IMG/VR virus record: IMGVR_UViG_3300025073_000027
Span: 1 to 64,000 of that record
Reading direction: 5' to 3' (one strand)
Source of the DNA: a virus
DNA length: 64,000 nucleotides
In this document: positions 1 through 64,000 of the stretch, one piece after another
Layout: every line of letters starts with the position of its first letter
Numbering within the stretch: the first letter of the stretch is position 1
Notes under the pieces: generated by a model
What the model saw: the letters and a program-made list of their open reading frames with translations, nothing else
Told to the model about the DNA's origin: nothing
Databases searched by the model: none
Made by a program: the position numbers and the translations under genes

Positions 1-66
1 ATTATCTCTATAGTTTTTAAATATTATTAAAACATTATTTTTCATCACAAAAATTGAAGCAAACAC

Positions 67-95
67 ATATTATCACATTATATTATTTTTGTCAA
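67..95 (-). promoter_or_regulatory. Leftward sigmaA-type promoter
   Basis: Read on the minus strand, TTGACA (90-95) and TAATAT (67-72) are separated by 17 bp. It lies beyond the terminator of the 175-981 gene and points out of the window, so another leftward unit starts just outside. Confidence 0.7.
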
Positions 96-100
96 GATAA

Positions 101-145
101 AACGTAAATTCCCCTAACTTTTTTATTGTTAAGGAAATTTACGTT
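101..145 (-). terminator. Intrinsic-type terminator hairpin
   Basis: Arms 101-118 and 128-145 pair over 18 positions with two mismatches (outer stem AACGTAAATT). It follows the stop codon of the leftward 175-981 gene and separates that unit from the promoter at 67-95. Confidence 0.6.
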
Positions 146-174
146 AGTATATTTTAATTAATTAAAAATTTACA

Positions 175-981
175 TTATTGATTTTTAATTAATTGTAATA
201 CATTTCTCCATCCACCAGGCTTATCTAAATAATTAAATAATTGTATCCATTCATTTTTTTCTTCAATTACTCGAAACCATCTGAGTTTGGCTTCCGCATC
301 ATATAAATCATCTGTGGATAACGATGTACCAATTTGATCTGCTCGAATACCAGGAATATCAATTACTCCTACCCTTTTGGCAAGAGTACCCAATCTATAA
401 GGTAAAGTACCTACAACACTTTTACCTTTAATCTTATCTGGCATAGCTCTAACCGTAACTTCGCCTTGAACTCCATGTTGTCTAAGCCATTCAATATTAG
501 CTGGAAATTTGGTTACAATTATGGCCTCACTTTTTTCGTAATCAGATAATATTACATCAGATTCAAGTTTAGGTATTTCTGAAATACCATTATATTCCCT
601 ATCCATGTCCTCATCAACAATTTCTTCAATTATCTTATTCGCTTTTTCTTTTTTTCCATTATCATTTTCACTACGTTGAATTCCAACTTCTTCTAAAGAT
701 AACGGAATTCTTTCTCCAATAAGTGTATCTTTTTTGTCTCCAAATAGTTCAATAGATTTCATTCCAGTTCTACGAGCGTTAGTTTTAGTTAATATTTCTA
801 CTAAAATGGCTTTAGAAACATCATTCGGAGTATTATTTTCGCCAATAACAATTTCAAATTCCGCTTTTTTAGATGCATCTTTAATTTCTAAAAGAGCTTC
901 ATTTTTCTTGTCAAATGGTCCAATAAAAATTGGATCTCCTTGAGGAAAAATTCTTTTAAGTGAAACAAAATAATCAGCCAT
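175..981 (-). CDS. Csx16-like domain protein, putative viral ring nuclease
   Basis: This 268-residue protein has an unassigned N-terminal part (1-130), a charged linker, and a C-terminal domain (about 152-240) that I read as the Csx16 (Cas_VVA1548) family. It shows IVTKFP (155-160) followed by IEWLRQHG, then VVGTLP (189-194), then GTSLSTDDL (218-226) and a final WFRV. This is the order of the family hallmarks (V-[ST]-[RK]-x-P..EWL, GxLPxxLA, GxxLSxxDL). Csx16 occurs with type III CRISPR systems, where it is reported to cleave cyclic oligoadenylate; in a phage that would act as an anti-CRISPR, by analogy with AcrIII-1. The function is inferred from recalled family patterns, not a search. A strong AAGGAG site lies upstream of the ATG, with two tandem consensus promoters at 1058-1086 and 1140-1167 and its own terminator, so it looks like a strongly expressed one-gene unit. 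Confidence 0.68.
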   Translation of the reverse strand: MADYFVSLKRIFPQGDPIFIGPFDKKNEALLEIKDASKKAEFEIVIGENNTPNDVSKAILVEILTKTNARRTGMKSIELFGDKKDTLIGERIPLSLEEVGIQRSENDNGKKEKANKIIEEIVDEDMDREYNGISEIPKLESDVILSDYEKSEAIIVTKFPANIEWLRQHGVQGEVTVRAMPDKIKGKSVVGTLPYRLGTLAKRVGVIDIPGIRADQIGTSLSTDDLYDAEAKLRWFRVIEEKNEWIQLFNYLDKPGGWRNVLQLIKNQ

Positions 982-1057
982 TTTCTAATTCTCCTTTTTT
1001 AATATTTTATTACAATCTTTTTCATATCATTAATTGATACTTAAATAATTATGGTGT

Positions 1058-1086
1058 ATTATATTACATATGTTTATTATTGTCAA
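1058..1086 (-). promoter_or_regulatory. Perfect consensus promoter (proximal)
   Basis: Minus strand TTGACA (1081-1086), 17-bp spacer, TATAAT (1058-1063): both hexamers match the sigma70/sigmaA consensus exactly. It lies about 75 bp upstream of the start codon of the Csx16-like gene. Confidence 0.85.
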
Positions 1087-1139
1087 TAGTTAAAATTTAT
1101 TTGTTCTATATTTATTGCTTTATTCTTACTATTTTATAT

Positions 1140-1167
1140 ATTTTATCATGTTATTTTACATTGTCAA
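1140..1167 (-). promoter_or_regulatory. Second, upstream promoter of the Csx16-like gene
   Basis: Minus strand TTGACA (1162-1167), 16-bp spacer, TAAAAT (1140-1145). It sits between the stop of the 1275-1427 gene and the proximal promoter, giving a tandem arrangement. Confidence 0.65.
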
Positions 1168-1274
1168 GTACATTTTTATATCTTAACAAAATCTTAACAT
1201 GATAAATTTATAAATATTAAATGAATAACTTTCATAATTATCAATAATTATGACACAAATATTGCACATTTAAT

Positions 1275-1427
1275 TTACGATTTAGAAACTACTGGTTGTT
1301 TCTTTTTTTTCTTTTTGGTATTGCTTTCATAAATAACATTACCTTTATCATCTGTAATTTTTATAGGAGTATTAGGCAAGGCTTCTTTCATCAATTCAAT
1401 AATATAATTGTAATTCTTTTTCTTCAT
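1275..1427 (-). CDS. Small basic protein, 50 aa
   Basis: A 50-codon leftward frame with an AAAGGA site about 10 nt before the ATG. The product begins MKKKNYNYII and has a run of six lysines near the C-terminus, suggesting nucleic-acid or membrane-surface contact, but no family is recognised. It lies downstream of the terminator at 1455-1488, so its promoter is unclear. Confidence 0.65.
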   Translation of the reverse strand: MKKKNYNYIIELMKEALPNTPIKITDDKGNVIYESNTKKKKKKQPVVSKS

Positions 1428-1454
1428 TATTTTATTATCCTTTATCTATTATAA

Positions 1455-1488
1455 AATAAAATAACCCTAATAAAAGGGTTATTTTATT
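1455..1488 (-). terminator. Rho-independent terminator
   Basis: A perfect 14-bp stem (1455-1468 with 1475-1488) contains CCCT/AGGG, with a 6-nt loop, followed on the minus strand by a T-rich tail. It ends transcription of the 1522-1800 gene. Confidence 0.85.
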
Positions 1489-1521
1489 AGATCTATAAAG
1501 TTGCTCTGTTATACAAAAAAA

Positions 1522-1800
1522 TTAAAATATATAAAACATTTCATTCAAAATATAAATAACTATCGTATATACTGGTACTAATACTATTCCCGCTATCAAT
1601 GACGCAAAACCCCATTTAATAATAAAAACTATCATTGAATCAAAATTCATCCAGATATCATTTACCACTATTGGAGTAGGTTTTAGATGTTCCTCTTTTT
1701 GTTGTTTCAATAATTCACGTATTTCTAATAATAATTCAACCTGTTCTTCAATTAATGTTACCGGGCTTTTTTGAGATGGTGATTGAAATTGATTAGCCAT
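1522..1800 (-). CDS. Small membrane protein with N-terminal amphipathic helix
   Basis: This 92-residue product has a charged helical part (about 15-40, LIEEQVELLLEIRELLKQQ) followed by a long hydrophobic stretch (about 55-90) able to form one or two membrane segments. The AAAGGAG site and ATG are well placed. It forms a single-gene unit with its own promoter (1845-1873) and terminator (1455-1488). The family is not recognised; a holin-like or exclusion role is possible but unsupported. Confidence 0.8.
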   Translation of the reverse strand: MANQFQSPSQKSPVTLIEEQVELLLEIRELLKQQKEEHLKPTPIVVNDIWMNFDSMIVFIIKWGFASLIAGIVLVPVYTIVIYILNEMFYIF

Positions 1801-1906
1801 AACAATTCTCCTTTCATCAATTATACGATTTATAATATTACATTAGTATATAAAAAGAATGCAATATTGTCAACCCATTAATTATTAAGAAGTTGTTATG
1901 GCTAAT
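1792..1906. repeat. 14-bp inverted repeat flanking a promoter
   Basis: TTGTTATGGCTAAT occurs on the + strand at 1893-1906 and exactly inverted at 1792-1805, where it spans the start codon of the 1522-1800 gene. The promoter at 1845-1873 lies between the two copies. Confidence 0.6.
1845..1873 (-). promoter_or_regulatory. Consensus promoter of the small membrane protein gene
   Basis: Minus strand TTGACA (1868-1873), 17-bp spacer, TATACT (1845-1850), about 45 bp upstream of the ATG at 1800. Confidence 0.8.
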
Positions 1907-1921
1907 AAAAACTGAATTTTA

Positions 1922-2887
1922 TTATTTATTTTGACTACAAACATTATTATAATCAACCAAGCAATCAAGACAATTATTCTTACAAATTACATCTTCGTGT
2001 GTATTATGATTTAATGACCAGCGATAACGTTCTTCTCGCATTTTACTAGAAACTTTTCCTATTGGTTCACCACCTTCTCGCATATGAATTACACAAGGAA
2101 AATGCCAATTTCCAGCCACCACAGAATCATCTTGAACAAGATAACATCGATTAGTGTCACCATTATTAATACCACGAACATTTCTACCAGAAATCAAATT
2201 ATTTACCCTATATTTTAAAACGGGATGAGCACTTAAAATATCTTCTGATAAATGTTCTAATTTAGATAATAATCCATTATATTGTGCTGCGGTAATAATT
2301 CGTATATCGCTTACACCTAAATCATGAGCAAATTTAATAACATCTACAACTGTAGACTCAGTTTCTTTTGTTAACACTATACCGACTGTTACGTATGTTT
2401 CTTTAGATAACCATTCAATATTATTGATTACTGTTTGAAAATATCCCTTACGACCAGCCATTTTATCAGCATTTTCAGCGCAACAAGCATCTAAACTAAT
2501 TGAGAAATCATTTACACCCGCATCCAATAAAGATTCATATTTTTCTTTAGGAAGAGATCCGTTACTAGAAATTGCAATTCGATTTATGCCTCCTTTTTTT
2601 GCCATTTGAACCAAGTCTAAAATTCTAGGATAAAGAGTTGGTTCACCTCCTGAAAAACGAATATTTTTTAATTTATCTTCTATCCAATTAGATATAACAA
2701 ATGAAGCATTTGCAAAATCAATATGTCCATTACAATCTTTACTATAGGCTTCAACACCTCTGCAATAAGGACATCTAAAATTACAAAAAGATGTAACTAT
2801 CATTTCGCATCTTTCTAAATGTAAATGGGTTTCTCTAGCTCTTTTATCAGTTAATGTATAAAACCCTATATTATTCAAAGAATACAT
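1922..2887 (-). CDS. Radical SAM protein with C-terminal cysteine cluster (SPASM-like)
   Basis: From the chosen start (MYSLNNIG, AAGGA 8 nt upstream; the longer ATG at 2932 has no site) the product has 321 residues. The radical SAM 4Fe-4S motif CxxxCxxC is C35-x3-C39-x2-C42, followed by SGGEP (79-83), which binds the SAM amino group, and ISSNG (106-110). The C-terminus has C248, C265, C302, C306, C309 and C317, the spacing style of SPASM/Twitch auxiliary cluster proteins that modify peptides or small molecules. The substrate is unknown and no precursor peptide is obvious nearby. It overlaps the upstream gene by 17 bp, suggesting coupling. Confidence 0.88.
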   Translation of the reverse strand: MYSLNNIGFYTLTDKRARETHLHLERCEMIVTSFCNFRCPYCRGVEAYSKDCNGHIDFANASFVISNWIEDKLKNIRFSGGEPTLYPRILDLVQMAKKGGINRIAISSNGSLPKEKYESLLDAGVNDFSISLDACCAENADKMAGRKGYFQTVINNIEWLSKETYVTVGIVLTKETESTVVDVIKFAHDLGVSDIRIITAAQYNGLLSKLEHLSEDILSAHPVLKYRVNNLISGRNVRGINNGDTNRCYLVQDDSVVAGNWHFPCVIHMREGGEPIGKVSSKMREERYRWSLNHNTHEDVICKNNCLDCLVDYNNVCSQNK

Positions 2888-3161
2888 AATAAAATTCCTT
2901 TTCTCTAAAATGTGTCCAGCAATATTCATCATTAATTATAAACATAACCGCAAATTCCTTATCTTTTGGACGACACATAAGTTTTTCGGCTTCTATATAA
3001 CCAATTGCATATTTTATTAATATGTTAGATTTTTCTATTATGTCATAATATTTACAAACAACACCTATTTCAGTCCATATGTCAATACCATATAACCATC
3101 TCAACCAATCAAAAGAGTCTATGGGTAATTTTGGTATTATACAAACTTTATTATAAAACAT
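2871..3161 (-). CDS. Hypothetical protein, translationally coupled
   Basis: A 96-residue frame whose ATG lies 5 nt after the stop of the 3167-3391 gene and has no clear ribosome binding site of its own, so coupling is likely. The product is aromatic-rich (WLRWLYGIDIW) with the sequence CRPKDKEFAVMFI. Its end overlaps the radical SAM start, so the two may be used together. No family recognised. Confidence 0.65.
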   Translation of the reverse strand: MFYNKVCIIPKLPIDSFDWLRWLYGIDIWTEIGVVCKYYDIIEKSNILIKYAIGYIEAEKLMCRPKDKEFAVMFIINDEYCWTHFREKEFYYVFFE

Positions 3162-3166
3162 AGATT

Positions 3167-3391
3167 TTATACAAACAAATACCCAACAATTCGAATTTTC
3201 TGACTATGGATAAAATGAAGATCATCATCATAAAGATTATTATAATAATCAATGGCCTCATGTAATCTTTCTGATGTGACATCCAATTTTTTAGATCCAT
3301 TAGCAAGTTCAATAGCCACAACTACATACGATAATGTTTTAGTATTAATCGCACGTTCAAACGCATTTAAAAACTCTTCTTTTTTATTCAT
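3167..3391 (-). CDS. Small phage protein, paralogue of the 5306-5530 product
   Basis: A 74-residue protein with an AAAGGGG site. The central TLSYVVVAIE and the end KIRIVGYLFV match TLSYIVYAVQ and KVKIVDYLIV in the product at 5306-5530, with a DDxL element between. The two are clear duplicates of unknown function. Confidence 0.78.
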   Translation of the reverse strand: MNKKEEFLNAFERAINTKTLSYVVVAIELANGSKKLDVTSERLHEAIDYYNNLYDDDLHFIHSQKIRIVGYLFV

Positions 3392-3469
3392 TATCTTGCC
3401 CCTTTCGTTTACTAACTATTTTTATTTTAAGTATTTATTTTATGTTTTATATTTATTATAAAACAACAA

Positions 3470-3670
3470 TTATACTTTTTCCCAATATGTTATAAAAGAA
3501 TAAAATGTCCAGCATTTAGGACAACAATAATCAGAAAAAATCGCATCATATTCATCATCACAATCACTATCAAAATCCATTTCTGATACTGTTCCTATCC
3601 ATCCACATTTAAAACATTTATATAATTGTTCTGTATCTATTATATCTCCATATTTATCCTCATATATCAT
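3470..3670 (-). CDS. Small zinc-ribbon protein
   Basis: The start MIYEDKYG is chosen because AAGGA lies 7 nt upstream; the longer ATG at 3691 overlaps that site. The 66-residue product has CFKC and CCPKC pairs separated by an acidic stretch, giving a four-cysteine zinc ribbon. Zinc ribbons of this size usually bind nucleic acid or proteins; the target is unknown. Confidence 0.72.
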   Translation of the reverse strand: MIYEDKYGDIIDTEQLYKCFKCGWIGTVSEMDFDSDCDDEYDAIFSDYCCPKCWTFYSFITYWEKV

Positions 3671-3691
3671 TATTATTTCCTTATAAAACAA

Positions 3692-3913
3692 CTATTTTAT
3701 AATAATATTATATTTTTCTATTTTTTGTTCTACGTTTTTTCTTGCTTCTTCTAATGTCTCGCCATAACCATAAATCGTAATTTCAATGTCATTAATAATT
3801 AATTCTTTTTCAGCAATTATTATATAACTAGAATTAGTTGCTATACAATTTTCTATTGTTATAACATTATTGCAGCTTTTATGTATATAAAATTCAAAAT
3901 CTGATTTATTCAT
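3692..3913 (-). CDS. Hypothetical protein, 73 aa
   Basis: AGGAA site before the ATG. Short beta-rich protein ending in a charged helix (TLEEARKNVEQKIEKYN). It is followed by the intercistronic ATAAAA-N6-TTTTAT element at 3683-3700. Not recognised. Confidence 0.72.
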   Translation of the reverse strand: MNKSDFEFYIHKSCNNVITIENCIATNSSYIIIAEKELIINDIEITIYGYGETLEEARKNVEQKIEKYNIIIK

Positions 3914-3945
3914 TATTGTTTTTCCTCATAAAATATCCACTTTAT

Positions 3946-4119
3946 TCATCTAATGAAAATAGAAGCAGTATCATAATCTAGCATTTCACCATCTAACTTC
4001 AATTCCACTTTAATATATTGAATACCGTCATCTATATCACTGTAAATATAAATTCTAAGATTTTTATCTATATATTCTTTTATTAATTTTCTAATAGTAT
4101 CATCTAATTCTTTATCCAT
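3946..4119 (-). CDS. Hypothetical protein, 57 aa
   Basis: A 57-codon frame starting MDKELDDTIR with a GAGGA site 6 nt upstream. Acidic, mixed alpha/beta. Spacing and direction match the flanking genes; no family recognised. Confidence 0.65.
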   Translation of the reverse strand: MDKELDDTIRKLIKEYIDKNLRIYIYSDIDDGIQYIKVELKLDGEMLDYDTASIFIR

Positions 4120-4144
4120 AATGTTTCCTCATAAAATATCTATT

Positions 4145-4303
4145 TCATTCATCATCTTTTTGTTTAACACTAATAAGAGCAGGTATTAAAAATGCCCATA
4201 AACAATAAGTGTTATGTGTTAAATAAATACCTACCGATATAGCAAACGCTGTTACTATCCAAGCTGTTCCATATGCAATATAAGCCCATTTATAATAATC
4301 CAT
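4145..4303 (-). CDS. Small membrane protein, 52 aa
   Basis: AAGGAG site 5-6 nt before the ATG. The product (begins MDYYKWAYIA) has two hydrophobic segments (about 6-25 and 32-44) and an acidic tail, so it is probably a two-span inner membrane protein. Function unknown. Confidence 0.68.
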   Translation of the reverse strand: MDYYKWAYIAYGTAWIVTAFAISVGIYLTHNTYCLWAFLIPALISVKQKDDE

Positions 4304-4328
4304 ACAATCTCCTTATAAAAAGTATATT

Positions 4329-4499
4329 TTATTCCTGATACCCAAACTGTATATGCTGCATAGCCCAATCGTGTACTATGCTCTGTTTTTCAATTGCACT
4401 CAATGAATACCATTCATCTTCATCTAAAACATATTCTGTTACGTCAATTTCTTCTTCTACTGATTCGGAATTCAAATCTACCCAAAATCTAACTCTCAT
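4329..4499 (-). CDS. Small acidic protein, related in layout to the 4584-4880 product
   Basis: 56 residues, AGGAG site. It contains VLDEDEWYSLSAIEKQ followed by a helix ending in GY; the pattern of an acidic strand, DEW and a final helix resembles VVDDEWRSALYDL and following residues in the neighbouring 98-residue product. They may be distant duplicates. Unknown function. Confidence 0.65.
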   Translation of the reverse strand: MRVRFWVDLNSESVEEEIDVTEYVLDEDEWYSLSAIEKQSIVHDWAMQHIQFGYQE

Positions 4500-4583
4500 T
4501 TTATGCTCCTAATGTTAAAGAATTCAGAACGATTTAATTTTTTAACAAACCTATACGAATAATAATACTATCAAACAAAAGTT

Positions 4584-4880
4584 TTATTCTGTTATTTCTT
4601 TCGCTGTTAAATCCCATCGATCTAAATCAGGAGATTCAATAATCCTCGCATTACTATCTGGTTGATCTGCCCAACCATCCAAATGAGAAAGACTCCACCC
4701 ATTGATAATCAAATTATATGCAATATGTTCGGCAATATCTTCTGGTGTGTACAAATCATATAATGCAGATCTCCACTCATCATCTACAACATCAATTACT
4801 GCATCATCTAACTCGATTATAGCAGTGTCAACATATTCTCCATACATTTCAAAATCGACTTCAAATTTTCTTTTAGACAT
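4584..4880 (-). CDS. Conserved-looking acidic phage protein, 98 aa
   Basis: AAGGAG site before MSKRKFEVDF. The protein has an acidic N-terminal beta part, VVDDEWRSALYDL, a helix (TPEDIAEHIAYNLIINGW) and HLDGWADQP. It looks like a compact soluble protein of a type seen in phage early regions; no biochemical function known to me. Confidence 0.75.
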   Translation of the reverse strand: MSKRKFEVDFEMYGEYVDTAIIELDDAVIDVVDDEWRSALYDLYTPEDIAEHIAYNLIINGWSLSHLDGWADQPDSNARIIESPDLDRWDLTAKEITE

Positions 4881-4913
4881 TTTTATCTCCTTATTTATTA
4901 TAAATCTAAGATT

Positions 4914-5069
4914 CTATGGTTTATCTACAATATAATCATAAATAAAATACTCATACGCATTTTCAAAATTATCGTTTGCGTAATCTTCTGCCAATTTTTT
5001 AGATGAAAAGACTCCCTTTACGATTGTGCCACAAGAATAATCATCAAATATTAGTATATACACTTTCAT
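4914..5069 (-). CDS. Hypothetical protein, 51 aa
   Basis: A 51-codon frame (begins MKVYILIFDD) with AAGGG upstream of the ATG. It is rich in aromatic and acidic residues and includes a helix KKLAEDYANDNF. Not recognised. Confidence 0.65.
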   Translation of the reverse strand: MKVYILIFDDYSCGTIVKGVFSSKKLAEDYANDNFENAYEYFIYDYIVDKP

Positions 5070-5096
5070 TATATAATCCCTTATGAAACGGAAATT

Positions 5097-5273
5097 TTAT
5101 TGATTATAAACAGTTGTTGTAATAAGTTCTACCCTATAATAAAGTAAGCGTTCGCCATCTTTCAATTCTTTTCTCTTTAAGTATTCACTGTATGCTTCAT
5201 CATAATTATCAAATTCCATGCTAAAACTCCCATATCCATAACACACAATTTCATATCTTGTTTTTTCGCTCAT
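5097..5273 (-). CDS. Hypothetical protein, 58 aa
   Basis: The start MSEKTRYEIV is preferred because GAGG lies 6 nt upstream; the in-frame ATG at 5285 overlaps that site. Beta-alpha-beta layout with DNYDEAYSEYLKRKEL. Unknown function. Confidence 0.68.
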   Translation of the reverse strand: MSEKTRYEIVCYGYGSFSMEFDNYDEAYSEYLKRKELKDGERLLYYRVELITTTVYNQ

Positions 5274-5305
5274 GTTATGCCTCATAAAATAGAATCTTTA
5301 TCCTG

Positions 5306-5530
5306 TTATACAATCAAATAATCAACTATTTTTACCTTTTTATTATTATACAACTCCAAATTGTCATCAAAAGCTCTGAGTATAAAATCTAATTTTTGAT
5401 AAAACCCATCCGAAATAGTAATCAATTCCATAAATCCTTCTGGATTTTGTACGGCATATACTATATAACTTAAAGTTCTTTTGCCACTTGTTAAGTCAAA
5501 CTTTCGAATTAATTCTTCTTTTCTAGTCAT
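5306..5530 (-). CDS. Small phage protein, paralogue of the 3167-3391 product
   Basis: 74 residues from MTRKEELIRKF; GGGG lies 8 nt upstream, whereas the longer frame would need a GTG without a site. TLSYIVYAVQ, FDDNLE and KVKIVDYLIV align with the 3167-3391 protein, so this is a duplicated family within the array. Confidence 0.75.
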   Translation of the reverse strand: MTRKEELIRKFDLTSGKRTLSYIVYAVQNPEGFMELITISDGFYQKLDFILRAFDDNLELYNNKKVKIVDYLIV

Positions 5531-5597
5531 TCTGTTATACCCCACATATATTAATAATTATTGTTTATTATATTATAAAACCTGCAATTTATATTGG

Positions 5598-5876
5598 TTA
5601 ATCTGCTATAAATTCTCTCATATCTTCCTTAAACTTTTTGACATCATCACCAGATAATAATAGATCATAGAGATTAAACTCTTTTCCTGTGATTGCCCAC
5701 CAAATCATCTGTAGACGGATCTTTAAAGATTTTTGAATTGGATAGGAATTACTGCTGAAACTGGTTATATAATGAATAATCGTTAATTCATCAATTCCAT
5801 CATACTCATCAAGAATAAACTTTAAAGAACTGCAACTTCCAATACAACCACAATCAACTCGAATTTCTTTTTCCAT
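5598..5876 (-). CDS. Conserved phage protein with Cys-rich N-terminus
   Basis: 92 residues with AAGGAG before the ATG. It opens with VDCGCIGSCSSLKF (three spaced cysteines), then a beta part, then LKIRLQMIWWAITGKEFNLYDLLL and a short acidic helix. The motif of R-x-x-x-x-W-x-x-x-TGKE-x-x-LYD is a layout I have seen in Gram-positive phage hypothetical proteins; the function is not known. Confidence 0.75.
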   Translation of the reverse strand: MEKEIRVDCGCIGSCSSLKFILDEYDGIDELTIIHYITSFSSNSYPIQKSLKIRLQMIWWAITGKEFNLYDLLLSGDDVKKFKEDMREFIAD

Positions 5877-5885
5877 ATACTCTCC

Positions 5886-6125
5886 TTAACAAAATAACGA
5901 AATCAATATATAAACTGTAAACATTACACCAGCAGCCTTCAACCACTTTACTATTTGGCTTGCTAAACCTGTTCCCATTTCTCTATATGGTATAGTCTGA
6001 TATCCTCTGCCAACAGGAGCTTCAACAATCACATGATCACCTTTGCCATTCCTTACTGTTAAACCAGATTTTTTAGCTTGTTTAGCAAGGTAACGACCGT
6101 CTCGCATTTTTTCAGTGATCTTCAT
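5886..6125 (-). CDS. HicA-like fold protein with hydrophobic C-terminal tail
   Basis: The start MKITEKMR has GAGG 6 nt upstream and overlaps the upstream gene by 14 bp. Residues 11-66 follow the HicA layout: helix AKQAKKSGLTV, GKGDH (28-31, the His at the HicA active-site position), a strand, then IPYREMGTGLASQIVKWLKAAG. HicA proteins are small double-stranded-RNA-binding-fold mRNA interferases. Here a hydrophobic tail (VMFTVYILISLFC) follows, which HicA toxins lack, so a membrane-associated or repurposed protein is possible. No HicB partner is adjacent. Confidence 0.6.
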   Translation of the reverse strand: MKITEKMRDGRYLAKQAKKSGLTVRNGKGDHVIVEAPVGRGYQTIPYREMGTGLASQIVKWLKAAGVMFTVYILISLFC

Positions 6126-6291
6126 CCTGTACCTCACTCTCATCTTCATCGATAAGAATTTCCTCCTCATTTACCTGGATATTTACAATAAATCCTCTAT
6201 CTATAAAGTAAACTTGCAAGTCATCAACTAATTCTTTTACTTGCTCTGGTGTTACCCAATCGTCAAAAGTAATTTTTGCAATAGTATTCAT
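6112..6291 (-). CDS. Small acidic protein, 59 aa
   Basis: A 59-codon frame beginning MNTIAKITFD with GAGG upstream. The C-terminus is very acidic (EEEILIDEDESEVQDEDH). Its 3' end overlaps the HicA-like gene by 14 bp, so the two are co-translated; whether it acts as partner to that protein is untested. Confidence 0.68.
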   Translation of the reverse strand: MNTIAKITFDDWVTPEQVKELVDDLQVYFIDRGFIVNIQVNEEEILIDEDESEVQDEDH

Positions 6292-6295
6292 GTTC

Positions 6296-6421
6296 TTAGT
6301 CCTCTTTCAATAGATTAAAAGTTAAATAAATCTTATCACGTTTTTCTTTTTGTTGACGCTGTTTTTTAAGAGATTCTTTTTTGGCGGTTTCTTTGTTTTT
6401 TTCATTATCGTTATTTTTCAT
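6296..6421 (-). CDS. Very small charged protein, 41 aa
   Basis: 41 codons; the product (begins MKNNDNEKNK) is almost all Lys, Glu, Asn and Gln up to residue 30 and probably helical. An AGG stands 7 nt before the ATG. It ends 4 nt from the next start. Moderately supported by position. Confidence 0.55.
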   Translation of the reverse strand: MKNNDNEKNKETAKKESLKKQRQQKEKRDKIYLTFNLLKED

Positions 6422-6462
6422 TTTATTACCTATATATTACCAATTTATAAATTCTAACTCCA

Positions 6463-6491
6463 AGTTTATCACTTTTTTGCTAATCTGTCAA
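6463..6491 (-). promoter_or_regulatory. Possible internal promoter
   Basis: Minus strand TTGACA (6486-6491), 17-bp spacer, TAAACT (6463-6468). It overlaps the end of the 6469-6591 gene and would re-initiate transcription for the genes to its left. The -10 box is only a 4/6 match. Confidence 0.42.
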
Positions 6492-6591
6492 TAGTAGAAC
6501 CGGACTTATTTTCAGATTTTTCATATTTACCTATAAAATAACCACTCAAAATTGAAATTATAATAATAATAGCTATTTCTACTGGTAACAT
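6469..6591 (-). CDS. Single-span membrane protein, 40 aa
   Basis: AGGAG site before the ATG. The product (begins MLPVEIAIII) has one hydrophobic segment (about 3-23) followed by a short basic tail. Typical of tiny phage membrane proteins; function unknown. Confidence 0.62.
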   Translation of the reverse strand: MLPVEIAIIIIISILSGYFIGKYEKSENKSGSTIDRLAKK

Positions 6592-6673
6592 ATTATCTCC
6601 TATTTATTATAGTTTCGTAAATTGTCACTAAATCAAAAATAGTGACAAGATACGAAATAAAATGCCTCTTCTA

Positions 6674-6916
6674 TCACTCAAAATAACCGACTGATAACAC
6701 CCATACCTTACCTAGAGGTTGATTGTCGTCAATTGAAACCAACTCCCATAAATTTAATCCATTGATATCTTCGCCATACATTTTTAAAATATCAAGAAGT
6801 TCTTCAAGGGTATTAATTTCTAAAGATCCATATGTTGAACTAGGATGTTCCTCTAAGTATGCAACTTGCTTAAGGGTATCCTTATTTTTATCTTCAAATC
6901 TTGTATAAAATTTCAT
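6674..6916 (-). CDS. Hypothetical protein, 80 aa
   Basis: The start MKFYTRFEDK follows AAGGAG by 6 nt; an in-frame GTG further up (6937) overlaps the site and is rejected. Mixed alpha/beta protein with TLEELLDILKMYGEDI and a beta end (GKVWVLSVGYF). Not recognised. Confidence 0.72.
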   Translation of the reverse strand: MKFYTRFEDKNKDTLKQVAYLEEHPSSTYGSLEINTLEELLDILKMYGEDINGLNLWELVSIDDNQPLGKVWVLSVGYFE

Positions 6917-6942
6917 ATTATTCTCCTTATCAAACACTCATT

Positions 6943-7281
6943 TTATTCCATGCCTGGAAAATTAGTTTCTACATTATTCTTACCAAACATATCTTCAATT
7001 TCTCCGAGTTCTTCTGAAAGTGTCAATGCAGACTTATTCGGATATTGCATTCTAATTCTTTCAGCAATGCTATAAACAACTCCCGCACCTTCTGTGTGTT
7101 CTAGGGCATATCTTTCGGCCCACATACATAGAATTCTAAGTTCATGCCAATTTATAGTTATATCTACCTGATTGTCATATGTACAAGGAACACTTGTGGT
7201 TTTACAGTTTGGACAACATTCCATATCATCAGTAAATTCTTCTATATCTAATCCGCACATTGTACAAAATCCTTCTGTCAT
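6943..7281 (-). CDS. Zinc-ribbon protein, 112 aa
   Basis: AAGGGAG site. The N-terminus CTMCGLDIEEF...CCPNCKT is a four-cysteine zinc ribbon; the rest is helical (WHELRILCMWAERYALE, VYSIAERIRMQYP). The ribbon plus helical body suggests a nucleic-acid or protein-binding factor. Specific role unknown. Confidence 0.78.
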   Translation of the reverse strand: MTEGFCTMCGLDIEEFTDDMECCPNCKTTSVPCTYDNQVDITINWHELRILCMWAERYALEHTEGAGVVYSIAERIRMQYPNKSALTLSEELGEIEDMFGKNNVETNFPGME

Positions 7282-7309
7282 TATATCTCCCTTATCAAAA
7301 CTTATTTTT

Positions 7310-7570
7310 TTATTCTGGTATCCAGGCTGGTAATCCAGCCTTTACACAATCTTCGATTGTCGCCCATCTTCCATCTGATTCAACATCGACTATTTTGTAG
7401 TCCTTGATTGGATCATTCCAAATAGCAATATATTCAACAACCTGCTCTGGATTCTCAAACGTTATGGCTTCTGGCTGTCCACATGGATCAAGTTCGCTCC
7501 AAAATCCAAAACCCATACATTCGCCCAAAAATATTCCGTAGCCTTTTTTATATAAAACATACCTTTTCAT
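7310..7570 (-). CDS. Hypothetical protein, 86 aa
   Basis: The ATG lies 2 nt after the stop of the upstream 7573-7749 gene and has no strong site, which points to translational coupling. Compact soluble protein with GYGIFLGECMGFGFW and WATIEDCVKAGLPAWIPE. No family recognised. Confidence 0.72.
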   Translation of the reverse strand: MKRYVLYKKGYGIFLGECMGFGFWSELDPCGQPEAITFENPEQVVEYIAIWNDPIKDYKIVDVESDGRWATIEDCVKAGLPAWIPE

Positions 7571-7572
7571 AA

Positions 7573-7749
7573 TTATTTATGCCATCTTTTATTAATTTCT
7601 TGAAGAATTCTTAATAAATTATTTTGATGATTTTCTCTACTTCCATCTTGTGCAAAGAATTTCAATTCTAATTCTCGATAGTACAATTTCCAAAGATGAT
7701 CTAAACTAGAATTTTTTAATACATTATCTGTTATGTCTGCGCTTGACAT
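7573..7749 (-). CDS. Small helical protein, 58 aa
   Basis: 58 codons starting MSSADITDNV, with GAG upstream of the ATG and the next gene's start only 2 nt past its stop. Predicted mostly helical (LDHLWKLYYRELELKFF). Unknown function. Confidence 0.66.
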   Translation of the reverse strand: MSSADITDNVLKNSSLDHLWKLYYRELELKFFAQDGSRENHQNNLLRILQEINKRWHK

Positions 7750-7781
7750 TATAAACTCCTCATCATAAAATCAGACTTCTA

Positions 7782-8027
7782 TTATATTGGATTTCCGTAA
7801 AACTTATTATTTTTAATTTGTTCTTCGGTTAGCCCCAAGTCTCTTAACAATTTTTCGGTTTCTAAATAATCTAAATACGATGGTAACTTGGAATCCGAAC
7901 CTCTGCAAACAATATTTTCTCTATTGATATTTAAATATTCTACCACTTTGTTTAATTTGTAATATGGACATTGAGCAGAATAAAGTTTATTATTTATTTT
8001 TATCGTATAGAAATATATCTTAGGCAT
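7782..8027 (-). CDS. Hypothetical protein, 81 aa
   Basis: AAGGA site upstream. The N-terminal half is beta-rich (MPKIYFYTIKINNKLY) and the C-terminal half helical (YLETEKLLRDLGLTEEQIKNNK). No family recognised. Confidence 0.72.
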   Translation of the reverse strand: MPKIYFYTIKINNKLYSAQCPYYKLNKVVEYLNINRENIVCRGSDSKLPSYLDYLETEKLLRDLGLTEEQIKNNKFYGNPI

Positions 8028-8054
8028 TGTTTATTTTCCTTATAAATCGGGCTT

Positions 8055-8333
8055 CTATTTTTCTTCCATTTGATTAACATAATCCAGATAAATCGGATTA
8101 TCCAAATCCATTTGCTCATGACCGTTATCACAAACGCTATCATCTGCTGGAACATGCCCTCCACATTTATAACAAGGATAGCATAAAGGCAAACCCATTA
8201 ATGCAAATTCTGGATCTCTACAAATGTAGCAGTTTTCATTGTACACTGAAGGTATCTCAATTTTATGTTTACCGGACAATCCTTCTTCTAGCAACCAATA
8301 TGCAGGATCACTTTTTTTCATTGGTACTGACAT
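8055..8333 (-). CDS. Small protein with two zinc-binding CxxC pairs
   Basis: AAAGGA site. CYIC, CYPCYKCGGH and a later C-x5-H (VCDNGHE) give enough ligands for one or two zinc sites in 92 residues. Probably a small nucleic-acid or protein-binding zinc protein. Confidence 0.72.
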   Translation of the reverse strand: MSVPMKKSDPAYWLLEEGLSGKHKIEIPSVYNENCYICRDPEFALMGLPLCYPCYKCGGHVPADDSVCDNGHEQMDLDNPIYLDYVNQMEEK

Positions 8334-8337
8334 TATC

Positions 8338-8559
8338 TTATCCTTTATTTATTTTTATTCTATTACGGCCCAACTTCAATTTATAATTTTCGTATCTAAT
8401 TAATGGAGCTTCGCATCCCCAACTATATTCTTTCCTGTATTCATTATAATAACGATCTTTTTTCCAATAAAGTTCAAAAGATTCTTTATTATAATAAACT
8501 GCAAATCTCCACAATTCCTTACACTTAAGTTGTGTAATTTTTATCTTAGGTTCTTTCAT
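8338..8559 (-). CDS. Small basic protein, 73 aa
   Basis: The gene is 4 nt from its downstream neighbour. The product is rich in Lys, Tyr and Trp (YYNKESFELYWKKDRYYNEY) with a high positive charge, which would suit nucleic-acid binding. The ribosome binding site is weak. Confidence 0.62.
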   Translation of the reverse strand: MKEPKIKITQLKCKELWRFAVYYNKESFELYWKKDRYYNEYRKEYSWGCEAPLIRYENYKLKLGRNRIKINKG

Positions 8560-8601
8560 AGTTCTCTATCTTTATCCTTTATGTAGTATGAAATTGAGCT
8601 T

Positions 8602-8862
8602 TTATTTTCTATTCTTAATTTTTTCAATTATTTTACTTGGTACAACATTATCTCTTATATCTGTTTCTACCCCGCACTCAGGGCATTTGAATGTTATATA
8701 GGTTTCATTGCTTCCATCATAATGACTAGAATAGGTAAAATATAGATTATCTTCTTCAACCAATAATTTTGCTCCACATCCTCCATTCCCATTACCTTTT
8801 CCCGTACACTTTTCTTTTATGCTCCAACCCTTTTGTCCAGATCCAGATTGCAAGATTTTCAT
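8602..8862 (-). CDS. Conserved phage zinc-ribbon protein
   Basis: AGAGG site. The 86-residue product has KCTGKGNGNGGCGAKLLVEE followed by FKCPECGVETDI, giving a four-cysteine ribbon. The CTGKGN-GGCGAKLLVE core is one I recognise from phage and prophage hypothetical proteins; no activity has been assigned to it that I know of. Confidence 0.78.
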   Translation of the reverse strand: MKILQSGSGQKGWSIKEKCTGKGNGNGGCGAKLLVEEDNLYFTYSSHYDGSNETYITFKCPECGVETDIRDNVVPSKIIEKIKNRK

Positions 8863-8887
8863 TGTGACCTCTTATAAAATCGAACTT

Positions 8888-9145
8888 CTATTGTAAACCT
8901 TCTTTACTTCTAAGAAATAGACGTAATGCCTCCGAAAACGCAATATTCCACCTCTCATTATAGCCCTTTACTTTTTCTGACTGTTTATGTAATTTATCGC
9001 TTATTTTATTATTGCCTGTTTGTTCAAATGCCTTAGCTAAGTCATCTAATTCTCTAGATATATAATGCAAACTATCATATAAATTGATGCTCTCATTAAT
9101 TAATTTATATTCTGGTTCTTCTTCTAATTTTTTTATGCTTTTCAT
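8888..9145 (-). CDS. Helical hypothetical protein, 85 aa
   Basis: AAGGGAA site. Almost entirely helical by composition with heptad-like spacing (LHYISRELDDLAKAFEQ, KISDKLHKQSEKVKGY). It may form a coiled coil. Function unknown. Confidence 0.72.
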   Translation of the reverse strand: MKSIKKLEEEPEYKLINESINLYDSLHYISRELDDLAKAFEQTGNNKISDKLHKQSEKVKGYNERWNIAFSEALRLFLRSKEGLQ

Positions 9146-9173
9146 TTATATATTCCCTTATCAAATCTTACTT

Positions 9174-9404
9174 TTATTCATTGCCTTCCCATTTTGACCA
9201 ATCACAAGTTACACCATCAAATTCCCAAACACCGCTTCCCATACCTCTGCCAATTCTCATACAAGGCATTCCTTCAATATAAAAAGTTTGGTAAACAATA
9301 CCATCATTATTCTCTTTGCTAGGCAATACATTCACACCACCCGAAACAGAACAACTAGAAAGAAAAACTAAAACAAGCAATAATAAAACAGTGAACTTTT
9401 TCAT
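9174..9404 (-). CDS. Phage-encoded lipoprotein
   Basis: A strong AAAGGAG site precedes a 76-residue product with a textbook lipoprotein signal: MKKF, a hydrophobic core, then lipobox LSSC with the lipidated Cys at 18. The mature part is about 58 residues and contains two cysteines (GMPCMRIG and VTCDWSKW) that may pair outside the cell. Small early lipoproteins in other phages (T5 Llp, TP-J34 Ltp) block superinfection; that role here is inference. Confidence 0.8.
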   Translation of the reverse strand: MKKFTVLLLLVLVFLSSCSVSGGVNVLPSKENNDGIVYQTFYIEGMPCMRIGRGMGSGVWEFDGVTCDWSKWEGNE

Positions 9405-9423
9405 TTTTTATCTCCTTTTTTTA

Positions 9424-9591
9424 TTATATTAATTCTTCTTTATTATTATTTTCATTTTCTAAATTTTGTATCATAGCCAAAGCATCATCAAAATGCTCAT
9501 ATTCCATAAATTCTTGATATTTTTGCAATTCACCAAATATTTCCCATGCTAATTCCAATAAATTTTTGATTGTTGTTTTATCTTTATCCAT
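9424..9591 (-). CDS. Helical hypothetical protein, 55 aa
   Basis: A 55-codon frame (begins MDKDKTTIKN), helical and acidic with an Asn-rich end. The ATG follows the intercistronic element at 9593-9610 with only a weak AGAG. Kept because it fills the gap with the same direction and spacing. Confidence 0.58.
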   Translation of the reverse strand: MDKDKTTIKNLLELAWEIFGELQKYQEFMEYEHFDDALAMIQNLENENNNKEELI

Positions 9592-9606
9592 TATAAAACT
9601 CTGTTT

Positions 9607-10056
9607 TTATCTGTTATTCAATTCTTCATCAAAACGTTTCCAGCACTTATCTTTTTGTTGAAAATAACTGCATTTAGAAAAAGCACCCCATTCACACTCA
9701 TCCCAATCAGGAGTTATATCATAATTTGCATTCTGATACCACCAATGAGGACATACATACTCTCTCATTTCCATACCAATTTCAAATTTCTTTCCATTCC
9801 ACCACTCTTCGTATGTCATACCACCAAAATTTAGATCTCCTCCAAGAATAATGCCAGGATTACATTCTACTACCCTTCGAACACTATTCACTTTAATCTT
9901 TTCGGTAAATTCTTCAAATTCATGAACAAAATGATATTTTCCTGTGCCTTTACAGGTATAACAAACGTTTCCATAACCATCATGTTCTGCCATACCAACA
10001 TAAATACCCCTTCCCTTGCAACTAGGACATTGCTCATCAATTTCAATTTTTTTCAT
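9607..10056 (-). CDS. Protein with DnaJ-type CxxCxGxG zinc motifs
   Basis: AAAGGAA site. Residues C10-C13 (CPSCKGRG) and C32-C35 (CYTCKGTG) form the CxxCxGxG pair used by DnaJ/tryptophan RNA-binding attenuator-inhibitor-type zinc ribbons. Further Cys and Trp residues follow (VCPHWWYQ, CEWGAFSKCSYF). The protein has no J domain and no chaperone context, so it is better read as a phage zinc protein of unknown role. Confidence 0.76.
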   Translation of the reverse strand: MKKIEIDEQCPSCKGRGIYVGMAEHDGYGNVCYTCKGTGKYHFVHEFEEFTEKIKVNSVRRVVECNPGIILGGDLNFGGMTYEEWWNGKKFEIGMEMREYVCPHWWYQNANYDITPDWDECEWGAFSKCSYFQQKDKCWKRFDEELNNR

Positions 10057-10095
10057 TATTTATTTTCCTTTATTTATTATAAAACCCTATTTTTA

Positions 10096-10296
10096 TTACA
10101 ATAATCCGGCCTCATCAGTATACATTTCAGCACCGCATTCACAAGTATATAAATTAATCCATCGAGCAAAATATCCATCTGTGAAGAATGGTTTCAATCC
10201 ACGCTTCTTGTATTCCTTTTTAGATTTAACTTCAACCCAACGATGCTTTCCTAATAAACCATGTCCTTTTCCATTTTCAAGAATACATTGTTTCAT
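10096..10296 (-). CDS. Small basic protein with CxC motif, 66 aa
   Basis: AGGAG site. KHRWVEVKSKKEYKKRG is strongly basic, followed by a TCECGAEMYTDE end containing a CxC pair. Unknown function. Confidence 0.7.
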   Translation of the reverse strand: MKQCILENGKGHGLLGKHRWVEVKSKKEYKKRGLKPFFTDGYFARWINLYTCECGAEMYTDEAGLL

Positions 10297-10324
10297 TTTT
10301 TATTCTCCTAATAAATATTTGATT

Positions 10325-10507
10325 CTATTGGTTATATACGGCACAAATTTTATATATGTAATCCCATCCACTCATCCGATCTTCAATTTTTGCAGAAAAT
10401 ATACTTTCTTGTGCGCCTTCTTTAGTATCGAAAATTTGCTGCTCAAGAATACAATCAAATGTATTATCGTCTCTTAAGGCAACTACTATATATTTTTCGT
10501 TTTCCAT
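10325..10507 (-). CDS. Hypothetical protein, 60 aa
   Basis: AAGGA site upstream of MENEKYIVVALRDD. Compact alpha/beta protein with KEGAQESIFSAKIEDR in the middle. No family recognised. Confidence 0.7.
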   Translation of the reverse strand: MENEKYIVVALRDDNTFDCILEQQIFDTKEGAQESIFSAKIEDRMSGWDYIYKICAVYNQ

Positions 10508-10542
10508 AATTTAATCCTTATAAAACCACCTTTTTATCTGGT

Positions 10543-10573
10543 GATAGTGGGGAGTTTTGACCTCCCCACTATC
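10543..10573. terminator. GC-rich intergenic hairpin
   Basis: A perfect 12-bp stem (10543-10554 with 10562-10573, core GTGGGGAG/CTCCCCAC) with a 7-nt loop stands just after the stop of the leftward 10587-10976 gene. No T-tract follows on the minus strand, so it may act as an mRNA 3'-end or processing structure instead of a classic terminator. Confidence 0.6.
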
Positions 10574-10586
10574 CAAACACCTAATA

Positions 10587-10976
10587 CTAAAGTTCTTCGA
10601 GCATCTTTGATAGATCTTCAACAGACATACTATGTAACACTTCATCTTGTTTGGCAGAAATAATCTCCATAACCTTTTGCTTCTTTTCTTTTTGTTCTTT
10701 AGCCTTAAGTTTTGCTTCCTTTTCTGCAAGTTTGATACTTACGATGTGCTTTACAATTTCAACTTTAACCGTAAGTTCTTCGTCTTCCTTTGTTCTCTTA
10801 TTGAGAAGACTTTCTTCTTTAGATTGCTTTACTTCAGAGTTAAGTACCTTGAAAACTGAATCTAAATTCTCAAGAGACAAATCCCATAAATCTTCTACAG
10901 ACACTACCCCACGAAAAGGAAATCGGAGTTTTGCCCTAGTTGCTACTTCAAACATATTATCATTATTAGTTGTCAT
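10587..10976 (-). CDS. Conserved phage protein with long charged helix
   Basis: 129 residues; AAGGAG upstream. The N-terminal part MFEVATRAKLRFPFRGVVSV followed by EDLWDLSLENLDSVFKVLN is a conserved block I recognise from phages of Gram-positive hosts, and residues 70-115 form a long Lys/Glu-rich coiled-coil helix. It lies directly downstream of the large 681-residue protein (16-bp gap), so they are likely co-expressed. Function unknown. Confidence 0.82.
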   Translation of the reverse strand: MTTNNDNMFEVATRAKLRFPFRGVVSVEDLWDLSLENLDSVFKVLNSEVKQSKEESLLNKRTKEDEELTVKVEIVKHIVSIKLAEKEAKLKAKEQKEKKQKVMEIISAKQDEVLHSMSVEDLSKMLEEL

Positions 10977-10991
10977 TTTATTTTTCTCCTT

Positions 10992-13037
10992 TTAAAATTT
11001 TATCTTAATTATTCTTTCTGATTGACCTGTTATCTTTGCCACTACTTCATTTCTTTTTGTTGATGAAAATCCTAAACCAGATAATTGATCATCGGTATCT
11101 TTTACTGCCATTTTTCCACCAAGAGCTTCAAATACTCTCTTGTGTTGCATCAAGTCCTCTTTGAGAAATTCATTGTAAAACCCGTTTGGATTTTCAGGAT
11201 TGACGCAATTTTTCAACATAAAAAAGTAGTGCCGATGTCCAATTCCATCTTGTTCATCCCAATAATTAGGGGAATACATAACAACTGACACTGGAATAAA
11301 TTGATTTATTTTTAAACTCCATACCTCCTTAGATGAAACACTTGATGGTAATTTTTCTGAAATAGAAAATCCCATTTCTCTATTGAATACAACTTCCGCT
11401 ACTTGCACATTTTCATTCTGTCTAACTTCTTTGTTATAGTCAAAAGAATATATTTGTCCATCAAATTCTATTTCTGATTTAAATCCGCTTCTACCTCCAC
11501 GATTAGAAAAGCCATGAACAAAAAATTTATATGTTCCTTCTCTCATATGTCCCTTATTGGCCCATGTTATATTTTCAACAGCAGGAACATTTTTTAATGG
11601 ATGAATTATATCTACATCAAGATTACCACCCGTATTAATGTTGACTTTTCTCGCATAATAAATCTCATTACCTCCTGGTTCAATGCAATGAGCATCTAAA
11701 TCATTTTGATCGTGATCTAATCCATCATTCCATTGTATTGAAAAGCGTAAAACTCCCTCAACATTACCACCAGCAGATTTAACTCTTTCTTTAATGGCAC
11801 TATCAGTAATATTTCCAGAATAAGCCCAACTAAAACCGTTATTCCATTTGAACATCGTACAAGCGTCTTTATTTACAGGTGCAATGAGCGACATAAAATT
11901 GCCAGAATGTTTGTTTTCAAGAAGAATTTGCAATTCCTTAGTAATAGGTAAAACACTAGTAACAAAATCATCAACTGTTATCTCTTCTATCTTTGAAAAC
12001 TTTTTAGGACTGGTAGAAATATCAGTAAGCATTTCATCAAAAACACTTGTTCCACAGATTCGTTTAGCGGAATCCTTATTTGAAAACAAAATATTGTTCA
12101 CGGTAATATCATCGAGTGTTGCATAACGCCTATTCAAAGATTCTAAATAACCAAGTTCTTCTATGGTTTTCTTTGCATCCTCAAGCATTTTTTGAGTAAA
12201 AATTGCTTTTGGTCTTTTATAATTCGTAGGAGCAACAATTTTTTCATATTTTCTAACGGCAATATCTAAATCTTCACCTTCACTAATATCAACAAGTAAA
12301 GTGCCAATAGAATGATTCCGAATTCTGCCAATTGCACCGCCAACTTTGACAGACTTTTCCCAAGTGTAATTTTCTCTTTCTTCTACGGATTGTAATTTTG
12401 TATATTCCTTCTTTAACTTTAAGAAATCTGTAAGTACCGATTTCCATTCCTCACCCTTGTATAAGGAGTTTTGAGAAATCAATTCCAAGACTGTTAACAA
12501 ACTTTCTTCAGAGATTTCTTCTAATGATCTTTTAAAAACATTTCTTGTATCTCTATACGTTCCCTTCACATCCCCGATTGATTTACCGGAGTTATTTACA
12601 AACCTATCAGGTAACTTTATATAAAAATGCTGCCATTCAACAACATTATCTTCGGATTTTTCAAAGTTCTTATCCGTTCCAATTGAACTAAATTTAGTAA
12701 CAAACACATCAGATACGATTTTAGACTTTACATACTGAGACAATGCATTAATTACAGGTTGAAATGTGGAATCTTCTATTTCAAAATCCCAAATAGTTTT
12801 TATTCTATTGTTATTTATAACCACAACATTTCCAATGTTTTTAATAAAATGCTTACAGCAGCTACAATCGAATTCTCTTCTTTGACGATAGATATTATTT
12901 GTTCCTTCTGGAAAACTATCAAGGTATAAATTCCAAAGCACATCCTTATCTAAATCAACTTCAAATAAAACATTTTCTCCTTCTGTTATAGTCTTGAAAT
13001 TTTGTTGAAATACTTTTTTGAAATCCTTGAACTCCAT
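10992..13037 (-). CDS. Large conserved phage protein with YfaP/DUF2135-like C-terminal domain
   Basis: At 681 residues this is the largest leftward gene. An N-terminal region includes CSCCKHFIKNIG (possible metal site). Residues around 440-560 (FSIQWNDGLDHDQNDLDAHC, then EGTYKFFVHGFSNRGGRSGFKSEIEFDG) form a beta-sandwich block resembling YfaP/DUF2135 domains, which share a WxxxxxDLDLH-type signature. The family is common in phages but has no established activity to my knowledge. The start is supported by AAGGAG. It is the head of a two-gene block with the coiled-coil protein. Confidence 0.8.
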   Translation of the reverse strand: MEFKDFKKVFQQNFKTITEGENVLFEVDLDKDVLWNLYLDSFPEGTNNIYRQRREFDCSCCKHFIKNIGNVVVINNNRIKTIWDFEIEDSTFQPVINALSQYVKSKIVSDVFVTKFSSIGTDKNFEKSEDNVVEWQHFYIKLPDRFVNNSGKSIGDVKGTYRDTRNVFKRSLEEISEESLLTVLELISQNSLYKGEEWKSVLTDFLKLKKEYTKLQSVEERENYTWEKSVKVGGAIGRIRNHSIGTLLVDISEGEDLDIAVRKYEKIVAPTNYKRPKAIFTQKMLEDAKKTIEELGYLESLNRRYATLDDITVNNILFSNKDSAKRICGTSVFDEMLTDISTSPKKFSKIEEITVDDFVTSVLPITKELQILLENKHSGNFMSLIAPVNKDACTMFKWNNGFSWAYSGNITDSAIKERVKSAGGNVEGVLRFSIQWNDGLDHDQNDLDAHCIEPGGNEIYYARKVNINTGGNLDVDIIHPLKNVPAVENITWANKGHMREGTYKFFVHGFSNRGGRSGFKSEIEFDGQIYSFDYNKEVRQNENVQVAEVVFNREMGFSISEKLPSSVSSKEVWSLKINQFIPVSVVMYSPNYWDEQDGIGHRHYFFMLKNCVNPENPNGFYNEFLKEDLMQHKRVFEALGGKMAVKDTDDQLSGLGFSSTKRNEVVAKITGQSERIIKIKF

Positions 13038-13075
13038 TTTATATTCTCCTTATAATTTATAATCAAATTACGTTT

Positions 13076-13306
13076 TTATGACTCACTAATTCGGTAACAA
13101 TTATTTTCTTTATCCCATACTGCTTTATCTAGCAAATGATTTAAAACTTCTTTTACAAAATCTATTTGCATGAATTCAGAATCGATTATTAATTGCCCAT
13201 TATTTTTCTGAAAGGTAATTTCACCAAATCCAGTTCCTTTAGAAATCCAACCAACAAGAAAACCATCTTTATAAAAATTTATATCCGTATGAATGATGTT
13301 ATACAT
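13076..13306 (-). CDS. Hypothetical protein, 76 aa
   Basis: The ATG lies 3 nt past the stop of the upstream 13310-13546 gene with GGTG before it, so translation is probably coupled. Beta-rich N-terminal half (GWISKGTGFGEITF) and a helix VKEVLNHLLDKAVW. Unknown. Confidence 0.7.
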   Translation of the reverse strand: MYNIIHTDINFYKDGFLVGWISKGTGFGEITFQKNNGQLIIDSEFMQIDFVKEVLNHLLDKAVWDKENNCYRISES

Positions 13307-13309
13307 ATT

Positions 13310-13546
13310 TCACCATGAAACTTCATACCAAAGACAGGCACTATTCCAAAAAATTTTATATCCTAATGAGACTAAGTAATCCGATTCTTCATCTTTAAAA
13401 TGTTTACCATCTGTATAAAAAAATCCAGAAAACTTACCATCTTCTGCTTCTCTTTCGACAAAAGCAAAAAATAATTTTAACAAACTATCTTCTTTCATAT
13501 TCCCAATAGCTAATTCCCCTGCTTGTTCAGCCGTTAAATCTTCCAT
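13310..13546 (-). CDS. Hypothetical protein, 78 aa
   Basis: AAGGAG site. Acidic alpha/beta protein with LFFAFVEREAEDGKFSGF and a Trp-rich end (FWNSACLWYEVSW). No family recognised. Confidence 0.7.
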   Translation of the reverse strand: MEDLTAEQAGELAIGNMKEDSLLKLFFAFVEREAEDGKFSGFFYTDGKHFKDEESDYLVSLGYKIFWNSACLWYEVSW

Positions 13547-13587
13547 TATTTTTTCTCCTTATGAAACATGTATTTTATTTGTACCAG

Positions 13588-13669
13588 TGGGATGAGAGGG
13601 ACTTGAACCCTCACGGATTGCTCCAATAGATTTTAAGTCTATCGTGTCTGCCAATTCCACCATCATCCC
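13588..13669 (-). tRNA. tRNA-Leu (anticodon UAA)
   Basis: The minus strand folds as a class II tRNA: acceptor GGGATGA/TCATCCC with discriminator A, a D-arm containing AATTGGCAGA, anticodon stem ATAGA/TCTAT with loop CTTAAAA (anticodon TAA), a long variable arm with GGA/TCC pairing, and T-arm GAGGG-TTCAAGT-CCCTC. CCA is not encoded. It reads UUA, the preferred Leu codon in this AT-rich genome. Confidence 0.95.
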
Positions 13670-13683
13670 ATAACAATATTATA

Positions 13684-14070
13684 TTACTTCTTTCCAGAAA
13701 TCAAGAACGCTAATACTGCAATTGCAATCAACATACCAATACCATAAACAGCCCAGGAAAATGATGCTGTACTACTCATTACTGTTTGTGACAAGTCACC
13801 AGCATGAGAAACATCAACAATCTTTTGTGCCATTTCCTGATCGTGTTCTGTTATTCTACTTACAAGATTATCTTGAATTTGAGCAAAACTACCAACAGTC
13901 ATTGTTATAACTGTTGCATCTTCAAATACAGAAGTGGTAGGAGTTACGGATTGTTCCATATTGTTTTGGGCTGAGTTAACAAGCAATGGAGGAAAAAACT
14001 TTATTGCTGCTCCAATACCGCAAGCAATTATTACAAGAACGAAAAGAAAAGCAAGTAACCCTTTATTCAT
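13684..14070 (-). CDS. Two-span membrane protein, 128 aa
   Basis: AAGGAA site. An N-terminal hydrophobic segment (about 5-28) and a C-terminal one (about 104-124) flank a roughly 75-residue hydrophilic loop rich in Thr, Val and Gln. Directly upstream of the tRNA in the same transcript. Topology would put the loop outside. Function unknown; holin or envelope-modifying protein cannot be excluded. Confidence 0.78.
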   Translation of the reverse strand: MNKGLLAFLFVLVIIACGIGAAIKFFPPLLVNSAQNNMEQSVTPTTSVFEDATVITMTVGSFAQIQDNLVSRITEHDQEMAQKIVDVSHAGDLSQTVMSSTASFSWAVYGIGMLIAIAVLAFLISGKK

Positions 14071-14107
14071 TTTTATTTTTCCTTATTTCTTATATATTAT
14101 AGTGTTA

Positions 14108-14136
14108 AGTGTACACCAACTTACATTTTATGTCAA
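14108..14136 (-). promoter_or_regulatory. Promoter for the membrane protein and tRNA unit
   Basis: Minus strand TTGACA (14131-14136), 17-bp spacer, TACACT (14108-14113). GTGTACAC, a perfect palindrome, overlaps the -10 region and could be an operator. Confidence 0.6.
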
Positions 14137-14158
14137 TAGAATTTCAAAAGTTGTAAGT

Positions 14159-14422
14159 TTACAACAATAACGTAATTTCATGATCTGATAATCTCTTGAA
14201 TAAATAATCTTCTTCTTGTTTAATTTTTAATGATAGTTTTGGCCCATAGTCTTTACGTGATTGAATTTCTTCGATTCTATTTTGAATGCGTTCGAATTGA
14301 TATCTCTGAATTTCGAACTGTTCTTTAGAAAGTTTCTTCACCCAACGATGAGAATATTCGCCCTCATCATTATCGTCAAAATGAGATTCCCAAATATCTA
14401 AATAATCTTTATATGTATACAT
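14159..14422 (-). CDS. Helical hypothetical protein, 87 aa
   Basis: The start MYTYKDYLDIW is chosen because AAGGA lies 4-5 nt before it; the longer frame to 14473 runs into the neighbouring gene. Mostly a long charged helix (EQFEIQRYQFERIQNRIEEI). Unknown. Confidence 0.7.
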   Translation of the reverse strand: MYTYKDYLDIWESHFDDNDEGEYSHRWVKKLSKEQFEIQRYQFERIQNRIEEIQSRKDYGPKLSLKIKQEEDYLFKRLSDHEITLLL

Positions 14423-14444
14423 TTTATCCTTATAAAATATTTTT

Positions 14445-14552
14445 TTATTTCTTTTTTGATAAATATCCAACAATGAACGCTAAACCATAAACAACAGCAC
14501 AAGAAATTACAAGTAGCAAAAAGGTAATAATTATTAACAATGCTTCGTTCAT
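14445..14552 (-). CDS. Single-span membrane peptide, 35 aa
   Basis: A 35-codon frame starting MNEALLIIIT, with GGAG 9 nt upstream; a closer ATG at 14561 is too near the site. Nearly all hydrophobic with a basic SKKK end. Typical of tiny phage membrane proteins. Confidence 0.62.
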   Translation of the reverse strand: MNEALLIIITFLLLVISCAVVYGLAFIVGYLSKKK

Positions 14553-14569
14553 GACTTTCATCTCCTCTT

Positions 14570-14587
14570 ATAAAATCTGTCTTTTAT
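14570..14587. repeat. Intercistronic ATAAAA-N6-TTTTAT element (representative copy)
   Basis: An 18-bp palindromic module sits between a stop codon and the next AAGGAG site. Other perfect copies are at 3683-3700, 4315-4332, 9593-9610, 10079-10096, 10520-10537, 15264-15281, 22801-22818, 25682-25699 and, with a 7-nt loop, 19287-19305. Imperfect copies stand at many more leftward junctions. Confidence 0.75.
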
Positions 14588-14784
14588 TACAATGAGCCTT
14601 TACCGGGCAAGAATGTTCGAGAAATACAAAGCAGAACAAGAAAAACAAAAATACAACTAATTGACCCGTATATATTAAAATCAATAAAAGTATAATTAAT
14701 AAACCCCCAAATAGGGACACCAAATACAAAACAAGCGATTATAAACGCTATAAAATTTTCTACAATCTTATCTAAAGTTTTCAT
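14587..14784 (-). CDS. Two-span membrane protein, 65 aa
   Basis: AGGAA site. Hydrophobic segments at about 9-28 and 36-56 with a charged N-terminus (MKTLDKIVEN). Stop codon merges with the ATAAAA-N6-TTTTAT element. Unknown role. Confidence 0.7.
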   Translation of the reverse strand: MKTLDKIVENFIAFIIACFVFGVPIWGFINYTFIDFNIYGSISCIFVFLVLLCISRTFLPGKGSL

Positions 14785-14808
14785 TTTTATTCCTATAGAA
14801 CTAATCTT

Positions 14809-15003
14809 TTATGATAAACCTTTTTCTTTGCTGTAAAAATATACAACTACTCTCCATAACTTTGCAACCAATTCCATCAATAAATGATTGGGTGCGCCAA
14901 ATGGATCTTTTCCATAATCAACACACATTTTCAATAATTTTTCCTCTCGTTCATTAAAAGTTTGACTTGCGAGAGTAAAAGGTTCGTGTGGAAAGATATT
15001 CAT
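14809..15003 (-). CDS. Hypothetical protein, 64 aa
   Basis: AGGAG site. EPFTLASQTFNEREEKLLK and HLLMELVAKLWRVVVYFYS suggest a small two-helix protein, possibly amphipathic. Not recognised. Confidence 0.7.
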   Translation of the reverse strand: MNIFPHEPFTLASQTFNEREEKLLKMCVDYGKDPFGAPNHLLMELVAKLWRVVVYFYSKEKGLS

Positions 15004-15028
15004 TTTTTCTCCTGATAAATCCGATCTT

Positions 15029-15244
15029 TTATTTGTTTACAATAGTCCAGTAACCCAATTTAATTTCATCTATAATCCGTTCAACACTCCAAGTAAGTCC
15101 ATCTGCTCTAACATATGCACCATCCCAAATAATAGAAAATACTTGTTCTTTTTTTATTCCTGCCCAAAATTGATCCTCATTCGATTTCAAATATGTAAAA
15201 TTACGTAATCCTAATTCATTTTTAGGAAATTTATTAATATCCAT
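15029..15244 (-). CDS. Hypothetical protein, 71 aa
   Basis: The start MDINKFPK follows AAGGA by 8 nt; the ATG at 15262 overlaps the intercistronic element and is rejected. Aromatic-rich soluble protein (FWAGIKKEQVFSIIWDG). Unknown. Confidence 0.7.
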   Translation of the reverse strand: MDINKFPKNELGLRNFTYLKSNEDQFWAGIKKEQVFSIIWDGAYVRADGLTWSVERIIDEIKLGYWTIVNK

Positions 15245-15277
15245 TCTTATATCCTTATTCATTATAAAATTGATCTT

Positions 15278-15787
15278 TTATCGTAAAGATTTTATGTTAT
15301 ATATTTCTTGTTGAAAACTATCCCATTCTTCACCATCTTCAGGATTATTTTTTTCGCGTGGTTTTTCTTTTTCAAAATCTTTATCAATAAGATCACAATC
15401 ATCATAATCTACATAACCACCAAAAAATTCTACTAATCCTGTTCCAACCAATCTCCAAAATTCATTATAGCCACCAGAAATACAACGCATATTTTCACTT
15501 GTTTCAAAATGATAATAGCCAGTATGCCATTGTTTATCTATAAAATTATTTTGAATTTCGATAGTACAAAAACCTGGACGATAATTAGATCTAGGAAAAA
15601 CAATATAATCATCTTCCTTTTCTTCTTTAGTGATAAATGTTTCTCTAACACCATCTACTTTACAATACCAACCACCTCCCGATAAACTTACTTTATATTT
15701 ATCAAGATCCAAAAGAATACCAATAACATCACAAACATCACTAAAACGAGTATCAGAAGGTAAATAAATATTACATGAAATTCCCAT
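15278..15787 (-). CDS. Hypothetical protein, 169 aa
   Basis: AAAGGAA site. It begins MGISCNIYLPSDTRFSDVCDVIGILL and has a central beta part with WHTGYYHFE and an acidic charged tail (residues about 130-160). Looks like a conserved soluble phage protein; no function known. Confidence 0.75.
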   Translation of the reverse strand: MGISCNIYLPSDTRFSDVCDVIGILLDLDKYKVSLSGGGWYCKVDGVRETFITKEEKEDDYIVFPRSNYRPGFCTIEIQNNFIDKQWHTGYYHFETSENMRCISGGYNEFWRLVGTGLVEFFGGYVDYDDCDLIDKDFEKEKPREKNNPEDGEEWDSFQQEIYNIKSLR

Positions 15788-15812
15788 TATGTTTTTCCTT
15801 TTCTGCTATATA

Positions 15813-16838
15813 TTACTTTTTTGCCCAATCCAAAATAACATTAGCTGCATTTGCCATAGTATTAGCACGATTACCGAACAATATTGAATAATTGGATGGT
15901 TTTTTTGTTACCCTACCATGATTTTCATATTCTGTTATCGAATTAAACACACCCCAACCATCAGGAGTAATTTGAATACCATTACCACTAAATAAACTTT
16001 CAACTGCAACTCGATCACGTTCTGCTTTTTCTTTTAGAATATCAATTTTTTCTTGCTTTTCTGCTCGTAATCTAGAAGGAAAATCTACAGGAATAGGTTT
16101 AGGATCTGGATAAATTTTAAATAAAAGATCTGCAAGAGATTTTTGATTTTCAACGGCCTTCTTTGCCATAAAATTAAACATAGCAGAAGCAGTATTTACT
16201 TGATTTAATGCCTTTTCCTGAACATGTTCCATCCAAATGCCTAAATCACGCTCTAAATTGTTACTGTTATGTCTACCACTCCAAATTTTGCCTTTACCTG
16301 CTTCATTACCGGTTTCTCTTTCGCCTTCGTTTACTGCCATAGTAAAAGTGTTATTGCAAACTACCCTTACAGAAACAACATAAAGAGTAGCACCAAATTT
16401 ACCATCATAGCCCACCGCAACAAAACCATAAAGATTCACTAAATCGCCATTTACATCAAATGAAGGTAGTACCCATGTGAGAAATAGTTTTTCTCCATTG
16501 CCTAATAGCCCCAAAGTTTCTACTGGTTCTTTTACCCATTGATCAAATTGTTCACAAATTTCAAGTGGTTGAAGAATATTATAATTCTTTTTTACAAATC
16601 CAAGTAATTTTTCATTAGGATTCGAGGGAATAGCAGAACGAATAATTGCATAATCTCCTGTTACCTCTTGCAATTCTCCATTCAAAAATACACTTACTGG
16701 ACGTTTCTCATAAAACACACCCTCAAGAATAGAAAATGCCTCAACCGCACCACGAGAGGTTTCAGAAACAAAACCCAAATTATGCCAAGCGGGAGTATTA
16801 TTTAAATATACATTGTTTCCCATAATATTGTGTGCCAT
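15813..16838 (-). CDS. DUF932 (TIGR03299, phage/plasmid-like) protein
   Basis: 341 residues, AAGGA site. TPAWHNLG near the N-terminus, YAIIRS, and VRVVCNNTFTMAV in the middle followed by RHNSN are hallmarks of DUF932, a family common on phages and plasmids. Its biochemical role is unsettled; a link to DNA recombination or replication has been suggested for some members. It heads its own unit from the promoter at 16874-16902. Confidence 0.88.
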   Translation of the reverse strand: MAHNIMGNNVYLNNTPAWHNLGFVSETSRGAVEAFSILEGVFYEKRPVSVFLNGELQEVTGDYAIIRSAIPSNPNEKLLGFVKKNYNILQPLEICEQFDQWVKEPVETLGLLGNGEKLFLTWVLPSFDVNGDLVNLYGFVAVGYDGKFGATLYVVSVRVVCNNTFTMAVNEGERETGNEAGKGKIWSGRHNSNNLERDLGIWMEHVQEKALNQVNTASAMFNFMAKKAVENQKSLADLLFKIYPDPKPIPVDFPSRLRAEKQEKIDILKEKAERDRVAVESLFSGNGIQITPDGWGVFNSITEYENHGRVTKKPSNYSILFGNRANTMANAANVILDWAKK

Positions 16839-16873
16839 AATTTTTATTCCTTATCCTTATTGTACTATAATTT

Positions 16874-16902
16874 ATTTTATTACATATTTGTAATTTTGTC
16901 AA
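16874..16902 (-). promoter_or_regulatory. Consensus promoter upstream of the DUF932 gene
   Basis: Minus strand TTGACA (16897-16902), 17-bp spacer, TAAAAT (16874-16879), about 35 bp from the ATG at 16838. Confidence 0.8.
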
Positions 16903-16938
16903 GAGGGAATTTTATAATTTTATAAAATTCATATTTTA

Positions 16939-17352
16939 TTAACTATGACACAAATACTCTAATGCTTTTTCGTAACGATGTATTAAATTATTATAACGAT
17001 TAAAATAAACAAATTTAGCACTATGAAGATTTTCTTCCAAATCAGCAATCTTAACTTTAGTTGCAACTTTATATCTTGCTACTCGTCTAATATAAGTATC
17101 TAAGTATAATTCACCATTTCGCCTTGTGAGAAAATCAACTGCTGTTGCTATTTCATCACCAAAATTTAATTCTATATCATTTAAAGTAATATTTGTATCT
17201 TCTACAACATCGTGCAATAAGGCAACAGTCTTAATTATTGGATCTTCAAAATGCCTTGCTACCATAAGAGGATGAACAATATAGGGCAAATCACCATATT
17301 TTTGATCACCGTGAGCATTTATAACAAATCGAATTGTTTCTTCAATATCCAT
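16939..17352 (-). CDS. HD-domain hydrolase, SpoT/MESH1-like (putative small alarmone hydrolase)
   Basis: 137 residues, AAGGA site. The order is AHGDQKYGDLPYIVHP (H27), ALLHDVVEDT (H47-D48 with E51-D52) and KIADLEEN (D104, N108). H27, H47, D48 and D104 are the four metal ligands of the RelA/SpoT hydrolase fold; the FGDEIATAVDFLTR segment also fits. Stand-alone MESH1/SAH enzymes remove the 3'-pyrophosphate of (p)ppGpp; a phage copy could relieve host starvation signalling or alarmone-based defence. Some HD proteins of this size act on other nucleotides, so the substrate is inferred. Confidence 0.85.
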   Translation of the reverse strand: MDIEETIRFVINAHGDQKYGDLPYIVHPLMVARHFEDPIIKTVALLHDVVEDTNITLNDIELNFGDEIATAVDFLTRRNGELYLDTYIRRVARYKVATKVKIADLEENLHSAKFVYFNRYNNLIHRYEKALEYLCHS

Positions 17353-17358
17353 TAATTA

Positions 17359-17667
17359 TTATCCTTCCTCTTCATCATCGAACCAATCTTCAAAATATTC
17401 ATCCTCTTCATCCTCTTCATCTTCCTCGTCTTCATCCCAATCAATATCATCATATTCTTTTTCAGCACTACCCACATTAACCCACTTCATAACCGTTTGC
17501 AAGAGATGATCATAATCACCGGACATAGCTTCATTTTGAAATTCAGTAATTTTTTCTGCGGAAACACCCGCTTTCCTCATAGCCTTAGAAACATTTCCTA
17601 AAACACTAAATGCATTTCCATCATTACCGATTAATTCAACATAGATATTAGGGTATTTTACGTCCAT
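17359..17667 (-). CDS. Conserved phage protein with acidic C-terminal tail
   Basis: AGGAG site. Residues 1-65 (YVELIGNDGNAFSVLGNVSKAMRKAGVS, then EAMSGDYDHLLQTVMKWV) are a block I recognise from many phage genomes; the last 30 residues are nearly all Asp, Glu and aromatic. Acidic tails can mimic DNA, but no activity is known. Confidence 0.82.
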   Translation of the reverse strand: MDVKYPNIYVELIGNDGNAFSVLGNVSKAMRKAGVSAEKITEFQNEAMSGDYDHLLQTVMKWVNVGSAEKEYDDIDWDEDEEDEEDEEDEYFEDWFDDEEEG

Positions 17668-17708
17668 TTTATTTATTCTCCTGTTATATGAAATAAAGAT
17701 TTTATGAG

Positions 17709-18026
17709 TTATTCAATCCCTAAACTTTGATAAGCCTTTTCCATTTCTTCAGCTAATTTTTTTGCCTCTTCATATCCTTCTAATCTAATTTCATTGGTAT
17801 CAATATCAGTAATAAAATTCCATCTATTTTGAAAACCAATTATATTAACATTATGATCATTAAGCAAATCTAATAATTCAGATATATAATCGTGTAATTC
17901 TTCTAATTCTTCTTTTTTACCAGCATCTTCAGGACTATCAAAATATTCATCTTCTGCAATTACATCATTCCTGAATGCATCGTAAATACTACCACCATAT
18001 GTTACATAGATCCGATATTTTAACAT
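17709..18026 (-). CDS. Hypothetical protein, 105 aa
   Basis: GAGGAG site. It starts MLKYRIYVTYGGSIY and has long acidic helices (KKEELEELHDYISELLDLL and EEAKKLAEEMEKAYQ). Unknown. Confidence 0.72.
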   Translation of the reverse strand: MLKYRIYVTYGGSIYDAFRNDVIAEDEYFDSPEDAGKKEELEELHDYISELLDLLNDHNVNIIGFQNRWNFITDIDTNEIRLEGYEEAKKLAEEMEKAYQSLGIE

Positions 18027-18043
18027 TTTGTTTACTCCTCATA

Positions 18044-18262
18044 TTATTTATTCTTTTTCATGTACTCATTCTTTATTTCTTTAGATAAAGAATTTATATT
18101 ACCATCAATTAAAGGGCATTTAATAAACATGCATCTATGAGGTACAATATAATAAATTGCACACATTAGATTACCATGTTTATCCGTAGTGGGATAATCA
18201 TGTCGCGCAGCCCATTTATATCTACAATTTTTAAATTCTTTTAACCATTCTTTTTGATTCAT
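18044..18262 (-). CDS. Small Cys-containing protein, 72 aa
   Basis: No good ribosome binding site, but position and direction fit. CRYKWAARHDYPTTDKHGNLMC and HRCMFIKCP give four cysteines and two histidines, a possible metal site. Unknown function. Confidence 0.62.
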   Translation of the reverse strand: MNQKEWLKEFKNCRYKWAARHDYPTTDKHGNLMCAIYYIVPHRCMFIKCPLIDGNINSLSKEIKNEYMKKNK

Positions 18263-18301
18263 AATAAAATCTATTTTTTATAATAAAATGCAAATTTCAT
18301 T

Positions 18302-18730
18302 CTAATAATAAATTTCTCGGCCATAATCAACAAAACCCTCTAACTTCTTACCTGTTATACGCTTATATATTCTCAATGCACCATCATAACTTACTATTTT
18401 CATTTTCCAATTATCGCCAGTAATAACAAGTGGATTTTCCAGATCTGGAAAACGTTTAAAGTAATAAATAATAAAATTTCTTGAATAACCATGCTGATAA
18501 AAATTACCTCTCTTTTTAGCATTAGTTTTTGTATATTCAGTATCAATATAAATTTTCAAATGATCTGATTGTACATCAATAATGTCACCTTTTTCCCATT
18601 CATGAATAGGCTTATCTGTTACCTTAGCATGATCATTCCAATCCCAATTTTCAGGAAGAGTTTTCATAAATAATTCAATTTTTCTAGAAATTAAATCGCG
18701 TTCGTTTTTATTGTAACCAAAATTAGCCAT
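18302..18730 (-). CDS. Hypothetical protein, 142 aa
   Basis: AAGGA site. The product is basic and aromatic-rich, with a helical start (NERDLISRKIELFMKTL) and a beta-rich remainder (HLKIYIDTEYTKTN, NFIIYYFKRFPDLENP). No family recognised. Confidence 0.72.
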   Translation of the reverse strand: MANFGYNKNERDLISRKIELFMKTLPENWDWNDHAKVTDKPIHEWEKGDIIDVQSDHLKIYIDTEYTKTNAKKRGNFYQHGYSRNFIIYYFKRFPDLENPLVITGDNWKMKIVSYDGALRIYKRITGKKLEGFVDYGREIYY

Positions 18731-18779
18731 AATTTTTAATCCTTATTTGTTATATACAATAAAAGAATGTTTTTATTTG

Positions 18780-19019
18780 TTATGATATAAACTGCTTTAC
18801 GCTTAAATAAGTCCAACTGTAAACTTTACGTAATGGACATTGAGGCCCACTATAAATTTTCGCATTAGATAAATACTCTTTCTTCCCCTCCCACAATTCT
18901 ACACTCCTACCAGTAGATGAAATTTTAAAAAATTGATTAGATGATAAATTTACGGTTAAATTTTTAATAATAGCTGATTTTACAGTAGGATTGATTGTAC
19001 CGGTTTTATCAATTAGCAT
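18780..19019 (-). CDS. Hypothetical protein, 79 aa
   Basis: AGGAG site. Beta-rich small protein (IKNLTVNLSSNQFFKISS). From here leftward-array genes use ATAACAGGAG-like sites more often, a local style shared to about 26 kb. Unknown. Confidence 0.68.
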   Translation of the reverse strand: MLIDKTGTINPTVKSAIIKNLTVNLSSNQFFKISSTGRSVELWEGKKEYLSNAKIYSGPQCPLRKVYSWTYLSVKQFIS

Positions 19020-19081
19020 TTTATAATTATCTCCTATTATTATAATTTACTGTTATATAAATTTATTATATCATAAAAATA

Positions 19082-19270
19082 TTATTTTATTTCAAATCCA
19101 TATTCATTATATTTTTTATCAACATCTTTATAACAAGTTTTCCATCTATCAATATGAGTATTACCGATAAAAAAACTATCATAATTTTTATTATAAATTC
19201 CCCAACATGCCCCCAACCAATATTTTTTACTATCTTCTAAAATAATTTGACCGGTTTTATTTTTATTCAT
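19082..19270 (-). CDS. Hypothetical protein, 62 aa
   Basis: AGGAG site. KKYWLGACWGIYNKNYDSFF is aromatic-rich. Preceded by an ATAAAA-N7-TTTTAT element at 19287-19305. Unknown. Confidence 0.68.
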   Translation of the reverse strand: MNKNKTGQIILEDSKKYWLGACWGIYNKNYDSFFIGNTHIDRWKTCYKDVDKKYNEYGFEIK

Positions 19271-19450
19271 TTTTATTCTCCTAATAATAAAATCGGATTT
19301 TTTATCTGTTATCTGTTATGGTATCCTGTTGTTCAATAGGATATTTTATAAATTATAAGTAGTAATAATATAATCAATAGTAATATGTCAATAGCGTCTA
19401 TTTGTTTTTTCATATTGTTTTTTCATAAGAAATATACCAGTAATTTACCA

Positions 19451-19822
19451 TTAACATGCCAAATAATTACCCTCTTTTAATCCATTAGTTACAATGTTAT
19501 TGTGCTTTACACATTCATAGCAGATTGATTCAACATCAAAACCAATATGATGATCATCTTTTAAATAAAGAGTATTTTTTATGCTTCCATTGTTATAATA
19601 ACGGGTTTTAAAATTATAGGTTAAAAATAATGCTACAATTTGATTAGCATTATCTGGTTGAACCTCCATAATATTATATTTTACTTCAAAATTTAAACCG
19701 GTATTTTCGTAGATGTGTCTAATTGCTACATCATTATAAACCTCCAAAATAATAATTTTGGGTAATTCTACAGTATATGGTTGACCATTTCCATTGATTC
19801 TAGTAATTGTATTTTCACACAT
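19451..19822 (-). CDS. Hypothetical protein, 123 aa
   Basis: AGGAG site; first gene after the perfect promoter at 19878-19906. Mixed beta protein with a late ICYECVKHN cysteine pair. No family recognised. Confidence 0.72.
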   Translation of the reverse strand: MCENTITRINGNGQPYTVELPKIIILEVYNDVAIRHIYENTGLNFEVKYNIMEVQPDNANQIVALFLTYNFKTRYYNNGSIKNTLYLKDDHHIGFDVESICYECVKHNNIVTNGLKEGNYLAC

Positions 19823-19877
19823 TTTATAATCTCCTGTATTTGTGATTGTTATCTGTTATCTGTTATTCGATATATTG

Positions 19878-19906
19878 ATTATAAATCAATTTACAAATTT
19901 TGTCAA
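19878..19906 (-). promoter_or_regulatory. Perfect consensus promoter
   Basis: Minus strand TTGACA (19901-19906), 17-bp spacer, TATAAT (19878-19883). It starts a transcript about 55 bp before the ATG at 19822. Confidence 0.85.
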
Positions 19907-19938
19907 TCATAAAAAATAATAATTATAAAATTGTTATT

Positions 19939-20241
19939 TTATTTTACATATGAATTATATACCGGATATTTTTCCACAAATTGAATTGTGGCATTAAATA
20001 AGTTAGGAGAAATAGAAAAACCATATGCATCATATGTTATAAGTTCCCTATCTTTAAATATATTGTAACATTCCTTACAATCATTTAGATCAGAATAACC
20101 TTCTAAAATTAAATTTACCTCATACTGTATACAAAAATTCTTTATTTTATTTTTATCAGTTATCTTTATATCATTATTCAATAAAAATGATATATCATTC
20201 ATTCTATTTACTACGCGCCGTAAAAATGGAGTAATTGACAT
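19939..20241 (-). CDS. Hypothetical protein, 100 aa
   Basis: AGGAG site within ATAACAGGAG. Helical N-terminal half; LEGYSDLNDCKECYNIFKD contains a CxxC pair. Unknown. Confidence 0.7.
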   Translation of the reverse strand: MSITPFLRRVVNRMNDISFLLNNDIKITDKNKIKNFCIQYEVNLILEGYSDLNDCKECYNIFKDRELITYDAYGFSISPNLFNATIQFVEKYPVYNSYVK

Positions 20242-20277
20242 TATATAATCTCCTGTTATCCTAATAAAAGTAATATT

Positions 20278-20550
20278 TTATCCTTTTAAATCATACATAT
20301 AATCAATATGATTATCATACCACGCGCCGCCGGTAATTTGAAAATGGATTAATCCTAATTCTAATAAAGCTTGTATAGCCTCATTTTCAGTATTAAATGA
20401 TTTTACTCTTGTTATAGGTAAATTTAAACTGTTTTTATCAGTATATGTTAATTCAATGGGTACACTTCCAACAATAGTATATTTATTGTTAGGAGTTTTT
20501 ATAATTGCAGTAGAAAATTTTCTATTGCCAAAAAATGATGATACGCTCAT
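20278..20550 (-). CDS. Hypothetical protein, 90 aa
   Basis: The start MSVSSFFGNRK follows AAAGGAG by 6 nt; the ATG at 20571 precedes the site. Contains TENEAIQALLELGLIHFQIT. Unknown. Confidence 0.7.
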   Translation of the reverse strand: MSVSSFFGNRKFSTAIIKTPNNKYTIVGSVPIELTYTDKNSLNLPITRVKSFNTENEAIQALLELGLIHFQITGGAWYDNHIDYMYDLKG

Positions 20551-20561
20551 TTTATACTCCT

Positions 20562-20759
20562 TTAATGACAATAATATTTTGAAGTTTTAAATCCGTAAAC
20601 TTGATTAATATATTCTGGTAAAATCCATTCTGTTATAACGTCTTTTACTGATTTATTATAAGGATTATAATATATTCCTACCATTTCAGGAATTCCAAAT
20701 TTTGAATGTTCTTTTTTAGTCCATATTTCAACCCAAAATTTATTATTGTTTTTTAACAT
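20562..20759 (-). CDS. Hypothetical protein, 65 aa
   Basis: AGGAG site. Starts MLKNNNKFWVEIWTKKEH; aromatic, near-neutral. Ends 12 bp before the next start, so co-transcribed. Unknown. Confidence 0.68.
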   Translation of the reverse strand: MLKNNNKFWVEIWTKKEHSKFGIPEMVGIYYNPYNKSVKDVITEWILPEYINQVYGFKTSKYYCH

Positions 20760-20785
20760 TATATAATCTCCTATTATGTTATCAA

Positions 20786-21007
20786 TTATTCATTTATCAT
20801 ACAAGCTAAACATTGACTCTTAATTTTACAATCAATACAACCTTTTTCTAGACTGTTATAATAATTTTCTGAATCATCCAACCAATGATTATTTACCGAT
20901 AAAATGCCACTTGCTAACAATGAGGATAAGCACAATATAGACTCAATGTCATTTGATTTATGAATGATAGGATATCCGATATTTACGGTTTTTTTACTGT
21001 TTAACAT
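20786..21007 (-). CDS. Small protein with C-terminal CxxC-x5-CxxC cluster
   Basis: AGGAG site. The last 20 residues hold CIDCKIKSQCLAC, four cysteines spaced like a zinc knuckle or small Fe-S site. The N-terminal half is hydrophobic-rich (IESILCLSSLLASGIL). Unknown role. Confidence 0.7.
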   Translation of the reverse strand: MLNSKKTVNIGYPIIHKSNDIESILCLSSLLASGILSVNNHWLDDSENYYNSLEKGCIDCKIKSQCLACMINE

Positions 21008-21032
21008 GGGATATACTCCTGTTATGATCTAA

Positions 21033-21281
21033 TTACCATTTATTTATATCAGATAAATTGTTATATAATCTCTCGCATATTGCCTCATATTTTAACGCCT
21101 CTTGAATATCACCGGATTCCCTTAGATCCATAGCAATTTTTTTATTTATAGCATATGCCTTAATAATCTTTATATCTGGTATGCTTATATTATACTTTTT
21201 AGCAGATAACCTAACATGGTTATCAATTTCACCAAATAAGGATAATAAATCATCTTTACTCATACAGTCTAGATTTAACAT
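21033..21281 (-). CDS. Helical hypothetical protein, 82 aa
   Basis: AGGAG site. Helix-rich (DDLLSLFGEIDNHVRLSAKKY, ALKYEAICERLYNNL). No family recognised. Confidence 0.7.
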   Translation of the reverse strand: MLNLDCMSKDDLLSLFGEIDNHVRLSAKKYNISIPDIKIIKAYAINKKIAMDLRESGDIQEALKYEAICERLYNNLSDINKW

Positions 21282-21299
21282 GATTTATTCTCCTATGAT

Positions 21300-21536
21300 C
21301 TAATTTGATTTATTAGTTAAATCCATTATATCAATGTGACAAGCTATACCCTCTGTTGTTTGTGATTCAAAAATGGGAATCCCCTTATCATCATATAAAA
21401 CAATCGTTTTATAACCATTGTTTTCAATTACATTAAATGCATGTAATTTTAATTTTTTTGTTTTTTCCCATTCATTAATAAGTTTTGCCGGATTTTCTTC
21501 ATCTGTAAAATTAAAACCATTTTGTGTAAATTTCAT
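21300..21536 (-). CDS. Hypothetical protein, 78 aa
   Basis: AAGGAA site. Includes a helix PAKLINEWEKTKKLK and beta part YKTIVLYDDKGIPIFES. Unknown. Confidence 0.68.
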   Translation of the reverse strand: MKFTQNGFNFTDEENPAKLINEWEKTKKLKLHAFNVIENNGYKTIVLYDDKGIPIFESQTTEGIACHIDIMDLTNKSN

Positions 21537-21567
21537 TTCTGCTATTCCTTATAATAAAACTGGTATT

Positions 21568-21759
21568 TTATTGTTCTATTTTTTCCCCAAATCCAAAAAT
21601 AAATAAATTTGGAGAAATTCCAATCATAAAATAATACTGAAAAATATCCCAATCAAATTTATCAGATGATAAATGAGCAAAAATTATACCAATAATAATA
21701 AAAATTATAAACCAAATAAAAGTAGCTTTATTTGTTATCTTAAACGTATGCGTTTTCAT
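21568..21759 (-). CDS. Two-span membrane protein, 63 aa
   Basis: AAGGAA site. Hydrophobic segments at about 12-29 and 40-56 separated by a short acidic loop. Unknown role. Confidence 0.7.
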   Translation of the reverse strand: MKTHTFKITNKATFIWFIIFIIIGIIFAHLSSDKFDWDIFQYYFMIGISPNLFIFGFGEKIEQ

Positions 21760-21853
21760 TATATATATTCCTTGCCTCTTTTGTTCTGAATGTTTTTATA
21801 ATCCACATGTTATTTACTCCTATTATACAATGAAAATATAATTTTATTGCCTG

Positions 21854-22534
21854 TTATTTATCAGATAAAATAGGCATACTGTTATAAATGGATCTTACCT
21901 TTACAATGTCAATTTGTTCTAATTTACTACCATTCCAGTAATATAAATCATTTTGGGTATTTTGATTAAATTTAAATCTTTTTTCTTCTTCTTTTATAAT
22001 TTCATCATTAAAATTATGTTTATGATAAATTAACCATGTACCAGTATTTCTTACAAACCATAAAAATTTATTAGGTTTAATGGTATGAAGTAATAAAGCT
22101 TCGTGATAATAAAAATCTGTTTTATAGTGGATGATTTTATTATCTGCTATAGGTTTAAGAATTAACCAAATAGGATTATTTCTACCCTCTAAAATTTGCT
22201 TTTTAATTAATCTCATATTCCTTTTTACTTGTTTTTCACCCTCAATTAATGCTTTTTCTCCTACCAAATTTATAGTGCGCTCCCTATTTTGCCAATTTGC
22301 AAGAGAATCGTTTTCATGTAATAATAACCTATAATGTATTTGTTCTATACCCCTATATTTTTGTATTGATAATTTTTCTCTATCAATATCTGCCGAAACT
22401 TCTAAATATTCTTTTATATCTTCATATGGATAATAATAAGATTTACCCTTATTAACTGTTATCAATACAGATATTTCACCTGTATTTGTTAGGGTATAAT
22501 TTTTAAGGTTTTTTGTTCTCATTTTTGTTGTCAT
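21854..22534 (-). CDS. Hypothetical protein, 226 aa
   Basis: AAAGGA site. Larger than most neighbours; basic, with TNTGEISVLITVNKGKSYYYP early on, a Lys-rich helix (EKQVKRNMRLIKKQILEG) and a Trp-rich later part (FLWFVRNTGTWLIYH). I do not recognise a family; nucleic-acid binding would fit its charge. Confidence 0.74.
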   Translation of the reverse strand: MTTKMRTKNLKNYTLTNTGEISVLITVNKGKSYYYPYEDIKEYLEVSADIDREKLSIQKYRGIEQIHYRLLLHENDSLANWQNRERTINLVGEKALIEGEKQVKRNMRLIKKQILEGRNNPIWLILKPIADNKIIHYKTDFYYHEALLLHTIKPNKFLWFVRNTGTWLIYHKHNFNDEIIKEEEKRFKFNQNTQNDLYYWNGSKLEQIDIVKVRSIYNSMPILSDK

Positions 22535-22584
22535 TGGATTTTATCCTTTATATGATTATATCTTATTTTTGTTATGGTTTTCTG

Positions 22585-22773
22585 TTATCTTACAATGATT
22601 CTAGTTAATCCCTTATAATTTTCATTATACCACATTACATAAAATAGCGCGCCTATTTTATCGATAAATTTGGCAACAATTGTTATTTCTTCTTTTTCAT
22701 CATTGGTACAAAAATATCCTACTTCATACCATTTACCAGTATGATATTTAGTTAAATCTGTTATATTTATCAT
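22585..22773 (-). CDS. Hypothetical protein, 62 aa
   Basis: AAGGA site. Begins MINITDLTKYHTGKWYEVGYF, beta-rich, resembling a small SH3-like barrel by pattern only. Unknown. Confidence 0.68.
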   Translation of the reverse strand: MINITDLTKYHTGKWYEVGYFCTNDEKEEITIVAKFIDKIGALFYVMWYNENYKGLTRIIVR

Positions 22774-22817
22774 TATACTTTATTCCTTATTTTTGTTATG
22801 ATAAAAATACGATTTTA

Positions 22818-23024
22818 TTATATCCAAATTGTTTTTATAGGATTGACATTTTTAGCCAAATTTATTTGATCATTTGCAAGCTTTTTTTCTTCTTCATTCC
22901 ATTTTGTATAATGTAAAAATTTATTGTTTTTATACATTGTGGCAAGTATATCTTCTTCAATTGTGTGTACCAATACATAGTAATTATCATTATTTATTAT
23001 TAGATTATTTTTGGTTATAATCAT
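22818..23024 (-). CDS. Hypothetical protein, 68 aa
   Basis: The start MIITKNN is chosen because GGAG lies 10 nt upstream; the longer frame to 23102 has no site. YYVLVHTIEEDILATMY then a helix NEEEKKLANDQINLAK. Stop overlaps the 22801-22818 element. Confidence 0.65.
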   Translation of the reverse strand: MIITKNNLIINNDNYYVLVHTIEEDILATMYKNNKFLHYTKWNEEEKKLANDQINLAKNVNPIKTIWI

Positions 23025-23082
23025 TTGATTTTTACTCCATAATTCTGTTATAGTCAAATAAAAAATACATTTTATCCGGTTT

Positions 23083-23229
23083 TTATTCTTCAGTAATAAC
23101 AATTTTTAAACTGTTTACAAGTGTAATTATAATTCGATAAGTAATAATTTTATCACTTGCTAAAATGATTATACCCTTATTAGAGTATTTCATTATTACC
23201 AATTTTATACCATTTATTGTATATTTCAT
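23083..23229 (-). CDS. Small hydrophobic protein, 48 aa
   Basis: 48 codons (begins MKYTINGIKL), GAGGA about 13 nt upstream. Rich in Ile and Val, beta by composition. It lies just downstream of the HicA gene but lacks HicB features, so it is not assigned as antitoxin. Confidence 0.52.
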   Translation of the reverse strand: MKYTINGIKLVIMKYSNKGIIILASDKIITYRIIITLVNSLKIVITEE

Positions 23230-23246
23230 ATATTATTTTTATCCTC

Positions 23247-23462
23247 TTATTTCTGATAATAATTATCACCCTCAATTAATTTGATTACATTTCTTAATGT
23301 CCCTCTTGAAACGTCCTTACCCTTTGGAATGCTTAAGGGAGGTTTATTATTACCCTTATAAATATCATGGCTACCTGTAGTATGATCATAATAATAACCT
23401 TCATTTTCTACCAGTTTAATAAGATCTTTTCGTTTTCGAATATTGGTTAATGAATTTTTCAT
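23247..23462 (-). CDS. HicA-family mRNA interferase-like protein (orphan)
   Basis: From MKNSLTN (AGGA 8-9 nt upstream; the longer frame starts inside the promoter) the product has 71 residues, normal for HicA. It shows the full layout: KRKDLIKLVENEGYYYD, then TTGSHDIYKG with the catalytic-position His, then PPLSIPKGKDVSRGTLRNVIKLIEG. HicA toxins cleave mRNA and are neutralised by HicB; no HicB-like gene is adjacent. Without one, the protein may be a weakened, recruited dsRNA-binding-fold protein acting on host or phage RNA. It heads a unit from a perfect promoter at 23502-23530. Confidence 0.82.
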   Translation of the reverse strand: MKNSLTNIRKRKDLIKLVENEGYYYDHTTGSHDIYKGNNKPPLSIPKGKDVSRGTLRNVIKLIEGDNYYQK

Positions 23463-23501
23463 TTCTGTTATCCTATTATCTATTATTGTTATTCTGTTAT
23501 T

Positions 23502-23530
23502 ATTATAAATGTTTTCTATTTTATTGTCAA
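23502..23530 (-). promoter_or_regulatory. Perfect consensus promoter upstream of the HicA gene
   Basis: Minus strand TTGACA (23525-23530), 17-bp spacer, TATAAT (23502-23507), 40 bp before the HicA start codon. Confidence 0.85.
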
Positions 23531-23569
23531 TTATCATATTTTACAAATATCCAATTTGTGCTATTTGTG

Positions 23570-23639
23570 CCATTCTAAGCGATTTTTATATTATTATGAT
23601 ATATGGATACCATTTTATAATTTAAATCGCTTAGAATGG
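23570..23639. repeat. 16-bp perfect inverted repeat upstream of the hicA promoter
   Basis: CCATTCTAAGCGATTT (23570-23585) is exactly inverted at 23624-23639, with a 38-nt AT-rich loop. It stands between the stop of the 23664-24002 gene and the hicA promoter, so it may be a terminator, operator or RNA structure. Part of it recurs at 27,665-27,758. Confidence 0.75.
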
Positions 23640-23663
23640 TTATTATTGCCATATAAGAGTATT

Positions 23664-24002
23664 TTAAACCTCATTTACGCGAATAGGTGACAATGAAGAA
23701 TGAGAGGTACAATGCATTTCTCCTATTGGATATGAATCCGATTCACGGTTTATATAAATATTAATATCATCTCCCAATAAATCAAGTTTACATGATATCC
23801 CAAAAGCTTTTTTAATCTGATAATATGTAGGATAAGCGGATTTAAATTGCATAGAGGTATCAGGATTATTAACCTCAATTTTAAGGTTAATGGGATAATT
23901 TCTATTAAAGCAAAATTGATCATTAACACTGAATCCTTCTTCAGAATTACCCCAAACATCACAACTCCATAATTCCCATGTAGTTTTTACGGTTTTTTTC
24001 AT
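23664..24002 (-). CDS. Conserved phage protein (WELWSCDVWGN type)
   Basis: AAAGGAG site. TTWELWSCDVWGNSEEGFSVND at the N-terminus is a signature I recognise from phage and mobile-element hypothetical proteins; the C-terminal half (QIKKAFGISCKLDLLGDD) ends with SYPIGEMHCTSHSSLSPIRV. No function is established to my knowledge. Confidence 0.78.
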   Translation of the reverse strand: MKKTVKTTWELWSCDVWGNSEEGFSVNDQFCFNRNYPINLKIEVNNPDTSMQFKSAYPTYYQIKKAFGISCKLDLLGDDINIYINRESDSYPIGEMHCTSHSSLSPIRVNEV

Positions 24003-24051
24003 TTGATTTTTACTCCTTTTATTGCCTGTTATCTGGTAAGATGAAATTATT

Positions 24052-24171
24052 TTATTGATTTTTATTTTCTAATTCTTTAATACGGTTTTCCAATTCTTCA
24101 AATTTAAGCATTGTAAGGATTGTTATAAACGTCAACCATCCAAAAATTATAATAAACGTTTCAATATTCAT
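24052..24171 (-). CDS. Membrane-anchored coiled-coil peptide, 39 aa
   Basis: 39 codons (begins MNIETFIIIF), GAGGA site. One hydrophobic segment (3-22) then a heptad-like helix LKFEELENRIKELENK. Small membrane-anchored oligomerising protein by appearance; role unknown. Confidence 0.62.
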   Translation of the reverse strand: MNIETFIIIFGWLTFITILTMLKFEELENRIKELENKNQ

Positions 24172-24241
24172 GTTATACATTCCTCATTGTTAGATCTAAT
24201 GAAATTATTGTTTTATCTGGTAGAATATATTTAATTATAAT

Positions 24242-24445
24242 TTATTTAATATTTGGATTCTCTGAATCATATTCTCGCCACTCATTAATTAAATCTGTTA
24301 TAACTGGATTATTGGATAAATCACCCTCAATAAGCCAATCATAAATTTCTTGAATTTTGTTAGAATAAAAATATTTATCATCTAAATGTCCAAAGCACGC
24401 ATTGTAAATTTTTTCTGAAATAGATTGAATAGTATTGACGTTCAT
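24242..24445 (-). CDS. Helical acidic protein, 67 aa
   Basis: AAAGGAG site. Helical (IQSISEKIYNACFGHL, KIQEIYDWLIEG) with acidic end. Unknown. Confidence 0.7.
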   Translation of the reverse strand: MNVNTIQSISEKIYNACFGHLDDKYFYSNKIQEIYDWLIEGDLSNNPVITDLINEWREYDSENPNIK

Positions 24446-24486
24446 TTTATCTCCTTTTAAAGCTTGTTAATAAAATAATGGTTTTA

Positions 24487-24672
24487 TCAGTCTAAATCAA
24501 TATGAAAATCGGCAATAAATAAACCATGAAAACCGATTCCCCATTTATAAAACCATAATGCAAAAGGCCATAAACCGGATTTATTTATTGAATATTTGTG
24601 CAAGCATAATCTAATTTGAAAATTTTTATTAAATATCCGATAAAATTTTTTTCTTACAATGATTTTATCCAT
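24487..24672 (-). CDS. Small basic aromatic protein, 61 aa
   Basis: AGGAG site. Basic N-terminal half (VRKKFYRIFNKNFQIRLCLHKY) and an aromatic C-terminal half (LWPFALWFYKWGIGFHGLF), possibly membrane-associating. Unknown. Confidence 0.66.
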   Translation of the reverse strand: MDKIIVRKKFYRIFNKNFQIRLCLHKYSINKSGLWPFALWFYKWGIGFHGLFIADFHIDLD

Positions 24673-24731
24673 GATTTAATCTCCTGTTATAGTCTACCAG
24701 ATAAATAAATGATTTTATCCGGTTTTATCGT

Positions 24732-24932
24732 TTATTTTTCTTCTTTTAAACTATCATTTAAAACCTTTTTACAATCCGCGCATATTCTGTTATCATTTAA
24801 AATTTGATCATTTGTTACATTATATAATGTAGAATAATGCATGAATGTATCATCTTCATTAATAACGGATTCTCTATTGATTTTACAGAATGGTTGACCG
24901 GCATAAAATCCTGAAAAGGTTAAATGTATCAT
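24732..24932 (-). CDS. Conserved small phage zinc protein (MIHLTFSGFYAGQPFC type)
   Basis: AAGGA site. MIHLTFSGFYAGQPFC at the N-terminus, MHYS in the middle and ICADC near the end form a pattern I know from small phage proteins with two Cys pairs (C16 and CxxC), probably a zinc site. Function unknown. Confidence 0.72.
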   Translation of the reverse strand: MIHLTFSGFYAGQPFCKINRESVINEDDTFMHYSTLYNVTNDQILNDNRICADCKKVLNDSLKEEK

Positions 24933-24982
24933 GGTTTTATTATATCCTTTTTTTGTTGAATCTATGTTAGATGTTATTAGGA

Positions 24983-25093
24983 TTAAAATTTATTGTCATT
25001 ATTTTTAAATACAGTTACACAATACATTAAACCTATTAGGGGTAAACTCATTATAATAAAAGGCATTGAGGCTTGTATGATTGATTCTAGCAT
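24983..25093 (-). CDS. Single-span membrane peptide, 36 aa
   Basis: AGGAG site, ATG, 36 codons (begins MLESIIQASM). One hydrophobic segment (about 9-28) followed by a short polar tail. Unknown. Confidence 0.6.
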   Translation of the reverse strand: MLESIIQASMPFIIMSLPLIGLMYCVTVFKNNDNKF

Positions 25094-25184
25094 GGTTTTT
25101 TTACTCCTGTTATCTATTATTTATTATTTGTTATAGTTTATTGTGTTATTCTGGTAAGATCCATTATATTATGAATTGTTTATT

Positions 25185-25664
25185 TTATGATAGTTTACTT
25201 CTTACAATTTCTATATGGTTAGAATGGATGTTATCATTTTTTAGATCCTCTAGTAAGGATTTTTTAAGTTTACTGAAGAATTCATTTAAGGATTTAATGA
25301 TTTTTACCGGATTCCCTTTGGTTTTTCTGAATGATAATTTTTTACTGTTATATACCAGATAGGGAGAATTAGGTTTAATATGATAGGTTTTATGGTTATT
25401 CTCTAATGATATAACAGATAGTTCAGATTCTAGATTGATATTTTTTGTAAACTCTTTAAAATTTTCTTCACTAATTAAAAATCCTACTTGTAAAATATCA
25501 TTGTCTAAATAATTATTTATGCATTCGCTCCTATTTTCTGCTAAATAGCAATTAATAGAAATAGAAGGATATAAATTTTTTGACAGTCTAACAATGATTT
25601 TACTTTTTGGAAAATGATCATAGTATGATTTTTCAATTTCTGTTATTAGTTGATTAGTTTTCAT
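25185..25664 (-). CDS. Hypothetical protein, 159 aa
   Basis: AAGGA site. Alpha/beta protein with a helical start (QLITEIEKSYYDHFPKSK), a Ser-rich middle and a basic helical end (SLNEFFSKLKKSLLEDLKND). No family recognised. Confidence 0.72.
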   Translation of the reverse strand: MKTNQLITEIEKSYYDHFPKSKIIVRLSKNLYPSISINCYLAENRSECINNYLDNDILQVGFLISEENFKEFTKNINLESELSVISLENNHKTYHIKPNSPYLVYNSKKLSFRKTKGNPVKIIKSLNEFFSKLKKSLLEDLKNDNIHSNHIEIVRSKLS

Positions 25665-25695
25665 GATTTTTTATCCTTATTATAAAATCCTGATT

Positions 25696-25881
25696 TTATT
25701 TGTGATTAGTTATTTCTGTTAGGTATTTTATGGCCTTTTTAATTGTCATTTTATAAACTTGATTCAAATGTAAAATAGAATAACCACGCGTTCTATAAAT
25801 ATTATCTATGCAATATTCTATTTTACAACGGTTATTTATAAGAGTATACTTCCAATTTTCATTATCAGTATGATTTTTCAT
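25696..25881 (-). CDS. Hypothetical protein, 61 aa
   Basis: AGGAG site. Starts MKNHTDNENWKYTLINNRCKIEYC, ends with a helix KKAIKYLTEI. Unknown. Confidence 0.66.
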   Translation of the reverse strand: MKNHTDNENWKYTLINNRCKIEYCIDNIYRTRGYSILHLNQVYKMTIKKAIKYLTEITNHK

Positions 25882-25930
25882 TGTATAAACTCCTGTTATC
25901 CTGATTATATCCTGTTATAGTCTTAATTAG

Positions 25931-26143
25931 TTAAAATAATTCAACACGATAATGATCTAAGTTTAGCATAAAATCATCATATGAATCGCATATAGAACGA
26001 TTTAAAATACTTGCACCAAATAACCAAATATTACCGTCATCACATAAGGCATAAATTTTGTCAGTATAGGGAAGCTTGCCTATCTTCTTAATTATGGATA
26101 ATACCGGTTTATTGTTGGTTGGTTGGATTTTTGATCGATTCAT
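25931..26143 (-). CDS. Hypothetical protein, 70 aa
   Basis: AAGGA site. KIYALCDDGNIWLFG resembles one blade of a propeller-type repeat, but a single copy is not diagnostic. It is the first gene after the large inverted repeat at 26206-26292. Confidence 0.68.
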   Translation of the reverse strand: MNRSKIQPTNNKPVLSIIKKIGKLPYTDKIYALCDDGNIWLFGASILNRSICDSYDDFMLNLDHYRVELF

Positions 26144-26205
26144 GTGATTTTATTCCTTATTATTTATTGCATCTGGTAGAATGATTCTTGTTGTCATTTA
26201 AAGGT

Positions 26206-26292
26206 ATTATAATTCCTAATTGGATAATTTACCGGATGATAAGAGGGGTAAGAAGAGTATAAGAGGGGTAAATTATCCTATAGGATTATAAT
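26206..26292. repeat. Long imperfect inverted repeat with tandem repeats in the loop
   Basis: Arms 26206-26233 and 26267-26292 match over about 26 positions (core GGATAATTTACC/GGTAAATTATCC). The region between them holds ATAAGAGGGGTAA at 26239-26251 and again at 26259-26271, a 20-bp period. It lies between the stop of the 26296-26469 gene and the start of the 25931-26143 gene. Confidence 0.75.
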
Positions 26293-26295
26293 GGT

Positions 26296-26469
26296 TTATT
26301 GGTTTTTTTCATAGTGGATAATTGCCTTACATTCGCGCCCTCTTAAATCCAGATCCATATTAATGATTTTACAATTTATCGTTTGAATCTCATTTGCTAA
26401 ACGAGTACAAAAATCACCAAATGATTCACGTTCTTCTGTTTTTTGGGCGATAACATATTCCTTAACCAT
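26296..26469 (-). CDS. Hypothetical protein, 57 aa
   Basis: 57 codons (begins MVKEYVIAQK), AAGGAG site. Alpha/beta with two cysteines (FCTRLANEIQ, GRECKAIIHY). Unknown. Confidence 0.66.
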   Translation of the reverse strand: MVKEYVIAQKTEERESFGDFCTRLANEIQTINCKIINMDLDLRGRECKAIIHYEKNQ

Positions 26470-26519
26470 GGTTTTCTCCTTATTTATTGGATCTAATGAA
26501 ATTAGATTTTTATTAGGGT

Positions 26520-26732
26520 TTAAAGAATATTGCCCTTATGGTCAATTTGCACAATCGATATTAACTCATTTGTATACCGATTACAATAGCTATAAATAAC
26601 ATTGCCAGTTAATTGGTTAAAATTGGTTGACATTGTAACAGGTATTGAAAAATTTTTAAAAATATTTTGAGATATTTTATCCTGTTTTTTTGAGGTGGTT
26701 TTATACATTCCATTAGGGTATTTGTTAGACAT
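26520..26732 (-). CDS. Hypothetical protein, 70 aa
   Basis: AAGGAG site. Polar N-terminal half, then NQLTGNVIYSYCNRYTNELISIVQID, which is beta-rich. Unknown. Confidence 0.66.
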   Translation of the reverse strand: MSNKYPNGMYKTTSKKQDKISQNIFKNFSIPVTMSTNFNQLTGNVIYSYCNRYTNELISIVQIDHKGNIL

Positions 26733-26781
26733 TTGATTTTTACTCCTTATTTGTTGGATCGATCCTGATGAAATAATCGTT

Positions 26782-26955
26782 TTATTGTTGATTATTATCT
26801 TCTGTTTTTTCTTCTTCAGTAGGGTTATCAGTATAATTACCTATACCGGTATAAAATTTATAATCATCTTGGCATAAATCATAATGAGGATTAAAATCCT
26901 TATAGGGGATTGGATCTCGATTATATAAAGCTTTAAATGAGGGTGATTTTTTCAT
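26782..26955 (-). CDS. Small acidic protein, 57 aa
   Basis: 57 codons (begins MKKSPSFKAL). AGGA lies about 13 nt upstream, a little far. Contains YNRDPIPYKDFNPHYDL and an acidic Glu/Asn-rich end. Unknown. Confidence 0.58.
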   Translation of the reverse strand: MKKSPSFKALYNRDPIPYKDFNPHYDLCQDDYKFYTGIGNYTDNPTEEEKTEDNNQQ

Positions 26956-26976
26956 GGTTTTTTTTATGTCCTGTTT

Positions 26977-27180
26977 TTACTTGAAAATATAAATTCCTGT
27001 AGTTTTCAAATATAGCGTAGTGCTATTTTTATTATAGCGAATTCCGGTAATTTCTACCAGTTTATTTTTAGTCCTGAAGAGGTTTTTTATTTCTTCAATA
27101 AGCTTATCATCATTATCAGGATATAAACCTGAATTATACTTTTTACCGTCTAGAAAAAAATTGTATTTTTTTGTTTTCAT
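26977..27180 (-). CDS. Hypothetical protein, 67 aa
   Basis: AGGA site. Basic alpha/beta protein (KKYNFFLDGKKYNSG, LIEEIKNLFRTKNKLVEITG). Unknown. Confidence 0.66.
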   Translation of the reverse strand: MKTKKYNFFLDGKKYNSGLYPDNDDKLIEEIKNLFRTKNKLVEITGIRYNKNSTTLYLKTTGIYIFK

Positions 27181-27280
27181 AATTTTTTTGTCCTGTCTGA
27201 TAAAATTTGTTTTTTATTATCTTATTGAGTAGGATTATCTCTCGATAATCCTATCGGATAAAACAATAAAATTTTTATTA

Positions 27281-27460
27281 TTAATATTGTTTGGCCTTCA
27301 AAGTAATATTTTTTATATCAGATAATAATTTATTTAATGCCCTATCAGAAATATAATCGTAATTTGAATTAATGCGGATAATTTCAATTTTGAAATTTTT
27401 AATTTCATCATTGATTTTTTTTAGTGTATCATTTTTTGGGGTATTTTTTGTTTTCGGCAT
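27281..27460 (-). CDS. Hypothetical protein, 59 aa; first gene of the leftward array
   Basis: 59 codons (begins MPKTKNTPKN) with a clear AAGGAG site. Basic and helical. It is the rightmost gene of the leftward array, so its upstream region (27,461-28,000) should hold the main promoter. Confidence 0.66.
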   Translation of the reverse strand: MPKTKNTPKNDTLKKINDEIKNFKIEIIRINSNYDYISDRALNKLLSDIKNITLKAKQY

Positions 27461-28000
27461 TTCATAATCTCCTTATTTTTTATATATCCTATTCAATTAA
27501 TAACATTGTACCATAGAATATATGCAATTGTGCCAACCAATTTATAACGAGTTTGTAAATATTTATTGCATTTATTGTAAGTTTATTATAGGTGATTATT
27601 ACAATACTTGTATAAATGATGATAGCATATTTACAAATATTGTAAAAAAAACCCAACAGGAACGATTCTAAGCAATTTAAAATAGTAAAAGGTAGTAAAC
27701 TACCTATAATTTAAAAAACCTCAAAATGGTATCTAATAACGATTGTACCAAATAGCACTATTTTTCACAATTAAATACTTATTGAAATTGTAAGTTTATA
27801 AGTAAAATTATTTTGCATTTATTGATTTTTTGTAAGTTTATAAGCTTATAACAGGGTATAAATGTTAATAAATTGTAAAAATTACAAAATTGATAGGGTT
27901 TTTAGGGTTTTATCTGGTAGAATTGAATTAATTGTAAGATCGATCTATTAAGATAAACGATAAGAAGATAAGATGATAAACGATAAGGAGTAAATAAATT
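27461..28000. other. Non-coding control region with repeated motifs
   Basis: No credible gene. Contents: TTGTAAGTTTAT at 27575-27586; TTGTAAGTTTATAAG at 27788-27802 and 27830-27844 (42-bp spacing); hairpin GGTAG-TAAA-CTACC at 27691-27704; and pieces shared with the inverted repeat upstream of hicA. A leftward TTTACA-N16-TATCAT promoter-like match exists near 27,630-27,660 but is weak. Confidence 0.5.
27788..27844 (+). repeat. Direct repeat TTGTAAGTTTATAAG, two exact copies
   Basis: The 15-mer occurs at 27788-27802 and 27830-27844, exactly 42 bp (four helical turns) apart; a truncated copy is at 27575-27586. Likely protein binding sites in the early control region. Confidence 0.6.
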
Positions 28001-28195
28001 ATGCTATCAGAAATTGAATCAATTTTAGCAAGTGCTGAAAAATTAGCACAAAATAATCCGATTGAGTTTATCGGATTAATATTATTTTTCATGGTTTTAT
28101 TTATAATCGTCATTCCAGGAATTACCACCGCGAATGATACTAGCAGAGACAGAACGCATTCAGGAAAATACTTACATGGTAGAATGATCAAATGA
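28001..28195 (+). CDS. Single-span membrane protein, 64 aa
   Basis: A strong AAGGAG site 9 nt before the ATG supports this rightward gene; the opposite-strand frame here has none. A helical start (LSEIESILASAEKLAQ), one hydrophobic segment (about 23-43) and a polar basic tail. Followed by a strong terminator, so it is a one-gene unit. Function unknown. Confidence 0.78.
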   Translation: MLSEIESILASAEKLAQNNPIEFIGLILFFMVLFIIVIPGITTANDTSRDRTHSGKYLHGRMIK

Positions 28196-28240
28196 GGATA
28201 GAAGATAACAGATAGATTGATAATTGAATAAATGCAAGGG

Positions 28241-28283
28241 ATAAATAAGAGCTGAAAATAAAAATATTTCAGCTCTTATTTAT
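28241..28283. terminator. Bidirectional intrinsic terminator
   Basis: A perfect 17-bp stem (28241-28257 with 28267-28283, core AAGAGCTGAAA/TTTCAGCTCTT) has a 9-nt loop with A-rich and T-rich flanks. Ends the 28001-28195 unit. Confidence 0.88.
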
Positions 28284-28431
28284 TTTGTTGGTTGGTTTTT
28301 TGGTTGGTTGGTTTATTTGTTGGATCTATAATTATTATCTGATATACAATTATGGTATGCAATTAAGCGATAATGGTATGAATACGCTATTATATGAAGA
28401 GAGTATGATTATAGAAGGGAATGATGAAAAT

Positions 28432-28451
28432 TAGTTAAGTATACTTAACTA
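28432..28451. repeat. 20-bp perfect palindrome
   Basis: TAGTTAAGTATACTTAACTA is its own reverse complement, with no loop, as expected for a dimeric protein's binding site. It lies between the terminator and a doubtful leftward frame. Confidence 0.75.
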
Positions 28452-28649
28452 TTAATACTTCTTATCTAATATTCTTGTTATAAAATTGGTAAATACTACC
28501 CCTATTATCATATAGCCTATACAAAATATATAATATTTATTAATAAAATCATAATAATTGCATAACCATATAATAATCGTGGTAGATCGAATAAATAAAA
28601 CCGGTATAAACTCGATTATTACCCCTTTTCGCTCCTGAAATAACCTCAA
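28452..28649 (-). CDS. Doubtful hydrophobic small protein
   Basis: A 65-codon frame from a TTG with no clear ribosome binding site. The product is hydrophobic with two possible membrane spans. AT-rich DNA gives such frames by chance, so this is a weak call. Confidence 0.28.
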   Translation of the reverse strand: MRLFQERKGVIIEFIPVLFIRSTTIIIWLCNYYDFINKYYIFCIGYMIIGVVFTNFITRILDKKY

Positions 28650-29338
28650 AAATGATCAACGGCCTATTTTTATCCCTTTTCCTTGCGATTATATACTAAT
28701 AATCACAAGCAATTGATCCTGTAAGATGCTGAAGAAGTTTACTAGAATACTTGTATGAATGATCACTCCCATATATCCCCCTCCTTTACATGCCTGAAAA
28801 CCGGCAGAGACAGCATACGCCATATAGCACATCAATTCACACCCTCACAAGACAATATCTTATACCGTCCTCATATCACCAACTTATCACCAAACATTCT
28901 CCCTAATTACAAATTCTTTTATCACTATATTTCTAAATTCCTAAAAATCTCTAAAAATATAAAAAAAATATTCAAAAATAATATCTGTATCCTAAAAACC
29001 TCTAAAAACCCCTAAACCCTACTTAAAACATCTCTAAACACACCATACTAGAACACTCCTATAAAAACACCACAAACAACTTATAACTTAAAACTATATT
29101 AATACTACTTACCGTTAAGAATATCAACATAATAGAATATAACTATAAAAAATGAAACTGGAACATAGAAATCTAACTTGATTTAAAAATATAGTAAAAA
29201 CAACTGTAAACAGCTAAAACATTAAAACCAAATAAATTAAATAAACTATCAAATAAACCAAATAAAAAAATACCCCAAAATCCATTACTTAGGATTCTAA
29301 GGTATCTCTTACTCGAACAAATAAACAACAAAATATAA
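28650..29338. other. Non-coding region with a G-depleted + strand tract
   Basis: No supported gene. Between 28,861 and 29,100 the + strand has 3 G and 61 C in 240 nt and contains loosely repeated CCTAAAAA/CTCTAAAAA units. Together with the nearby phased palindromes this could be part of a replication origin, but nothing here proves it. Confidence 0.5.
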
Positions 29339-30091
29339 TTATTGCTCTTTTAATTTATCTTGATCTTTTGTCTTGTTTTTATATAAAACTAATTTACCGT
29401 CTTTTTTCAAACCATTACAATGTTTACATAGTAATTGTAAATTATCCAAATCATTTGTTCCCCCTTCTATCAAGGGATTTATATGATCGATAGTTAATCC
29501 ATGTACCGTATTACATCCTTGACAGCAATAACCATCTCTTCTTCCAACTTTCATAAAATAATAATCATAATCCTTAGCAATTTCTCTTCGTTTCTTTTTA
29601 GATGATTTTCTATTTTCGATTGTAATACGAACTTCTTTATATGCACTAACTAATTTACGATATGTTCTATTGATAATTTTATATTCAATATAAGGTTTTA
29701 AAGTCATAATATCTAACTTTAAATTATTTAAAAATCTTGAATCACAATCATCGCCAAATTCATCAATTTCGAATTCTAATTTTTCATCTCCCCACATTGG
29801 AGATTTAATTGCTTTTGGAAACCCTAATCCAGTTAAATAATAATCAAATCCATTCATTTCAGTTTCTATACATAAATTATAAGCTTCGCAAATTTTATAA
29901 TGCTCTTGTATTAATTCTAAATCAGATTTAGTAATAGTAACAATTTCATTATCCAATAAATATTCATTTAAATTTTTTATTGATAATAAAATAAAATTAT
30001 TATTATAATTATAATCATTCCAAAATCCAATTCTACAAGAAATATCATTATTTAATTTTATATTTCTAAAAATTTCTGAATCTTCTGACAT
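29339..30091 (-). CDS. HNH endonuclease (free-standing, homing-type)
   Basis: From MSEDSE (GGAG 7 nt upstream; the ATG two codons earlier is too close) the product has 250 residues. The C-terminal HNH module is GYCCQGC (C190, C193), GLTIDHINPL (D202-H203), NDLDNLQLLCKHCN (C222, C225, N226), the beta-beta-alpha-metal nuclease with a zinc-binding CxxC pair. The N-terminal 170 residues are unassigned and probably bind DNA. It sits alone on the minus strand beside the phased palindromes, consistent with a mobile homing endonuclease. Confidence 0.88.
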   Translation of the reverse strand: MSEDSEIFRNIKLNNDISCRIGFWNDYNYNNNFILLSIKNLNEYLLDNEIVTITKSDLELIQEHYKICEAYNLCIETEMNGFDYYLTGLGFPKAIKSPMWGDEKLEFEIDEFGDDCDSRFLNNLKLDIMTLKPYIEYKIINRTYRKLVSAYKEVRITIENRKSSKKKRREIAKDYDYYFMKVGRRDGYCCQGCNTVHGLTIDHINPLIEGGTNDLDNLQLLCKHCNGLKKDGKLVLYKNKTKDQDKLKEQ

Positions 30092-30136
30092 TTTCATTCT
30101 CCTTTATTTTTATAATTTGCGATCTATTTTTTATTG

Positions 30137-30160
30137 AAGATTGCGATTTATCGCAATCTT
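30137..30160. terminator. 11-bp palindromic hairpin
   Basis: AAGATTGCGAT (30137-30147) pairs with ATCGCAATCTT (30150-30160), with a 2-nt centre. Placed between the phased palindromes and the HNH gene; it may terminate the leftward transcript of the winged-helix gene or serve as a leader of the HNH gene. Confidence 0.6.
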
Positions 30161-30221
30161 TATATTCATCATATTATTCTTTTTATATTATTAAATAATA
30201 GTAATACTAATATTATTTTCT

Positions 30222-30322
30222 AGGTACTACGTACCTGCGAGTTAGGTACTACGTACCTTAGAGGAGGTACTACGTACCTGTGGACAGTTACTACGTACCT
30301 AACTAGTAGGTACTACGTACCT
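30222..30322. repeat. Five phased copies of AGGTAC-TAC-GTACCT (iteron-like)
   Basis: The 15-bp imperfect palindrome AGGTACTACGTACCT starts at 30222, 30244, 30265, 30286 and 30308; the fourth copy has one change (AGTTAC). Spacing of 21-22 bp is two helical turns, so all sites face the same side of the DNA. The last copy overlaps the stop codon of the winged-helix gene. This is the layout of plasmid/phage origin iterons or of a cooperative operator. Confidence 0.88.
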
Positions 30323-30767
30323 AACTATGGAAATCTATCTTTTTTTCACCCCAATATTCATCTTCTAAAGTATCTAATTTTTCACTTTTCTTTTTCTTCT
30401 TTCTAATATTGCTATATTCTTTTTGAAATGCTTTTAATGCTTCAATATTTTCGGTTGTAATATTTGGATCTGTATTTAAATAATATCTGCACGAATTCAT
30501 AAATCTATGTTCAATTTTATCAATAAACCCTAATATTTTTAATTCTTGAATTGCTTTTTTTACAGACGATTCACTTACACCAGTCCAATAAGCTAGTTCA
30601 GGTTGACCACAACTAACATAAGGATTTATTCTATTTTTTGTCTTTTTATTTAACCACCAGTATGTTTGCATTTCTAACCATACACACGTAGTAGTCGCAG
30701 ACATAAATGGTCTATGCAACAAAAACGTTTTTCCCACACTTACATATTCAGTTTTTTCTTCATCCAT
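30321..30767 (-). CDS. Winged-helix replication-initiation-like protein
   Basis: 148 residues, AAGGAG site. FMSATTTCVWLEMQTYWW is followed by SCGQPELAYWTGVSESSVKKAIQELKILGFID, a clear helix-turn-helix with the wing after it, as in replication initiators (RepA N-terminal/DnaD-like families) and phage replisome organisers. The Lys-rich C-terminal part (RKKKKKSEK) would also bind DNA. The five phased palindromes start at its 3' end, so they are its most likely target. Lacking a search, initiator and repressor remain alternatives. Confidence 0.75.
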   Translation of the reverse strand: MDEEKTEYVSVGKTFLLHRPFMSATTTCVWLEMQTYWWLNKKTKNRINPYVSCGQPELAYWTGVSESSVKKAIQELKILGFIDKIEHRFMNSCRYYLNTDPNITTENIEALKAFQKEYSNIRKKKKKSEKLDTLEDEYWGEKKIDFHS

Positions 30768-30805
30768 ATTTTCATTCTCCTTATAATTTATCAGAATCTA
30801 TTTTA

Positions 30806-31006
30806 TTACATTTTATTTGCTTGTAGATCAGCAGCACAATGTTGACAAATCAAATCTCGCTTAGTTAATAATTTATTTTCTCTAGTAGATAAACTTACTC
30901 CCCAATGATTATTGCAACCAGGAACAGTACAATGAATTAAAATATAATCTATTTGAATATTAAATCTCTCACTAATTTCTACTGGTAATAATATATATTT
31001 ATCCAT
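30806..31006 (-). CDS. Small zinc-finger protein, 66 aa
   Basis: AAAGGAG site. HCTVPGCNNHWG and LICQHCAADL give four cysteines, typical of a small zinc finger. First gene of the leftward unit from the promoter at 31068-31096, followed by the winged-helix and HNH genes. Confidence 0.74.
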   Translation of the reverse strand: MDKYILLPVEISERFNIQIDYILIHCTVPGCNNHWGVSLSTRENKLLTKRDLICQHCAADLQANKM

Positions 31007-31067
31007 TATTTCATTTCTCCTTTTCTTTTTCTATTATCTTTAAATCTTCTTATAATTCTAACCTCAA

Positions 31068-31096
31068 ATCTTATCACACTTTTACAAATATGTCAA
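31068..31096 (-). promoter_or_regulatory. Leftward promoter of the hub operon
   Basis: Minus strand TTGACA (31091-31096), 17-bp spacer, TAAGAT (31068-31073). Divergent from the promoter at 31168-31196, with a C-rich stretch (eight C at 31123-31130) between them. Confidence 0.75.
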
Positions 31097-31167
31097 TCCC
31101 CAATTCTCATTTTCCCAACACTCCCCCCCCATTTTTACATTTTCGTAAATATCACCCTCTCTTACCC

Positions 31168-31196
31168 TTGACATAATCTTATAGTTGTGGTAAAAT
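31168..31196 (+). promoter_or_regulatory. Rightward promoter of the polymerase region
   Basis: TTGACA (31168-31173), 17-bp spacer, TAAAAT (31191-31196). It is the first promoter of the rightward half. Confidence 0.78.
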
Positions 31197-31258
31197 TCAC
31201 ACACTTATAAATATCTTTCTTATAAATTCTATACTCAGGAGGTATCCCCTAACCCATA

Positions 31259-31507
31259 TTGATACATACTAATAAACAAGAACACATTATTTCAGTGATT
31301 TGTGATAAATGCTCCACTTTTGAAGATTATTGTTTAGATGAAGATTTACCTTGTATAATAGATAATCTTTTACTACGAGGATGGGAAATAACAAATAATT
31401 TTAAAACCTATATTTGTCCAGATTGTGCCAACTACGATATTGGTTTATTTCCTAGTGAAGATAAATTAAAACACATAAAAGATTTTTATTATAAAAATTA
31501 TTATTAA
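31259..31507 (+). CDS. Small zinc-ribbon protein, 82 aa
   Basis: CDKC (15-18) and CPDC pairs form a zinc ribbon. The start is uncertain: a TTG at 31259 is in frame, but the strong AGGAGGT at about 31,237 is 16 nt away. First rightward gene after the divergent promoters, so an early regulator is possible. Confidence 0.62.
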   Translation: MIHTNKQEHIISVICDKCSTFEDYCLDEDLPCIIDNLLLRGWEITNNFKTYICPDCANYDIGLFPSEDKLKHIKDFYYKNYY

Positions 31508-31530
31508 TTGCATAATTATTAATTGCATAA
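31501..31530 (+). repeat. 15-bp tandem direct repeat
   Basis: TTATTAATTGCATAA occurs twice back to back (31501-31515 and 31516-31530), across the stop codon of the preceding gene. Confidence 0.7.
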
Positions 31531-31562
31531 TTATATTTATATAATTGTATTTGTATAATAAT

Positions 31563-31606
31563 AGTGATATTTATCACTTGACAAAATTTACAATTTATGA
31601 TAAAAT
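31563..31606 (+). promoter_or_regulatory. Promoter with overlapping operator-like palindrome
   Basis: TTGACA (31578-31583), 17-bp spacer, TAAAAT (31601-31606). AGTGATA-TT-TATCACT (31563-31578) is a 7-bp-arm palindrome that touches the -35 box, the usual place for an operator. Drives the 31702 gene and probably the polymerase. Confidence 0.72.
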
Positions 31607-31701
31607 GCATTATGAAACCGACAAGTTTCGGCACATTTTTATATATATTATAAATTATTTTAATAATCGTACTACAAATTTTATAAATTATAAGGAGATA
31701 T

Positions 31702-31890
31702 ATGATAAATCAGGAATGCCAGGAATGTATTTTTTTTAACAATACCTGCTTTCCATTCGAACAAATATCAGAAAAATATAATTGTAATTATTTATCGAAC
31801 TTTGATATTAATGGTGAAGATGGAGAGTTAGGAGAGGAATGGAGTAATATTTCTTATCGTAGGTATGTACAAACATCTTTAGATATATGA
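31702..31890 (+). CDS. Small Cys-rich protein, 62 aa
   Basis: AAGGAG site 3-4 nt before the ATG. CQECIFFNNTC and NCNY supply four cysteines in the first 30 residues (possible metal site); the rest is acidic. Unknown function. Confidence 0.7.
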   Translation: MINQECQECIFFNNTCFPFEQISEKYNCNYLSNFDINGEDGELGEEWSNISYRRYVQTSLDI

Positions 31891-31939
31891 ATAATAATAA
31901 TAAATAATAAAATAATAAATAAAGGAGTCATATTCATAA

Positions 31940-32437
31940 ATGCCACTATTGTATGAAATAGAATTTTGGAATATTGAACAAGAAGAAATCGGTCAATTTC
32001 ATATGTTAGGTGATTATTTTTATCAAATTGCAGATGAAGTTACTTATTATTTGGATGAATTGGCTGGTGAAAATAATTGGGAAATATTAAAAATTGTAGG
32101 TATGCCTCAAATTGCTATCATAAATTTAGAAGATTATGTGATTGGTAGTTTAGAAGAAGAAAACAATCATTTCAAATGGTTTCCTGAAAACATAGAATGC
32201 CCAAGTTGCGCTTTGGAACATACGGTTTTAGATAATATATTAGAATTTGATTGTTTATGTGGAGCAAAATATAAACTTGCTGATAATGGGTGGGAAAAGA
32301 TTATTTGTGGAAATCCTGAATGTCGGAATGATATATTGAGAGAAGATATTATAAGAGATAAGATTAGTGGGAAATTGGTCTATGGAAAGAAGAATAAGGA
32401 TATAAGAGATAAAGATATAAATCAAGTAAGAGAATAA
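31940..32437 (+). CDS. Zinc-ribbon protein, 165 aa
   Basis: AAAGGAG about 11 nt upstream. The N-terminal 75 residues are alpha/beta; CPSCALEH...FDCLCGAKY and CGNPEC form zinc-binding pairs, followed by a charged tail. It directly precedes the RNA polymerase (12-bp gap), so it may be an accessory factor. Not recognised as a named family. Confidence 0.7.
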   Translation: MPLLYEIEFWNIEQEEIGQFHMLGDYFYQIADEVTYYLDELAGENNWEILKIVGMPQIAIINLEDYVIGSLEEENNHFKWFPENIECPSCALEHTVLDNILEFDCLCGAKYKLADNGWEKIICGNPECRNDILREDIIRDKISGKLVYGKKNKDIRDKDINQVRE

Positions 32438-32449
32438 AGGAATAATTAT

Positions 32450-35230
32450 TTGAAAAAATTACAACAATATTATATTTTTAAAATATCGACATCACGACTT
32501 AAAAAATCTAATTATTGCTTAAATTTATCAATAAATGAAGCTCGTAAAACTGGCGAAATAGTATCTATTGGCGACTCTCAAATGCTTCGCTCTTTACGAA
32601 AATTGAAAAATCAATCAGTAGATGAAGATACAATTACCCAATTATTTATAGAAAAGAAAAAAATAAAATCTAAGAAATACTCAAAAGAGAATACGGAAAG
32701 ATTAATTGAAATTGAAAATCAAATAGACCAATATCTATTTGTACCAGAAATAATTTCGATTTTTGTTAATGATATTAGACATTATGAATATTTGGGTCAA
32801 AATAATTTTAAATTAAATAATGTTACGTACAAGCGTTTATTATGTGGCGCAGGACAAGCTAGAAGAAACACATCCATTTGGATTGCTGAATCATATGAAA
32901 AATCTTTAAAAACCATTCTCAATAATGATCGAAAAGATATTGAAATTACTCCTGCTAAATTTAACGCATATTTTAGCCTCGCCTCCTCTGCTACACTACC
33001 AGTTTCTACACCTTATTTTTGTGTTGTTCCAGATCATAATATAAAAAGAATAGAACGAGTAGATTATATTCAAGAAATTGAAAATGGTGATGATATCATT
33101 GAAGAACGGGATGAAGAAATAACATTTAATTTATGGGATGGTCAAGGACTAATTTCACCTCGTTTTGCTAAACAATGGGCCGATGAACTAGAATTAGATT
33201 ATATTCCTTCAGCATTTATTATTCGTTCTAATTTTATTAAGGGGATGCTTTGCACAATTGATTTTCATGATTATAGTGAAAATATTGCTGAAAATCATTA
33301 TGTGATAGATATATGGGGCAACAAATATAATATACGTGATGCAGACGTTATCTTAACGGAAAGCCAATTTAAAATTTGGAATGCGTATGAATCTATTGAT
33401 GATTTTGTTGGTAAGTGTAAAAAGAATGATTTAGGTTGGGGTATTAGTCGTGTTACTCCTAAGTATGAAAACACTCATACGTTTTTAAATTATCAGTTTG
33501 TTCAAGTTTTAGATTTAGATAATCAAGATATTATTGACTTGTGCCAACCAACAATAGAATATTTTGAAAACATTACTAAAAATAAAATTGAATACACTTT
33601 ATTATATTTGTTGGGTGAGAAAGCAAATCAAAAACATAATCCAAATATTTTTAATCATCTTTTCGATAATATAACAAAAGCACTCATTCTTAATAATAAA
33701 TTATTAGAAGATCCTTATATAAAAAACTATCTTCTACATAGTCTAAATAAAAAGATTAAACAATCTTATATTGGTAATTTGATCGTAGAGGGTCAATACA
33801 CCATAATAATTGCTGATCCTATTGCCTTTTTAGAATATATTTTTAATTTACCAATAAAAGGTTTGCTGAATAAAGATGAACATTATAGTCATTATTGGTT
33901 AAATAAAAAAGAGACAAAAATAGCAGCAATGCGCGCTCCTCTTACCTGGAAAAGTGAAGTCAATATTTTGAATTTAAAAAGAAATCTTGAAATTGATAAA
34001 TGGTACAAATATCTCAATAATTGTATCGTTTATAATGTATTTGGAAATGATAATTTGCTTCAAGGAGGAAGTGATCAGGATGGCGACATAATTTGTTTAA
34101 CTAATAATAAACAAGTTATTAAAGGTGCTAGTGGTGGTTTACCCATTCATTATGCTACAAAAAAAACTCCGAAACAAAAAATCGTAGAAGAAGAATTATA
34201 TAAATCAGATATAAATGGTTTCAATAATAATGTTGGTTTTGTTACTAATACAGCGACTAGTGCTTTTGCTATCTTGCCAAGGTTGAAAGAAAATAGTCCT
34301 GAATACATTGAAACAATTAATCGCTTAAAGAGATTTAGAAAAGAGCAGGGAGCAACCATTGATGCTACAAAGGGATTAGATATAAAACCTTTTCCTGTTC
34401 ATTGGACTAAATGGAAACGAATTCCTAAAAATGTAAGCGATGAAGAAAGAAAACAGAGAAAATTTGAAAACAGTATAGTCATTAATAAGCGTCCTTATTT
34501 TATGCGGTGGGTTTATTCTGCATATAATCGAAAATATTTAGAATTTAGAAAAAAATATTCTAAAGATTCACATATGCGATTTGACAAAGAATTAGATTTA
34601 CTATTGAATCAGAAATCAAATTGTGATAAATTAAGTGAAGAAGAAATTAGTTTTCTAAATGATTATGCTCAATATAATCCATTAATAGAAACAGATTGTT
34701 TAATGAATAAAATTTCCTGGCATATAGAAAGTAAAATAAAACAATTAAAAATAAGTTTATATAATAAACCCACAGAAGAAATTATTTTAATTTTAAAGAA
34801 TAAAAACATTATCACAGATAAAAAGAAGTATAAAAAACTTTATGATCTTTATAAAATTTATAAAAGTGGGAAAAGGAATTTTTCTAATATTGATAGTGGC
34901 AGCGAATCATTTAAATTTCGAACTATTGAACAATATAATAAATATATTCGTTTAAAAGCCAGTGAGATTTCTTCTAATGGATCTGAATTGGCTAATATGG
35001 CGGTAGATATTTGTTACGTTATTCATCCTACCGATAATAAAAATTTTGTGTGGCAAATATTTGGAGATGAAATTATTGAAAATATTATATTAAATAAGCA
35101 AGAATTTTGTTCTGTTCCATTTCGAGATAAAGGAGGAACTATTGATTATTTAGGAGATAAATATTCTATGTTTAATATAGAAATAAACAATGATGAAAAC
35201 TATGAGTATTTAATATATGAAGATTTTTAA
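32450..35230 (+). CDS. Single-chain double-psi beta-barrel RNA polymerase (YonO/QDE-1-like)
   Basis: 926 residues from a TTG with AAGGA 8 nt upstream. The key signature is GGSDQDGDIICL, with D542, D544 and D546 forming the DxDGD metal-binding triad of RNA polymerases. RAPLTW stands about 57 residues before it, like the RxPxLH motif of multisubunit enzymes. LLCGAGQARRN (130-140) and DVILTESQFK (K308) match conserved blocks of the single-polypeptide families, and NNVGFVTNTATS follows the active site. Members include SPbeta YonO (a DNA-dependent RNA polymerase), fungal QDE-1 and crAss-like phage polymerases. It probably transcribes phage middle or late genes. It overlaps the next gene by 14 bp. 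DNA or RNA template use cannot be told from sequence. Confidence 0.87.
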   Translation: MKKLQQYYIFKISTSRLKKSNYCLNLSINEARKTGEIVSIGDSQMLRSLRKLKNQSVDEDTITQLFIEKKKIKSKKYSKENTERLIEIENQIDQYLFVPEIISIFVNDIRHYEYLGQNNFKLNNVTYKRLLCGAGQARRNTSIWIAESYEKSLKTILNNDRKDIEITPAKFNAYFSLASSATLPVSTPYFCVVPDHNIKRIERVDYIQEIENGDDIIEERDEEITFNLWDGQGLISPRFAKQWADELELDYIPSAFIIRSNFIKGMLCTIDFHDYSENIAENHYVIDIWGNKYNIRDADVILTESQFKIWNAYESIDDFVGKCKKNDLGWGISRVTPKYENTHTFLNYQFVQVLDLDNQDIIDLCQPTIEYFENITKNKIEYTLLYLLGEKANQKHNPNIFNHLFDNITKALILNNKLLEDPYIKNYLLHSLNKKIKQSYIGNLIVEGQYTIIIADPIAFLEYIFNLPIKGLLNKDEHYSHYWLNKKETKIAAMRAPLTWKSEVNILNLKRNLEIDKWYKYLNNCIVYNVFGNDNLLQGGSDQDGDIICLTNNKQVIKGASGGLPIHYATKKTPKQKIVEEELYKSDINGFNNNVGFVTNTATSAFAILPRLKENSPEYIETINRLKRFRKEQGATIDATKGLDIKPFPVHWTKWKRIPKNVSDEERKQRKFENSIVINKRPYFMRWVYSAYNRKYLEFRKKYSKDSHMRFDKELDLLLNQKSNCDKLSEEEISFLNDYAQYNPLIETDCLMNKISWHIESKIKQLKISLYNKPTEEIILILKNKNIITDKKKYKKLYDLYKIYKSGKRNFSNIDSGSESFKFRTIEQYNKYIRLKASEISSNGSELANMAVDICYVIHPTDNKNFVWQIFGDEIIENIILNKQEFCSVPFRDKGGTIDYLGDKYSMFNIEINNDENYEYLIYEDF

Positions 35231-35972
35231 TGAATTAGAATATGCAAATAAATTAATAAAAAGTGGTTTTACAAAAACAATTTCGATGGGGGAATTGATA
35301 ATTTTAGCCAAATATTTTCGTTATATAGGAATAGATTCAAACAATTTAGAAAATGAATTAATAAGTTTTTGTAAAAAACATGTTCCTGAATTTATTTATA
35401 TTTTACACTATAATAAAATAGATATAGCAATAAGAAATTCTGAGAAATATTTACTTCGCATACCTGTAAATATACCTATTACTGAAAATGAATTAAAAAC
35501 AATAAAAGAATTAAAGAATTATCGATATGAGAAAATTTTATTTACAATGTTGGTGCTTGGAAAGTATTTTAAACTAACGAACACTACTTCTAAAAGCAAA
35601 TCAACTCGTTATTATATTTCTGCTTATGATAATGTTATTTTTCGATTAGCCCATACTTCTCAAAAAAAAGGTGAAAATATAATGCATTATTTATATAAAC
35701 AAGGGCTAATTGATAATATAAAAAGAACTAATTCTTATTATTTGCTTTTTACTTCAAATGAAGATGAATCGGAAATTGTTTTATATATAACAGATATAAA
35801 TAATATCATTAAATTTTATCCACCTCATTGTGATGTTTGTGGAAAAGATTTAGTTAAAAAGGGTAACAGACAATATAAATGTGATGATTGCAAAAATGAA
35901 TTAGAAAAAATAAGATGGATTCAAAGTAAAAGAAAACAAAGACATAAAATGTCCCGCATTAGAACTATGTAG
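35217..35972 (+). CDS. Winged-helix/zinc-ribbon protein paired with the RNA polymerase
   Basis: 251 residues. The first third is helical; the middle (ENELKTIKELKNYRYEKILFTMLVLGKYF, then LYKQGLIDNI) reads as a helix-turn-helix; the C-terminus has CDVCGKDLVKKGNRQYKCDDC, a zinc ribbon, and a strongly basic tail (KRKQRHK). The 14-bp overlap with the polymerase gene implies co-translation. I believe similar proteins sit next to such polymerases in other phages, so a promoter-recognition or accessory role is a fair inference. Confidence 0.72.
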   Translation: MKIFNELEYANKLIKSGFTKTISMGELIILAKYFRYIGIDSNNLENELISFCKKHVPEFIYILHYNKIDIAIRNSEKYLLRIPVNIPITENELKTIKELKNYRYEKILFTMLVLGKYFKLTNTTSKSKSTRYYISAYDNVIFRLAHTSQKKGENIMHYLYKQGLIDNIKRTNSYYLLFTSNEDESEIVLYITDINNIIKFYPPHCDVCGKDLVKKGNRQYKCDDCKNELEKIRWIQSKRKQRHKMSRIRTM

Positions 35973-36043
35973 TAAATTAATGAGTATATAAGAGTTTATA
36001 CAAAATAACATGAAATTTAGAAATTCAATAAAGGAAAAATAAT

Positions 36044-36409
36044 ATGTCACCTACTAAAAGAAATTCTATAAACAAAGAAGAATTTATACGACTTATTGCT
36101 CGTGAAGCAGGATTTACTCTTGCTGATACTCGTATATTTTGGGATACTGTTGAGCAAATATTTGCAAGAGCAATTGTTTCTCATAAAACAGTAACTATTA
36201 CAGGTTTTGGTAAATTATATATTGTAGATATTCCTGGCACTAAAGAAAGCGGCAATAAGTTTTGGGATAACATTCATAAAAAATATTATGAACGGAAAGC
36301 ATCAAAGCGTGTTGTATTTCAAGTATCAAGCACATTACGAAATTTATTGAAAGATAGTTTAGAAGTAGAATTAGATGAAGAATTGATTAGTGAAAATGAG
36401 GTTGATTAA
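36044..36409 (+). CDS. HU/IHF-family DNA-binding protein
   Basis: 121 residues, AAAGGAA site. NKEEFIRLIAREAGFTLADTRIF, ARAIVSHKTVTITGFGKLYIV and a C-terminal SKRVVFQVSSTLRNLLKDS follow the HU fold (helical dimerisation part, then GFGxF, then arms and last helix). The arm region is longer or altered and the C-terminus carries an acidic tail. Likely bends or compacts phage DNA. Confidence 0.85.
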   Translation: MSPTKRNSINKEEFIRLIAREAGFTLADTRIFWDTVEQIFARAIVSHKTVTITGFGKLYIVDIPGTKESGNKFWDNIHKKYYERKASKRVVFQVSSTLRNLLKDSLEVELDEELISENEVD

Positions 36410-36432
36410 TAATTTAAAAAGGAATTAACAAT

Positions 36433-36684
36433 ATGATAAATATGTGTCCTTACTGTAATTTAGACACTGCTGGAAATCATGAATGGAATTGTCCATTAAA
36501 TTCAAATTATAATAAGCAAAATGAATATTCGAAAAATAATATAATGGGTTGGGAATGTCCTAAGTGTGGTTCAGTTTATGCTTGGTATGTTTCAAAATGT
36601 CCTAATCATGGGCCTAAAATTATAACTTCAAATTCCAGCAATTCAGAATATGAAATAAAGTATAACTGTGAAGGGGCCAGTTAA
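36433..36684 (+). CDS. Conserved phage zinc-ribbon protein, 83 aa
   Basis: AAGGAA site. CPYCNL...HEWNCP and GWECPKCGSVYAWYVSKCPNHGP form two metal sites; the second block is a pattern common in phage hypothetical proteins. Role unknown. Confidence 0.78.
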   Translation: MINMCPYCNLDTAGNHEWNCPLNSNYNKQNEYSKNNIMGWECPKCGSVYAWYVSKCPNHGPKIITSNSSNSEYEIKYNCEGAS

Positions 36685-36738
36685 TTAAATAATTAAATGA
36701 TGAATTATTTTTAATAATTTTAAAGGGAGGTGATGAAA

Positions 36739-36918
36739 TTGAAATATAGAATTTATTGTATGAATGAAGCTATATTTAACAATTTCAATGACAATAAAAA
36801 TATAAATATATCGCCTTCTTTATATGATATTAAAATTATTGTTCAGTATGTTAAATATAATAGTTGGTTTAATTGCTTTCAAAATAAAAATTTTGACCGT
36901 AGTTTAAGGAGTAGTTAA
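36739..36918 (+). CDS. Hypothetical protein, 59 aa
   Basis: The TTG at 36739 is 8 nt after GGAGG and is preferred over GTG/ATG at 36730-36735, which touch the site. Asn/Tyr-rich product. Small gene ahead of the GC-rich block. Confidence 0.55.
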   Translation: MKYRIYCMNEAIFNNFNDNKNINISPSLYDIKIIVQYVKYNSWFNCFQNKNFDRSLRSS

Positions 36919-36920
36919 TT

Positions 36921-37304
36921 ATGATTACCGCCAATAAAAAATTTTCTTTTAACAATGGCGTAATGCGTTGGATAATTTACTACGGTGACGGCAGCACGTT
37001 CAGCGACGCGGATGGCGCGCCAGAGGACGCACCCGCCAGTAATGTGCAGGTGATTGCTATTGAAGATGAGGACTGCGGCAAGGTCTTACTGAACACTAAG
37101 GACTATTATTGGTGGACGGGAACGATCTGGCTGGCAGGTGACATCTTCGGGCTGTTTGACTATCTGTTACAGCCTGGATGGAAGCGGGTACTGTTCGGAA
37201 GGAGCATTGACAACCGTGAGTATCAGAAATTGTTAGTGCGTGCGAGCGAGGATGACTATTTGCCACGCAAATCCGCACGCAGGAGTTGGGAGCGTCAAGC
37301 ATGA
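36921..37304 (+). CDS. Phage protein of the 'YYGDGST' type, structural-region accessory
   Basis: 127 residues, GGAG site. WIIYYGDGSTFSDADG, NVQVIAIEDEDCG, KDYYWWTGTIWLAGDIFGLFDYLL and FGRSI are blocks that I know from hypothetical proteins beside phage tail or fibre genes. Only the first 14 codons are AT-rich; the rest is GC-rich, marking the left edge of imported DNA at about 36,955. Confidence 0.72.
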   Translation: MITANKKFSFNNGVMRWIIYYGDGSTFSDADGAPEDAPASNVQVIAIEDEDCGKVLLNTKDYYWWTGTIWLAGDIFGLFDYLLQPGWKRVLFGRSIDNREYQKLLVRASEDDYLPRKSARRSWERQA

Positions 37305-39616
37305 CCGCTGTATTACCAGTCTGGACGCAGCAGAATTTTAGAGGCCGTAATGATAATGGCTCAGAAAGCGCGGCTACCTGGATTGCCAACGTCAATACCA
37401 ATTTTAGTCAGGCAGTTGATATAGCCTTCCGTGTTCGCTTGAGCATCACCGAAACCGCCGGAGCGACCAAGATCAACACGCCTGTTTTCGTGCTGCAATA
37501 CAACTTGGGCGGTGCGGGTTGGAACACAGTCACGACTACCAGCAGTGTGGTCAGAGCATCAGCCAGCGGGTATGTCACCCACGACACCGTTACCACGCAG
37601 CAGGTAGGGACAGGCACGTTTGAGGCCGGGCGTGTTGTAACCAACAGCGATACGCATACCGCATTGGGAGCAATGGCAAGCGAAGTCACCGACATGGAAT
37701 GGTGCGTCACAATCCAGTCAGGGGACGTAGCGAATGATAACACCATCCAACTAAGGGCGGTCTTATCTGGCGACACTATATTGAATGGTGGGTACACCAA
37801 CACACCCACAGTCACGGTGATTGAGGCAGTACCTAATGAATTAGAAGCTGTAGGAATAACTATTGGAAACCCAATAATAGGTAGCACTACAATAGGTCAA
37901 ATACATAATTTTTCTGCTGCTGGAATAGCTACTTCTTCTCCAATAGTAGATAATACTACACTAAAACAAACACACGCATTAATATCTGTGAATATAAATA
38001 CGGATAGTCCCATTTTGGGAACACCAACTTTAGGAGAAGCGAGTACTGAAAATATATTAGATGCAGATAGTGTTTCTACTGGTAGCCCTATATTAGATAT
38101 TCCTATAATAGCGCAATCTCATACATTGGGATCGTCTGGAATAACTGTTGGTCCTCCTGTATTAAGTGAAACATCACTTGCGGGAACGCATAATTTAACT
38201 TTAAATAATTTAATTATTGGTAATCCATCTCTTGAAAACCCTGATGTTAGTCAAAAACAATATTTTATTAGTGATAATTTAGAAAGTGGAAGTCCATCTT
38301 TAGGTAATTCTGATTTAATACAAGATCAAATTTTTACAGCAAGCAATCTTGCAACAGAAGCACCAATTTTAAATCACCCAAGTTTATCGGGTGATACAAT
38401 TTTAGAAGCAGATGGAATTGCAACGGGAAATGTAGAACTAGAAAATCCTGTATTTGTGCAAGAACATAGTTTATCTGCTATAAATTTAATTACAAATGAA
38501 ATATCTTTTGAGACACCTCAAATTGGGCAAAATCATGTAATTATAGCAAATAACTTAGCAACAGATAATCCAATTTTTGAAACATCTTCGATTGTGCAAA
38601 ATCATATCTTAGTTGCTAATTCTCTTGAACTTAGTAATCCGGCTTTAGATTATCCTTCAATAAGTGGCGAAGCATATTTAATTGCAAATGATTTAGAAAC
38701 CAGTGTATTAATTCTTGATAATCCTTTAATTGGTCAAATTTATGATTTAGTTGCAAATTCATTAGAAACGGGTAGTTCTGTCTTAGGACACCCATCTATG
38801 ATTGGTGAAAATATATTCGTTGCTGTAAATTTAATAACGGATAATCCAGAATTAGAAAACTCAACTTTAACTCAAAATCATAATATTATTGCTAGTAATG
38901 TTGTAACAAATAATGTTGATCTTGAAAATTCTTTAATTGGGCAAATTCATAATTTAACTGTATCTGAATTAGCAACAGGTAATCCCTTTTTGGGTACGCC
39001 TTCAATGCTTGGTGAATCTATACTTAGTGCTTTTTCATTAATTGCAGGTAGTCCCATTTTAGGAAATCCTGATTTTGGTCAAATTCATGAATTAATTTCT
39101 ATAAATCTAGTTAATGAATCTATTGAATTAGATGAACCTATTTTTAAACAAGAACAAATATTAATTGCTTTTGATTTAGATATAAATAGTCCGATATTAG
39201 AAACATCAACAATAAGTCAAAATAATATTTTAATTTCAAATAATATGATTGTTGATTATCCTGTTTTAGATAATCCGATTATATTGGTAGAGACAGGTTC
39301 AAATTTATTAGCAAATAATTTAGTGGTTGATAATCCCGTTTTGGGAATTCCTGCAATAATTCAGGATCATATATTTATTGCTGATAATCTTATTAATGAA
39401 AATTTGCAATTAGGAAATCCTGTTTTTAGCCTTGTTTTACAGGGAGAAATATCTGAAACATCTGATGATCAAACTTATATAGTTTTAGGTGATGTTAGAA
39501 TTGAAATTATTGGAATAAATAATAGAGAATATATAATTTTAGACGATATTATTTTAACTGATAATAGAGAATGTTACATTTTGGGTGAAAATAGGGTTTA
39601 TAAAATATTTAAATAA
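37301..39616 (+). CDS. Chimeric fibre-like protein: GC-rich N-domain plus ~23-residue repeats
   Basis: 771 residues from the ATG that overlaps the previous stop (ATGA), with GGGAG 8 nt upstream. Residues 1 to about 178 form a beta-rich domain coded by GC-rich DNA (LPVWTQQNFRGRNDNGSESA). After about 37,833 the DNA turns AT-rich and encodes roughly 23 tandem repeats of pattern LxTxxPxLxxPxIxQxHxLxA, the HxLxA-type repeats of phage tail-fibre or adhesin proteins. The C-terminus is different (DQTYIVLGDVRIEII). Probably a virion surface fibre or decoration protein; the composition break coincides with the domain boundary. Confidence 0.78.
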   Translation: MTAVLPVWTQQNFRGRNDNGSESAATWIANVNTNFSQAVDIAFRVRLSITETAGATKINTPVFVLQYNLGGAGWNTVTTTSSVVRASASGYVTHDTVTTQQVGTGTFEAGRVVTNSDTHTALGAMASEVTDMEWCVTIQSGDVANDNTIQLRAVLSGDTILNGGYTNTPTVTVIEAVPNELEAVGITIGNPIIGSTTIGQIHNFSAAGIATSSPIVDNTTLKQTHALISVNINTDSPILGTPTLGEASTENILDADSVSTGSPILDIPIIAQSHTLGSSGITVGPPVLSETSLAGTHNLTLNNLIIGNPSLENPDVSQKQYFISDNLESGSPSLGNSDLIQDQIFTASNLATEAPILNHPSLSGDTILEADGIATGNVELENPVFVQEHSLSAINLITNEISFETPQIGQNHVIIANNLATDNPIFETSSIVQNHILVANSLELSNPALDYPSISGEAYLIANDLETSVLILDNPLIGQIYDLVANSLETGSSVLGHPSMIGENIFVAVNLITDNPELENSTLTQNHNIIASNVVTNNVDLENSLIGQIHNLTVSELATGNPFLGTPSMLGESILSAFSLIAGSPILGNPDFGQIHELISINLVNESIELDEPIFKQEQILIAFDLDINSPILETSTISQNNILISNNMIVDYPVLDNPIILVETGSNLLANNLVVDNPVLGIPAIIQDHIFIADNLINENLQLGNPVFSLVLQGEISETSDDQTYIVLGDVRIEIIGINNREYIILDDIILTDNRECYILGENRVYKIFK

Positions 39617-39650
39617 ATAATTATTACATTATAGAATAATAGGAGGCAAA

Positions 39651-40013
39651 ATGTCTTTTCTTTCGGAAAATATTTATAAATATGGTTTAAATTATCTTGA
39701 CGATTATGGTATTCGTTTGGATATTTGTTCTGCTGAACCTGCTACATATGAAGAAGCAACAACTACTTATACGGCTGGAAGTAAAGTTATTGTTTCAGGT
39801 TCGGCTACTCCTGGTGATCCCGATGGTTGGATGGTTATTATTCCTGCTATTACTGACGGAATAGTAAGTGCTAGTGAAACAGTGACTCATTGGGCGATTA
39901 GTGGTTCAGCAGAATTATTGGCAGCGAGTACATTATCTGGTTCTCAAGTTGTAACTTTGGATAATACATTTACTTTAACTTCTTTCAATATTAGAATTCC
40001 TGATCCAGCATAA
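39651..40013 (+). CDS. Phage virion-associated protein, 120 aa
   Basis: Strong AGGAGG site. LDICSAEPATYEEATTTYTAGSKV followed by Ser/Thr-rich beta strands resembles small phage structural proteins located next to fibre genes. Function not established. Confidence 0.68.
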   Translation: MSFLSENIYKYGLNYLDDYGIRLDICSAEPATYEEATTTYTAGSKVIVSGSATPGDPDGWMVIIPAITDGIVSASETVTHWAISGSAELLAASTLSGSQVVTLDNTFTLTSFNIRIPDPA

Positions 40014-40028
40014 TAGAGATTAATTATT

Positions 40029-40367
40029 ATGGCTAATACGTTCTTAAAAGATCCGCAGGCCATTCTAGATTATAAATTTAATTGGGCAGCACTTAGAAAT
40101 GGATCAACTGATCCTGGTGTTACAGATTGGTTATCTGCCAATGAAATTATTAATAGCTATGTTATAACGGCAACAGCATTGAATTCTGGTTGTGTAATTT
40201 CTGTGGTTGATTCATATTTATCGGATAGCGATAGTAGTGTAACTGTTTGGTTGGGTGGGGGAGATGCATATAAAGATTATTTAGTTTCTTGTAGAATTAC
40301 AACTAGTTCTAGTCCTGTTGCTAGGGTTGATGAAAGATCAATAAAAATAGAGGTTAAGAATCTTTAA
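40029..40367 (+). CDS. Beta-rich virion protein, 112 aa
   Basis: FLKDPQAILDYKFNWAALRNGSTD...DWLSANEIINSYVITA is the conserved start of small phage proteins with an Ig-like or tail-fibre-attachment fold. The ribosome binding site is only AGAG. Adjacent to fibre genes. Confidence 0.72.
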   Translation: MANTFLKDPQAILDYKFNWAALRNGSTDPGVTDWLSANEIINSYVITATALNSGCVISVVDSYLSDSDSSVTVWLGGGDAYKDYLVSCRITTSSSPVARVDERSIKIEVKNL

Positions 40368-40382
40368 AGGAGATAATAATTT

Positions 40383-40592
40383 ATGACAGTAGTAAAAATT
40401 CCTTTTGATAGTGTTACTTATATGATAAATACTTCTGATATTTCAGGAAGTAAAGTAGCAGGTGTTTCAGTAATTGGAGCTAAAGTTTTTGATGTTAATT
40501 CAAAGCGTTGGTATATTAGCGGAAGTGATTTATTTTTAAATGAATTAACTTGGATGACAGGATCTTATACACCTGGAATGCTATTATATTAA
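40383..40592 (+). CDS. Small virion-region protein, 69 aa
   Basis: AAAGGAG site. VAGVSVIGAKVFDVNSKRWYISGSDLF and a final GSYTPGML are beta-rich. Last gene before the structured RNA region. Confidence 0.68.
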   Translation: MTVVKIPFDSVTYMINTSDISGSKVAGVSVIGAKVFDVNSKRWYISGSDLFLNELTWMTGSYTPGMLLY

Positions 40593-40617
40593 ACTATAAA
40601 AGTTAGATTTTATTAGC

Positions 40618-40822
40618 CTTATCTACCAGGTGTAGAAAAAGATCTGATAACGCAAGTGCGTTTAATGTAATTTAGCTTATGTACCAAGTGTACAAAAAGT
40701 AACAGTACCGTTCAATAGAATGTTACCTGCATTTATATTGCCTCGTTTTGTCTATGGGTATACACGTAGACAACAGACCCACGCATGAGTCTGAGAGTGC
40801 TAGAAAAGGCGTGGCTTTTCTA
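40618..40822 (+). ncRNA. Putative structured RNA with tandem hairpins and a kissing loop
   Basis: About 205 nt without a gene fold into seven local hairpins. H1: CTAC/GTAG at 40623-40635. H2: AACGC/GCGTT at 40649-40662. H3: GTAC/GTAC at 40681-40693. H4: GTAACA/TGTTAC at 40699-40726. H5: TTGTCTATG paired with TAGACAA plus two further pairs, 40748-40773. H6: CAGAC/GTCTG at 40774-40793. H7: TAGAAAAG/CTTTTCTA at 40801-40822. H1 and H3 sit in a repeated module (CTTAT-hairpin-AAAAAG, 40618-40641 and 40676-40699) whose closing pair is swapped from C-G to G-C, a compensatory change. The H6 loop has CCACGC (40779-40784) and the H7 loop is GCGTGG (40809-40814), perfectly complementary. Strand is assumed from neighbouring transcription. 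I do not recognise the class; it is neither a tRNA nor a typical group I intron. Confidence 0.75.
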
Positions 40823-40899
40823 TGCTTATAGATTTATTAATGTATAAAATATTATAAATAATTATAAATTATAAAAATAATGTTTGAAAGGATAATAGT

Positions 40900-41868
40900 T
40901 TGGATCAACGACAATACGAATCACTTTATAAAAGGTGGCTAGAAAGAGATCCTTCAAGTAGATTTTGGACAAATGAAATCGCGGTTGAATATAATATGCC
41001 TTCTAGTGAGGCTACTCGTTCAGCTTTAAGGAGATATCGTAAACTTATAGAAAGTGAAGAAAATATAAATAAAACTTTAATTAATAGCAAAACAAGTGTT
41101 GGAAATGCTCGAATTTTAGTTTTTGATTTAGAACTTGCTCCTCTTGTTTGCTATAGTTTTGGACTTTGGGAAGAAAATATTGGAGTTGATCAAGTTATAT
41201 CTGATAATTTTATTATTTCTTGGTCTGCTAAATTATTAAATAATTCTGAAATAATATCTGATGTTCTTACTTCAAAAGAAGCACTTTCTAAAAATGATTA
41301 TAGAATTACAAAAAGTTTAATGGATTTATTAAATTCTTGTCATATTTTAATTGGTCACAATATACAAAATTATGATATTAAAAAATTAAATGTACGATTG
41401 CTTAAAAATAATCTTCCTCCTTTAACAAAACCTCAAATTATAGATACGTTATTAGTGGCGAGACAAAATTTTTCATTTCCATCTAATTCTCTTAAATATT
41501 TAAGTAAAACGTTGGGTATTAGAACTAAGATAGAGACAGGTGGTTTTGACTTATGGCGTAGGTGTATGGAAGGTGAAGAAGAATCATTAAAATTAATGGA
41601 TGAATATTGTCAAGGTGATATATTGGCAAATGAAGATTTGTATTATCGCATTCGACCATTTGTAAAAGGCCATCCTAATTTGTCATTATATTTTGATACA
41701 AATGAAGAACGCTGTCCAAATTGCGGTAGTGAAGAATTAAAACATGAGGGATTTTATTATACTCCTGCTGGTAAATGGGCTAGTTTACGTTGTGAATGTG
41801 GTGCTGTTAGTCGATCTAAGGTAAATGAACTTAATAAAGATAAGAAAAAAAGTTTAAAAGTTAATTAG
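40900..41868 (+). CDS. DEDD-type 3'-5' exonuclease (RNase H-like) with zinc ribbon
   Basis: 322 residues from a TTG with AAAGGA 7 nt upstream. Exo I is VFDLE (D76, E78), Exo II is GHNIQNYD (D159) and Exo III is YCQGD (Y236, D240), the DEDDy arrangement of DnaQ/YprB-type nucleases. The N-terminal 60 residues look like a helix-turn-helix (SRFWTNEIAVEYNMPSSEATR) and the C-terminus has CPNCG...CECG, a zinc ribbon. There is no polymerase domain. Being directly before the terminase genes, it may serve DNA end processing or packaging; that role is inferred. Confidence 0.85.
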   Translation: MDQRQYESLYKRWLERDPSSRFWTNEIAVEYNMPSSEATRSALRRYRKLIESEENINKTLINSKTSVGNARILVFDLELAPLVCYSFGLWEENIGVDQVISDNFIISWSAKLLNNSEIISDVLTSKEALSKNDYRITKSLMDLLNSCHILIGHNIQNYDIKKLNVRLLKNNLPPLTKPQIIDTLLVARQNFSFPSNSLKYLSKTLGIRTKIETGGFDLWRRCMEGEEESLKLMDEYCQGDILANEDLYYRIRPFVKGHPNLSLYFDTNEERCPNCGSEELKHEGFYYTPAGKWASLRCECGAVSRSKVNELNKDKKKSLKVN

Positions 41869-41878
41869 AGGTAAATTT

Positions 41879-42877
41879 ATGGTTGATATTGAAAGTAATG
41901 AACCATTGAAAAAAGGTGTTCGTAGTCGTAGGAAAACAAGTACTAATTTTGAGATTGATCCAAAATCAACTGCGAATGAATTAAAGTCTTGGATATGTCG
42001 TAAGTGTTTACGAAGACGACCTTTGAGAGATTATTATTCTACGGGTGATCCAGAGTGGGATACAACAGGTCATGTTAGTATTTGTCGTTTTTGTGTAGAT
42101 GATGCATTTGAACGATATTATGTTTCTGAAAATAGTTTTGAAAAAACAATTTTGCGTCTTTGTAAAGTTTTAAATTTTAAATTTGATAGTGGAGCAATAG
42201 AAGCAACAAAAAAACAGATTGAAACATCTGAGGCTAAAGGTAAACCCATAAAAGGTATTTTTGGTATTTATAGGAAAAGTTTAAATACCGGTGGTTTTGG
42301 TGGTTATAGGGGAGATGGGGATTTGAGTTATCAAGGAAGCGCAGATTTTGTTCCAACGAATGCATTGCGTGAAACTATTGAATCTCCTGAGGATATTGAA
42401 TATTTTGAAAAATCTTGGGGGCAAGGATTTGAAATTTCCGATTATGCTTTTCTTGAAGAATCTTATGCTAAATGGACTAGAACTACAGAAGTAGATAATT
42501 ATGGGGTAGAAATACTTCTCAGAGAACTATGTCATAAAGAAAACGAAATAAGAAAAGCTAGATTAGAGGGTAGTTCTGTAGATGGCTTAGTGAAAAGTCT
42601 TCAAGAAATTATGAAAAATTCGGCATTGACACCAGCATTACAAAATGCCGCTTCTAATGGTAGAAGCATAGATTGTTTAGGTGTTTGGATAAAAGATTTA
42701 GAAGTTCTATCTCCTGCTGAATGGTGGGAAGATCAACAAAAATATAGAGATATGGATGGAATTACTGAAGATATAGATGATATTAAGCGCAGCATGAAAA
42801 ATTTTGCAACTGGATCTAGAGATTACAACATTAATGATTTAGAAGAAATTAATAATCTTGAAAATGATGAAGATTGA
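41879..42877 (+). CDS. Putative terminase small subunit with zinc finger
   Basis: 332 residues, directly upstream of terL. The N-terminal CRKCLRRRPLRDYYSTG...SICRFC is a four-cysteine zinc site, followed by helical parts and YVSENSFEKTILRLCKVLNF; the C-terminus is acidic. This order (zinc finger, helical body, then terL) matches small terminase or terminase-associated proteins in phages of Gram-positive hosts. Position carries most of the evidence. Confidence 0.65.
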   Translation: MVDIESNEPLKKGVRSRRKTSTNFEIDPKSTANELKSWICRKCLRRRPLRDYYSTGDPEWDTTGHVSICRFCVDDAFERYYVSENSFEKTILRLCKVLNFKFDSGAIEATKKQIETSEAKGKPIKGIFGIYRKSLNTGGFGGYRGDGDLSYQGSADFVPTNALRETIESPEDIEYFEKSWGQGFEISDYAFLEESYAKWTRTTEVDNYGVEILLRELCHKENEIRKARLEGSSVDGLVKSLQEIMKNSALTPALQNAASNGRSIDCLGVWIKDLEVLSPAEWWEDQQKYRDMDGITEDIDDIKRSMKNFATGSRDYNINDLEEINNLENDED

Positions 42878-42896
42878 GTAAGAATAGAGGTTAAAA

Positions 42897-44720
42897 GTGC
42901 CAAGCTATAATAATTTTAGAAATGATTATAAGAGAAGTGTTGAAGGGGCGAATCAATTCAAAAATCCCAAAGTAATGATAAAACAAAGTGACATAAGCGA
43001 AGAACGAAAAAAAAGATTAGTTGATTGGATCACTTTCTATAGGCGCAACGTTCATAGATTTGTGGAACATTATTTTGGTATTAAATTATATCCATATCAA
43101 ATAATATGGTTATATATGATGAGTGTTAGTGATTCGTTTGTAGCTATATGTAGTCGTGCCGTTGGAAAAACATGGCTTCTTGGTGTTATGGCTTGCGCTA
43201 GAGCAGTTTTATATCCTAATTCTGAAATTGTAGTTGTAAGTTCAACTAAAGAACAGGCTGGAATTCTTGTATCAGATAAAATTACCAGTCTTCGTAATGA
43301 TTATCCGAATCTTGCTCGCGAAATATCAAATATAGTTACTAATATGAATAAATGGCAAGTTGATTTTCATAATGGATCAGTGATACGAATTGTGGCTTCA
43401 AGAGATTCAAGTAGAGGTAAAAGGTCTACTTTCACCATTTACGAAGAATTTCGTTTAATTGATAAACTGGTTCTTGATTCGGTGATTAGACCATTTGCTT
43501 ATATTAGGCAAGTTCCATATTTAAAAAAAGAAGAATATAAAAATTATGTCGTATTAATTGAAGAACCGAAAGAGGTTTTTATTTCTTCTGCTTATCATAA
43601 GGGTTTGTGGTGGTTTGAAGAAACCAAGAAGAATATTAAATCGATGATTAAAGGTGAAAATTCTGGTTTTATTGCAATGGATTTTCAAGTTGCTATTCGT
43701 CATCGCATAAAAACGCTTAGACAAATTAAAAATGAAATATCTAAGATGGATGAGATTACTGCCCTTGAGGAATATTATAACATTCCTTGGGGTGAAAGTT
43801 CTGACGCTTATTTTAGATTGAAAATGTTTGAAAGAGCGAGAACAATTAAAAAGGCGTTTTATCCTCAAAGGATGGAAACATATAATCCTAAAAAGAATCC
43901 TTATGGAATTCTTAAGTTGCCGGGGGAATTGAGAGTTGTTACTTGTGATACCGCTCAAAGGGCAGGACGAGCAAACGATTTAAGTATTACTGCTTGTTTA
44001 CGACTTCTTCCCACACATAAGGGATTTTTTCGTGAATTGGTATACATGGAATCATTTTCGGGAGTAGACTCGATAACTCAATCATTGAGAATGAAACAAG
44101 TATATTTTGACTTTGATGCAGATGCTTTAGTTTTAGATGTTGCTGCTGGTGGCGGCGGTCTTCCTATTTATGATCAACTTGGTATTTTAACTAAAGACGC
44201 TGAACGCGGTATTGAATATCCTCCCATGACAATTATTAATCACTCTAGCATAGATAATTCTGAATATGAAGAATTGTTGAAAAGAACTTTGGGTGTAGAT
44301 GCAAAACCAGTTATATATCCGATATCAGCTAACGCTAAATTGAATTCTCTATTGGCAGTAGAAATGAGAGATAAATTACAAAAGAGAATGTTTGGGCTTT
44401 TAGTTGATGAAGTAGTTGCTGAGGATTATTTGATAAGAAATAATAAAGAGTTTATGAAAATTGATGATATAAACGCTAAAAGTTTTTTTACTATGCCCCA
44501 TGTTCAGGTAAGCCTTTTTATAAATGAATGTGTTGGACTTTCGATGTCCATGCTATCGGGCAATCTTCGATTAGTGGAACCTCCTGGTTCAAGAAAAGAT
44601 AGATATGTGGCTATTGCAATGGGGAACTACTATGCATCTTTGTTGGATCAAGAATTGTTAAGAATAAATAGTGATACGACAGATCTTGAGGCATTAATGT
44701 CGGTTACTTTTATAAATTAG
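42897..44720 (+). CDS. terL: Terminase large subunit (ATPase-nuclease)
   Basis: 607 residues from GTG with AGAGG 6 nt upstream. Walker A is CSRAVGKT (85-92, catalytic K91), and the Walker B region is FTIYEEF with E183-E184. The C-terminal RNase H-like nuclease shows VVTCDTA (D351), VLDVAAGGGG (D414) and a later MFGLLVDEVVAED. The protein translocates DNA into the prohead and cuts concatemers. Full length for the family. A terminator-like double hairpin follows. Confidence 0.95.
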   Translation: MPSYNNFRNDYKRSVEGANQFKNPKVMIKQSDISEERKKRLVDWITFYRRNVHRFVEHYFGIKLYPYQIIWLYMMSVSDSFVAICSRAVGKTWLLGVMACARAVLYPNSEIVVVSSTKEQAGILVSDKITSLRNDYPNLAREISNIVTNMNKWQVDFHNGSVIRIVASRDSSRGKRSTFTIYEEFRLIDKLVLDSVIRPFAYIRQVPYLKKEEYKNYVVLIEEPKEVFISSAYHKGLWWFEETKKNIKSMIKGENSGFIAMDFQVAIRHRIKTLRQIKNEISKMDEITALEEYYNIPWGESSDAYFRLKMFERARTIKKAFYPQRMETYNPKKNPYGILKLPGELRVVTCDTAQRAGRANDLSITACLRLLPTHKGFFRELVYMESFSGVDSITQSLRMKQVYFDFDADALVLDVAAGGGGLPIYDQLGILTKDAERGIEYPPMTIINHSSIDNSEYEELLKRTLGVDAKPVIYPISANAKLNSLLAVEMRDKLQKRMFGLLVDEVVAEDYLIRNNKEFMKIDDINAKSFFTMPHVQVSLFINECVGLSMSMLSGNLRLVEPPGSRKDRYVAIAMGNYYASLLDQELLRINSDTTDLEALMSVTFIN

Positions 44721-44761
44721 TAAGTATTTATTAGTAATAAATAATAATTGATTAGATGGCG

Positions 44762-44827
44762 ACAAGAATAGCTAACTTGTTGAAAAGGGGATTCTCTTCC
44801 TAATCCCCTCCATTTGTTTTTTTAATT
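44762..44827 (+). terminator. Double hairpin after terL, leader of the EDxHD endonuclease gene
   Basis: Hairpin 1 is ACAAG/CTTGT (44762-44780). Hairpin 2 is AGGGGATT/AATCCCCT (44786-44793 with 44802-44809), with an 8-nt loop CTCTTCCT, followed by a T-rich tail. Hairpin 2 is structurally matched at 54614-54643 before the other homing endonuclease gene. Confidence 0.75.
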
Positions 44828-44873
44828 TGAGGAAGAATAATTGATAAGAAATATAAAAGGAAGAATGAAATAA

Positions 44874-46247
44874 ATGACTAGTGGAATAAGATATACAGAA
44901 GAACAAGTTATTGATATGATTGAAAATTTTGGTTGTAAATTAGAGAGTTCATATTTGGGAGCAAGAAAAGATGTAACAATAATTTGTGTTTGTGGAAGAA
45001 GATTTACAACTAAATTCTATCGGTTTATAGATAAAAATAATACTCATAGATGCTCAACTTGCGCTAAAAAAATTGCTGCCAAAAAATTAAGGAGTGATTT
45101 TGATGAATTAGTTAGAAATTGTGAAAGTATTGGTTATTTTTATATAGAGGGTGAATATACAACTCGAAATTCACAATTGATATTTGAAGATAGTGAAGGA
45201 TATAAATATAGAGTATCTTATGCTTCAATTTATCATATTTTACAAGGTAAAGTGAAACGTTTGGAAATGTTTAGTTATAATAATCCTTTTACTTTTGAAA
45301 ATATGAAAAATTGGTTAAAGATAAATAAAAACGATTTTGAAATATTGGGTGGTCATTATACAACAAGGAATTCGACATTAATTTCTTATTGTAAAATTTG
45401 CTATAATGAATTTAATTCAAGTTGGATTAATTTAAAAAGTAGAAAATTTTGTCCAGAATGTGAAATAATGGCAATGTCAGATAGATTTAGGTTTAGTGTT
45501 GATAAAGTTAATGAAATTTTAAAAAACGCCGGATATTATTTGGTAAATGGAAATTATGAGGGTTGGGATTCTAAAATGAATCTCGTAGATGATTTTGGTT
45601 ATGAATATTTTTCTTCTATAAATTGTATAATCAAAGGTAGGCTTTCTACTTTTGGAAAAGGAAATCCTTATACCGTTAGTAATATTTGTAAATGGATAGA
45701 AATAAACGAAAAAAATTATAAGTATGTAAAAGGTAAATACATTAATGCGAGAAAGAGAAATTTAATTTTTAATTGTAATAAATGTAAAAACGATTGGAAA
45801 ACTTGTTGGAATGCGATTGAAACTGGTAATTCTTGTCCTAGATGTGGAAATTATTCAAAAGGTGAAACTCGAATAGAAAAATTTTTGTTGAATAATAATA
45901 TTTCTTATGAGAGAGAATATTGGTTTCCTGATTGCAGAAGGTTAATACGTAAACCGTTGGAATTTGATTTTGCAATATTTGATAAAAATAAAAAAATTAT
46001 GATGATCTGCGAATATGATGGTGAGTCCCATTTTATGCCTGTGGATTATGCTGGTAGGGGAGAAGAATGGGCTAAAGAGCAATTAGAGTTATCAAAAGTA
46101 AAAGATGAAATCAAAAATAAATATTGTAAAAATAAGGGTTATAGTTTACTTAGAATCCCTTATTGGGATTTTGATAATATTGAAAAAATACTTGAAGAGG
46201 CATTAAAACCAATTCCATGCCTTAACTTTCAAGGAAAGGAGGTTTAA
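44874..46247 (+). CDS. Zinc-ribbon homing endonuclease, EDxHD/Vsr-like
   Basis: 457 residues. The N-terminal two thirds are repeated zinc-ribbon DNA-binding modules (CVCGRR...CSTC, CKIC...CPEC, CNKC...CPRC) alternating with YTTRNSxL repeats. The C-terminal nuclease starts GETRIEKFLLNNNISYEREY (E331) and continues with EFDFAIF, EYDGESHF (380-387, H386), K-x-K-YC and SLLRIPYWDF, the core of Vsr-like/EDxHD phage homing endonucleases. It is inserted between terL and the portal gene, and its last bases form the portal ribosome binding site (overlap TAATG). This is a selfish, free-standing element. Confidence 0.85.
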   Translation: MTSGIRYTEEQVIDMIENFGCKLESSYLGARKDVTIICVCGRRFTTKFYRFIDKNNTHRCSTCAKKIAAKKLRSDFDELVRNCESIGYFYIEGEYTTRNSQLIFEDSEGYKYRVSYASIYHILQGKVKRLEMFSYNNPFTFENMKNWLKINKNDFEILGGHYTTRNSTLISYCKICYNEFNSSWINLKSRKFCPECEIMAMSDRFRFSVDKVNEILKNAGYYLVNGNYEGWDSKMNLVDDFGYEYFSSINCIIKGRLSTFGKGNPYTVSNICKWIEINEKNYKYVKGKYINARKRNLIFNCNKCKNDWKTCWNAIETGNSCPRCGNYSKGETRIEKFLLNNNISYEREYWFPDCRRLIRKPLEFDFAIFDKNKKIMMICEYDGESHFMPVDYAGRGEEWAKEQLELSKVKDEIKNKYCKNKGYSLLRIPYWDFDNIEKILEEALKPIPCLNFQGKEV

Positions 46248-47860
46248 TGGCTCCAAGAAAAAAGAAAATTGAAACAGAAATAATTACTTCGGAAAATGAA
46301 GAAATTCTTCTTGATAAAGGAACTGTGTGGGATGTTTTAACTTTTGCAAGAAATTTAGTTGGGGGAATGTATCCCGGTTTAATTACGCCAGATTTGATTA
46401 ATGCTCGTATGAAGGATGTTTCTTATTCTCCTCTCGCTGCCACGAGTGATAGTTTAAATCGCGCATTAGCTAATCCAAAAGAATCAGAAGAATCGCTTCG
46501 GAGTTTTATTGAAAATTTTGAAATAGTTTCGATGCCATTTAAGCGAATTTTATCTTATATGTCATCACATTTATCGATGGATCTTCAATATACTGTTACT
46601 AATCCAAAAGTTGATTATAAAAGTACAAAATTTAAAACAGATCAAAGTTCGGTATATGGTTTTTTTGATAAATTTGATCATAAATATTATTTTCGCAATG
46701 CAATCAAACAAATGCTTCGTAATGAATTGTATTTTGCTTCAGTAAGAGATGAAGGAAATAAAATAGTATTACAAGAATTACCATTGCAATTTTGTAAAGT
46801 GACTGCTCGATGGGATTACGGACTCTTGGCATCGTTCAATTTTTATTATTTTTTAATGCCTGGAATAGATATTGATTTATTTCATCCATTTTTTAAAAAG
46901 AAATTTAATGAAATACATAATGGAAGAAATAGAGAATATAACCCTTCCTTGCCCGTAGAATTACGTGGTAACTCACAAGATTACTATTGGGTAGATTTGC
47001 CGCCTGATGTTTGTTGGGTTTTTAAACTTGATACATCTTTAATTACGGCTGTTCCTTATTTTACTGGAATGATGCCTCTTTTGGTGGATGAAGGAATCAT
47101 GAGGGGGCTTCAAAAAGACATAAACATGGCAAGTGCTTCAAAAATGCTATTTGGAGAAGTCCCATTATTGAAGGATACTAAAGCCAGCGTCAAAGACATG
47201 ATTGCGATTGATCCTCAAACACTTGGACAGTTTTTAAGTCTTGTAAAATCGAGTTTAGGGAATGCGGTGAAATTGGGATCTGCACCTTTGCAAAATATGA
47301 CTGCGATATCATTTGATGGCAATGATGAACTTTTGGATAAATGGACTCGAACCATGATGAGTAATTCAGGAATGGATACATCTTTGTTGTATTCTTCTCA
47401 AGTAAAAGCTAATCTTATTGATTCACAATTGAGTTTTGAAAGTGATAGTAAGATAGTAGAACAACAACTTTATCCTCAAATGGCATTGTTTCTTGATTAT
47501 TGGGCAAATAAGAATCTTAAACATTATAAATATGTGTTTCGATTAGAAGGTAATGATTATTATCTTAATCGTCAACAAAGATTTGATCGAGCTATTCAAT
47601 TGGCTGGTTTAGGAATGGTAATGCCTCAATTGTTTTCATCATCGTTGGGTTTAAAACCGCAAGAATTTTATCGAATGCTGGAAGAATCAAAGGCGTTAGA
47701 ATTTGTAGATAAACTAACTCCCATTATACCGGGTTCTCAATTGTCTGGTAAAGAAAATGGACAAGGCAGGCCTCAAAAAAGTGACGATGAATTGGGGGAC
47801 TCTGGCGCACAAACTAGAGAAACGGGGGGGAATATTGCTTCGAAAGGTGGAAAAATATAA
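46247..47860 (+). CDS. Portal protein
   Basis: 537 residues, AAAGGAGG site. Its place between terL and the protease/capsid genes and its composition fit a portal: an N-terminal part with LITPDLINARMKDVSYSP, a central DYYWVDLPPDVCWVFKLD and LLVDEGIMRGLQKDINMASA, and a C-terminal tail rich in Gly, Gln and Ser (SGKENGQGRPQKSDDELG). The portal forms the dodecameric ring through which DNA enters. Assigned from context more than from a motif. Confidence 0.82.
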   Translation: MAPRKKKIETEIITSENEEILLDKGTVWDVLTFARNLVGGMYPGLITPDLINARMKDVSYSPLAATSDSLNRALANPKESEESLRSFIENFEIVSMPFKRILSYMSSHLSMDLQYTVTNPKVDYKSTKFKTDQSSVYGFFDKFDHKYYFRNAIKQMLRNELYFASVRDEGNKIVLQELPLQFCKVTARWDYGLLASFNFYYFLMPGIDIDLFHPFFKKKFNEIHNGRNREYNPSLPVELRGNSQDYYWVDLPPDVCWVFKLDTSLITAVPYFTGMMPLLVDEGIMRGLQKDINMASASKMLFGEVPLLKDTKASVKDMIAIDPQTLGQFLSLVKSSLGNAVKLGSAPLQNMTAISFDGNDELLDKWTRTMMSNSGMDTSLLYSSQVKANLIDSQLSFESDSKIVEQQLYPQMALFLDYWANKNLKHYKYVFRLEGNDYYLNRQQRFDRAIQLAGLGMVMPQLFSSSLGLKPQEFYRMLEESKALEFVDKLTPIIPGSQLSGKENGQGRPQKSDDELGDSGAQTRETGGNIASKGGKI

Positions 47861-47871
47861 GGACATTTCTT

Positions 47872-47976
47872 ATGAAACTTACTCCTATGGATTGGTTAAA
47901 TAGACGTAAAGCGAAGAAAGAAGTTCCAAAAGAAATTCCGAAACAAAGTAATAAAGAGAAAAATAAAAATAAGTAA
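47872..47976 (+). CDS. Small basic peptide, 34 aa
   Basis: 34 codons (begins MKLTPMDWLN) with AAGGA 7 nt before the ATG, just after the portal gene. Lys-rich (about one third Lys) and hydrophilic; possibly a small virion or DNA-binding peptide. Confidence 0.6.
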   Translation: MKLTPMDWLNRRKAKKEVPKEIPKQSNKEKNKNK

Positions 47977-48087
47977 TAAAAGACAAATTTTATTTGTTTT
48001 ATAAATAACAATAAATTTATAGATAACGGTATTGAAAGATGCTGGCCTCGTCTATAAAACTATAAAAAATAATGGAGGAAAAATTTC

Positions 48088-48414
48088 ATGGCTATTTCGA
48101 GTACAAACGTTACAAGATTGAACAAGATGAATCGTGCTGCTAAAGATGCATTGCTTGGAACTCGTTTACAACTATGTGGTGTAATTTCTGGTTCTGTTGG
48201 TGTTTCTACGGCACAGCAAACCGGAAGTGCGGTGACTGTTTATGATGCTCTTGCGACTCAAGGTGGTTATTTGTTTAGTATAAGCACCAATGGGAGTCCT
48301 TTAGACTTGGTGGCTGGATTTAGGGCTGCTCGTTCTGGTGGAAGTCTTACTATCGTTCCCCATGCATCAGGCAGTTACACGGTGGGAGATGCGGTAAATT
48401 ATATAATCTGGTAA
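48088..48414 (+). CDS. Small structural protein, 108 aa
   Basis: GGAGG site. Ala/Gly/Ser-rich and beta-structured after a helical start (TRLNKMNRAAKDALLGTRLQL). Located between portal and protease, so a head decoration or head-fibre protein is likely but not proven. Confidence 0.68.
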   Translation: MAISSTNVTRLNKMNRAAKDALLGTRLQLCGVISGSVGVSTAQQTGSAVTVYDALATQGGYLFSISTNGSPLDLVAGFRAARSGGSLTIVPHASGSYTVGDAVNYIIW

Positions 48415-48471
48415 TATTAGATAGTATTTATCATAATATTAATCTTATAATTTAATAAGGAGTAAAAAAAT

Positions 48472-48672
48472 TTGTATATAATTTCTCCTACTCAAGATCA
48501 AATAGATGAATGGTTTTGTTGCAAGAAAAAGGTTGCTGAATTTTTAGTTAATGAATGCAAAATGCCACTTATACATAAAAATGAAAATAAATATTATTTT
48601 GCTATTACTAAAAAATTAAATGAGGCACTTGATAAAGTTCCATTATGGATGAAATTCTTAGAATTGCTTTGA
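48472..48672 (+). CDS. Hypothetical protein, 66 aa
   Basis: TTG start with AGGAG 9 nt upstream. Contains WFCCKKKVAEFLVNECKMP and a C-terminal helix. Unknown; in the head gene block. Confidence 0.66.
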   Translation: MYIISPTQDQIDEWFCCKKKVAEFLVNECKMPLIHKNENKYYFAITKKLNEALDKVPLWMKFLELL

Positions 48673-48735
48673 GTTATAAAATATTTGTAGAGAAAGAGAA
48701 ACACTTCCTTTCTCTTGAAAGGAGGTATATATTGG

Positions 48736-50421
48736 GTGAATAAAACTGATATAAATAAAAATATACTTAGTTTTGCTGTTGAAAATATTAGTTTATTAAA
48801 AGATGAAGAAAAATCCCAATTCGCTGAGTTACAAGTTGATGCTTTTGCAACCGGAAAATCTTTACATGATACATATGTATCAGAAGAAACGTTAAGAAAA
48901 ACTGCTCATACAATTTTACATAAACCATTTGTTTTTGCTGTTGATACTAGATTCGATGACATTTCAGGCCATCATAAGAAGGAGATACCAGGCGGCTTTG
49001 TCCCTGCCAATAGCCCTCTAGTATTTAAAACACTAGAAGATGGTCGCATTATGCTATCTTGTCATGTCCTTGTTTGGCGTAGATATAGTGGTAAATTATT
49101 GGAATATTTTGTTCGAGATGGAAATCGAAAAGGTGTTTCGGTTGAAATAGAAATTTATGAACAAGAAAAACGTTCAGATGGTTTAACTGAAATTTTAGAC
49201 TTCTGCTATTTTGCAATAACGGCATTGGGTGATTTGATTCGAAGTGCTATACCAAATGCTCAAGCAATTTTACAGTTTTCTCAGGAATATGAGAAAGCAG
49301 TAGAAGAACTTGAATTTGGTCGTTATGACGAAGTTGATTTAAAGATACCACGAAAAGTTAAAAAGAATGCTGAAAAAGCGTTGGAACTTTATAAACAACT
49401 TGGCAAAGGTGGCAATTCACAATCACTTGCTAATGCTAGATATTTGATTTCTAATAATGTAATTGAACCAAATAGAGTACGTAAAATAGCAACACGTAAA
49501 CCCAAAAACATTGAAATAGATGATGAAACAAGTAATGATTATATTTCTAATGGTCTTTGGGGTGGAATTGAAGGTTGGATGTGGGCAAATAAAATTGTTG
49601 ATAAATTAAATGATGTAGATGATAAAACAATGTCTTACTTTGATGATAATGGGGAAAATAAAATTGAAAAAGTAGGCGATCCTGAAAGTAAGGAGGTAGT
49701 TTCTGTGACAGATGAAGAAAAATTAAAACAAGAATTTTCTGAGGATGAAGATCCGAAAGAAGATGAAAAGCAAGAAAAGAAAGAAGTTGAAAAACTTTCT
49801 GAAGAGGAAGAAAAACAACCTACTGAAGACGAAAAGGGAGAAGAAGAGGAAAAAGAAGAGAAAGAAGAAAAAGAGGAAAAGAAAGAATATTCTCTTGATG
49901 CTAATTTTATTGCTGATGCTTTGGAATTTCTTAAATCTGAAACTGATGAATATCAAGTTTTAGTTACTGAATTTTCTGAAGAAGGTGGTAAAAATTTTGC
50001 TACTCTTGCTTATGCTTTGTTCGCTAAAGCGAAAGAAGTTCAAGAGATGTGCAATAAATATGCTGCTGAAAAGTCTGAAATGGAAGAAGGATGCAAGGCA
50101 CATATGGCAGAAAATGAGGAATTGAAGAAATATAAGGCTGAAAAAGAGCAAGAGCAATTTACTTTTGCTGTTGATGCTGTTTTGAAGCATATTGAAGAAA
50201 AAGCCGAAATTCCTGCTGATGAATTAGAAAATTTGAGGGAAAAATCAAATGAATATAGTTTAGAGACTTTTGATGCTTGGTCGAATATGGCTAAGGCCAG
50301 GGGTTTAGATTTTGCTGCTAAAGATAAGAAAGAAGATAGTAATGGTATTGTACGAATTGGTTTACCGAATATGCCATTTACTAAAGTGAAAGTAAGTAAT
50401 TCCCCTTGGGAACGTCAATAA
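48736..50421 (+). CDS. Prohead protease fused to acidic scaffold
   Basis: 561 residues from GTG with AGGAGG 10 nt upstream. The N-terminal 200 residues (HKPFVFAVDTRFDDISGHHKK, SPLVFKTLEDGRIMLSCHVLVW, KGVSVEIEI with a likely catalytic Ser, then DFCYFAITALGDLIRSAIPNAQ) fit a phage head maturation serine protease of the self-cleaving type. A long region very rich in Glu and Lys (about 330-395) and a coiled coil (ALFAKAKEVQEMCNKYAAEK) follow, typical of an internal scaffold. The C-terminus ends with a basic WERQ. One gene thus provides protease and scaffold. Confidence 0.78.
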   Translation: MNKTDINKNILSFAVENISLLKDEEKSQFAELQVDAFATGKSLHDTYVSEETLRKTAHTILHKPFVFAVDTRFDDISGHHKKEIPGGFVPANSPLVFKTLEDGRIMLSCHVLVWRRYSGKLLEYFVRDGNRKGVSVEIEIYEQEKRSDGLTEILDFCYFAITALGDLIRSAIPNAQAILQFSQEYEKAVEELEFGRYDEVDLKIPRKVKKNAEKALELYKQLGKGGNSQSLANARYLISNNVIEPNRVRKIATRKPKNIEIDDETSNDYISNGLWGGIEGWMWANKIVDKLNDVDDKTMSYFDDNGENKIEKVGDPESKEVVSVTDEEKLKQEFSEDEDPKEDEKQEKKEVEKLSEEEEKQPTEDEKGEEEEKEEKEEKEEKKEYSLDANFIADALEFLKSETDEYQVLVTEFSEEGGKNFATLAYALFAKAKEVQEMCNKYAAEKSEMEEGCKAHMAENEELKKYKAEKEQEQFTFAVDAVLKHIEEKAEIPADELENLREKSNEYSLETFDAWSNMAKARGLDFAAKDKKEDSNGIVRIGLPNMPFTKVKVSNSPWERQ

Positions 50422-50469
50422 TATTTTATTTTAAAAATTTAGATAATTTATAGGAGGTAAATAATTACT

Positions 50470-51018
50470 ATGGCTTATGGTGTAGTGATCCCAAATAAAA
50501 TTGAAGCAACTAATCGAGAAGTTCTTAATCGAACTGTTGTAAGTGCTTCTGCAATTGAAAATGGAAGTGTTTTTGCTCTTGATAGTAAGTCTGCCGTTAG
50601 TGGTTATGGTGAAGTATGGACTGCCACTTGGCCCACAACTGGTTCATTAACTGGTGTGTGGATGGCTATGACCCCTGAGGTTGTAAATGTTGCTGCTGCT
50701 GATGGTACGGTTTATCGTGGTATTAATGCTGATCCTCGTAACTTTACTAATTCGGCTTCTGCAATTATTGATGCTGTGAAACTTCAGCCTGGAGACATTA
50801 TTACTTTATCCTCGGATGCGTTTACCGGTGCTTATGCTGCTGGTTCTACTCATGCTACTGCGGCTTTTCAGAATTGGCAGTTGCAGTGGAGGGCTTTTGA
50901 CCCTGGTGATGCTCTTACTTTGAAGTATCTTTCGACTACATATATTCCAATTGGTAGTGGTAGTGCTATTGGAGATACTCGTCTTGCTGCTTATAAGTGC
51001 GAAGTAATTCGGAATTAA
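50470..51018 (+). CDS. Capsid-associated (decoration-like) protein, 182 aa
   Basis: AGGAGG about 11 nt upstream. Beta-rich and Ala/Ser/Thr-rich (VVPNKIEATNREV-like start, DPRNFTNSASAIID, LQPGDIITLSSDAFTG). Just upstream of the major capsid gene, the usual place for decoration or stabilising proteins. Assigned by context. Confidence 0.68.
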   Translation: MAYGVVIPNKIEATNREVLNRTVVSASAIENGSVFALDSKSAVSGYGEVWTATWPTTGSLTGVWMAMTPEVVNVAAADGTVYRGINADPRNFTNSASAIIDAVKLQPGDIITLSSDAFTGAYAAGSTHATAAFQNWQLQWRAFDPGDALTLKYLSTTYIPIGSGSAIGDTRLAAYKCEVIRN

Positions 51019-51034
51019 TTTTATAAATAGATAA
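51019..51034 (+). promoter_or_regulatory. Candidate late promoter motif TATAAATA, copy 1
   Basis: TTTTATAAATAGATAA is shared exactly with 52305-52320 and lies 75 bp upstream of the major capsid gene. It contains TATAAATA, the octamer of T4-type late promoters. Similarity only; the DNA is AT-rich. Confidence 0.35.
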
Positions 51035-51109
51035 ATTAATTTTGAAATAATTAATAATTAAATTTGTGGTTTTTATAGTTAATAAAATAATAAGGAGGAT
51101 AATCTAAAT

Positions 51110-52222
51110 ATGATTCCTAGCAATGTTTTAAAATTCGCTACTAAAGATAATCTTGGTGTTTATGAGAAGTTTCAAGATTATTACAATCATTATCGGTCTA
51201 TAAATGAAAAGAAATCTTTTACTTTTTCTGAAAAAGACACCGAAGGGAATCCAATTACATTTGCGGAAAAAGAATTAATGATGAGTGCTGCATTGAAGCG
51301 TGAAATTATGCGCGTAGCAGGTATTCAGAATTTTGAACAATTTCCGTTAGAACAATGGGTTACAAATCCCATGTTAAATTGGGCGACTTTTGCAGTAATA
51401 AGCGGTCTTGTTGAAGTGGTTATTCCAGATGTAATTTTTGATAGTTTTGGTTTGTTTACTGATATCAAAAATATTGGGTGGGGTGATAGTGCATTATTTG
51501 AAGTTGAAAGCAATGGACTGTTTACTGTTTCTAAAGCTGGTCGCGCTCAAAGAACGACTGAAATGTATAAAGAGTTTAAGGGCAATGTTTCGATTGTTCC
51601 TGAGCCTCGTCAGTTGACTGTTGGTGTAAGTTTATATCGTGTACTTTCGGGTGCAGAAAGTCTTGCTCGTTTCGTTTCAAAACTAATTTTGTCTCTTGAA
51701 AGTCAGATGACTATTGATGTATATAATGCATTTGTTACTTTAATGAATGGTCTTCCTACGACTACTACTACGGGTTTACAGGTTTCTGGTTATTCTGAAA
51801 CAGATTTACGCAGAATTTGCGCTCAGATTGAAGCTTGGACTCGGACTAAACCAATGGTGGTTGGAACAAGTCTTGCTCTCGCGAATGTTCTTCCTTCAAC
51901 GGATGTGAATTATCGTTGGGATCTTGGAACAAGTGAATATTCTCGTTTAGGTTATATGCAGACTGCTTGGGGATACAATATGCTTGCTTTACCCAATATT
52001 GCAGATCATACAACTGAATGGGCAAGAGTTATTAGTGATTCTTATCTTTGGATTCTTGCTCCTGCTTCTGGTAAACTTTTGAAATTGGTTCTTGAAGGCG
52101 CTACTTTGTCGAATACTGATAGTGTATTTGAAAACGGTAACTTGCTTCAGAGGTCAACCATGATTAAGAGTTATGGAATTGGAGTTGTTACTAATTCCTT
52201 GGCTGGACTTATTGCTCTCTAA
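51110..52222 (+). CDS. Major capsid protein (HK97-type fold)
   Basis: 370 residues, AAGGAGG site. A helical N-terminal part (AEKELMMSAALKREIMRVAG) leads to FEVESNGLFTVSKAGRAQRTTEMYKEFKGNVSIVPEPRQLTVGVSLYRV, which is the HK97-like E-loop/P-domain layout, and ends with TNSLAGLIAL. Position after protease-scaffold and decoration genes and strong translation signals support the call. A strong terminator follows. Confidence 0.85.
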   Translation: MIPSNVLKFATKDNLGVYEKFQDYYNHYRSINEKKSFTFSEKDTEGNPITFAEKELMMSAALKREIMRVAGIQNFEQFPLEQWVTNPMLNWATFAVISGLVEVVIPDVIFDSFGLFTDIKNIGWGDSALFEVESNGLFTVSKAGRAQRTTEMYKEFKGNVSIVPEPRQLTVGVSLYRVLSGAESLARFVSKLILSLESQMTIDVYNAFVTLMNGLPTTTTTGLQVSGYSETDLRRICAQIEAWTRTKPMVVGTSLALANVLPSTDVNYRWDLGTSEYSRLGYMQTAWGYNMLALPNIADHTTEWARVISDSYLWILAPASGKLLKLVLEGATLSNTDSVFENGNLLQRSTMIKSYGIGVVTNSLAGLIAL

Positions 52223-52259
52223 AGATAGAATTTTTATAATTTAATAGTTTTATTAGTTG

Positions 52260-52295
52260 TCATGCAGATAAGTATAAATCTACTTATCTGCATGA
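52260..52295 (+). terminator. Intrinsic terminator after the major capsid gene
   Basis: CATGCAGATAAGTA (52261-52274) pairs perfectly with 52281-52294, 15 bp with the flanking T-A pair; loop TAAATC; followed by a T-rich tail. Confidence 0.9.
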
Positions 52296-52304
52296 TAAAT
52301 TAAT

Positions 52305-52320
52305 TTTTATAAATAGATAA
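52305..52320 (+). promoter_or_regulatory. Candidate late promoter motif TATAAATA, copy 2
   Basis: TTTTATAAATAGATAA is identical to 51019-51034 and sits between the capsid terminator and the 52353 gene; a related copy, TTTTATAAATAACA, is at 47997-48010 upstream of the 48088 gene. Confidence 0.35.
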
Positions 52321-52352
52321 TTATAGATAAATAGATAAAAGGAGATTTTATA

Positions 52353-53057
52353 ATGGCAAGACCTAGTAAATCGCAAGTTGCGGACTCTACAGATGTTTCA
52401 GTTGGAACAGTGAGTGGAGATAATATAAATCAAAATGATTTAATGGAATTAATTCGCGGATTACAATTAAAAATTGAAGAGCTTGAGAAGAAAAATAGTT
52501 CTCAAGGTGAAACGCCAATTGTAGGTAATTATGACGATGAAGAAAATGAATATGAAAATATAACTATTCGTCCTGATAAATATATCAAGGTGATGAGTTT
52601 AGATACATATCCTCTTAATTTAAGTACAGAGGGTAGGGGTAAAGGAAGAATTTTCCGATTTAATGAATTTGGTGAAATCAAACGTATACAGTACAGGTAT
52701 CTTTGTGACATTATTGAACATCAAAGAAATTTTCTTAAGGGTGGTAAATTTTATATTCTTAATCGTGCAGTAATTCATGAACAAGGATTGGAAGAAGAAT
52801 ATTCTAAAATTCTCACAAAAGAAAATATTGAAGTGATTTTGAATGGAAATGATCGAGATATAACTATTTCTTTATTTCAATCTGCTAATAAATCACAGCA
52901 AGAAGTTATTATTCAAATGTTAATTGATCGTAGGATTTCTGGACAAAACGTTGATTTAAATATTTGGGATAAAGTTAATCGATTAGCGGATTTTGATATG
53001 GAAGAAAAATATAAAGTTACGAAAGATTATTTGGATTCTGTAAATAAAAGTGAATAA
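52353..53057 (+). CDS. Conserved structural-region protein, 234 aa
   Basis: AAAGGAG site. After a Lys/Glu coiled-coil (MELIRGLQLKIEELEKK) comes YIKVMSLDTYPLNLSTEGRGKGRIFRFNEFGEIKRI, a block I recognise from phage head-completion or capsid-adjacent proteins. C-terminal helical (LIDRRISGQNVDLNIWDK). Likely virion-associated; not assigned more closely. Confidence 0.7.
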   Translation: MARPSKSQVADSTDVSVGTVSGDNINQNDLMELIRGLQLKIEELEKKNSSQGETPIVGNYDDEENEYENITIRPDKYIKVMSLDTYPLNLSTEGRGKGRIFRFNEFGEIKRIQYRYLCDIIEHQRNFLKGGKFYILNRAVIHEQGLEEEYSKILTKENIEVILNGNDRDITISLFQSANKSQQEVIIQMLIDRRISGQNVDLNIWDKVNRLADFDMEEKYKVTKDYLDSVNKSE

Positions 53058-53077
53058 TATTATAGAAAGGAGGGCAA

Positions 53078-53533
53078 ATGACCACATCTTTAGAAAATAT
53101 AAGCGATTTATTTTTGTCCTTGAGTAATGATTTTAGATTAACTGCCCTCTATCAAACATCTGGTAGCGTAGCACTTAATGATTATTTAGAACCATTTTTA
53201 TTGTTTAGTATTGATGATTTTGCAGATATTTCTTCTCAAGATTTAACTTATTCTACAACCACACAATTGTTTACAGAAACATTGACTCAAAAAAATAAAA
53301 ATATTCTTGCTCAAATTATGACTAAATATCATTTGCAAAGAGAATTGCAAAATATTATGCAAATGACAAATTTCATTGTTGATAAAGATTTTAAAACTTA
53401 TTCTGCTGCAAATAATTTAAAAGAAAAAAGAGAATTATATAATGCAAAAAGAGAGGAAGTTAGCCAGTTGTTAATTGATTACGGGTATAAGAATAATGAT
53501 TGGGATTCTTGGGAATTACAAGAATTTTCATAA
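53078..53533 (+). CDS. Putative head-tail connector or adaptor, 151 aa
   Basis: AAAGGAGGG site. Mostly helical (QLFTETLTQKNKNILAQIMTKYHLQRE) with an acidic-aromatic end (DNDWDSWEL-like). Size and place after the capsid gene suit an adaptor, but this is by position. Confidence 0.58.
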   Translation: MTTSLENISDLFLSLSNDFRLTALYQTSGSVALNDYLEPFLLFSIDDFADISSQDLTYSTTTQLFTETLTQKNKNILAQIMTKYHLQRELQNIMQMTNFIVDKDFKTYSAANNLKEKRELYNAKREEVSQLLIDYGYKNNDWDSWELQEFS

Positions 53534-53542
53534 GGAGGATAA

Positions 53543-54580
53543 ATGGCATACAAGTATTTCCTTTCGGGGAGTCCAATTACTTTTTATTCTCCTAATGAAT
53601 CTTTTGTAAATGATTTTAATGCATATCTTACTGCTGAATTTGCTAATGCTTCCAATGTTTATACTATACAAAAAGAATCATCTTTTGCTTCTGGTTCATA
53701 TGTTCCAATTCAAGTAAGAATAAATACAGCAATAGATTCTGAAACAGGTCAAAAATTAGGTGATGACTTTAAAGTTATTTTATTTAAAACTTTGTCGGAT
53801 GCGGGTTCAATGGGAAGTAAGTATTATTTTGATGATAATTATTGGTTGACAATAAACACAGAAGTTACTAAAAATTTAGCTGCTTCTTTAACGGTTCGTA
53901 GGTGTAATAATGTTTTAAGATGGACAAATTCAAGTGGTAGTCAATTGTCAGAACATTGTATTTTTGACTATCGTATAGCATCTCCAAAAAATACTTATAG
54001 GAGTGATCCGCTTATACCGGATGGGACTATTCGTTTATATTGCCAACTAAATTCGAAAACTAGACAAATTAAAGAAAATCAACGTTTTCTCTTTGGTTCA
54101 TCGGGGAATTTTTCGGCATGGCGCGTGTATGGTGCTGGAATATTGTCATTTTTAAATAATGAAACAGAAAATAACGAATCGGCACAAATTGTAGAATTTG
54201 CTATGGGTAAATCATTTATTAATGAGGATACTGATGATTTAGTGGGTGGATATGTAGACGCATATAAAATTTTAGCTTCTGGTTCTACTATTGAAAATAA
54301 TATTCAAATCACACCTACTAGCGGTTCTATTTTAGAAAATGATACTCAAACATATGAAGTGTATTTAGTGTCAGGATCTACAATACTCCCAAATACTTTT
54401 ACTTTTGAAATTTCTGGTTCAACTACGGTGGTTTCAACAAAATATTCTTTTGCCGCTATTGATGATAATTCATTTTCGGTTGAAAATATATCTCAAGATT
54501 TAGATAATTCTATATTTATTAATTGTGTTTCGGGTAGTTATTTAAGAGTTAAAGAATTGTGGTTGCGTGGAATGTGGTAA
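53543..54580 (+). CDS. Virion protein with Ig-like C-terminal domain, 345 aa
   Basis: AAGGAGG site. The N-terminal domain is mixed; residues about 250-330 (ITPTSGSILENDTQTYEVYLVSGSTILPNTFTF) look like a bacterial Ig-like (BIG-type) domain, common on phage heads and tails. Probably a structural or surface protein. Confidence 0.68.
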   Translation: MAYKYFLSGSPITFYSPNESFVNDFNAYLTAEFANASNVYTIQKESSFASGSYVPIQVRINTAIDSETGQKLGDDFKVILFKTLSDAGSMGSKYYFDDNYWLTINTEVTKNLAASLTVRRCNNVLRWTNSSGSQLSEHCIFDYRIASPKNTYRSDPLIPDGTIRLYCQLNSKTRQIKENQRFLFGSSGNFSAWRVYGAGILSFLNNETENNESAQIVEFAMGKSFINEDTDDLVGGYVDAYKILASGSTIENNIQITPTSGSILENDTQTYEVYLVSGSTILPNTFTFEISGSTTVVSTKYSFAAIDDNSFSVENISQDLDNSIFINCVSGSYLRVKELWLRGMW

Positions 54581-54588
54581 GTAGATAG

Positions 54589-54650
54589 GTTTCATCTGAT
54601 CAATGAAACTGAAAAAGGATGGTTTTCCCTCTAATCATCCTTTCTTTAAT
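54589..54650 (+). terminator. Double hairpin before the GIY-YIG gene
   Basis: Hairpin 1 is GTTTCAT/ATGAAAC (54589-54609). Hairpin 2 pairs 54614-54624 with 54633-54643 over 11 bp (one G-U), with an 8-nt loop TTCCCTCT and a T-rich tail. It has the same architecture as 44762-44827 with different stem sequences. Confidence 0.75.
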
Positions 54651-54695
54651 TTAATTATATTTATGAAAAAGAGGGAAATAATTGGAGGGAATATA

Positions 54696-55472
54696 ATGAT
54701 AATTAATGGCGATATGGTGAGCAATATAATTATAAGTGGTATTTATTGCATTGAGAATATTATTGATGGTAAAAAATATATTGGATATTCAGAAAATATA
54801 TATAAACGATGGAAATTTCATATTATGAATTTAAATGGTAATTATCATAAAAACGCTTATTTGAATCATGCCTGGAATAAGTATGGAGAAGAAAATTTTA
54901 AGTTTTGGGTAATAGAAGAATATATTAATGATCCACAATTATTGAAATTAATGGAAACTTATTTTATTGTTTATTATGAATCTTTTATAGATTTTGGGAA
55001 AGGATATAATTTAACATTGGGAGGAGAAGGATTATTTAATATTTCTAATTTAACTAGGAAAAAAATGTCTAAAAAAGGAATTAATAATCCTAATTATGGA
55101 AGAAAAGTATCATTAGAAGTTAGAAAAAAAATGTCTAATACACATAAATTATTAACTTTTTCAGAAAACCATCGAAAAAATCTTTCTATATCTGTAACCA
55201 AATATTTAAATGAAAATCGGGAAAAATATATTGGTGAAAACAATCCATTTTACGGAAAACAACATTCAGATGAACAAAAACAAAAATGGTCTGAAATGCG
55301 TAAAGGTAAAAGAAATGGTGGTGAAAAATTGAGTGTTGAAAATGTAATAGAGATAAAAAAAATGTTAATGAATGGAATAATGGGATGTGAAATTGCTAAA
55401 ATCTTTAATACATCTAAATCTAATATATCAAGTATTAAAAATGGTTTAACTTGGGGAGATATAATATTATGA
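54696..55472 (+). CDS. GIY-YIG homing endonuclease with NUMOD and HTH domains
   Basis: From MIINGDMVSN (GGAGGG 6 nt upstream; the frame from 54603 would read through the hairpin) the product has 258 residues. Catalytic domain: GIY (15-17), YIG (28-30), R38, E87, N105. Two NUMOD3-type modules follow (NNPNYGRK at 131-137 and NNPFYGKQHS at 182-191), then a helix-turn-helix (VIEIKKMLMNGIMGCEIAKIF...SIKNGLTW). Like I-TevI/SegA, a mobile element. It lies between structural genes. Confidence 0.9.
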   Translation: MIINGDMVSNIIISGIYCIENIIDGKKYIGYSENIYKRWKFHIMNLNGNYHKNAYLNHAWNKYGEENFKFWVIEEYINDPQLLKLMETYFIVYYESFIDFGKGYNLTLGGEGLFNISNLTRKKMSKKGINNPNYGRKVSLEVRKKMSNTHKLLTFSENHRKNLSISVTKYLNENREKYIGENNPFYGKQHSDEQKQKWSEMRKGKRNGGEKLSVENVIEIKKMLMNGIMGCEIAKIFNTSKSNISSIKNGLTWGDIIL

Positions 55473-55506
55473 TAATTATTAATTTTTATAATGGGGAAAT
55501 TTATTA

Positions 55507-56307
55507 ATGTCTCCTATACAATTGCATCCTCGTCAGTTGGATCTTATCAAGCTTTCCGGTTCACACATTCGCAGAGAAGGTGCATTACCAGATCAAAAAT
55601 TAGGGGTAACGAGTGGTTCATCATCCATTTATTCTGTTTTTCTTTCAGATGGTGCAGGGGGAGCATATTGGGGAAATATGGGGGGTGAATTTGCTCATAA
55701 AATTACTGTTTTTCATTATGATGGTTCACCTGCTGAATTTTTTGAAGTAACGGATGCTGGTTGGGATTTAGCGGCAGCAGAATGTAGTGCATATGACACA
55801 ATGGTCAGCCCGCCTGCTGTTTACAGTACATCTCATACAGTACCGAATCAAGTTGCATATTTGGGAGCCGGGACACTCTCCACCAGGCATACGGGCAAGG
55901 TCACAATTGGAGCGGGCTGCTATATTCGAGATATAAATATTGTCAGAAGTGCCAACGATGAGAATGATCTTGACGGAATGGATGGTCCATCATCGGGAGA
56001 ATCATATCTCAATACGGTTAATATAACAGTTACGCAATTGGGGGCAGGCAACGCCAATGCTATCAACCTGGGGGTAGGTACGTTAAAAACTAGGGAGTGC
56101 TATTTGCGAGCGATTGTGGATGGAGCAGGAAGAGCGTCAGGTTTGTCATGTTCAGGTGATGGGATAGCATGGCTTCAACAGTCTGAAATGATCGCTTTGG
56201 CTGGCGAGACTGGTACGGCCTATGGCTGTTACCGAACATTGGGAACGGTATATATTATTGGCGGTCAGTGTATTGGCACAACCGCACCTACTTATAGTGA
56301 GGCATGA
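55507..56307 (+). CDS. Tail-fibre-like protein, beta-helix type, 266 aa
   Basis: GGGG site. The N-terminal 85 residues are coded by AT-rich DNA; from about 55,790 GC content rises and the sequence is Gly/Ser/Thr-rich with repeated strands (GKVTIGAGCYIRDINIV, NTVNITVTQLGAG), typical of a right-handed beta-helix or fibre. Its stop is 1 nt from the next ATG. Confidence 0.68.
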   Translation: MSPIQLHPRQLDLIKLSGSHIRREGALPDQKLGVTSGSSSIYSVFLSDGAGGAYWGNMGGEFAHKITVFHYDGSPAEFFEVTDAGWDLAAAECSAYDTMVSPPAVYSTSHTVPNQVAYLGAGTLSTRHTGKVTIGAGCYIRDINIVRSANDENDLDGMDGPSSGESYLNTVNITVTQLGAGNANAINLGVGTLKTRECYLRAIVDGAGRASGLSCSGDGIAWLQQSEMIALAGETGTAYGCYRTLGTVYIIGGQCIGTTAPTYSEA

Positions 56308-56308
56308 A

Positions 56309-57322
56309 ATGACAGGTACAATTACATGGATGACGGGATTTAATCGGAATATACCACTCAATTCGGTGGATTATAGCGGCGCAATTACAAGAGATACAGA
56401 ATATTATCGTACAGGAACTGCATCGCTGAAACTTTATACATGGAACGAACCCGCATATTGGGTACGACATCAAATTGCAGGATCACCAGACAATCCAAGC
56501 ATTGCTATTGCTATTAATCCGCACGATTATTTCAGTTACAACGTAGAGAATTTTCCTAAAATATATTTACGGAGGGATATTGATACCTATTTTGAACTGA
56601 GATGGAATTTCGACACGCATACAATGGATTTATATATTGATGACGCGCTAGCACAGGCTGGAGGTATTGAGGTATCGCAAAATGATTGGTTTCACCTGCA
56701 ATGGAAGATAGATCCGGATGGGGATAAAATCTATGTCAAGATAGATGGCCATGTTTCAATTGATTATGATTACACTGAAGCATATACATTTGATTATTGC
56801 TATTTGGTAGGTGGTAAATATGCATTACTGGATACGTACGAATGTTATTTCGATGATTGGTGCATTGGCTATGGTGATTATTTTGGTGATGTTCGGATTG
56901 AATCGCTTACACCAGAGGCCGATGATACTGTGCAATGGGACAGGTCAGCGGGAACGACAAATTATGAGAATGTTGATGAAACACCGCAATCAGATACAGA
57001 TTACAATTATACACGGGTAGATGCGGAATATGACAAGATGGATGTGACAGATTTTGTCACACCCGATCCTGTAACTGGAATAGCAAAACAGGTTATTGCC
57101 GTGATGCCTTGGGTACGTGCTAAGGTTGATGTTGCAACGGGTGAATATATCAAGGTTGGTGTAGACAGCGCAAGCACGATTGATACCACCACTCATGCCC
57201 TGGCATACTCGTATGAAATATATGAGCATATTATGCAGATCAATCCGGCTGACAGCGCAGCTTGGGAAGATGCTGATATTGATGCGTTGTTGCTGTATTA
57301 TGAGGCAGCGTTAGGAGCATAA
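56309..57322 (+). CDS. Lectin/LamG-like virion protein A, 337 aa
   Basis: From MTGTITWMTG (GAGG 6 nt upstream, 1 nt after the previous stop; longer frame rejected). Residues 40-190 have the jelly-roll strand pattern of LamG/concanavalin lectins (ASLKLYTWNEPAYWVRH, TMDLYIDDALAQAGG, GDKIYVKIDGHVSI). The C-terminal half (GDVRIESLTPEADDTVQWDRSAG...DSAAWEDADIDALL) is shared with the next protein. Probably a receptor-binding or tail-surface protein. Confidence 0.76.
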   Translation: MTGTITWMTGFNRNIPLNSVDYSGAITRDTEYYRTGTASLKLYTWNEPAYWVRHQIAGSPDNPSIAIAINPHDYFSYNVENFPKIYLRRDIDTYFELRWNFDTHTMDLYIDDALAQAGGIEVSQNDWFHLQWKIDPDGDKIYVKIDGHVSIDYDYTEAYTFDYCYLVGGKYALLDTYECYFDDWCIGYGDYFGDVRIESLTPEADDTVQWDRSAGTTNYENVDETPQSDTDYNYTRVDAEYDKMDVTDFVTPDPVTGIAKQVIAVMPWVRAKVDVATGEYIKVGVDSASTIDTTTHALAYSYEIYEHIMQINPADSAAWEDADIDALLLYYEAALGA

Positions 57323-58315
57323 ATGACTTATTTAATGACTTATGATGGCAATATTGGTGGAGTACCAGTTCCGAGCGGTTATTATGTAGGTGCATCAATT
57401 TATGCTGGATATGCTATAACGGGAACTTACTCGACACGAATATATAGTAACTCCTCCGCAGAGGTTTATATTAATTTTCCATATCCGAATACATCAAGTC
57501 CAGCGGTATCAATGTGGTTATATTTAACGGGTTTGGCTTGGACACATAGTTCATATTGTAAAATACAATTTTTGATCGGTAGCCTGTATGTTGGATTATT
57601 GTGGAATGGAACGAATAAAACTTTTGATCTCTATGTAAATGGTTCTAAAGTGGCCGATGGGACTGTATTTCTCGATTCTCAAAGCCTGTTTAATCTCAGA
57701 ATCTATGGAACGATTGCTGATTCTGGTGGAATAACAGTCAAAATTAATGGGGAAACTTCAATCGAATATAGTGGAGACACCAAGCCTGGATCGGACACGG
57801 AAGTAACAATGCTCTATTTTTGGACAAAAGGCGCTCTTGGAGCTTCTAGCGGTGTTTATATCTCAAGTTTATCCATCAATGACGGTGGAACTGATCCAGG
57901 AGATCGGCGGGCGCAGGTGCTAATGCCTGATGGTGACAGTAGCGTTCAGTGGACACCATCAACGGGATCAGACAACTATGCTACGGTAGATGAAGTTCCA
58001 TTGAGTGATACTGATTATCTGGAGACATCCACGGATGGACATAAAGACCTACTAACACTGGAGGATTTTGACGGAACAGACAGAACGATTGCAGGTGTAA
58101 CCAAGTTCGTGCGAGCGTGGAAAACAACCGCAGATGCACAGACATTATATAATGGCGTGAATAGTGGCTCTACTGAATCATATACCGAACATGAACTGGA
58201 AACAGCGGCAATATATTTTTATCATGGCATGGCGACCAACCCGGATGATAGCGCAGCCTGGGAAGATGCTGATATTGACGGGCTGCTTGCCATGCATCAA
58301 GCAGTTATACCGTAA
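57323..58315 (+). CDS. Lectin/LamG-like virion protein B, paralogue of A, 330 aa
   Basis: AGGAG site, start directly after the previous stop. TFDLYVNGSKVADGTVFL and ITVKINGETSIEYSG are LamG-type strands; the C-terminal half repeats the A pattern (QVLMPDGDSSVQWTPSTGSDNY, DSAAWEDADIDGLL). A and B are tandem duplicates with more divergence in the lectin domain, as expected for host-range genes. Confidence 0.76.
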   Translation: MTYLMTYDGNIGGVPVPSGYYVGASIYAGYAITGTYSTRIYSNSSAEVYINFPYPNTSSPAVSMWLYLTGLAWTHSSYCKIQFLIGSLYVGLLWNGTNKTFDLYVNGSKVADGTVFLDSQSLFNLRIYGTIADSGGITVKINGETSIEYSGDTKPGSDTEVTMLYFWTKGALGASSGVYISSLSINDGGTDPGDRRAQVLMPDGDSSVQWTPSTGSDNYATVDEVPLSDTDYLETSTDGHKDLLTLEDFDGTDRTIAGVTKFVRAWKTTADAQTLYNGVNSGSTESYTEHELETAAIYFYHGMATNPDDSAAWEDADIDGLLAMHQAVIP

Positions 58316-58734
58316 TGGCACAAAGAGTTAGCCAGACTGGGATCATTGTTGAATACACAGTTGATGACCATGCAATCCGGGCAAGTCAGACCGGTGTAAT
58401 CATTGAGTATGAGCCACAACCTGGCTGGCAGGTGTCACAGGCTGGCGTTGAGACAGCCTGGATACCACAACCGCCTCGTGAAATCTCAGTCTCACAGGCA
58501 GGCATTGAGATTGGGCAACAGCCCGAATATACTGATGTGCTGGTATCACAGGCTGGTATTGATGTTGCGTGGATACCATTTGTTGATACAACGGGTGAGA
58601 TTTATATCTATTTAACGCATTTAGGAACAACTATATTAGAAGATGGTATTTATTCCTTTGGATGTAGATTGGATACACAATATGATTACAGTGGGAGTGC
58701 AATTTATCAATATGGTGTAGATTGGGAACATTAA
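58315..58734 (+). CDS. SQAG-repeat virion protein, 139 aa
   Basis: The ATG overlaps the previous stop (TAATG). Five units of the form SQxG[IV]x[IVT]x[YW] (SQTGIIVEY, SQTGVIIEY, SQAGVETAW, SQAGIEIG, SQAGIDVAW) fill the first 90 residues; the end is beta-rich. I have seen such repeats next to phage tail-fibre genes. Function unknown. Confidence 0.72.
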   Translation: MAQRVSQTGIIVEYTVDDHAIRASQTGVIIEYEPQPGWQVSQAGVETAWIPQPPREISVSQAGIEIGQQPEYTDVLVSQAGIDVAWIPFVDTTGEIYIYLTHLGTTILEDGIYSFGCRLDTQYDYSGSAIYQYGVDWEH

Positions 58735-58747
58735 TGGGAGAATTAAA

Positions 58748-60505
58748 ATGAGCGATTACACACCTTTACCGGGAGATAGAAGCCCATATAAAACAAATAT
58801 TGCAGGAGTTCCACATGCTGATGATTGGGATGATGGTGATAGTCATCATGCGCCTATAACCTTGGGGAGTGGAGGAGATTCAGCATTATCTTTAGATGGG
58901 CAAGAATTAACATTAGCAGATGTTCTTACTCCTACTGAACATACTGCTATTGGCAATGGTTCTCCTCATCATGCGCCTATAACGTTGGCAGATGGAAGTT
59001 CTGGATCATTAATAGGACAAGAACTTGATTTAACTGGACTTGTTGAACATCCAATTATTTTAGAGACATTATCAATTTTAACGATATCTAGTGGATCTTG
59101 TACGGTAAGTAAGGATTATCACATTATTGCTGCCGAGTCTGGGACTACAGATGATCTCGTTACTATCAATGGGGGAGTAGATCGTCAAGTATTAGCAATC
59201 CAAGCAGATGCAGGTGATACCATTACAGTCAAGCATGGAACAGGTAATGTTTATCTGAATGGTGAAGCTGACTTTGATCTATCTGGAGACAAGAGTTTAT
59301 TGTTATTTTATGATGGAACAAATTGGAGTGACTTGGGTGCTGGTGGGAGTAGTGGAGTGTTAGTCGATCACGATCATTCTGGCGATGTTGGAGATGGTGG
59401 TACATTTGATGCGGCTAATTTAACCAGTGGTAGTGCAAGTGTTGGTGATGTGTTAACTTCTGATGGTGTAGGTGGAGCGGCATGGGAAGCATCAGCAGCA
59501 GGTATTGATCCTTATGATCTTGATCCGGAAGCAAATGGAGTAGCTGATCCTGGTACATCGGGTAGTTATAGTCGTGGTGATCATGTTCACACTTCGGGAT
59601 CGGGTGATGGCGATATGACTAAAGCAGTTTACGATATTGATGCTAATGGGGTTATAGATATTGCAGCAGGAGGAACAGGTGCAACTACTGCTCAGGCTGC
59701 AATTGATGCATTGACTAATGTGTCAGCAGCTACAAATGAACATGTGTTAACTAAAGATACAACAACAGGTAGTGCAATATTTAAAGAGGCGGCCAGCGGA
59801 AGTGGCGATAGCACCTATACAGATGCTTATGCCAGCAGGCCAGCGGCGAGTAATGATGGGGATTTATTCTTTCCAAATGATAGCTTTTATGTTCAACGGG
59901 ACACCGGAGCAGCTTGGGCATCCTGGGGTCCTATATTCCCATTAACACCGCTAGTAAATGATGATTTCGCATGGGTCAATCAGGGTGATGCAACTGTATC
60001 AGTGGTGAATGGCGGAGTATATTTAGAAAAGCCAGCAGCAACCGGGCAAAGTTTGAGAATACGAAAAAAGGCAGTACCATCCACGCCTTATACAATAGAT
60101 GTTTTAATGATACCAACCAGAGCGCCCGTCCAAGTGGCTGAATGGGGTATAGGTTGGCGACAGAGTAGTGACGGAAAATTGGCAGTATTGATGTTTCAGA
60201 CAAGCGTAACGCCTAATGTAACTGTATATTCTGGAAAATTCACTAATGAGACAACATGGAGCGCGGTATATCCTTCAGCGACTCTAGCATTAACTTCGTG
60301 GAATGTACCTCCTATATTTTGGAGGATTGAAGATAACGCGACCAACCGGATTATTAGTTATTCATGGGATGGGATACACTTTATGCCGTGGCACAGTATA
60401 GGGCGAACTGATTTTTTGACTGCCGATGAAGTTATTTTCTATGTATGTCCAAACCATGCAACAAATAAAATTGGTTTGAACATTCTAAGTTGGAAAGAGG
60501 CATGA
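58748..60505 (+). CDS. Tail fibre protein, 585 aa
   Basis: GGGAG site. HHAPITL (34-40 and again later), GDHVHTSGSGDGD, a GGTGATTAQAA element and repeated Gly/Asp-rich segments are tail-fibre hallmarks. Residues about 410-580 form a beta-sandwich (WGIGWRQSSDGKLAVLMFQ) that may be the receptor-binding head. Its stop overlaps the truncated DUF5658 fragment. Confidence 0.84.
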   Translation: MSDYTPLPGDRSPYKTNIAGVPHADDWDDGDSHHAPITLGSGGDSALSLDGQELTLADVLTPTEHTAIGNGSPHHAPITLADGSSGSLIGQELDLTGLVEHPIILETLSILTISSGSCTVSKDYHIIAAESGTTDDLVTINGGVDRQVLAIQADAGDTITVKHGTGNVYLNGEADFDLSGDKSLLLFYDGTNWSDLGAGGSSGVLVDHDHSGDVGDGGTFDAANLTSGSASVGDVLTSDGVGGAAWEASAAGIDPYDLDPEANGVADPGTSGSYSRGDHVHTSGSGDGDMTKAVYDIDANGVIDIAAGGTGATTAQAAIDALTNVSAATNEHVLTKDTTTGSAIFKEAASGSGDSTYTDAYASRPAASNDGDLFFPNDSFYVQRDTGAAWASWGPIFPLTPLVNDDFAWVNQGDATVSVVNGGVYLEKPAATGQSLRIRKKAVPSTPYTIDVLMIPTRAPVQVAEWGIGWRQSSDGKLAVLMFQTSVTPNVTVYSGKFTNETTWSAVYPSATLALTSWNVPPIFWRIEDNATNRIISYSWDGIHFMPWHSIGRTDFLTADEVIFYVCPNHATNKIGLNILSWKEA

Positions 60506-60597
60506 AACCCATTACCCACATCTTCATCGCCGCACAGTTCGCAGACATCGCTATGACAATTACTGGAATGGGCCAAGGGTGCAAATATTTTAAATAA
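60502..60597 (+). pseudogene. Truncated DUF5658-like membrane protein remnant
   Basis: 31 codons from an ATG that overlaps the fibre gene stop (ATGA). The first 21 residues (begins MKPITHIFIA, then AQFADIAMTITG) are GC-rich and align with IIAQFLDILTTFIG in the intact 60739-61071 product. The frame then runs into AT-rich DNA at about 60,584 and stops, before the ExNP part of the family. It is a broken copy at a recombination border. Confidence 0.65.
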
Positions 60598-60738
60598 TAA
60601 GTTTAATATTAAATAAAATATAATAATTTTTTATATTGAACATTACAATATAAATAATAATTAATAATATATAAATAAAATATTGATTTTATTACAAAAT
60701 TGTCAAGGTCTTGTTAATAAGGATAACAATAATAAATA

Positions 60739-61071
60739 ATGATAAATTATAATAAGATACAAAATAATATATTTAAACATCCTTTTTATATTAGAATAAT
60801 AAATTTAAAAAGGGTATCTTATTGGTTAATTATAGCACAATTCTTAGATATACTAACAACTTTTATTGGTGTTAGTTTAATGGGATTGATGGAATTAAAT
60901 CCTATGGGATTTACATTTCAAATAGTAATGTTAAAAATATTAATAACTTTTTTAGTGGTATATGTATTAGAACATGAAAAATATTTTAAATTTATGTGGG
61001 CTGTTCCAATTACAGTATTAATATTTCCTTTATGGAATTTATTAAATATTGTTTTAGATTTAATATTATAA
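60739..61071 (+). CDS. Small membrane protein, DUF5658-like, 110 aa
   Basis: AAGGA is about 15 nt upstream, so the start is moderately sure. LIIAQFLDILTTFIGVSLMGLMELNPMGFTFQIVMLKI has the AQFxDxxTTxxG...ELNP pattern of DUF5658 membrane proteins, with three to four hydrophobic segments. The role is unknown. Position after the fibre gene is shared with the broken copy. Confidence 0.72.
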   Translation: MINYNKIQNNIFKHPFYIRIINLKRVSYWLIIAQFLDILTTFIGVSLMGLMELNPMGFTFQIVMLKILITFLVVYVLEHEKYFKFMWAVPITVLIFPLWNLLNIVLDLIL

Positions 61072-61160
61072 TGGTAAAAAAAATAAATGGATTAAATTGC
61101 TACGCATATTCATTTATGCGTAGCAATATATTAAATTTGAAAAAGAAAGGAGGATAATGG

Positions 61161-61703
61161 ATGCCAGAATATAATCAATATGAACAATTGCCAAATCTTC
61201 CTTATAATTGTATAAAATATTTAATGGAAAATAGTGAGTTGGCATTCCGCTTACTTCAATATAATGACGGAAACGCCTGGAAACTAGATGTAACTCATCC
61301 TAATTTAACAACTGCTGAAAAGGGTGCGTTAATTTATGATGGAGTTAAAAGTCAAACTGATTGTAGAATATTTATGACTGCGGGAATTGATAGTGCTTGG
61401 ACTGAACAAGTTTGTCAATTACGCATTAGTATTCTTGAGGTTTATCCTTCTAATCATATTGTTGGTAATGTATTAATAGGAATGGAAGTATATCCTCATG
61501 CTTTAGTATCTCAACTTTCAAATTATACTACGCGAGCAGATTTAATGATACAAGAATTGATACGTGTATTTAATGGGGCAGAAATAGGTGGATTAGGATA
61601 TTTATTTTTTGATGCTTCCAAAAATTCACGTTGTAGGATGATGTCGATTGGTGCATCTCCTTTTATTGGAAAAGCAATTTCTTTCGCTAATTGGGTAATT
61701 TAG
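61161..61703 (+). CDS. Putative head-tail joining protein, 180 aa
   Basis: AAAGGAGG site. A compact alpha/beta protein (FMTAGIDSAWTEQVCQLRISILEVYPSNHIVGNVLIGMEVY) beside tail genes. Size and place suit a tail terminator or completion protein; no motif is decisive. Confidence 0.58.
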   Translation: MPEYNQYEQLPNLPYNCIKYLMENSELAFRLLQYNDGNAWKLDVTHPNLTTAEKGALIYDGVKSQTDCRIFMTAGIDSAWTEQVCQLRISILEVYPSNHIVGNVLIGMEVYPHALVSQLSNYTTRADLMIQELIRVFNGAEIGGLGYLFFDASKNSRCRMMSIGASPFIGKAISFANWVI

Positions 61704-61716
61704 GAGGTGTTCATGG

Positions 61717-62562
61717 ATGGATGATATCGAAAAGATATATGATTCCAAGAGAGATTTATGGGGGCAAGCACAAATTTATAAAAATATAAATTTTTATCCC
61801 ATACGATTAAAAGATACTCATGCTCAAAATCTTTATTATAAATTGTTTCAATATCCTAAAAATTTTATTAATGAAAAACAAATAGTTAAAGCAAGTTATT
61901 TGAAATATTTATTATTATTTATTCAACAATCTATGAATCCTGATGGCAGGGAAATCCAAGACGGATTGATAGATTTTTTAAAATTGGTAACTCAAAGCGA
62001 AAAAATAGAAATAGAATATAAATTGATAAATATACCAGATGAGCAGAAACAAGATATATTAAATCGAATGGTAATAACCATAGATATAGATGGCATTATT
62101 TTCACAGAAAAAGATTTCGATATTATTAGAGAAATTATTCTTAGGCAAAATGGTTTATCGACAAAATTTATAGAAGAATATAATCCTGAATTAGAAAGAC
62201 ATTTACAATATGTGAATAGCAAATTCGATGATCTTTCTTTAGAAGATGAAGTGATTTTATTTTCTGTAATGATGGGTAAAAACTTAATGGAAATAGAAAA
62301 TTATACTCTTTATCAATTTCGTAAGAGTATGGAAAGATTATTGTTGCTACATAATTTTGATTTATATAGTCCTTTAGAAATATCTGGGCAAATAAAAAGT
62401 AAAGATGGATCAGAAATTGTAAAACATTATTTTTCGGCTATTAATAAAAATTCAGGTAGATATTCAAATATTATGATAGAAAAAGATGAATTTTTGAATA
62501 GTAATCCATATTTACCAGATGAAAATGGTGTAATACGAGATTCTATGGGAAGTGTAAAATAA
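61717..62562 (+). CDS. Hypothetical structural-region protein, 281 aa
   Basis: AGGAGGT site. The ATG at 61717 is in frame (a nearer ATG at 61713 is not). Largely helical with acidic stretches (NPELERHLQYVNSKFDDLSLEDEV). It lies directly before the tail-tube-like gene; a tail assembly role is plausible. Unknown family. Confidence 0.6.
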   Translation: MDDIEKIYDSKRDLWGQAQIYKNINFYPIRLKDTHAQNLYYKLFQYPKNFINEKQIVKASYLKYLLLFIQQSMNPDGREIQDGLIDFLKLVTQSEKIEIEYKLINIPDEQKQDILNRMVITIDIDGIIFTEKDFDIIREIILRQNGLSTKFIEEYNPELERHLQYVNSKFDDLSLEDEVILFSVMMGKNLMEIENYTLYQFRKSMERLLLLHNFDLYSPLEISGQIKSKDGSEIVKHYFSAINKNSGRYSNIMIEKDEFLNSNPYLPDENGVIRDSMGSVK

Positions 62563-62630
62563 ATTATTAAATATTAAATTTAGTAATGTATAAATAAATT
62601 TAATATAAGAAAAAAGGAGAAAAAAATAAT

Positions 62631-63662
62631 ATGGCAAATCAATTTTTAGTTAGTGTTGCAGATGCAATTGGGCGGGATGCTTCTACAGGCGATTTACTTT
62701 TTGTAGGTAAGGCAAATATATCTTCAAGTTTTACAATGTCCACCCAAAAGACTGAAGTGCGTGGTGGTATTGGTAATGCTATTTTGTATACTTATTATCA
62801 TGATAAGGCTTTGGAAGTTAAAATTGAAGCTGCTACATTCGAAAAATCATTACTTGCTTTAAATGCTGGAACTACGGTTGTAACTGGTAGCACTACTGTT
62901 GTAAAACAAGAATCTGTTACATTAGTTGCGGGTGTTGGTACTGTGACTGAAACTCCTACTGGTGGTAAAGTTAGTGTTTTACTTCCTGATGGAAGTATTC
63001 AGAATTTAACTCCAAATGGAAGTGAAATTACTGTTTCTGGTGGTGCTGCACAAACTGTAACTGCTATTTATGAATATACTGATACTGATGCACAATATGT
63101 AACTGGCTTTTCGACTTTACCTCCTACTGGCATTGATCTTACTTTAATTAGTGAAGTGCGAAATGCTGCTACAACTCTTGAATATTATTTTGTAATTAAT
63201 GTTCCGAACTTCAATGTTTCTGGTAACTATACAATGGCGTTGTCTGCCAATGGTGTTTCTCAGCAATCACTTGATGGTATGGCTGCTGTAACAACTGATG
63301 CGGCAGGAGATTATTATTTTAAAGCATATTGGATTCCTACTACTACAACTACCGCTGTTGCATATACTGATATTGCTGCAACTCCTTCGGTAATTACTTT
63401 TTCTGCTGCTGATCTTCCCGATACTCAGCAATTAAGTGTATTAGGCATTAAGGGTGGAATTTATGCAAATGTTAATATTACTACTTCATGTACTTTTGAG
63501 GTAACTTCTGGTTGTACGGATGTAATTTGGTCTGGTAGTACGGGTGTAATTAGTGCGTGTGCTACTGCTATTGAAAATGATGCTGCTGTGGTTGAGGTCT
63601 CATATTGGGACGTAACTAGCGGAAGTTTGAGCGACACCATGAATGTCGCAATTGGAGCATAA
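62631..63662 (+). CDS. Putative major tail (tube) protein with Ig-like domain, 343 aa
   Basis: AAGGAG site. The first 85 residues (LLFVGKANISSSFTMSTQKTEVRGG, ILYTYYHDKALEVKIEAATF) have the strand-and-charge pattern of tail-tube proteins; later Thr/Ala/Gly-rich repeats look Ig-like. Followed by a terminator, as for highly expressed tail-tube genes. Confidence 0.68.
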   Translation: MANQFLVSVADAIGRDASTGDLLFVGKANISSSFTMSTQKTEVRGGIGNAILYTYYHDKALEVKIEAATFEKSLLALNAGTTVVTGSTTVVKQESVTLVAGVGTVTETPTGGKVSVLLPDGSIQNLTPNGSEITVSGGAAQTVTAIYEYTDTDAQYVTGFSTLPPTGIDLTLISEVRNAATTLEYYFVINVPNFNVSGNYTMALSANGVSQQSLDGMAAVTTDAAGDYYFKAYWIPTTTTTAVAYTDIAATPSVITFSAADLPDTQQLSVLGIKGGIYANVNITTSCTFEVTSGCTDVIWSGSTGVISACATAIENDAAVVEVSYWDVTSGSLSDTMNVAIGA

Positions 63663-63684
63663 TCATCAATATTGTTTTTTATAA

Positions 63685-63712
63685 AGTAGGAACATTTATT
63701 TGTTCCTACTTA
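63685..63712 (+). terminator. Intrinsic terminator
   Basis: An 11-bp perfect stem AAGTAGGAACA/TGTTCCTACTT (63685-63695 with 63702-63712), 6-nt loop, T-rich tail. Confidence 0.9.
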
Positions 63713-63740
63713 TCAATTTTTATAAAAAGAGGTGGCATAT

Positions 63741-64000
63741 ATGACAGACGGTTATAATAGTTGCAACGCGCCTTGTATTTGGATAGAAAATTTATCGAAA
63801 AGAGTAGATAAAATGGAGGATACATTTGGTAATGTTAATAATAAAGTAATCGATATTGATAAAAGATATTCTCTTACTGAAATATTATTAGCTAAATTAG
63901 AAGCGGCATTTACCAATAATACAAATGCGATAATTAGTATTGAGAAGACTATGATATCGATGCAAAATGATATAAAAAATAATGCTTATACTACAATGCG
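63741..64000 (+). CDS. Coiled-coil protein, incomplete at right edge
   Basis: GAGGTG site 5 nt before the ATG. The 86 visible codons begin MTDGYNSCNAPCIW and continue as heptad-like helix (WIENLSKRVDKMEDTFGNVNN, ISIEKTMISMQNDIKN) with two early cysteines. This resembles tail-associated or hemolysin XhlA-type small proteins, but the end is missing. Confidence 0.65.
   Translation, partial: MTDGYNSCNAPCIWIENLSKRVDKMEDTFGNVNNKVIDIDKRYSLTEILLAKLEAAFTNNTNAIISIEKTMISMQNDIKNNAYTTM

What the first reader, a model, noticed from the sequence alone, without database searches (positions are those of the whole stretch)
40618..40822. Structured RNA with kissing loops next to the DNA packaging genes
The 205-nt gene-free stretch has seven hairpins. 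Adjacent loops of H6 and H7 hold CCACGC (40779-40784) and GCGTGG (40809-40814), an exact 6-bp complement, and the H7 stem is 8 bp perfect. A hairpin module is duplicated (40618-40641 and 40676-40699) with the closing pair changed from C-G to G-C, which keeps pairing. Chance is unlikely to give all of this. It sits just before the exonuclease and terminase genes, so a packaging RNA (like phi29 pRNA, which also uses loop-loop contacts) or a self-assembling RNA of the ROOL/GOLLD sort are ideas worth testing; neither is shown.
Basis: partly seen in the sequence, partly recalled or inferred. Interest (0 to 1): 0.85.

Follow-up and report, generated by a model that had tools for sequence, protein, structure and literature searches.

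The report
Widespread two-hairpin small RNA in phages
The stretch holds two copies of a small two-hairpin RNA that recurs, about one copy per virus, in very different bacteria-infecting viruses (including the laboratory phages P1, SPbeta and K), often tucked between transfer-RNA genes; its job is unknown but can now be tested in standard laboratory strains.

Summary
The duplicated hairpin is real and is the important part; the kissing loops and the packaging-RNA idea are not supported. Window 40618-40641 and 40676-40699 are two members of a conserved RNA family that has no match among the 4,227 Rfam 15 models. Its consensus is a hairpin CUN-A-YNNNC-CANGH-GNNNR-AA-NAG (P1), followed about 5 nt later by a sequence-variable hairpin (P2). 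I collected 110 unique members. Stems covary (24 inner-stem pairings) while the loop C-CANGH-G and the A/AA internal loop are conserved. Copy number is normally one per phage record; the window phage and SPbeta carry two tandem copies 58-59 nt apart. tRNA genes lie within 2 kb in 35 of 99 loci versus 0 of 112 controls, 119 of 120 co-directional. Other members sit in late-gene regions (before terminase, portal or head genes) or at an operon end with P2 as terminator (phage P1). Relatives of the window phage with the same terminase lack it and carry tRNA-Thr or another structured RNA at that site. Best reading: a phage small-RNA gene, carried as a cassette and acting in trans on a broadly conserved partner. 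Existence and structure are well supported; transcription is indirect; function is inferred.

The parts
40618..40641 (+). copy 1, hairpin P1: CUU-A-UCUAC-CAGGU-GUAGA-AA-AAG
   Evidence: model R1 43.2 bits; covariation across the family
40649..40662 (+). copy 1, hairpin P2: AACGC-AAGU-GCGUU
   Evidence: local fold; P2 present in most members
40676..40699 (+). copy 2, hairpin P1: CUU-A-UGUAC-CAAGU-GUACA-AA-AAG
   Evidence: model R1 53.1 bits; start 58 nt after copy 1
40705..40726 (+). copy 2, hairpin P2
   Evidence: local fold
40748..40773 (+). H5, 9-bp hairpin, no homologue found
   Evidence: local fold z -3.2; not part of the conserved family
40774..40822 (+). H6 (loop with CCACGC 40779-40784) and H7 (loop GCGTGG 40809-40814), possible loop-loop pair
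   Evidence: exact complement; no homologues
40900..41868 (+). downstream gene, DNA polymerase exonuclease subunit family
   Evidence: phrog_403, E 2e-81
42897..44720 (+). terminase large subunit, SPbeta-like
   Evidence: phrog_2 E 2e-13; tblastn to SPbeta-group phages at 35% identity

Best explanation
The finding is a phage small-RNA locus with two tandem copies of a conserved two-hairpin RNA of about 55-75 nt. SHOWN: the family exists; P1 has covarying stems with a conserved loop (C-CANGH-G) and internal loop (A/AA); P2 follows at a nearly fixed distance; there is about one copy per phage; it is very rare in sampled bacterial genomes; it lies on the strand of neighbouring tRNAs. INFERRED: it is a small-RNA gene carried as a cassette. 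In tRNA arrays it would be cut out by ordinary tRNA processing, since it exactly fills 56-60 nt gaps between two tRNAs. Elsewhere it would come from a late-operon leader (SPbeta, probably the window) or from an operon 3' end where P2 is the terminator (P1). INFERRED and least certain: the RNA acts in trans, P1 being presented to a partner that most bacteria share (an RNA-binding protein, ribosome or nuclease), as an accessory function of infection such as RNA metabolism or counter-defence.
For: Unselected scans: nearly all hits with loop CAUGU/CAAGU/CACGU that could pair do pair, and every fully paired hit of the loop-free scan has loop CANG[UCA]. 110 unique members, 24 inner stems; two-sided changes in six of eight pairs. 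P2 in 86 of 110 versus 18 shuffled. About one copy per record and no reversed-pattern hits. tRNA association 35/99 versus 0/112, same strand 119:1. Exact fit between tRNAs. P1: 3' end with terminator-like P2 and convergent gene. Published transcription of the surrounding units in Kayvirus and SPbeta. Rare in bacterial genomes.
Against: No direct proof of a discrete small RNA. Many members lie just ahead of late genes, which also suits a cis-acting leader. No partner is known. Close relatives of the window phage lack it, so it is not essential to that lineage.
Confidence: 0.55

Rival explanations
1. Cis-acting leader element that modifies the transcribing RNA polymerase (antitermination or anti-pausing), working like HK022 putRNA, for long untranslated or late operons.
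For: Same size and two-stem-loop plan as putRNA; placed ahead of late genes in the window, SPbeta (late-operon start upstream of yonK) and Geobacillus phages (behind RinA), and upstream of the Kayvirus tRNA-Met/lncRNA unit.
Against: In P1 and its relatives it is at an operon end with a terminator-like P2 and a convergent gene; it lies in the middle of tRNA arrays; 20 of 109 downstream genes are on the other strand; no model match in HK022.
Confidence: 0.2
2. RNA-processing or stability element (a cleavage or protection signal in polycistronic tRNA and late transcripts).
For: Fits tightly between tRNAs and occurs near ends of transcripts.
Against: Only one copy even in arrays of 18-26 tRNAs; present where there is no tRNA.
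Confidence: 0.1
3. CRISPR-repeat mimic (RNA anti-CRISPR) against Cas12a.
For: Commonest stem UCUAC/GUAGA resembles the Cas12a repeat stem as I know it; V-A Racrs exist (PMC10651486).
Against: Stem sequence is free to change while the loop CANGH, outer stem and P2 are conserved, the opposite of repeat mimicry. Staphylococcal and other hosts without known Cas12a (own knowledge).
Confidence: 0.04
4. Packaging RNA (phi29 pRNA-like) or self-assembling RNA (ROOL/GOLLD-like) using the H6-H7 loops.
For: Position before the terminase in the window; complementary loops; other members also often precede terminase or portal genes.
Against: Absent from relatives with the same terminase; many members in tRNA arrays; no phi29 match to the model; no pRNA/ROOL/GOLLD match in Rfam; H6-H7 not part of the conserved element.
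Confidence: 0.03

Closest known systems
T4 RNA C and RNA D (rnaC, rnaD; small stable RNAs of the T4 tRNA cluster, roles unknown: PMC3014915, PMC9697503)
   Same: Non-tRNA small RNA genes inside a phage tRNA array, co-directional with the tRNAs
   Different: 119-139 nt; no match of the model in the T4 region, filters off
DUF3800 RNA motifs (Rfam RF03075 DUF3800-VIII, RF02969 DUF3800-I)
   Same: Structured RNAs found in the same loci: DUF3800-VIII about 80 nt from the SPbeta copies, DUF3800-I just below threshold in the phage K lncRNA region; in P1 the gene rlfA two genes away encodes a DUF3800 protein
   Different: Those models match other stretches, not this element
HK022 putRNA
   Same: About 70 nt, two adjacent stem-loops, phage-encoded (PMC9378689)
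   Different: No match in HK022; element also found at an operon end and in mid-array
Racr V-A (Cas12a repeat mimics, PMC10651486)
   Same: Short phage-encoded solitary hairpin; commonest stem resembles the Cas12a repeat stem
   Different: Conserved loop CANGH, outer stem and P2; stem sequence free to change
phi29 pRNA; ROOL and GOLLD RNAs
   Different: No sequence or structure match; far shorter conserved element

Membership tests
Two-hairpin phage RNA family defined here | P1 with 3 + 5 bp stem, A/AA internal loop and C-CANGH-G loop | tested here: met
   window copies 53.1 and 43.2 bits with R1; the window copies are in the training alignment, so this is by construction, but they fit all invariant columns
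Two-hairpin phage RNA family defined here | Second hairpin P2 within about 10 nt | tested here: met
   both copies, local folds
phi29 pRNA | Match to pRNA covariance model | tested here: not met
   Rfam scans of window
phi29 pRNA | Conserved together with its packaging ATPase | tested here: not met
   absent in relatives with the same terminase
ROOL / GOLLD | Match to the Rfam models; long ornate RNA of several hundred nt | tested here: not met
   Rfam scans; non-coding gap is 307 nt
HK022 put | Two-stem-loop RNA of about 70 nt | tested here: met
   P1 + P2 geometry versus description in PMC9378689
HK022 put | Sequence/structure relationship to putL or putR | tested here: not met
   best HK022 match E 0.77 with filters off
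HK022 put | Antitermination through the RNA polymerase zinc-binding domain | not testable with these tools
   needs read-through assay
Racr V-A | Similarity to Cas12a repeat in sequence as well as fold | tested here: not met
   stem varies in 24 ways, loop constant; no repeat collection was searched
T4 RNA C / RNA D | Sequence relationship to rnaC or rnaD | tested here: not met
   best T4-region match E 8.7, in the tRNA genes
Phage small-RNA gene of a tRNA array (T4 RNA C/D kind) | Lies in tRNA arrays, same strand | tested here: met
   35/99 versus 0/112; 119:1 strand; the window itself has no tRNA nearby, but its relatives have tRNA-Thr at the site
Phage small-RNA gene of a tRNA array (T4 RNA C/D kind) | Accumulates as a discrete stable RNA | not testable with these tools
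   only published RNA-seq of surrounding units (PMC9241854, PMC7698491, PMC5467207)
DUF3800 RNA motifs | Match to Rfam DUF3800-I to -XI models | tested here: not met
   models hit neighbouring stretches only

The most novel reading that the evidence does not exclude
A previously unnamed small RNA shared by unrelated phages of many bacterial groups (P1, SPbeta, Kayvirus, Vibrio, Rhizobium, marine and jumbo phages) that binds one universally conserved host machine through its CANGH-capped hairpin: a near-general phage regulatory or counter-defence RNA.
Probability: 0.35. Interest if true: 0.9.

Novelty: new member of a known kind. Interest (0 to 1): 0.72.

Why it matters
Phage tRNA arrays and late leaders carry small RNAs whose roles are unknown (T4 RNA C and D are the classic case). 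This family is present in two of the most tractable temperate laboratory phages, P1 and SPbeta, and in therapeutic Kayviruses, so deletion, complementation and pull-down can be done at once in laboratory strains. A conserved loop on a freely changing stem, across such distant phages, points to one partner that most bacteria share; finding it would be informative whichever partner it is.

Tried and rejected
Rfam scans of the window and of element loci: no family matches the element. Cas12a-repeat mimicry: suggested by the stem, rejected by stem variability and loop conservation. REP-like mobile hairpin: rejected, about one copy per genome. 5'-UTR riboswitch: rejected as a general role because downstream genes differ and 20 of 109 lie on the other strand. 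Packaging RNA: see rivals. Homologues of the kissing pair H6-H7: six chance-like hits without the stems. Homology of the window exonuclease with SPbeta YonJ: none by BLASTP, so the similar order (two elements, exonuclease, terminase) is not simple synteny. The L014 hit is inside a likely coding sequence and was left out of the model. The genome contigs pattern scan gave mostly chance hits. Text search for the commonest exact sequences in open PMC papers: none; the paper cited for the ROOL and DUF3800-type motifs is not held. Y-RNA link: TROVE/Ro60 genes and weak YrlA-like matches lie near some copies, but these look like company in RNA-gene islands rather than a constant partner.

Full report
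WHAT IS THERE. The window is part of a 137,722-base phage record with an SPbeta-like terminase. The stretch 40593-40899 is non-coding in all frames. The striking part is the duplicated hairpin, not the kissing loops.

THE DUPLICATED HAIRPIN IS A CONSERVED FAMILY. The exact 23-nt pattern occurs in five unrelated viral contigs, intergenic as far as inspected, and a relaxed pattern in many more. In hits with loop CAUGU, where three pairs were left free, 50 of 52 form all three; so do 20 of 34 with CAAGU and 15 of 16 with CACGU, whereas loop CTGGU gives none of 8. A scan that fixed only the type-I flanks, the internal loop and the closing C-G pair gave 24 unique hits with all five tested pairs formed, every one with loop CANG[UCA]; hits with few pairs had unrelated loops. 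Stem sequence varies widely: UCUAC/GUAGA, UGUAC/GUACA, UCAAC/GUUGA, UCCGC/GCGGA, UGGUC/GACCA and others, 24 kinds in 110 unique members. On 91 aligned rows six of eight pairs change on both sides (118 two-sided cells against a mean of 31 in shuffles). Those rows were chosen for pairing, so the unselected scans above are the real test. Invariant columns are C6, A9, C14, C15, A16, G18, G20, A25, A26 and G29: loop, internal loop and closing pairs.

SECOND HAIRPIN. P2 usually starts 4-6 nt after P1 and ends about 29 nt after it. It reaches -8 kcal/mol or better in 86 of 110 members versus 18 shuffled and 14 random controls. Its pairs differ between members, with a preferred C-G pair at position +10.

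WHERE IT OCCURS. It is single-copy in nearly all phage records tested, up to 293 kb; the window phage has two copies 58 nt apart, and SPbeta two copies 59 nt apart. A covariance model finds it in 0 of 398, 1 of 398 and 1 of 392 genomes of three bacterial phyla (the last is a locus already known), so it is essentially phage-borne. Named carriers: Kayvirus and other staphylococcal phages (about 270 records matched by a 74-nt probe, a few of them only in the flank), Mammaliicoccus phages, Geobacillus phages, E. coli phages P1 and P7, SPbeta and phi3T, and Vibrio, Rhizobium and Streptococcus phages.

CONTEXT. tRNA genes lie within 2 kb of 35 of 99 members and of 0 of 112 chance-hit controls (p 7e-14); 119 of 120 of those tRNAs are on the same strand. 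In L083 and L068 the element exactly fills the 60- and 56-nt gap between two tRNAs; in L019 it lies inside a permuted-tmRNA match. Outside arrays it often precedes terminase, portal or head genes; upstream neighbours are tail and head genes, without large terminase in the top families. In P1 it lies 99 nt behind pmgF, with a terminator-like P2 and convergent rlfB.

THE WINDOW'S OWN RELATIVES. Loci with homologous terminase, most with the homologous upstream protein and some with the exonuclease, have no element. In L316 and L328 the site upstream of the exonuclease holds tRNA-Thr; in L312/L317 it holds a sigma-70-like promoter sequence and another apparently structured stretch. The site looks like a place for small-RNA genes, which argues against an obligatory packaging role.

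TRANSCRIPTION. Not tested here. Published RNA-seq shows that the tRNA-Met/lncRNA unit of Kayviruses, with the element just upstream of the tRNA, is strongly transcribed (PMC7698491, PMC9241854). The SPbeta late operon is reported to start upstream of yonK and of an unannotated non-coding RNA (PMC5467207), that is in the gap where the two SPbeta copies lie; the exact start was not mapped onto the copies here. In P1, CRISPRi against pmgF leaves plating normal (PMC10695390); if, as I infer, this also silences the downstream element, the element is dispensable in laboratory conditions.

MECHANISM. Best supported is a trans-acting small RNA carried as a cassette. Freedom of position (mid-array, leader, operon end), single copy, and a conserved loop on a freely varying stem fit a ligand for a widely shared partner. 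A put-like cis antiterminator is the main rival, weakened by P1 and by mid-array copies. Function is inferred, not shown.

NOVELTY. The element has no Rfam 15 match, and no open-access paper searched holds its commonest sequences. An earlier description elsewhere cannot be excluded. It is a new family of a known kind: phage structured small RNAs of unknown role, like T4 RNA C/D and the DUF3800 motifs, one of which lies beside the SPbeta copies.

KISSING LOOPS. The H6-H7 complement is exact but outside the conserved element. The best fold does not leave both loops fully open, and no homologue allows a covariation test. It remains an untested local feature.

Noticed in passing
window about 40951-40972; L005, L006: Two metagenome contigs identical in protein sequence to the window phage both end just after the RNA locus, as if assembly breaks at this variable or repeated site.
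   Followed up: no
L312 310-500 and L317 2815-3005: In relatives of the window phage the site upstream of the exonuclease holds a near-perfect sigma-70 promoter (TTGACA...TAAGAT) and a stretch closed by GATATGCAAATG/CATTTGCATTCCC: probably another small RNA.
   Followed up: partly
L316 about 1815-1860, L328 about 615-660: Hairpin AAAGTTCTCTC...GAGAGAACTTT shared ahead of tRNA genes in two relatives; possibly a further RNA element.
   Followed up: no
L019 2741-3046: Phage contig with a permuted tmRNA (Rfam 89.6 bits) whose spacer holds the two-hairpin element.
   Followed up: partly
L018 5818-6183: Weak RNase P RNA-like match (32.6 bits, below threshold) inside a phage tRNA array.
   Followed up: no
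L335 1505-1575 (phage K, minus strand): Unannotated tRNA-like fold between the element and tRNA-Met in Kayviruses.
   Followed up: no
L346 (Rhizobium phage RHph_TM30) 2141-2394 and 3072-4640; L079 6314-8047: TROVE/Ro60 genes near the element; in RHph_TM30 also weak YrlA (Y RNA-like) matches in the same tRNA array.
   Followed up: partly
L343 1910-1975 (SPbeta): DUF3800-VIII RNA (Rfam RF03075, 47.5 bits) next to the two SPbeta copies; a similar-looking sequence precedes the Geobacillus phage copy (L140 2442-2500), not detected by Rfam.
   Followed up: partly
L012 189-254: cow-rumen-4 RNA (Rfam RF02948) in the same tRNA array as the element.
   Followed up: no
window 44874-46247: HNH/homing-endonuclease-like gene directly behind the terminase gene.
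   Followed up: no
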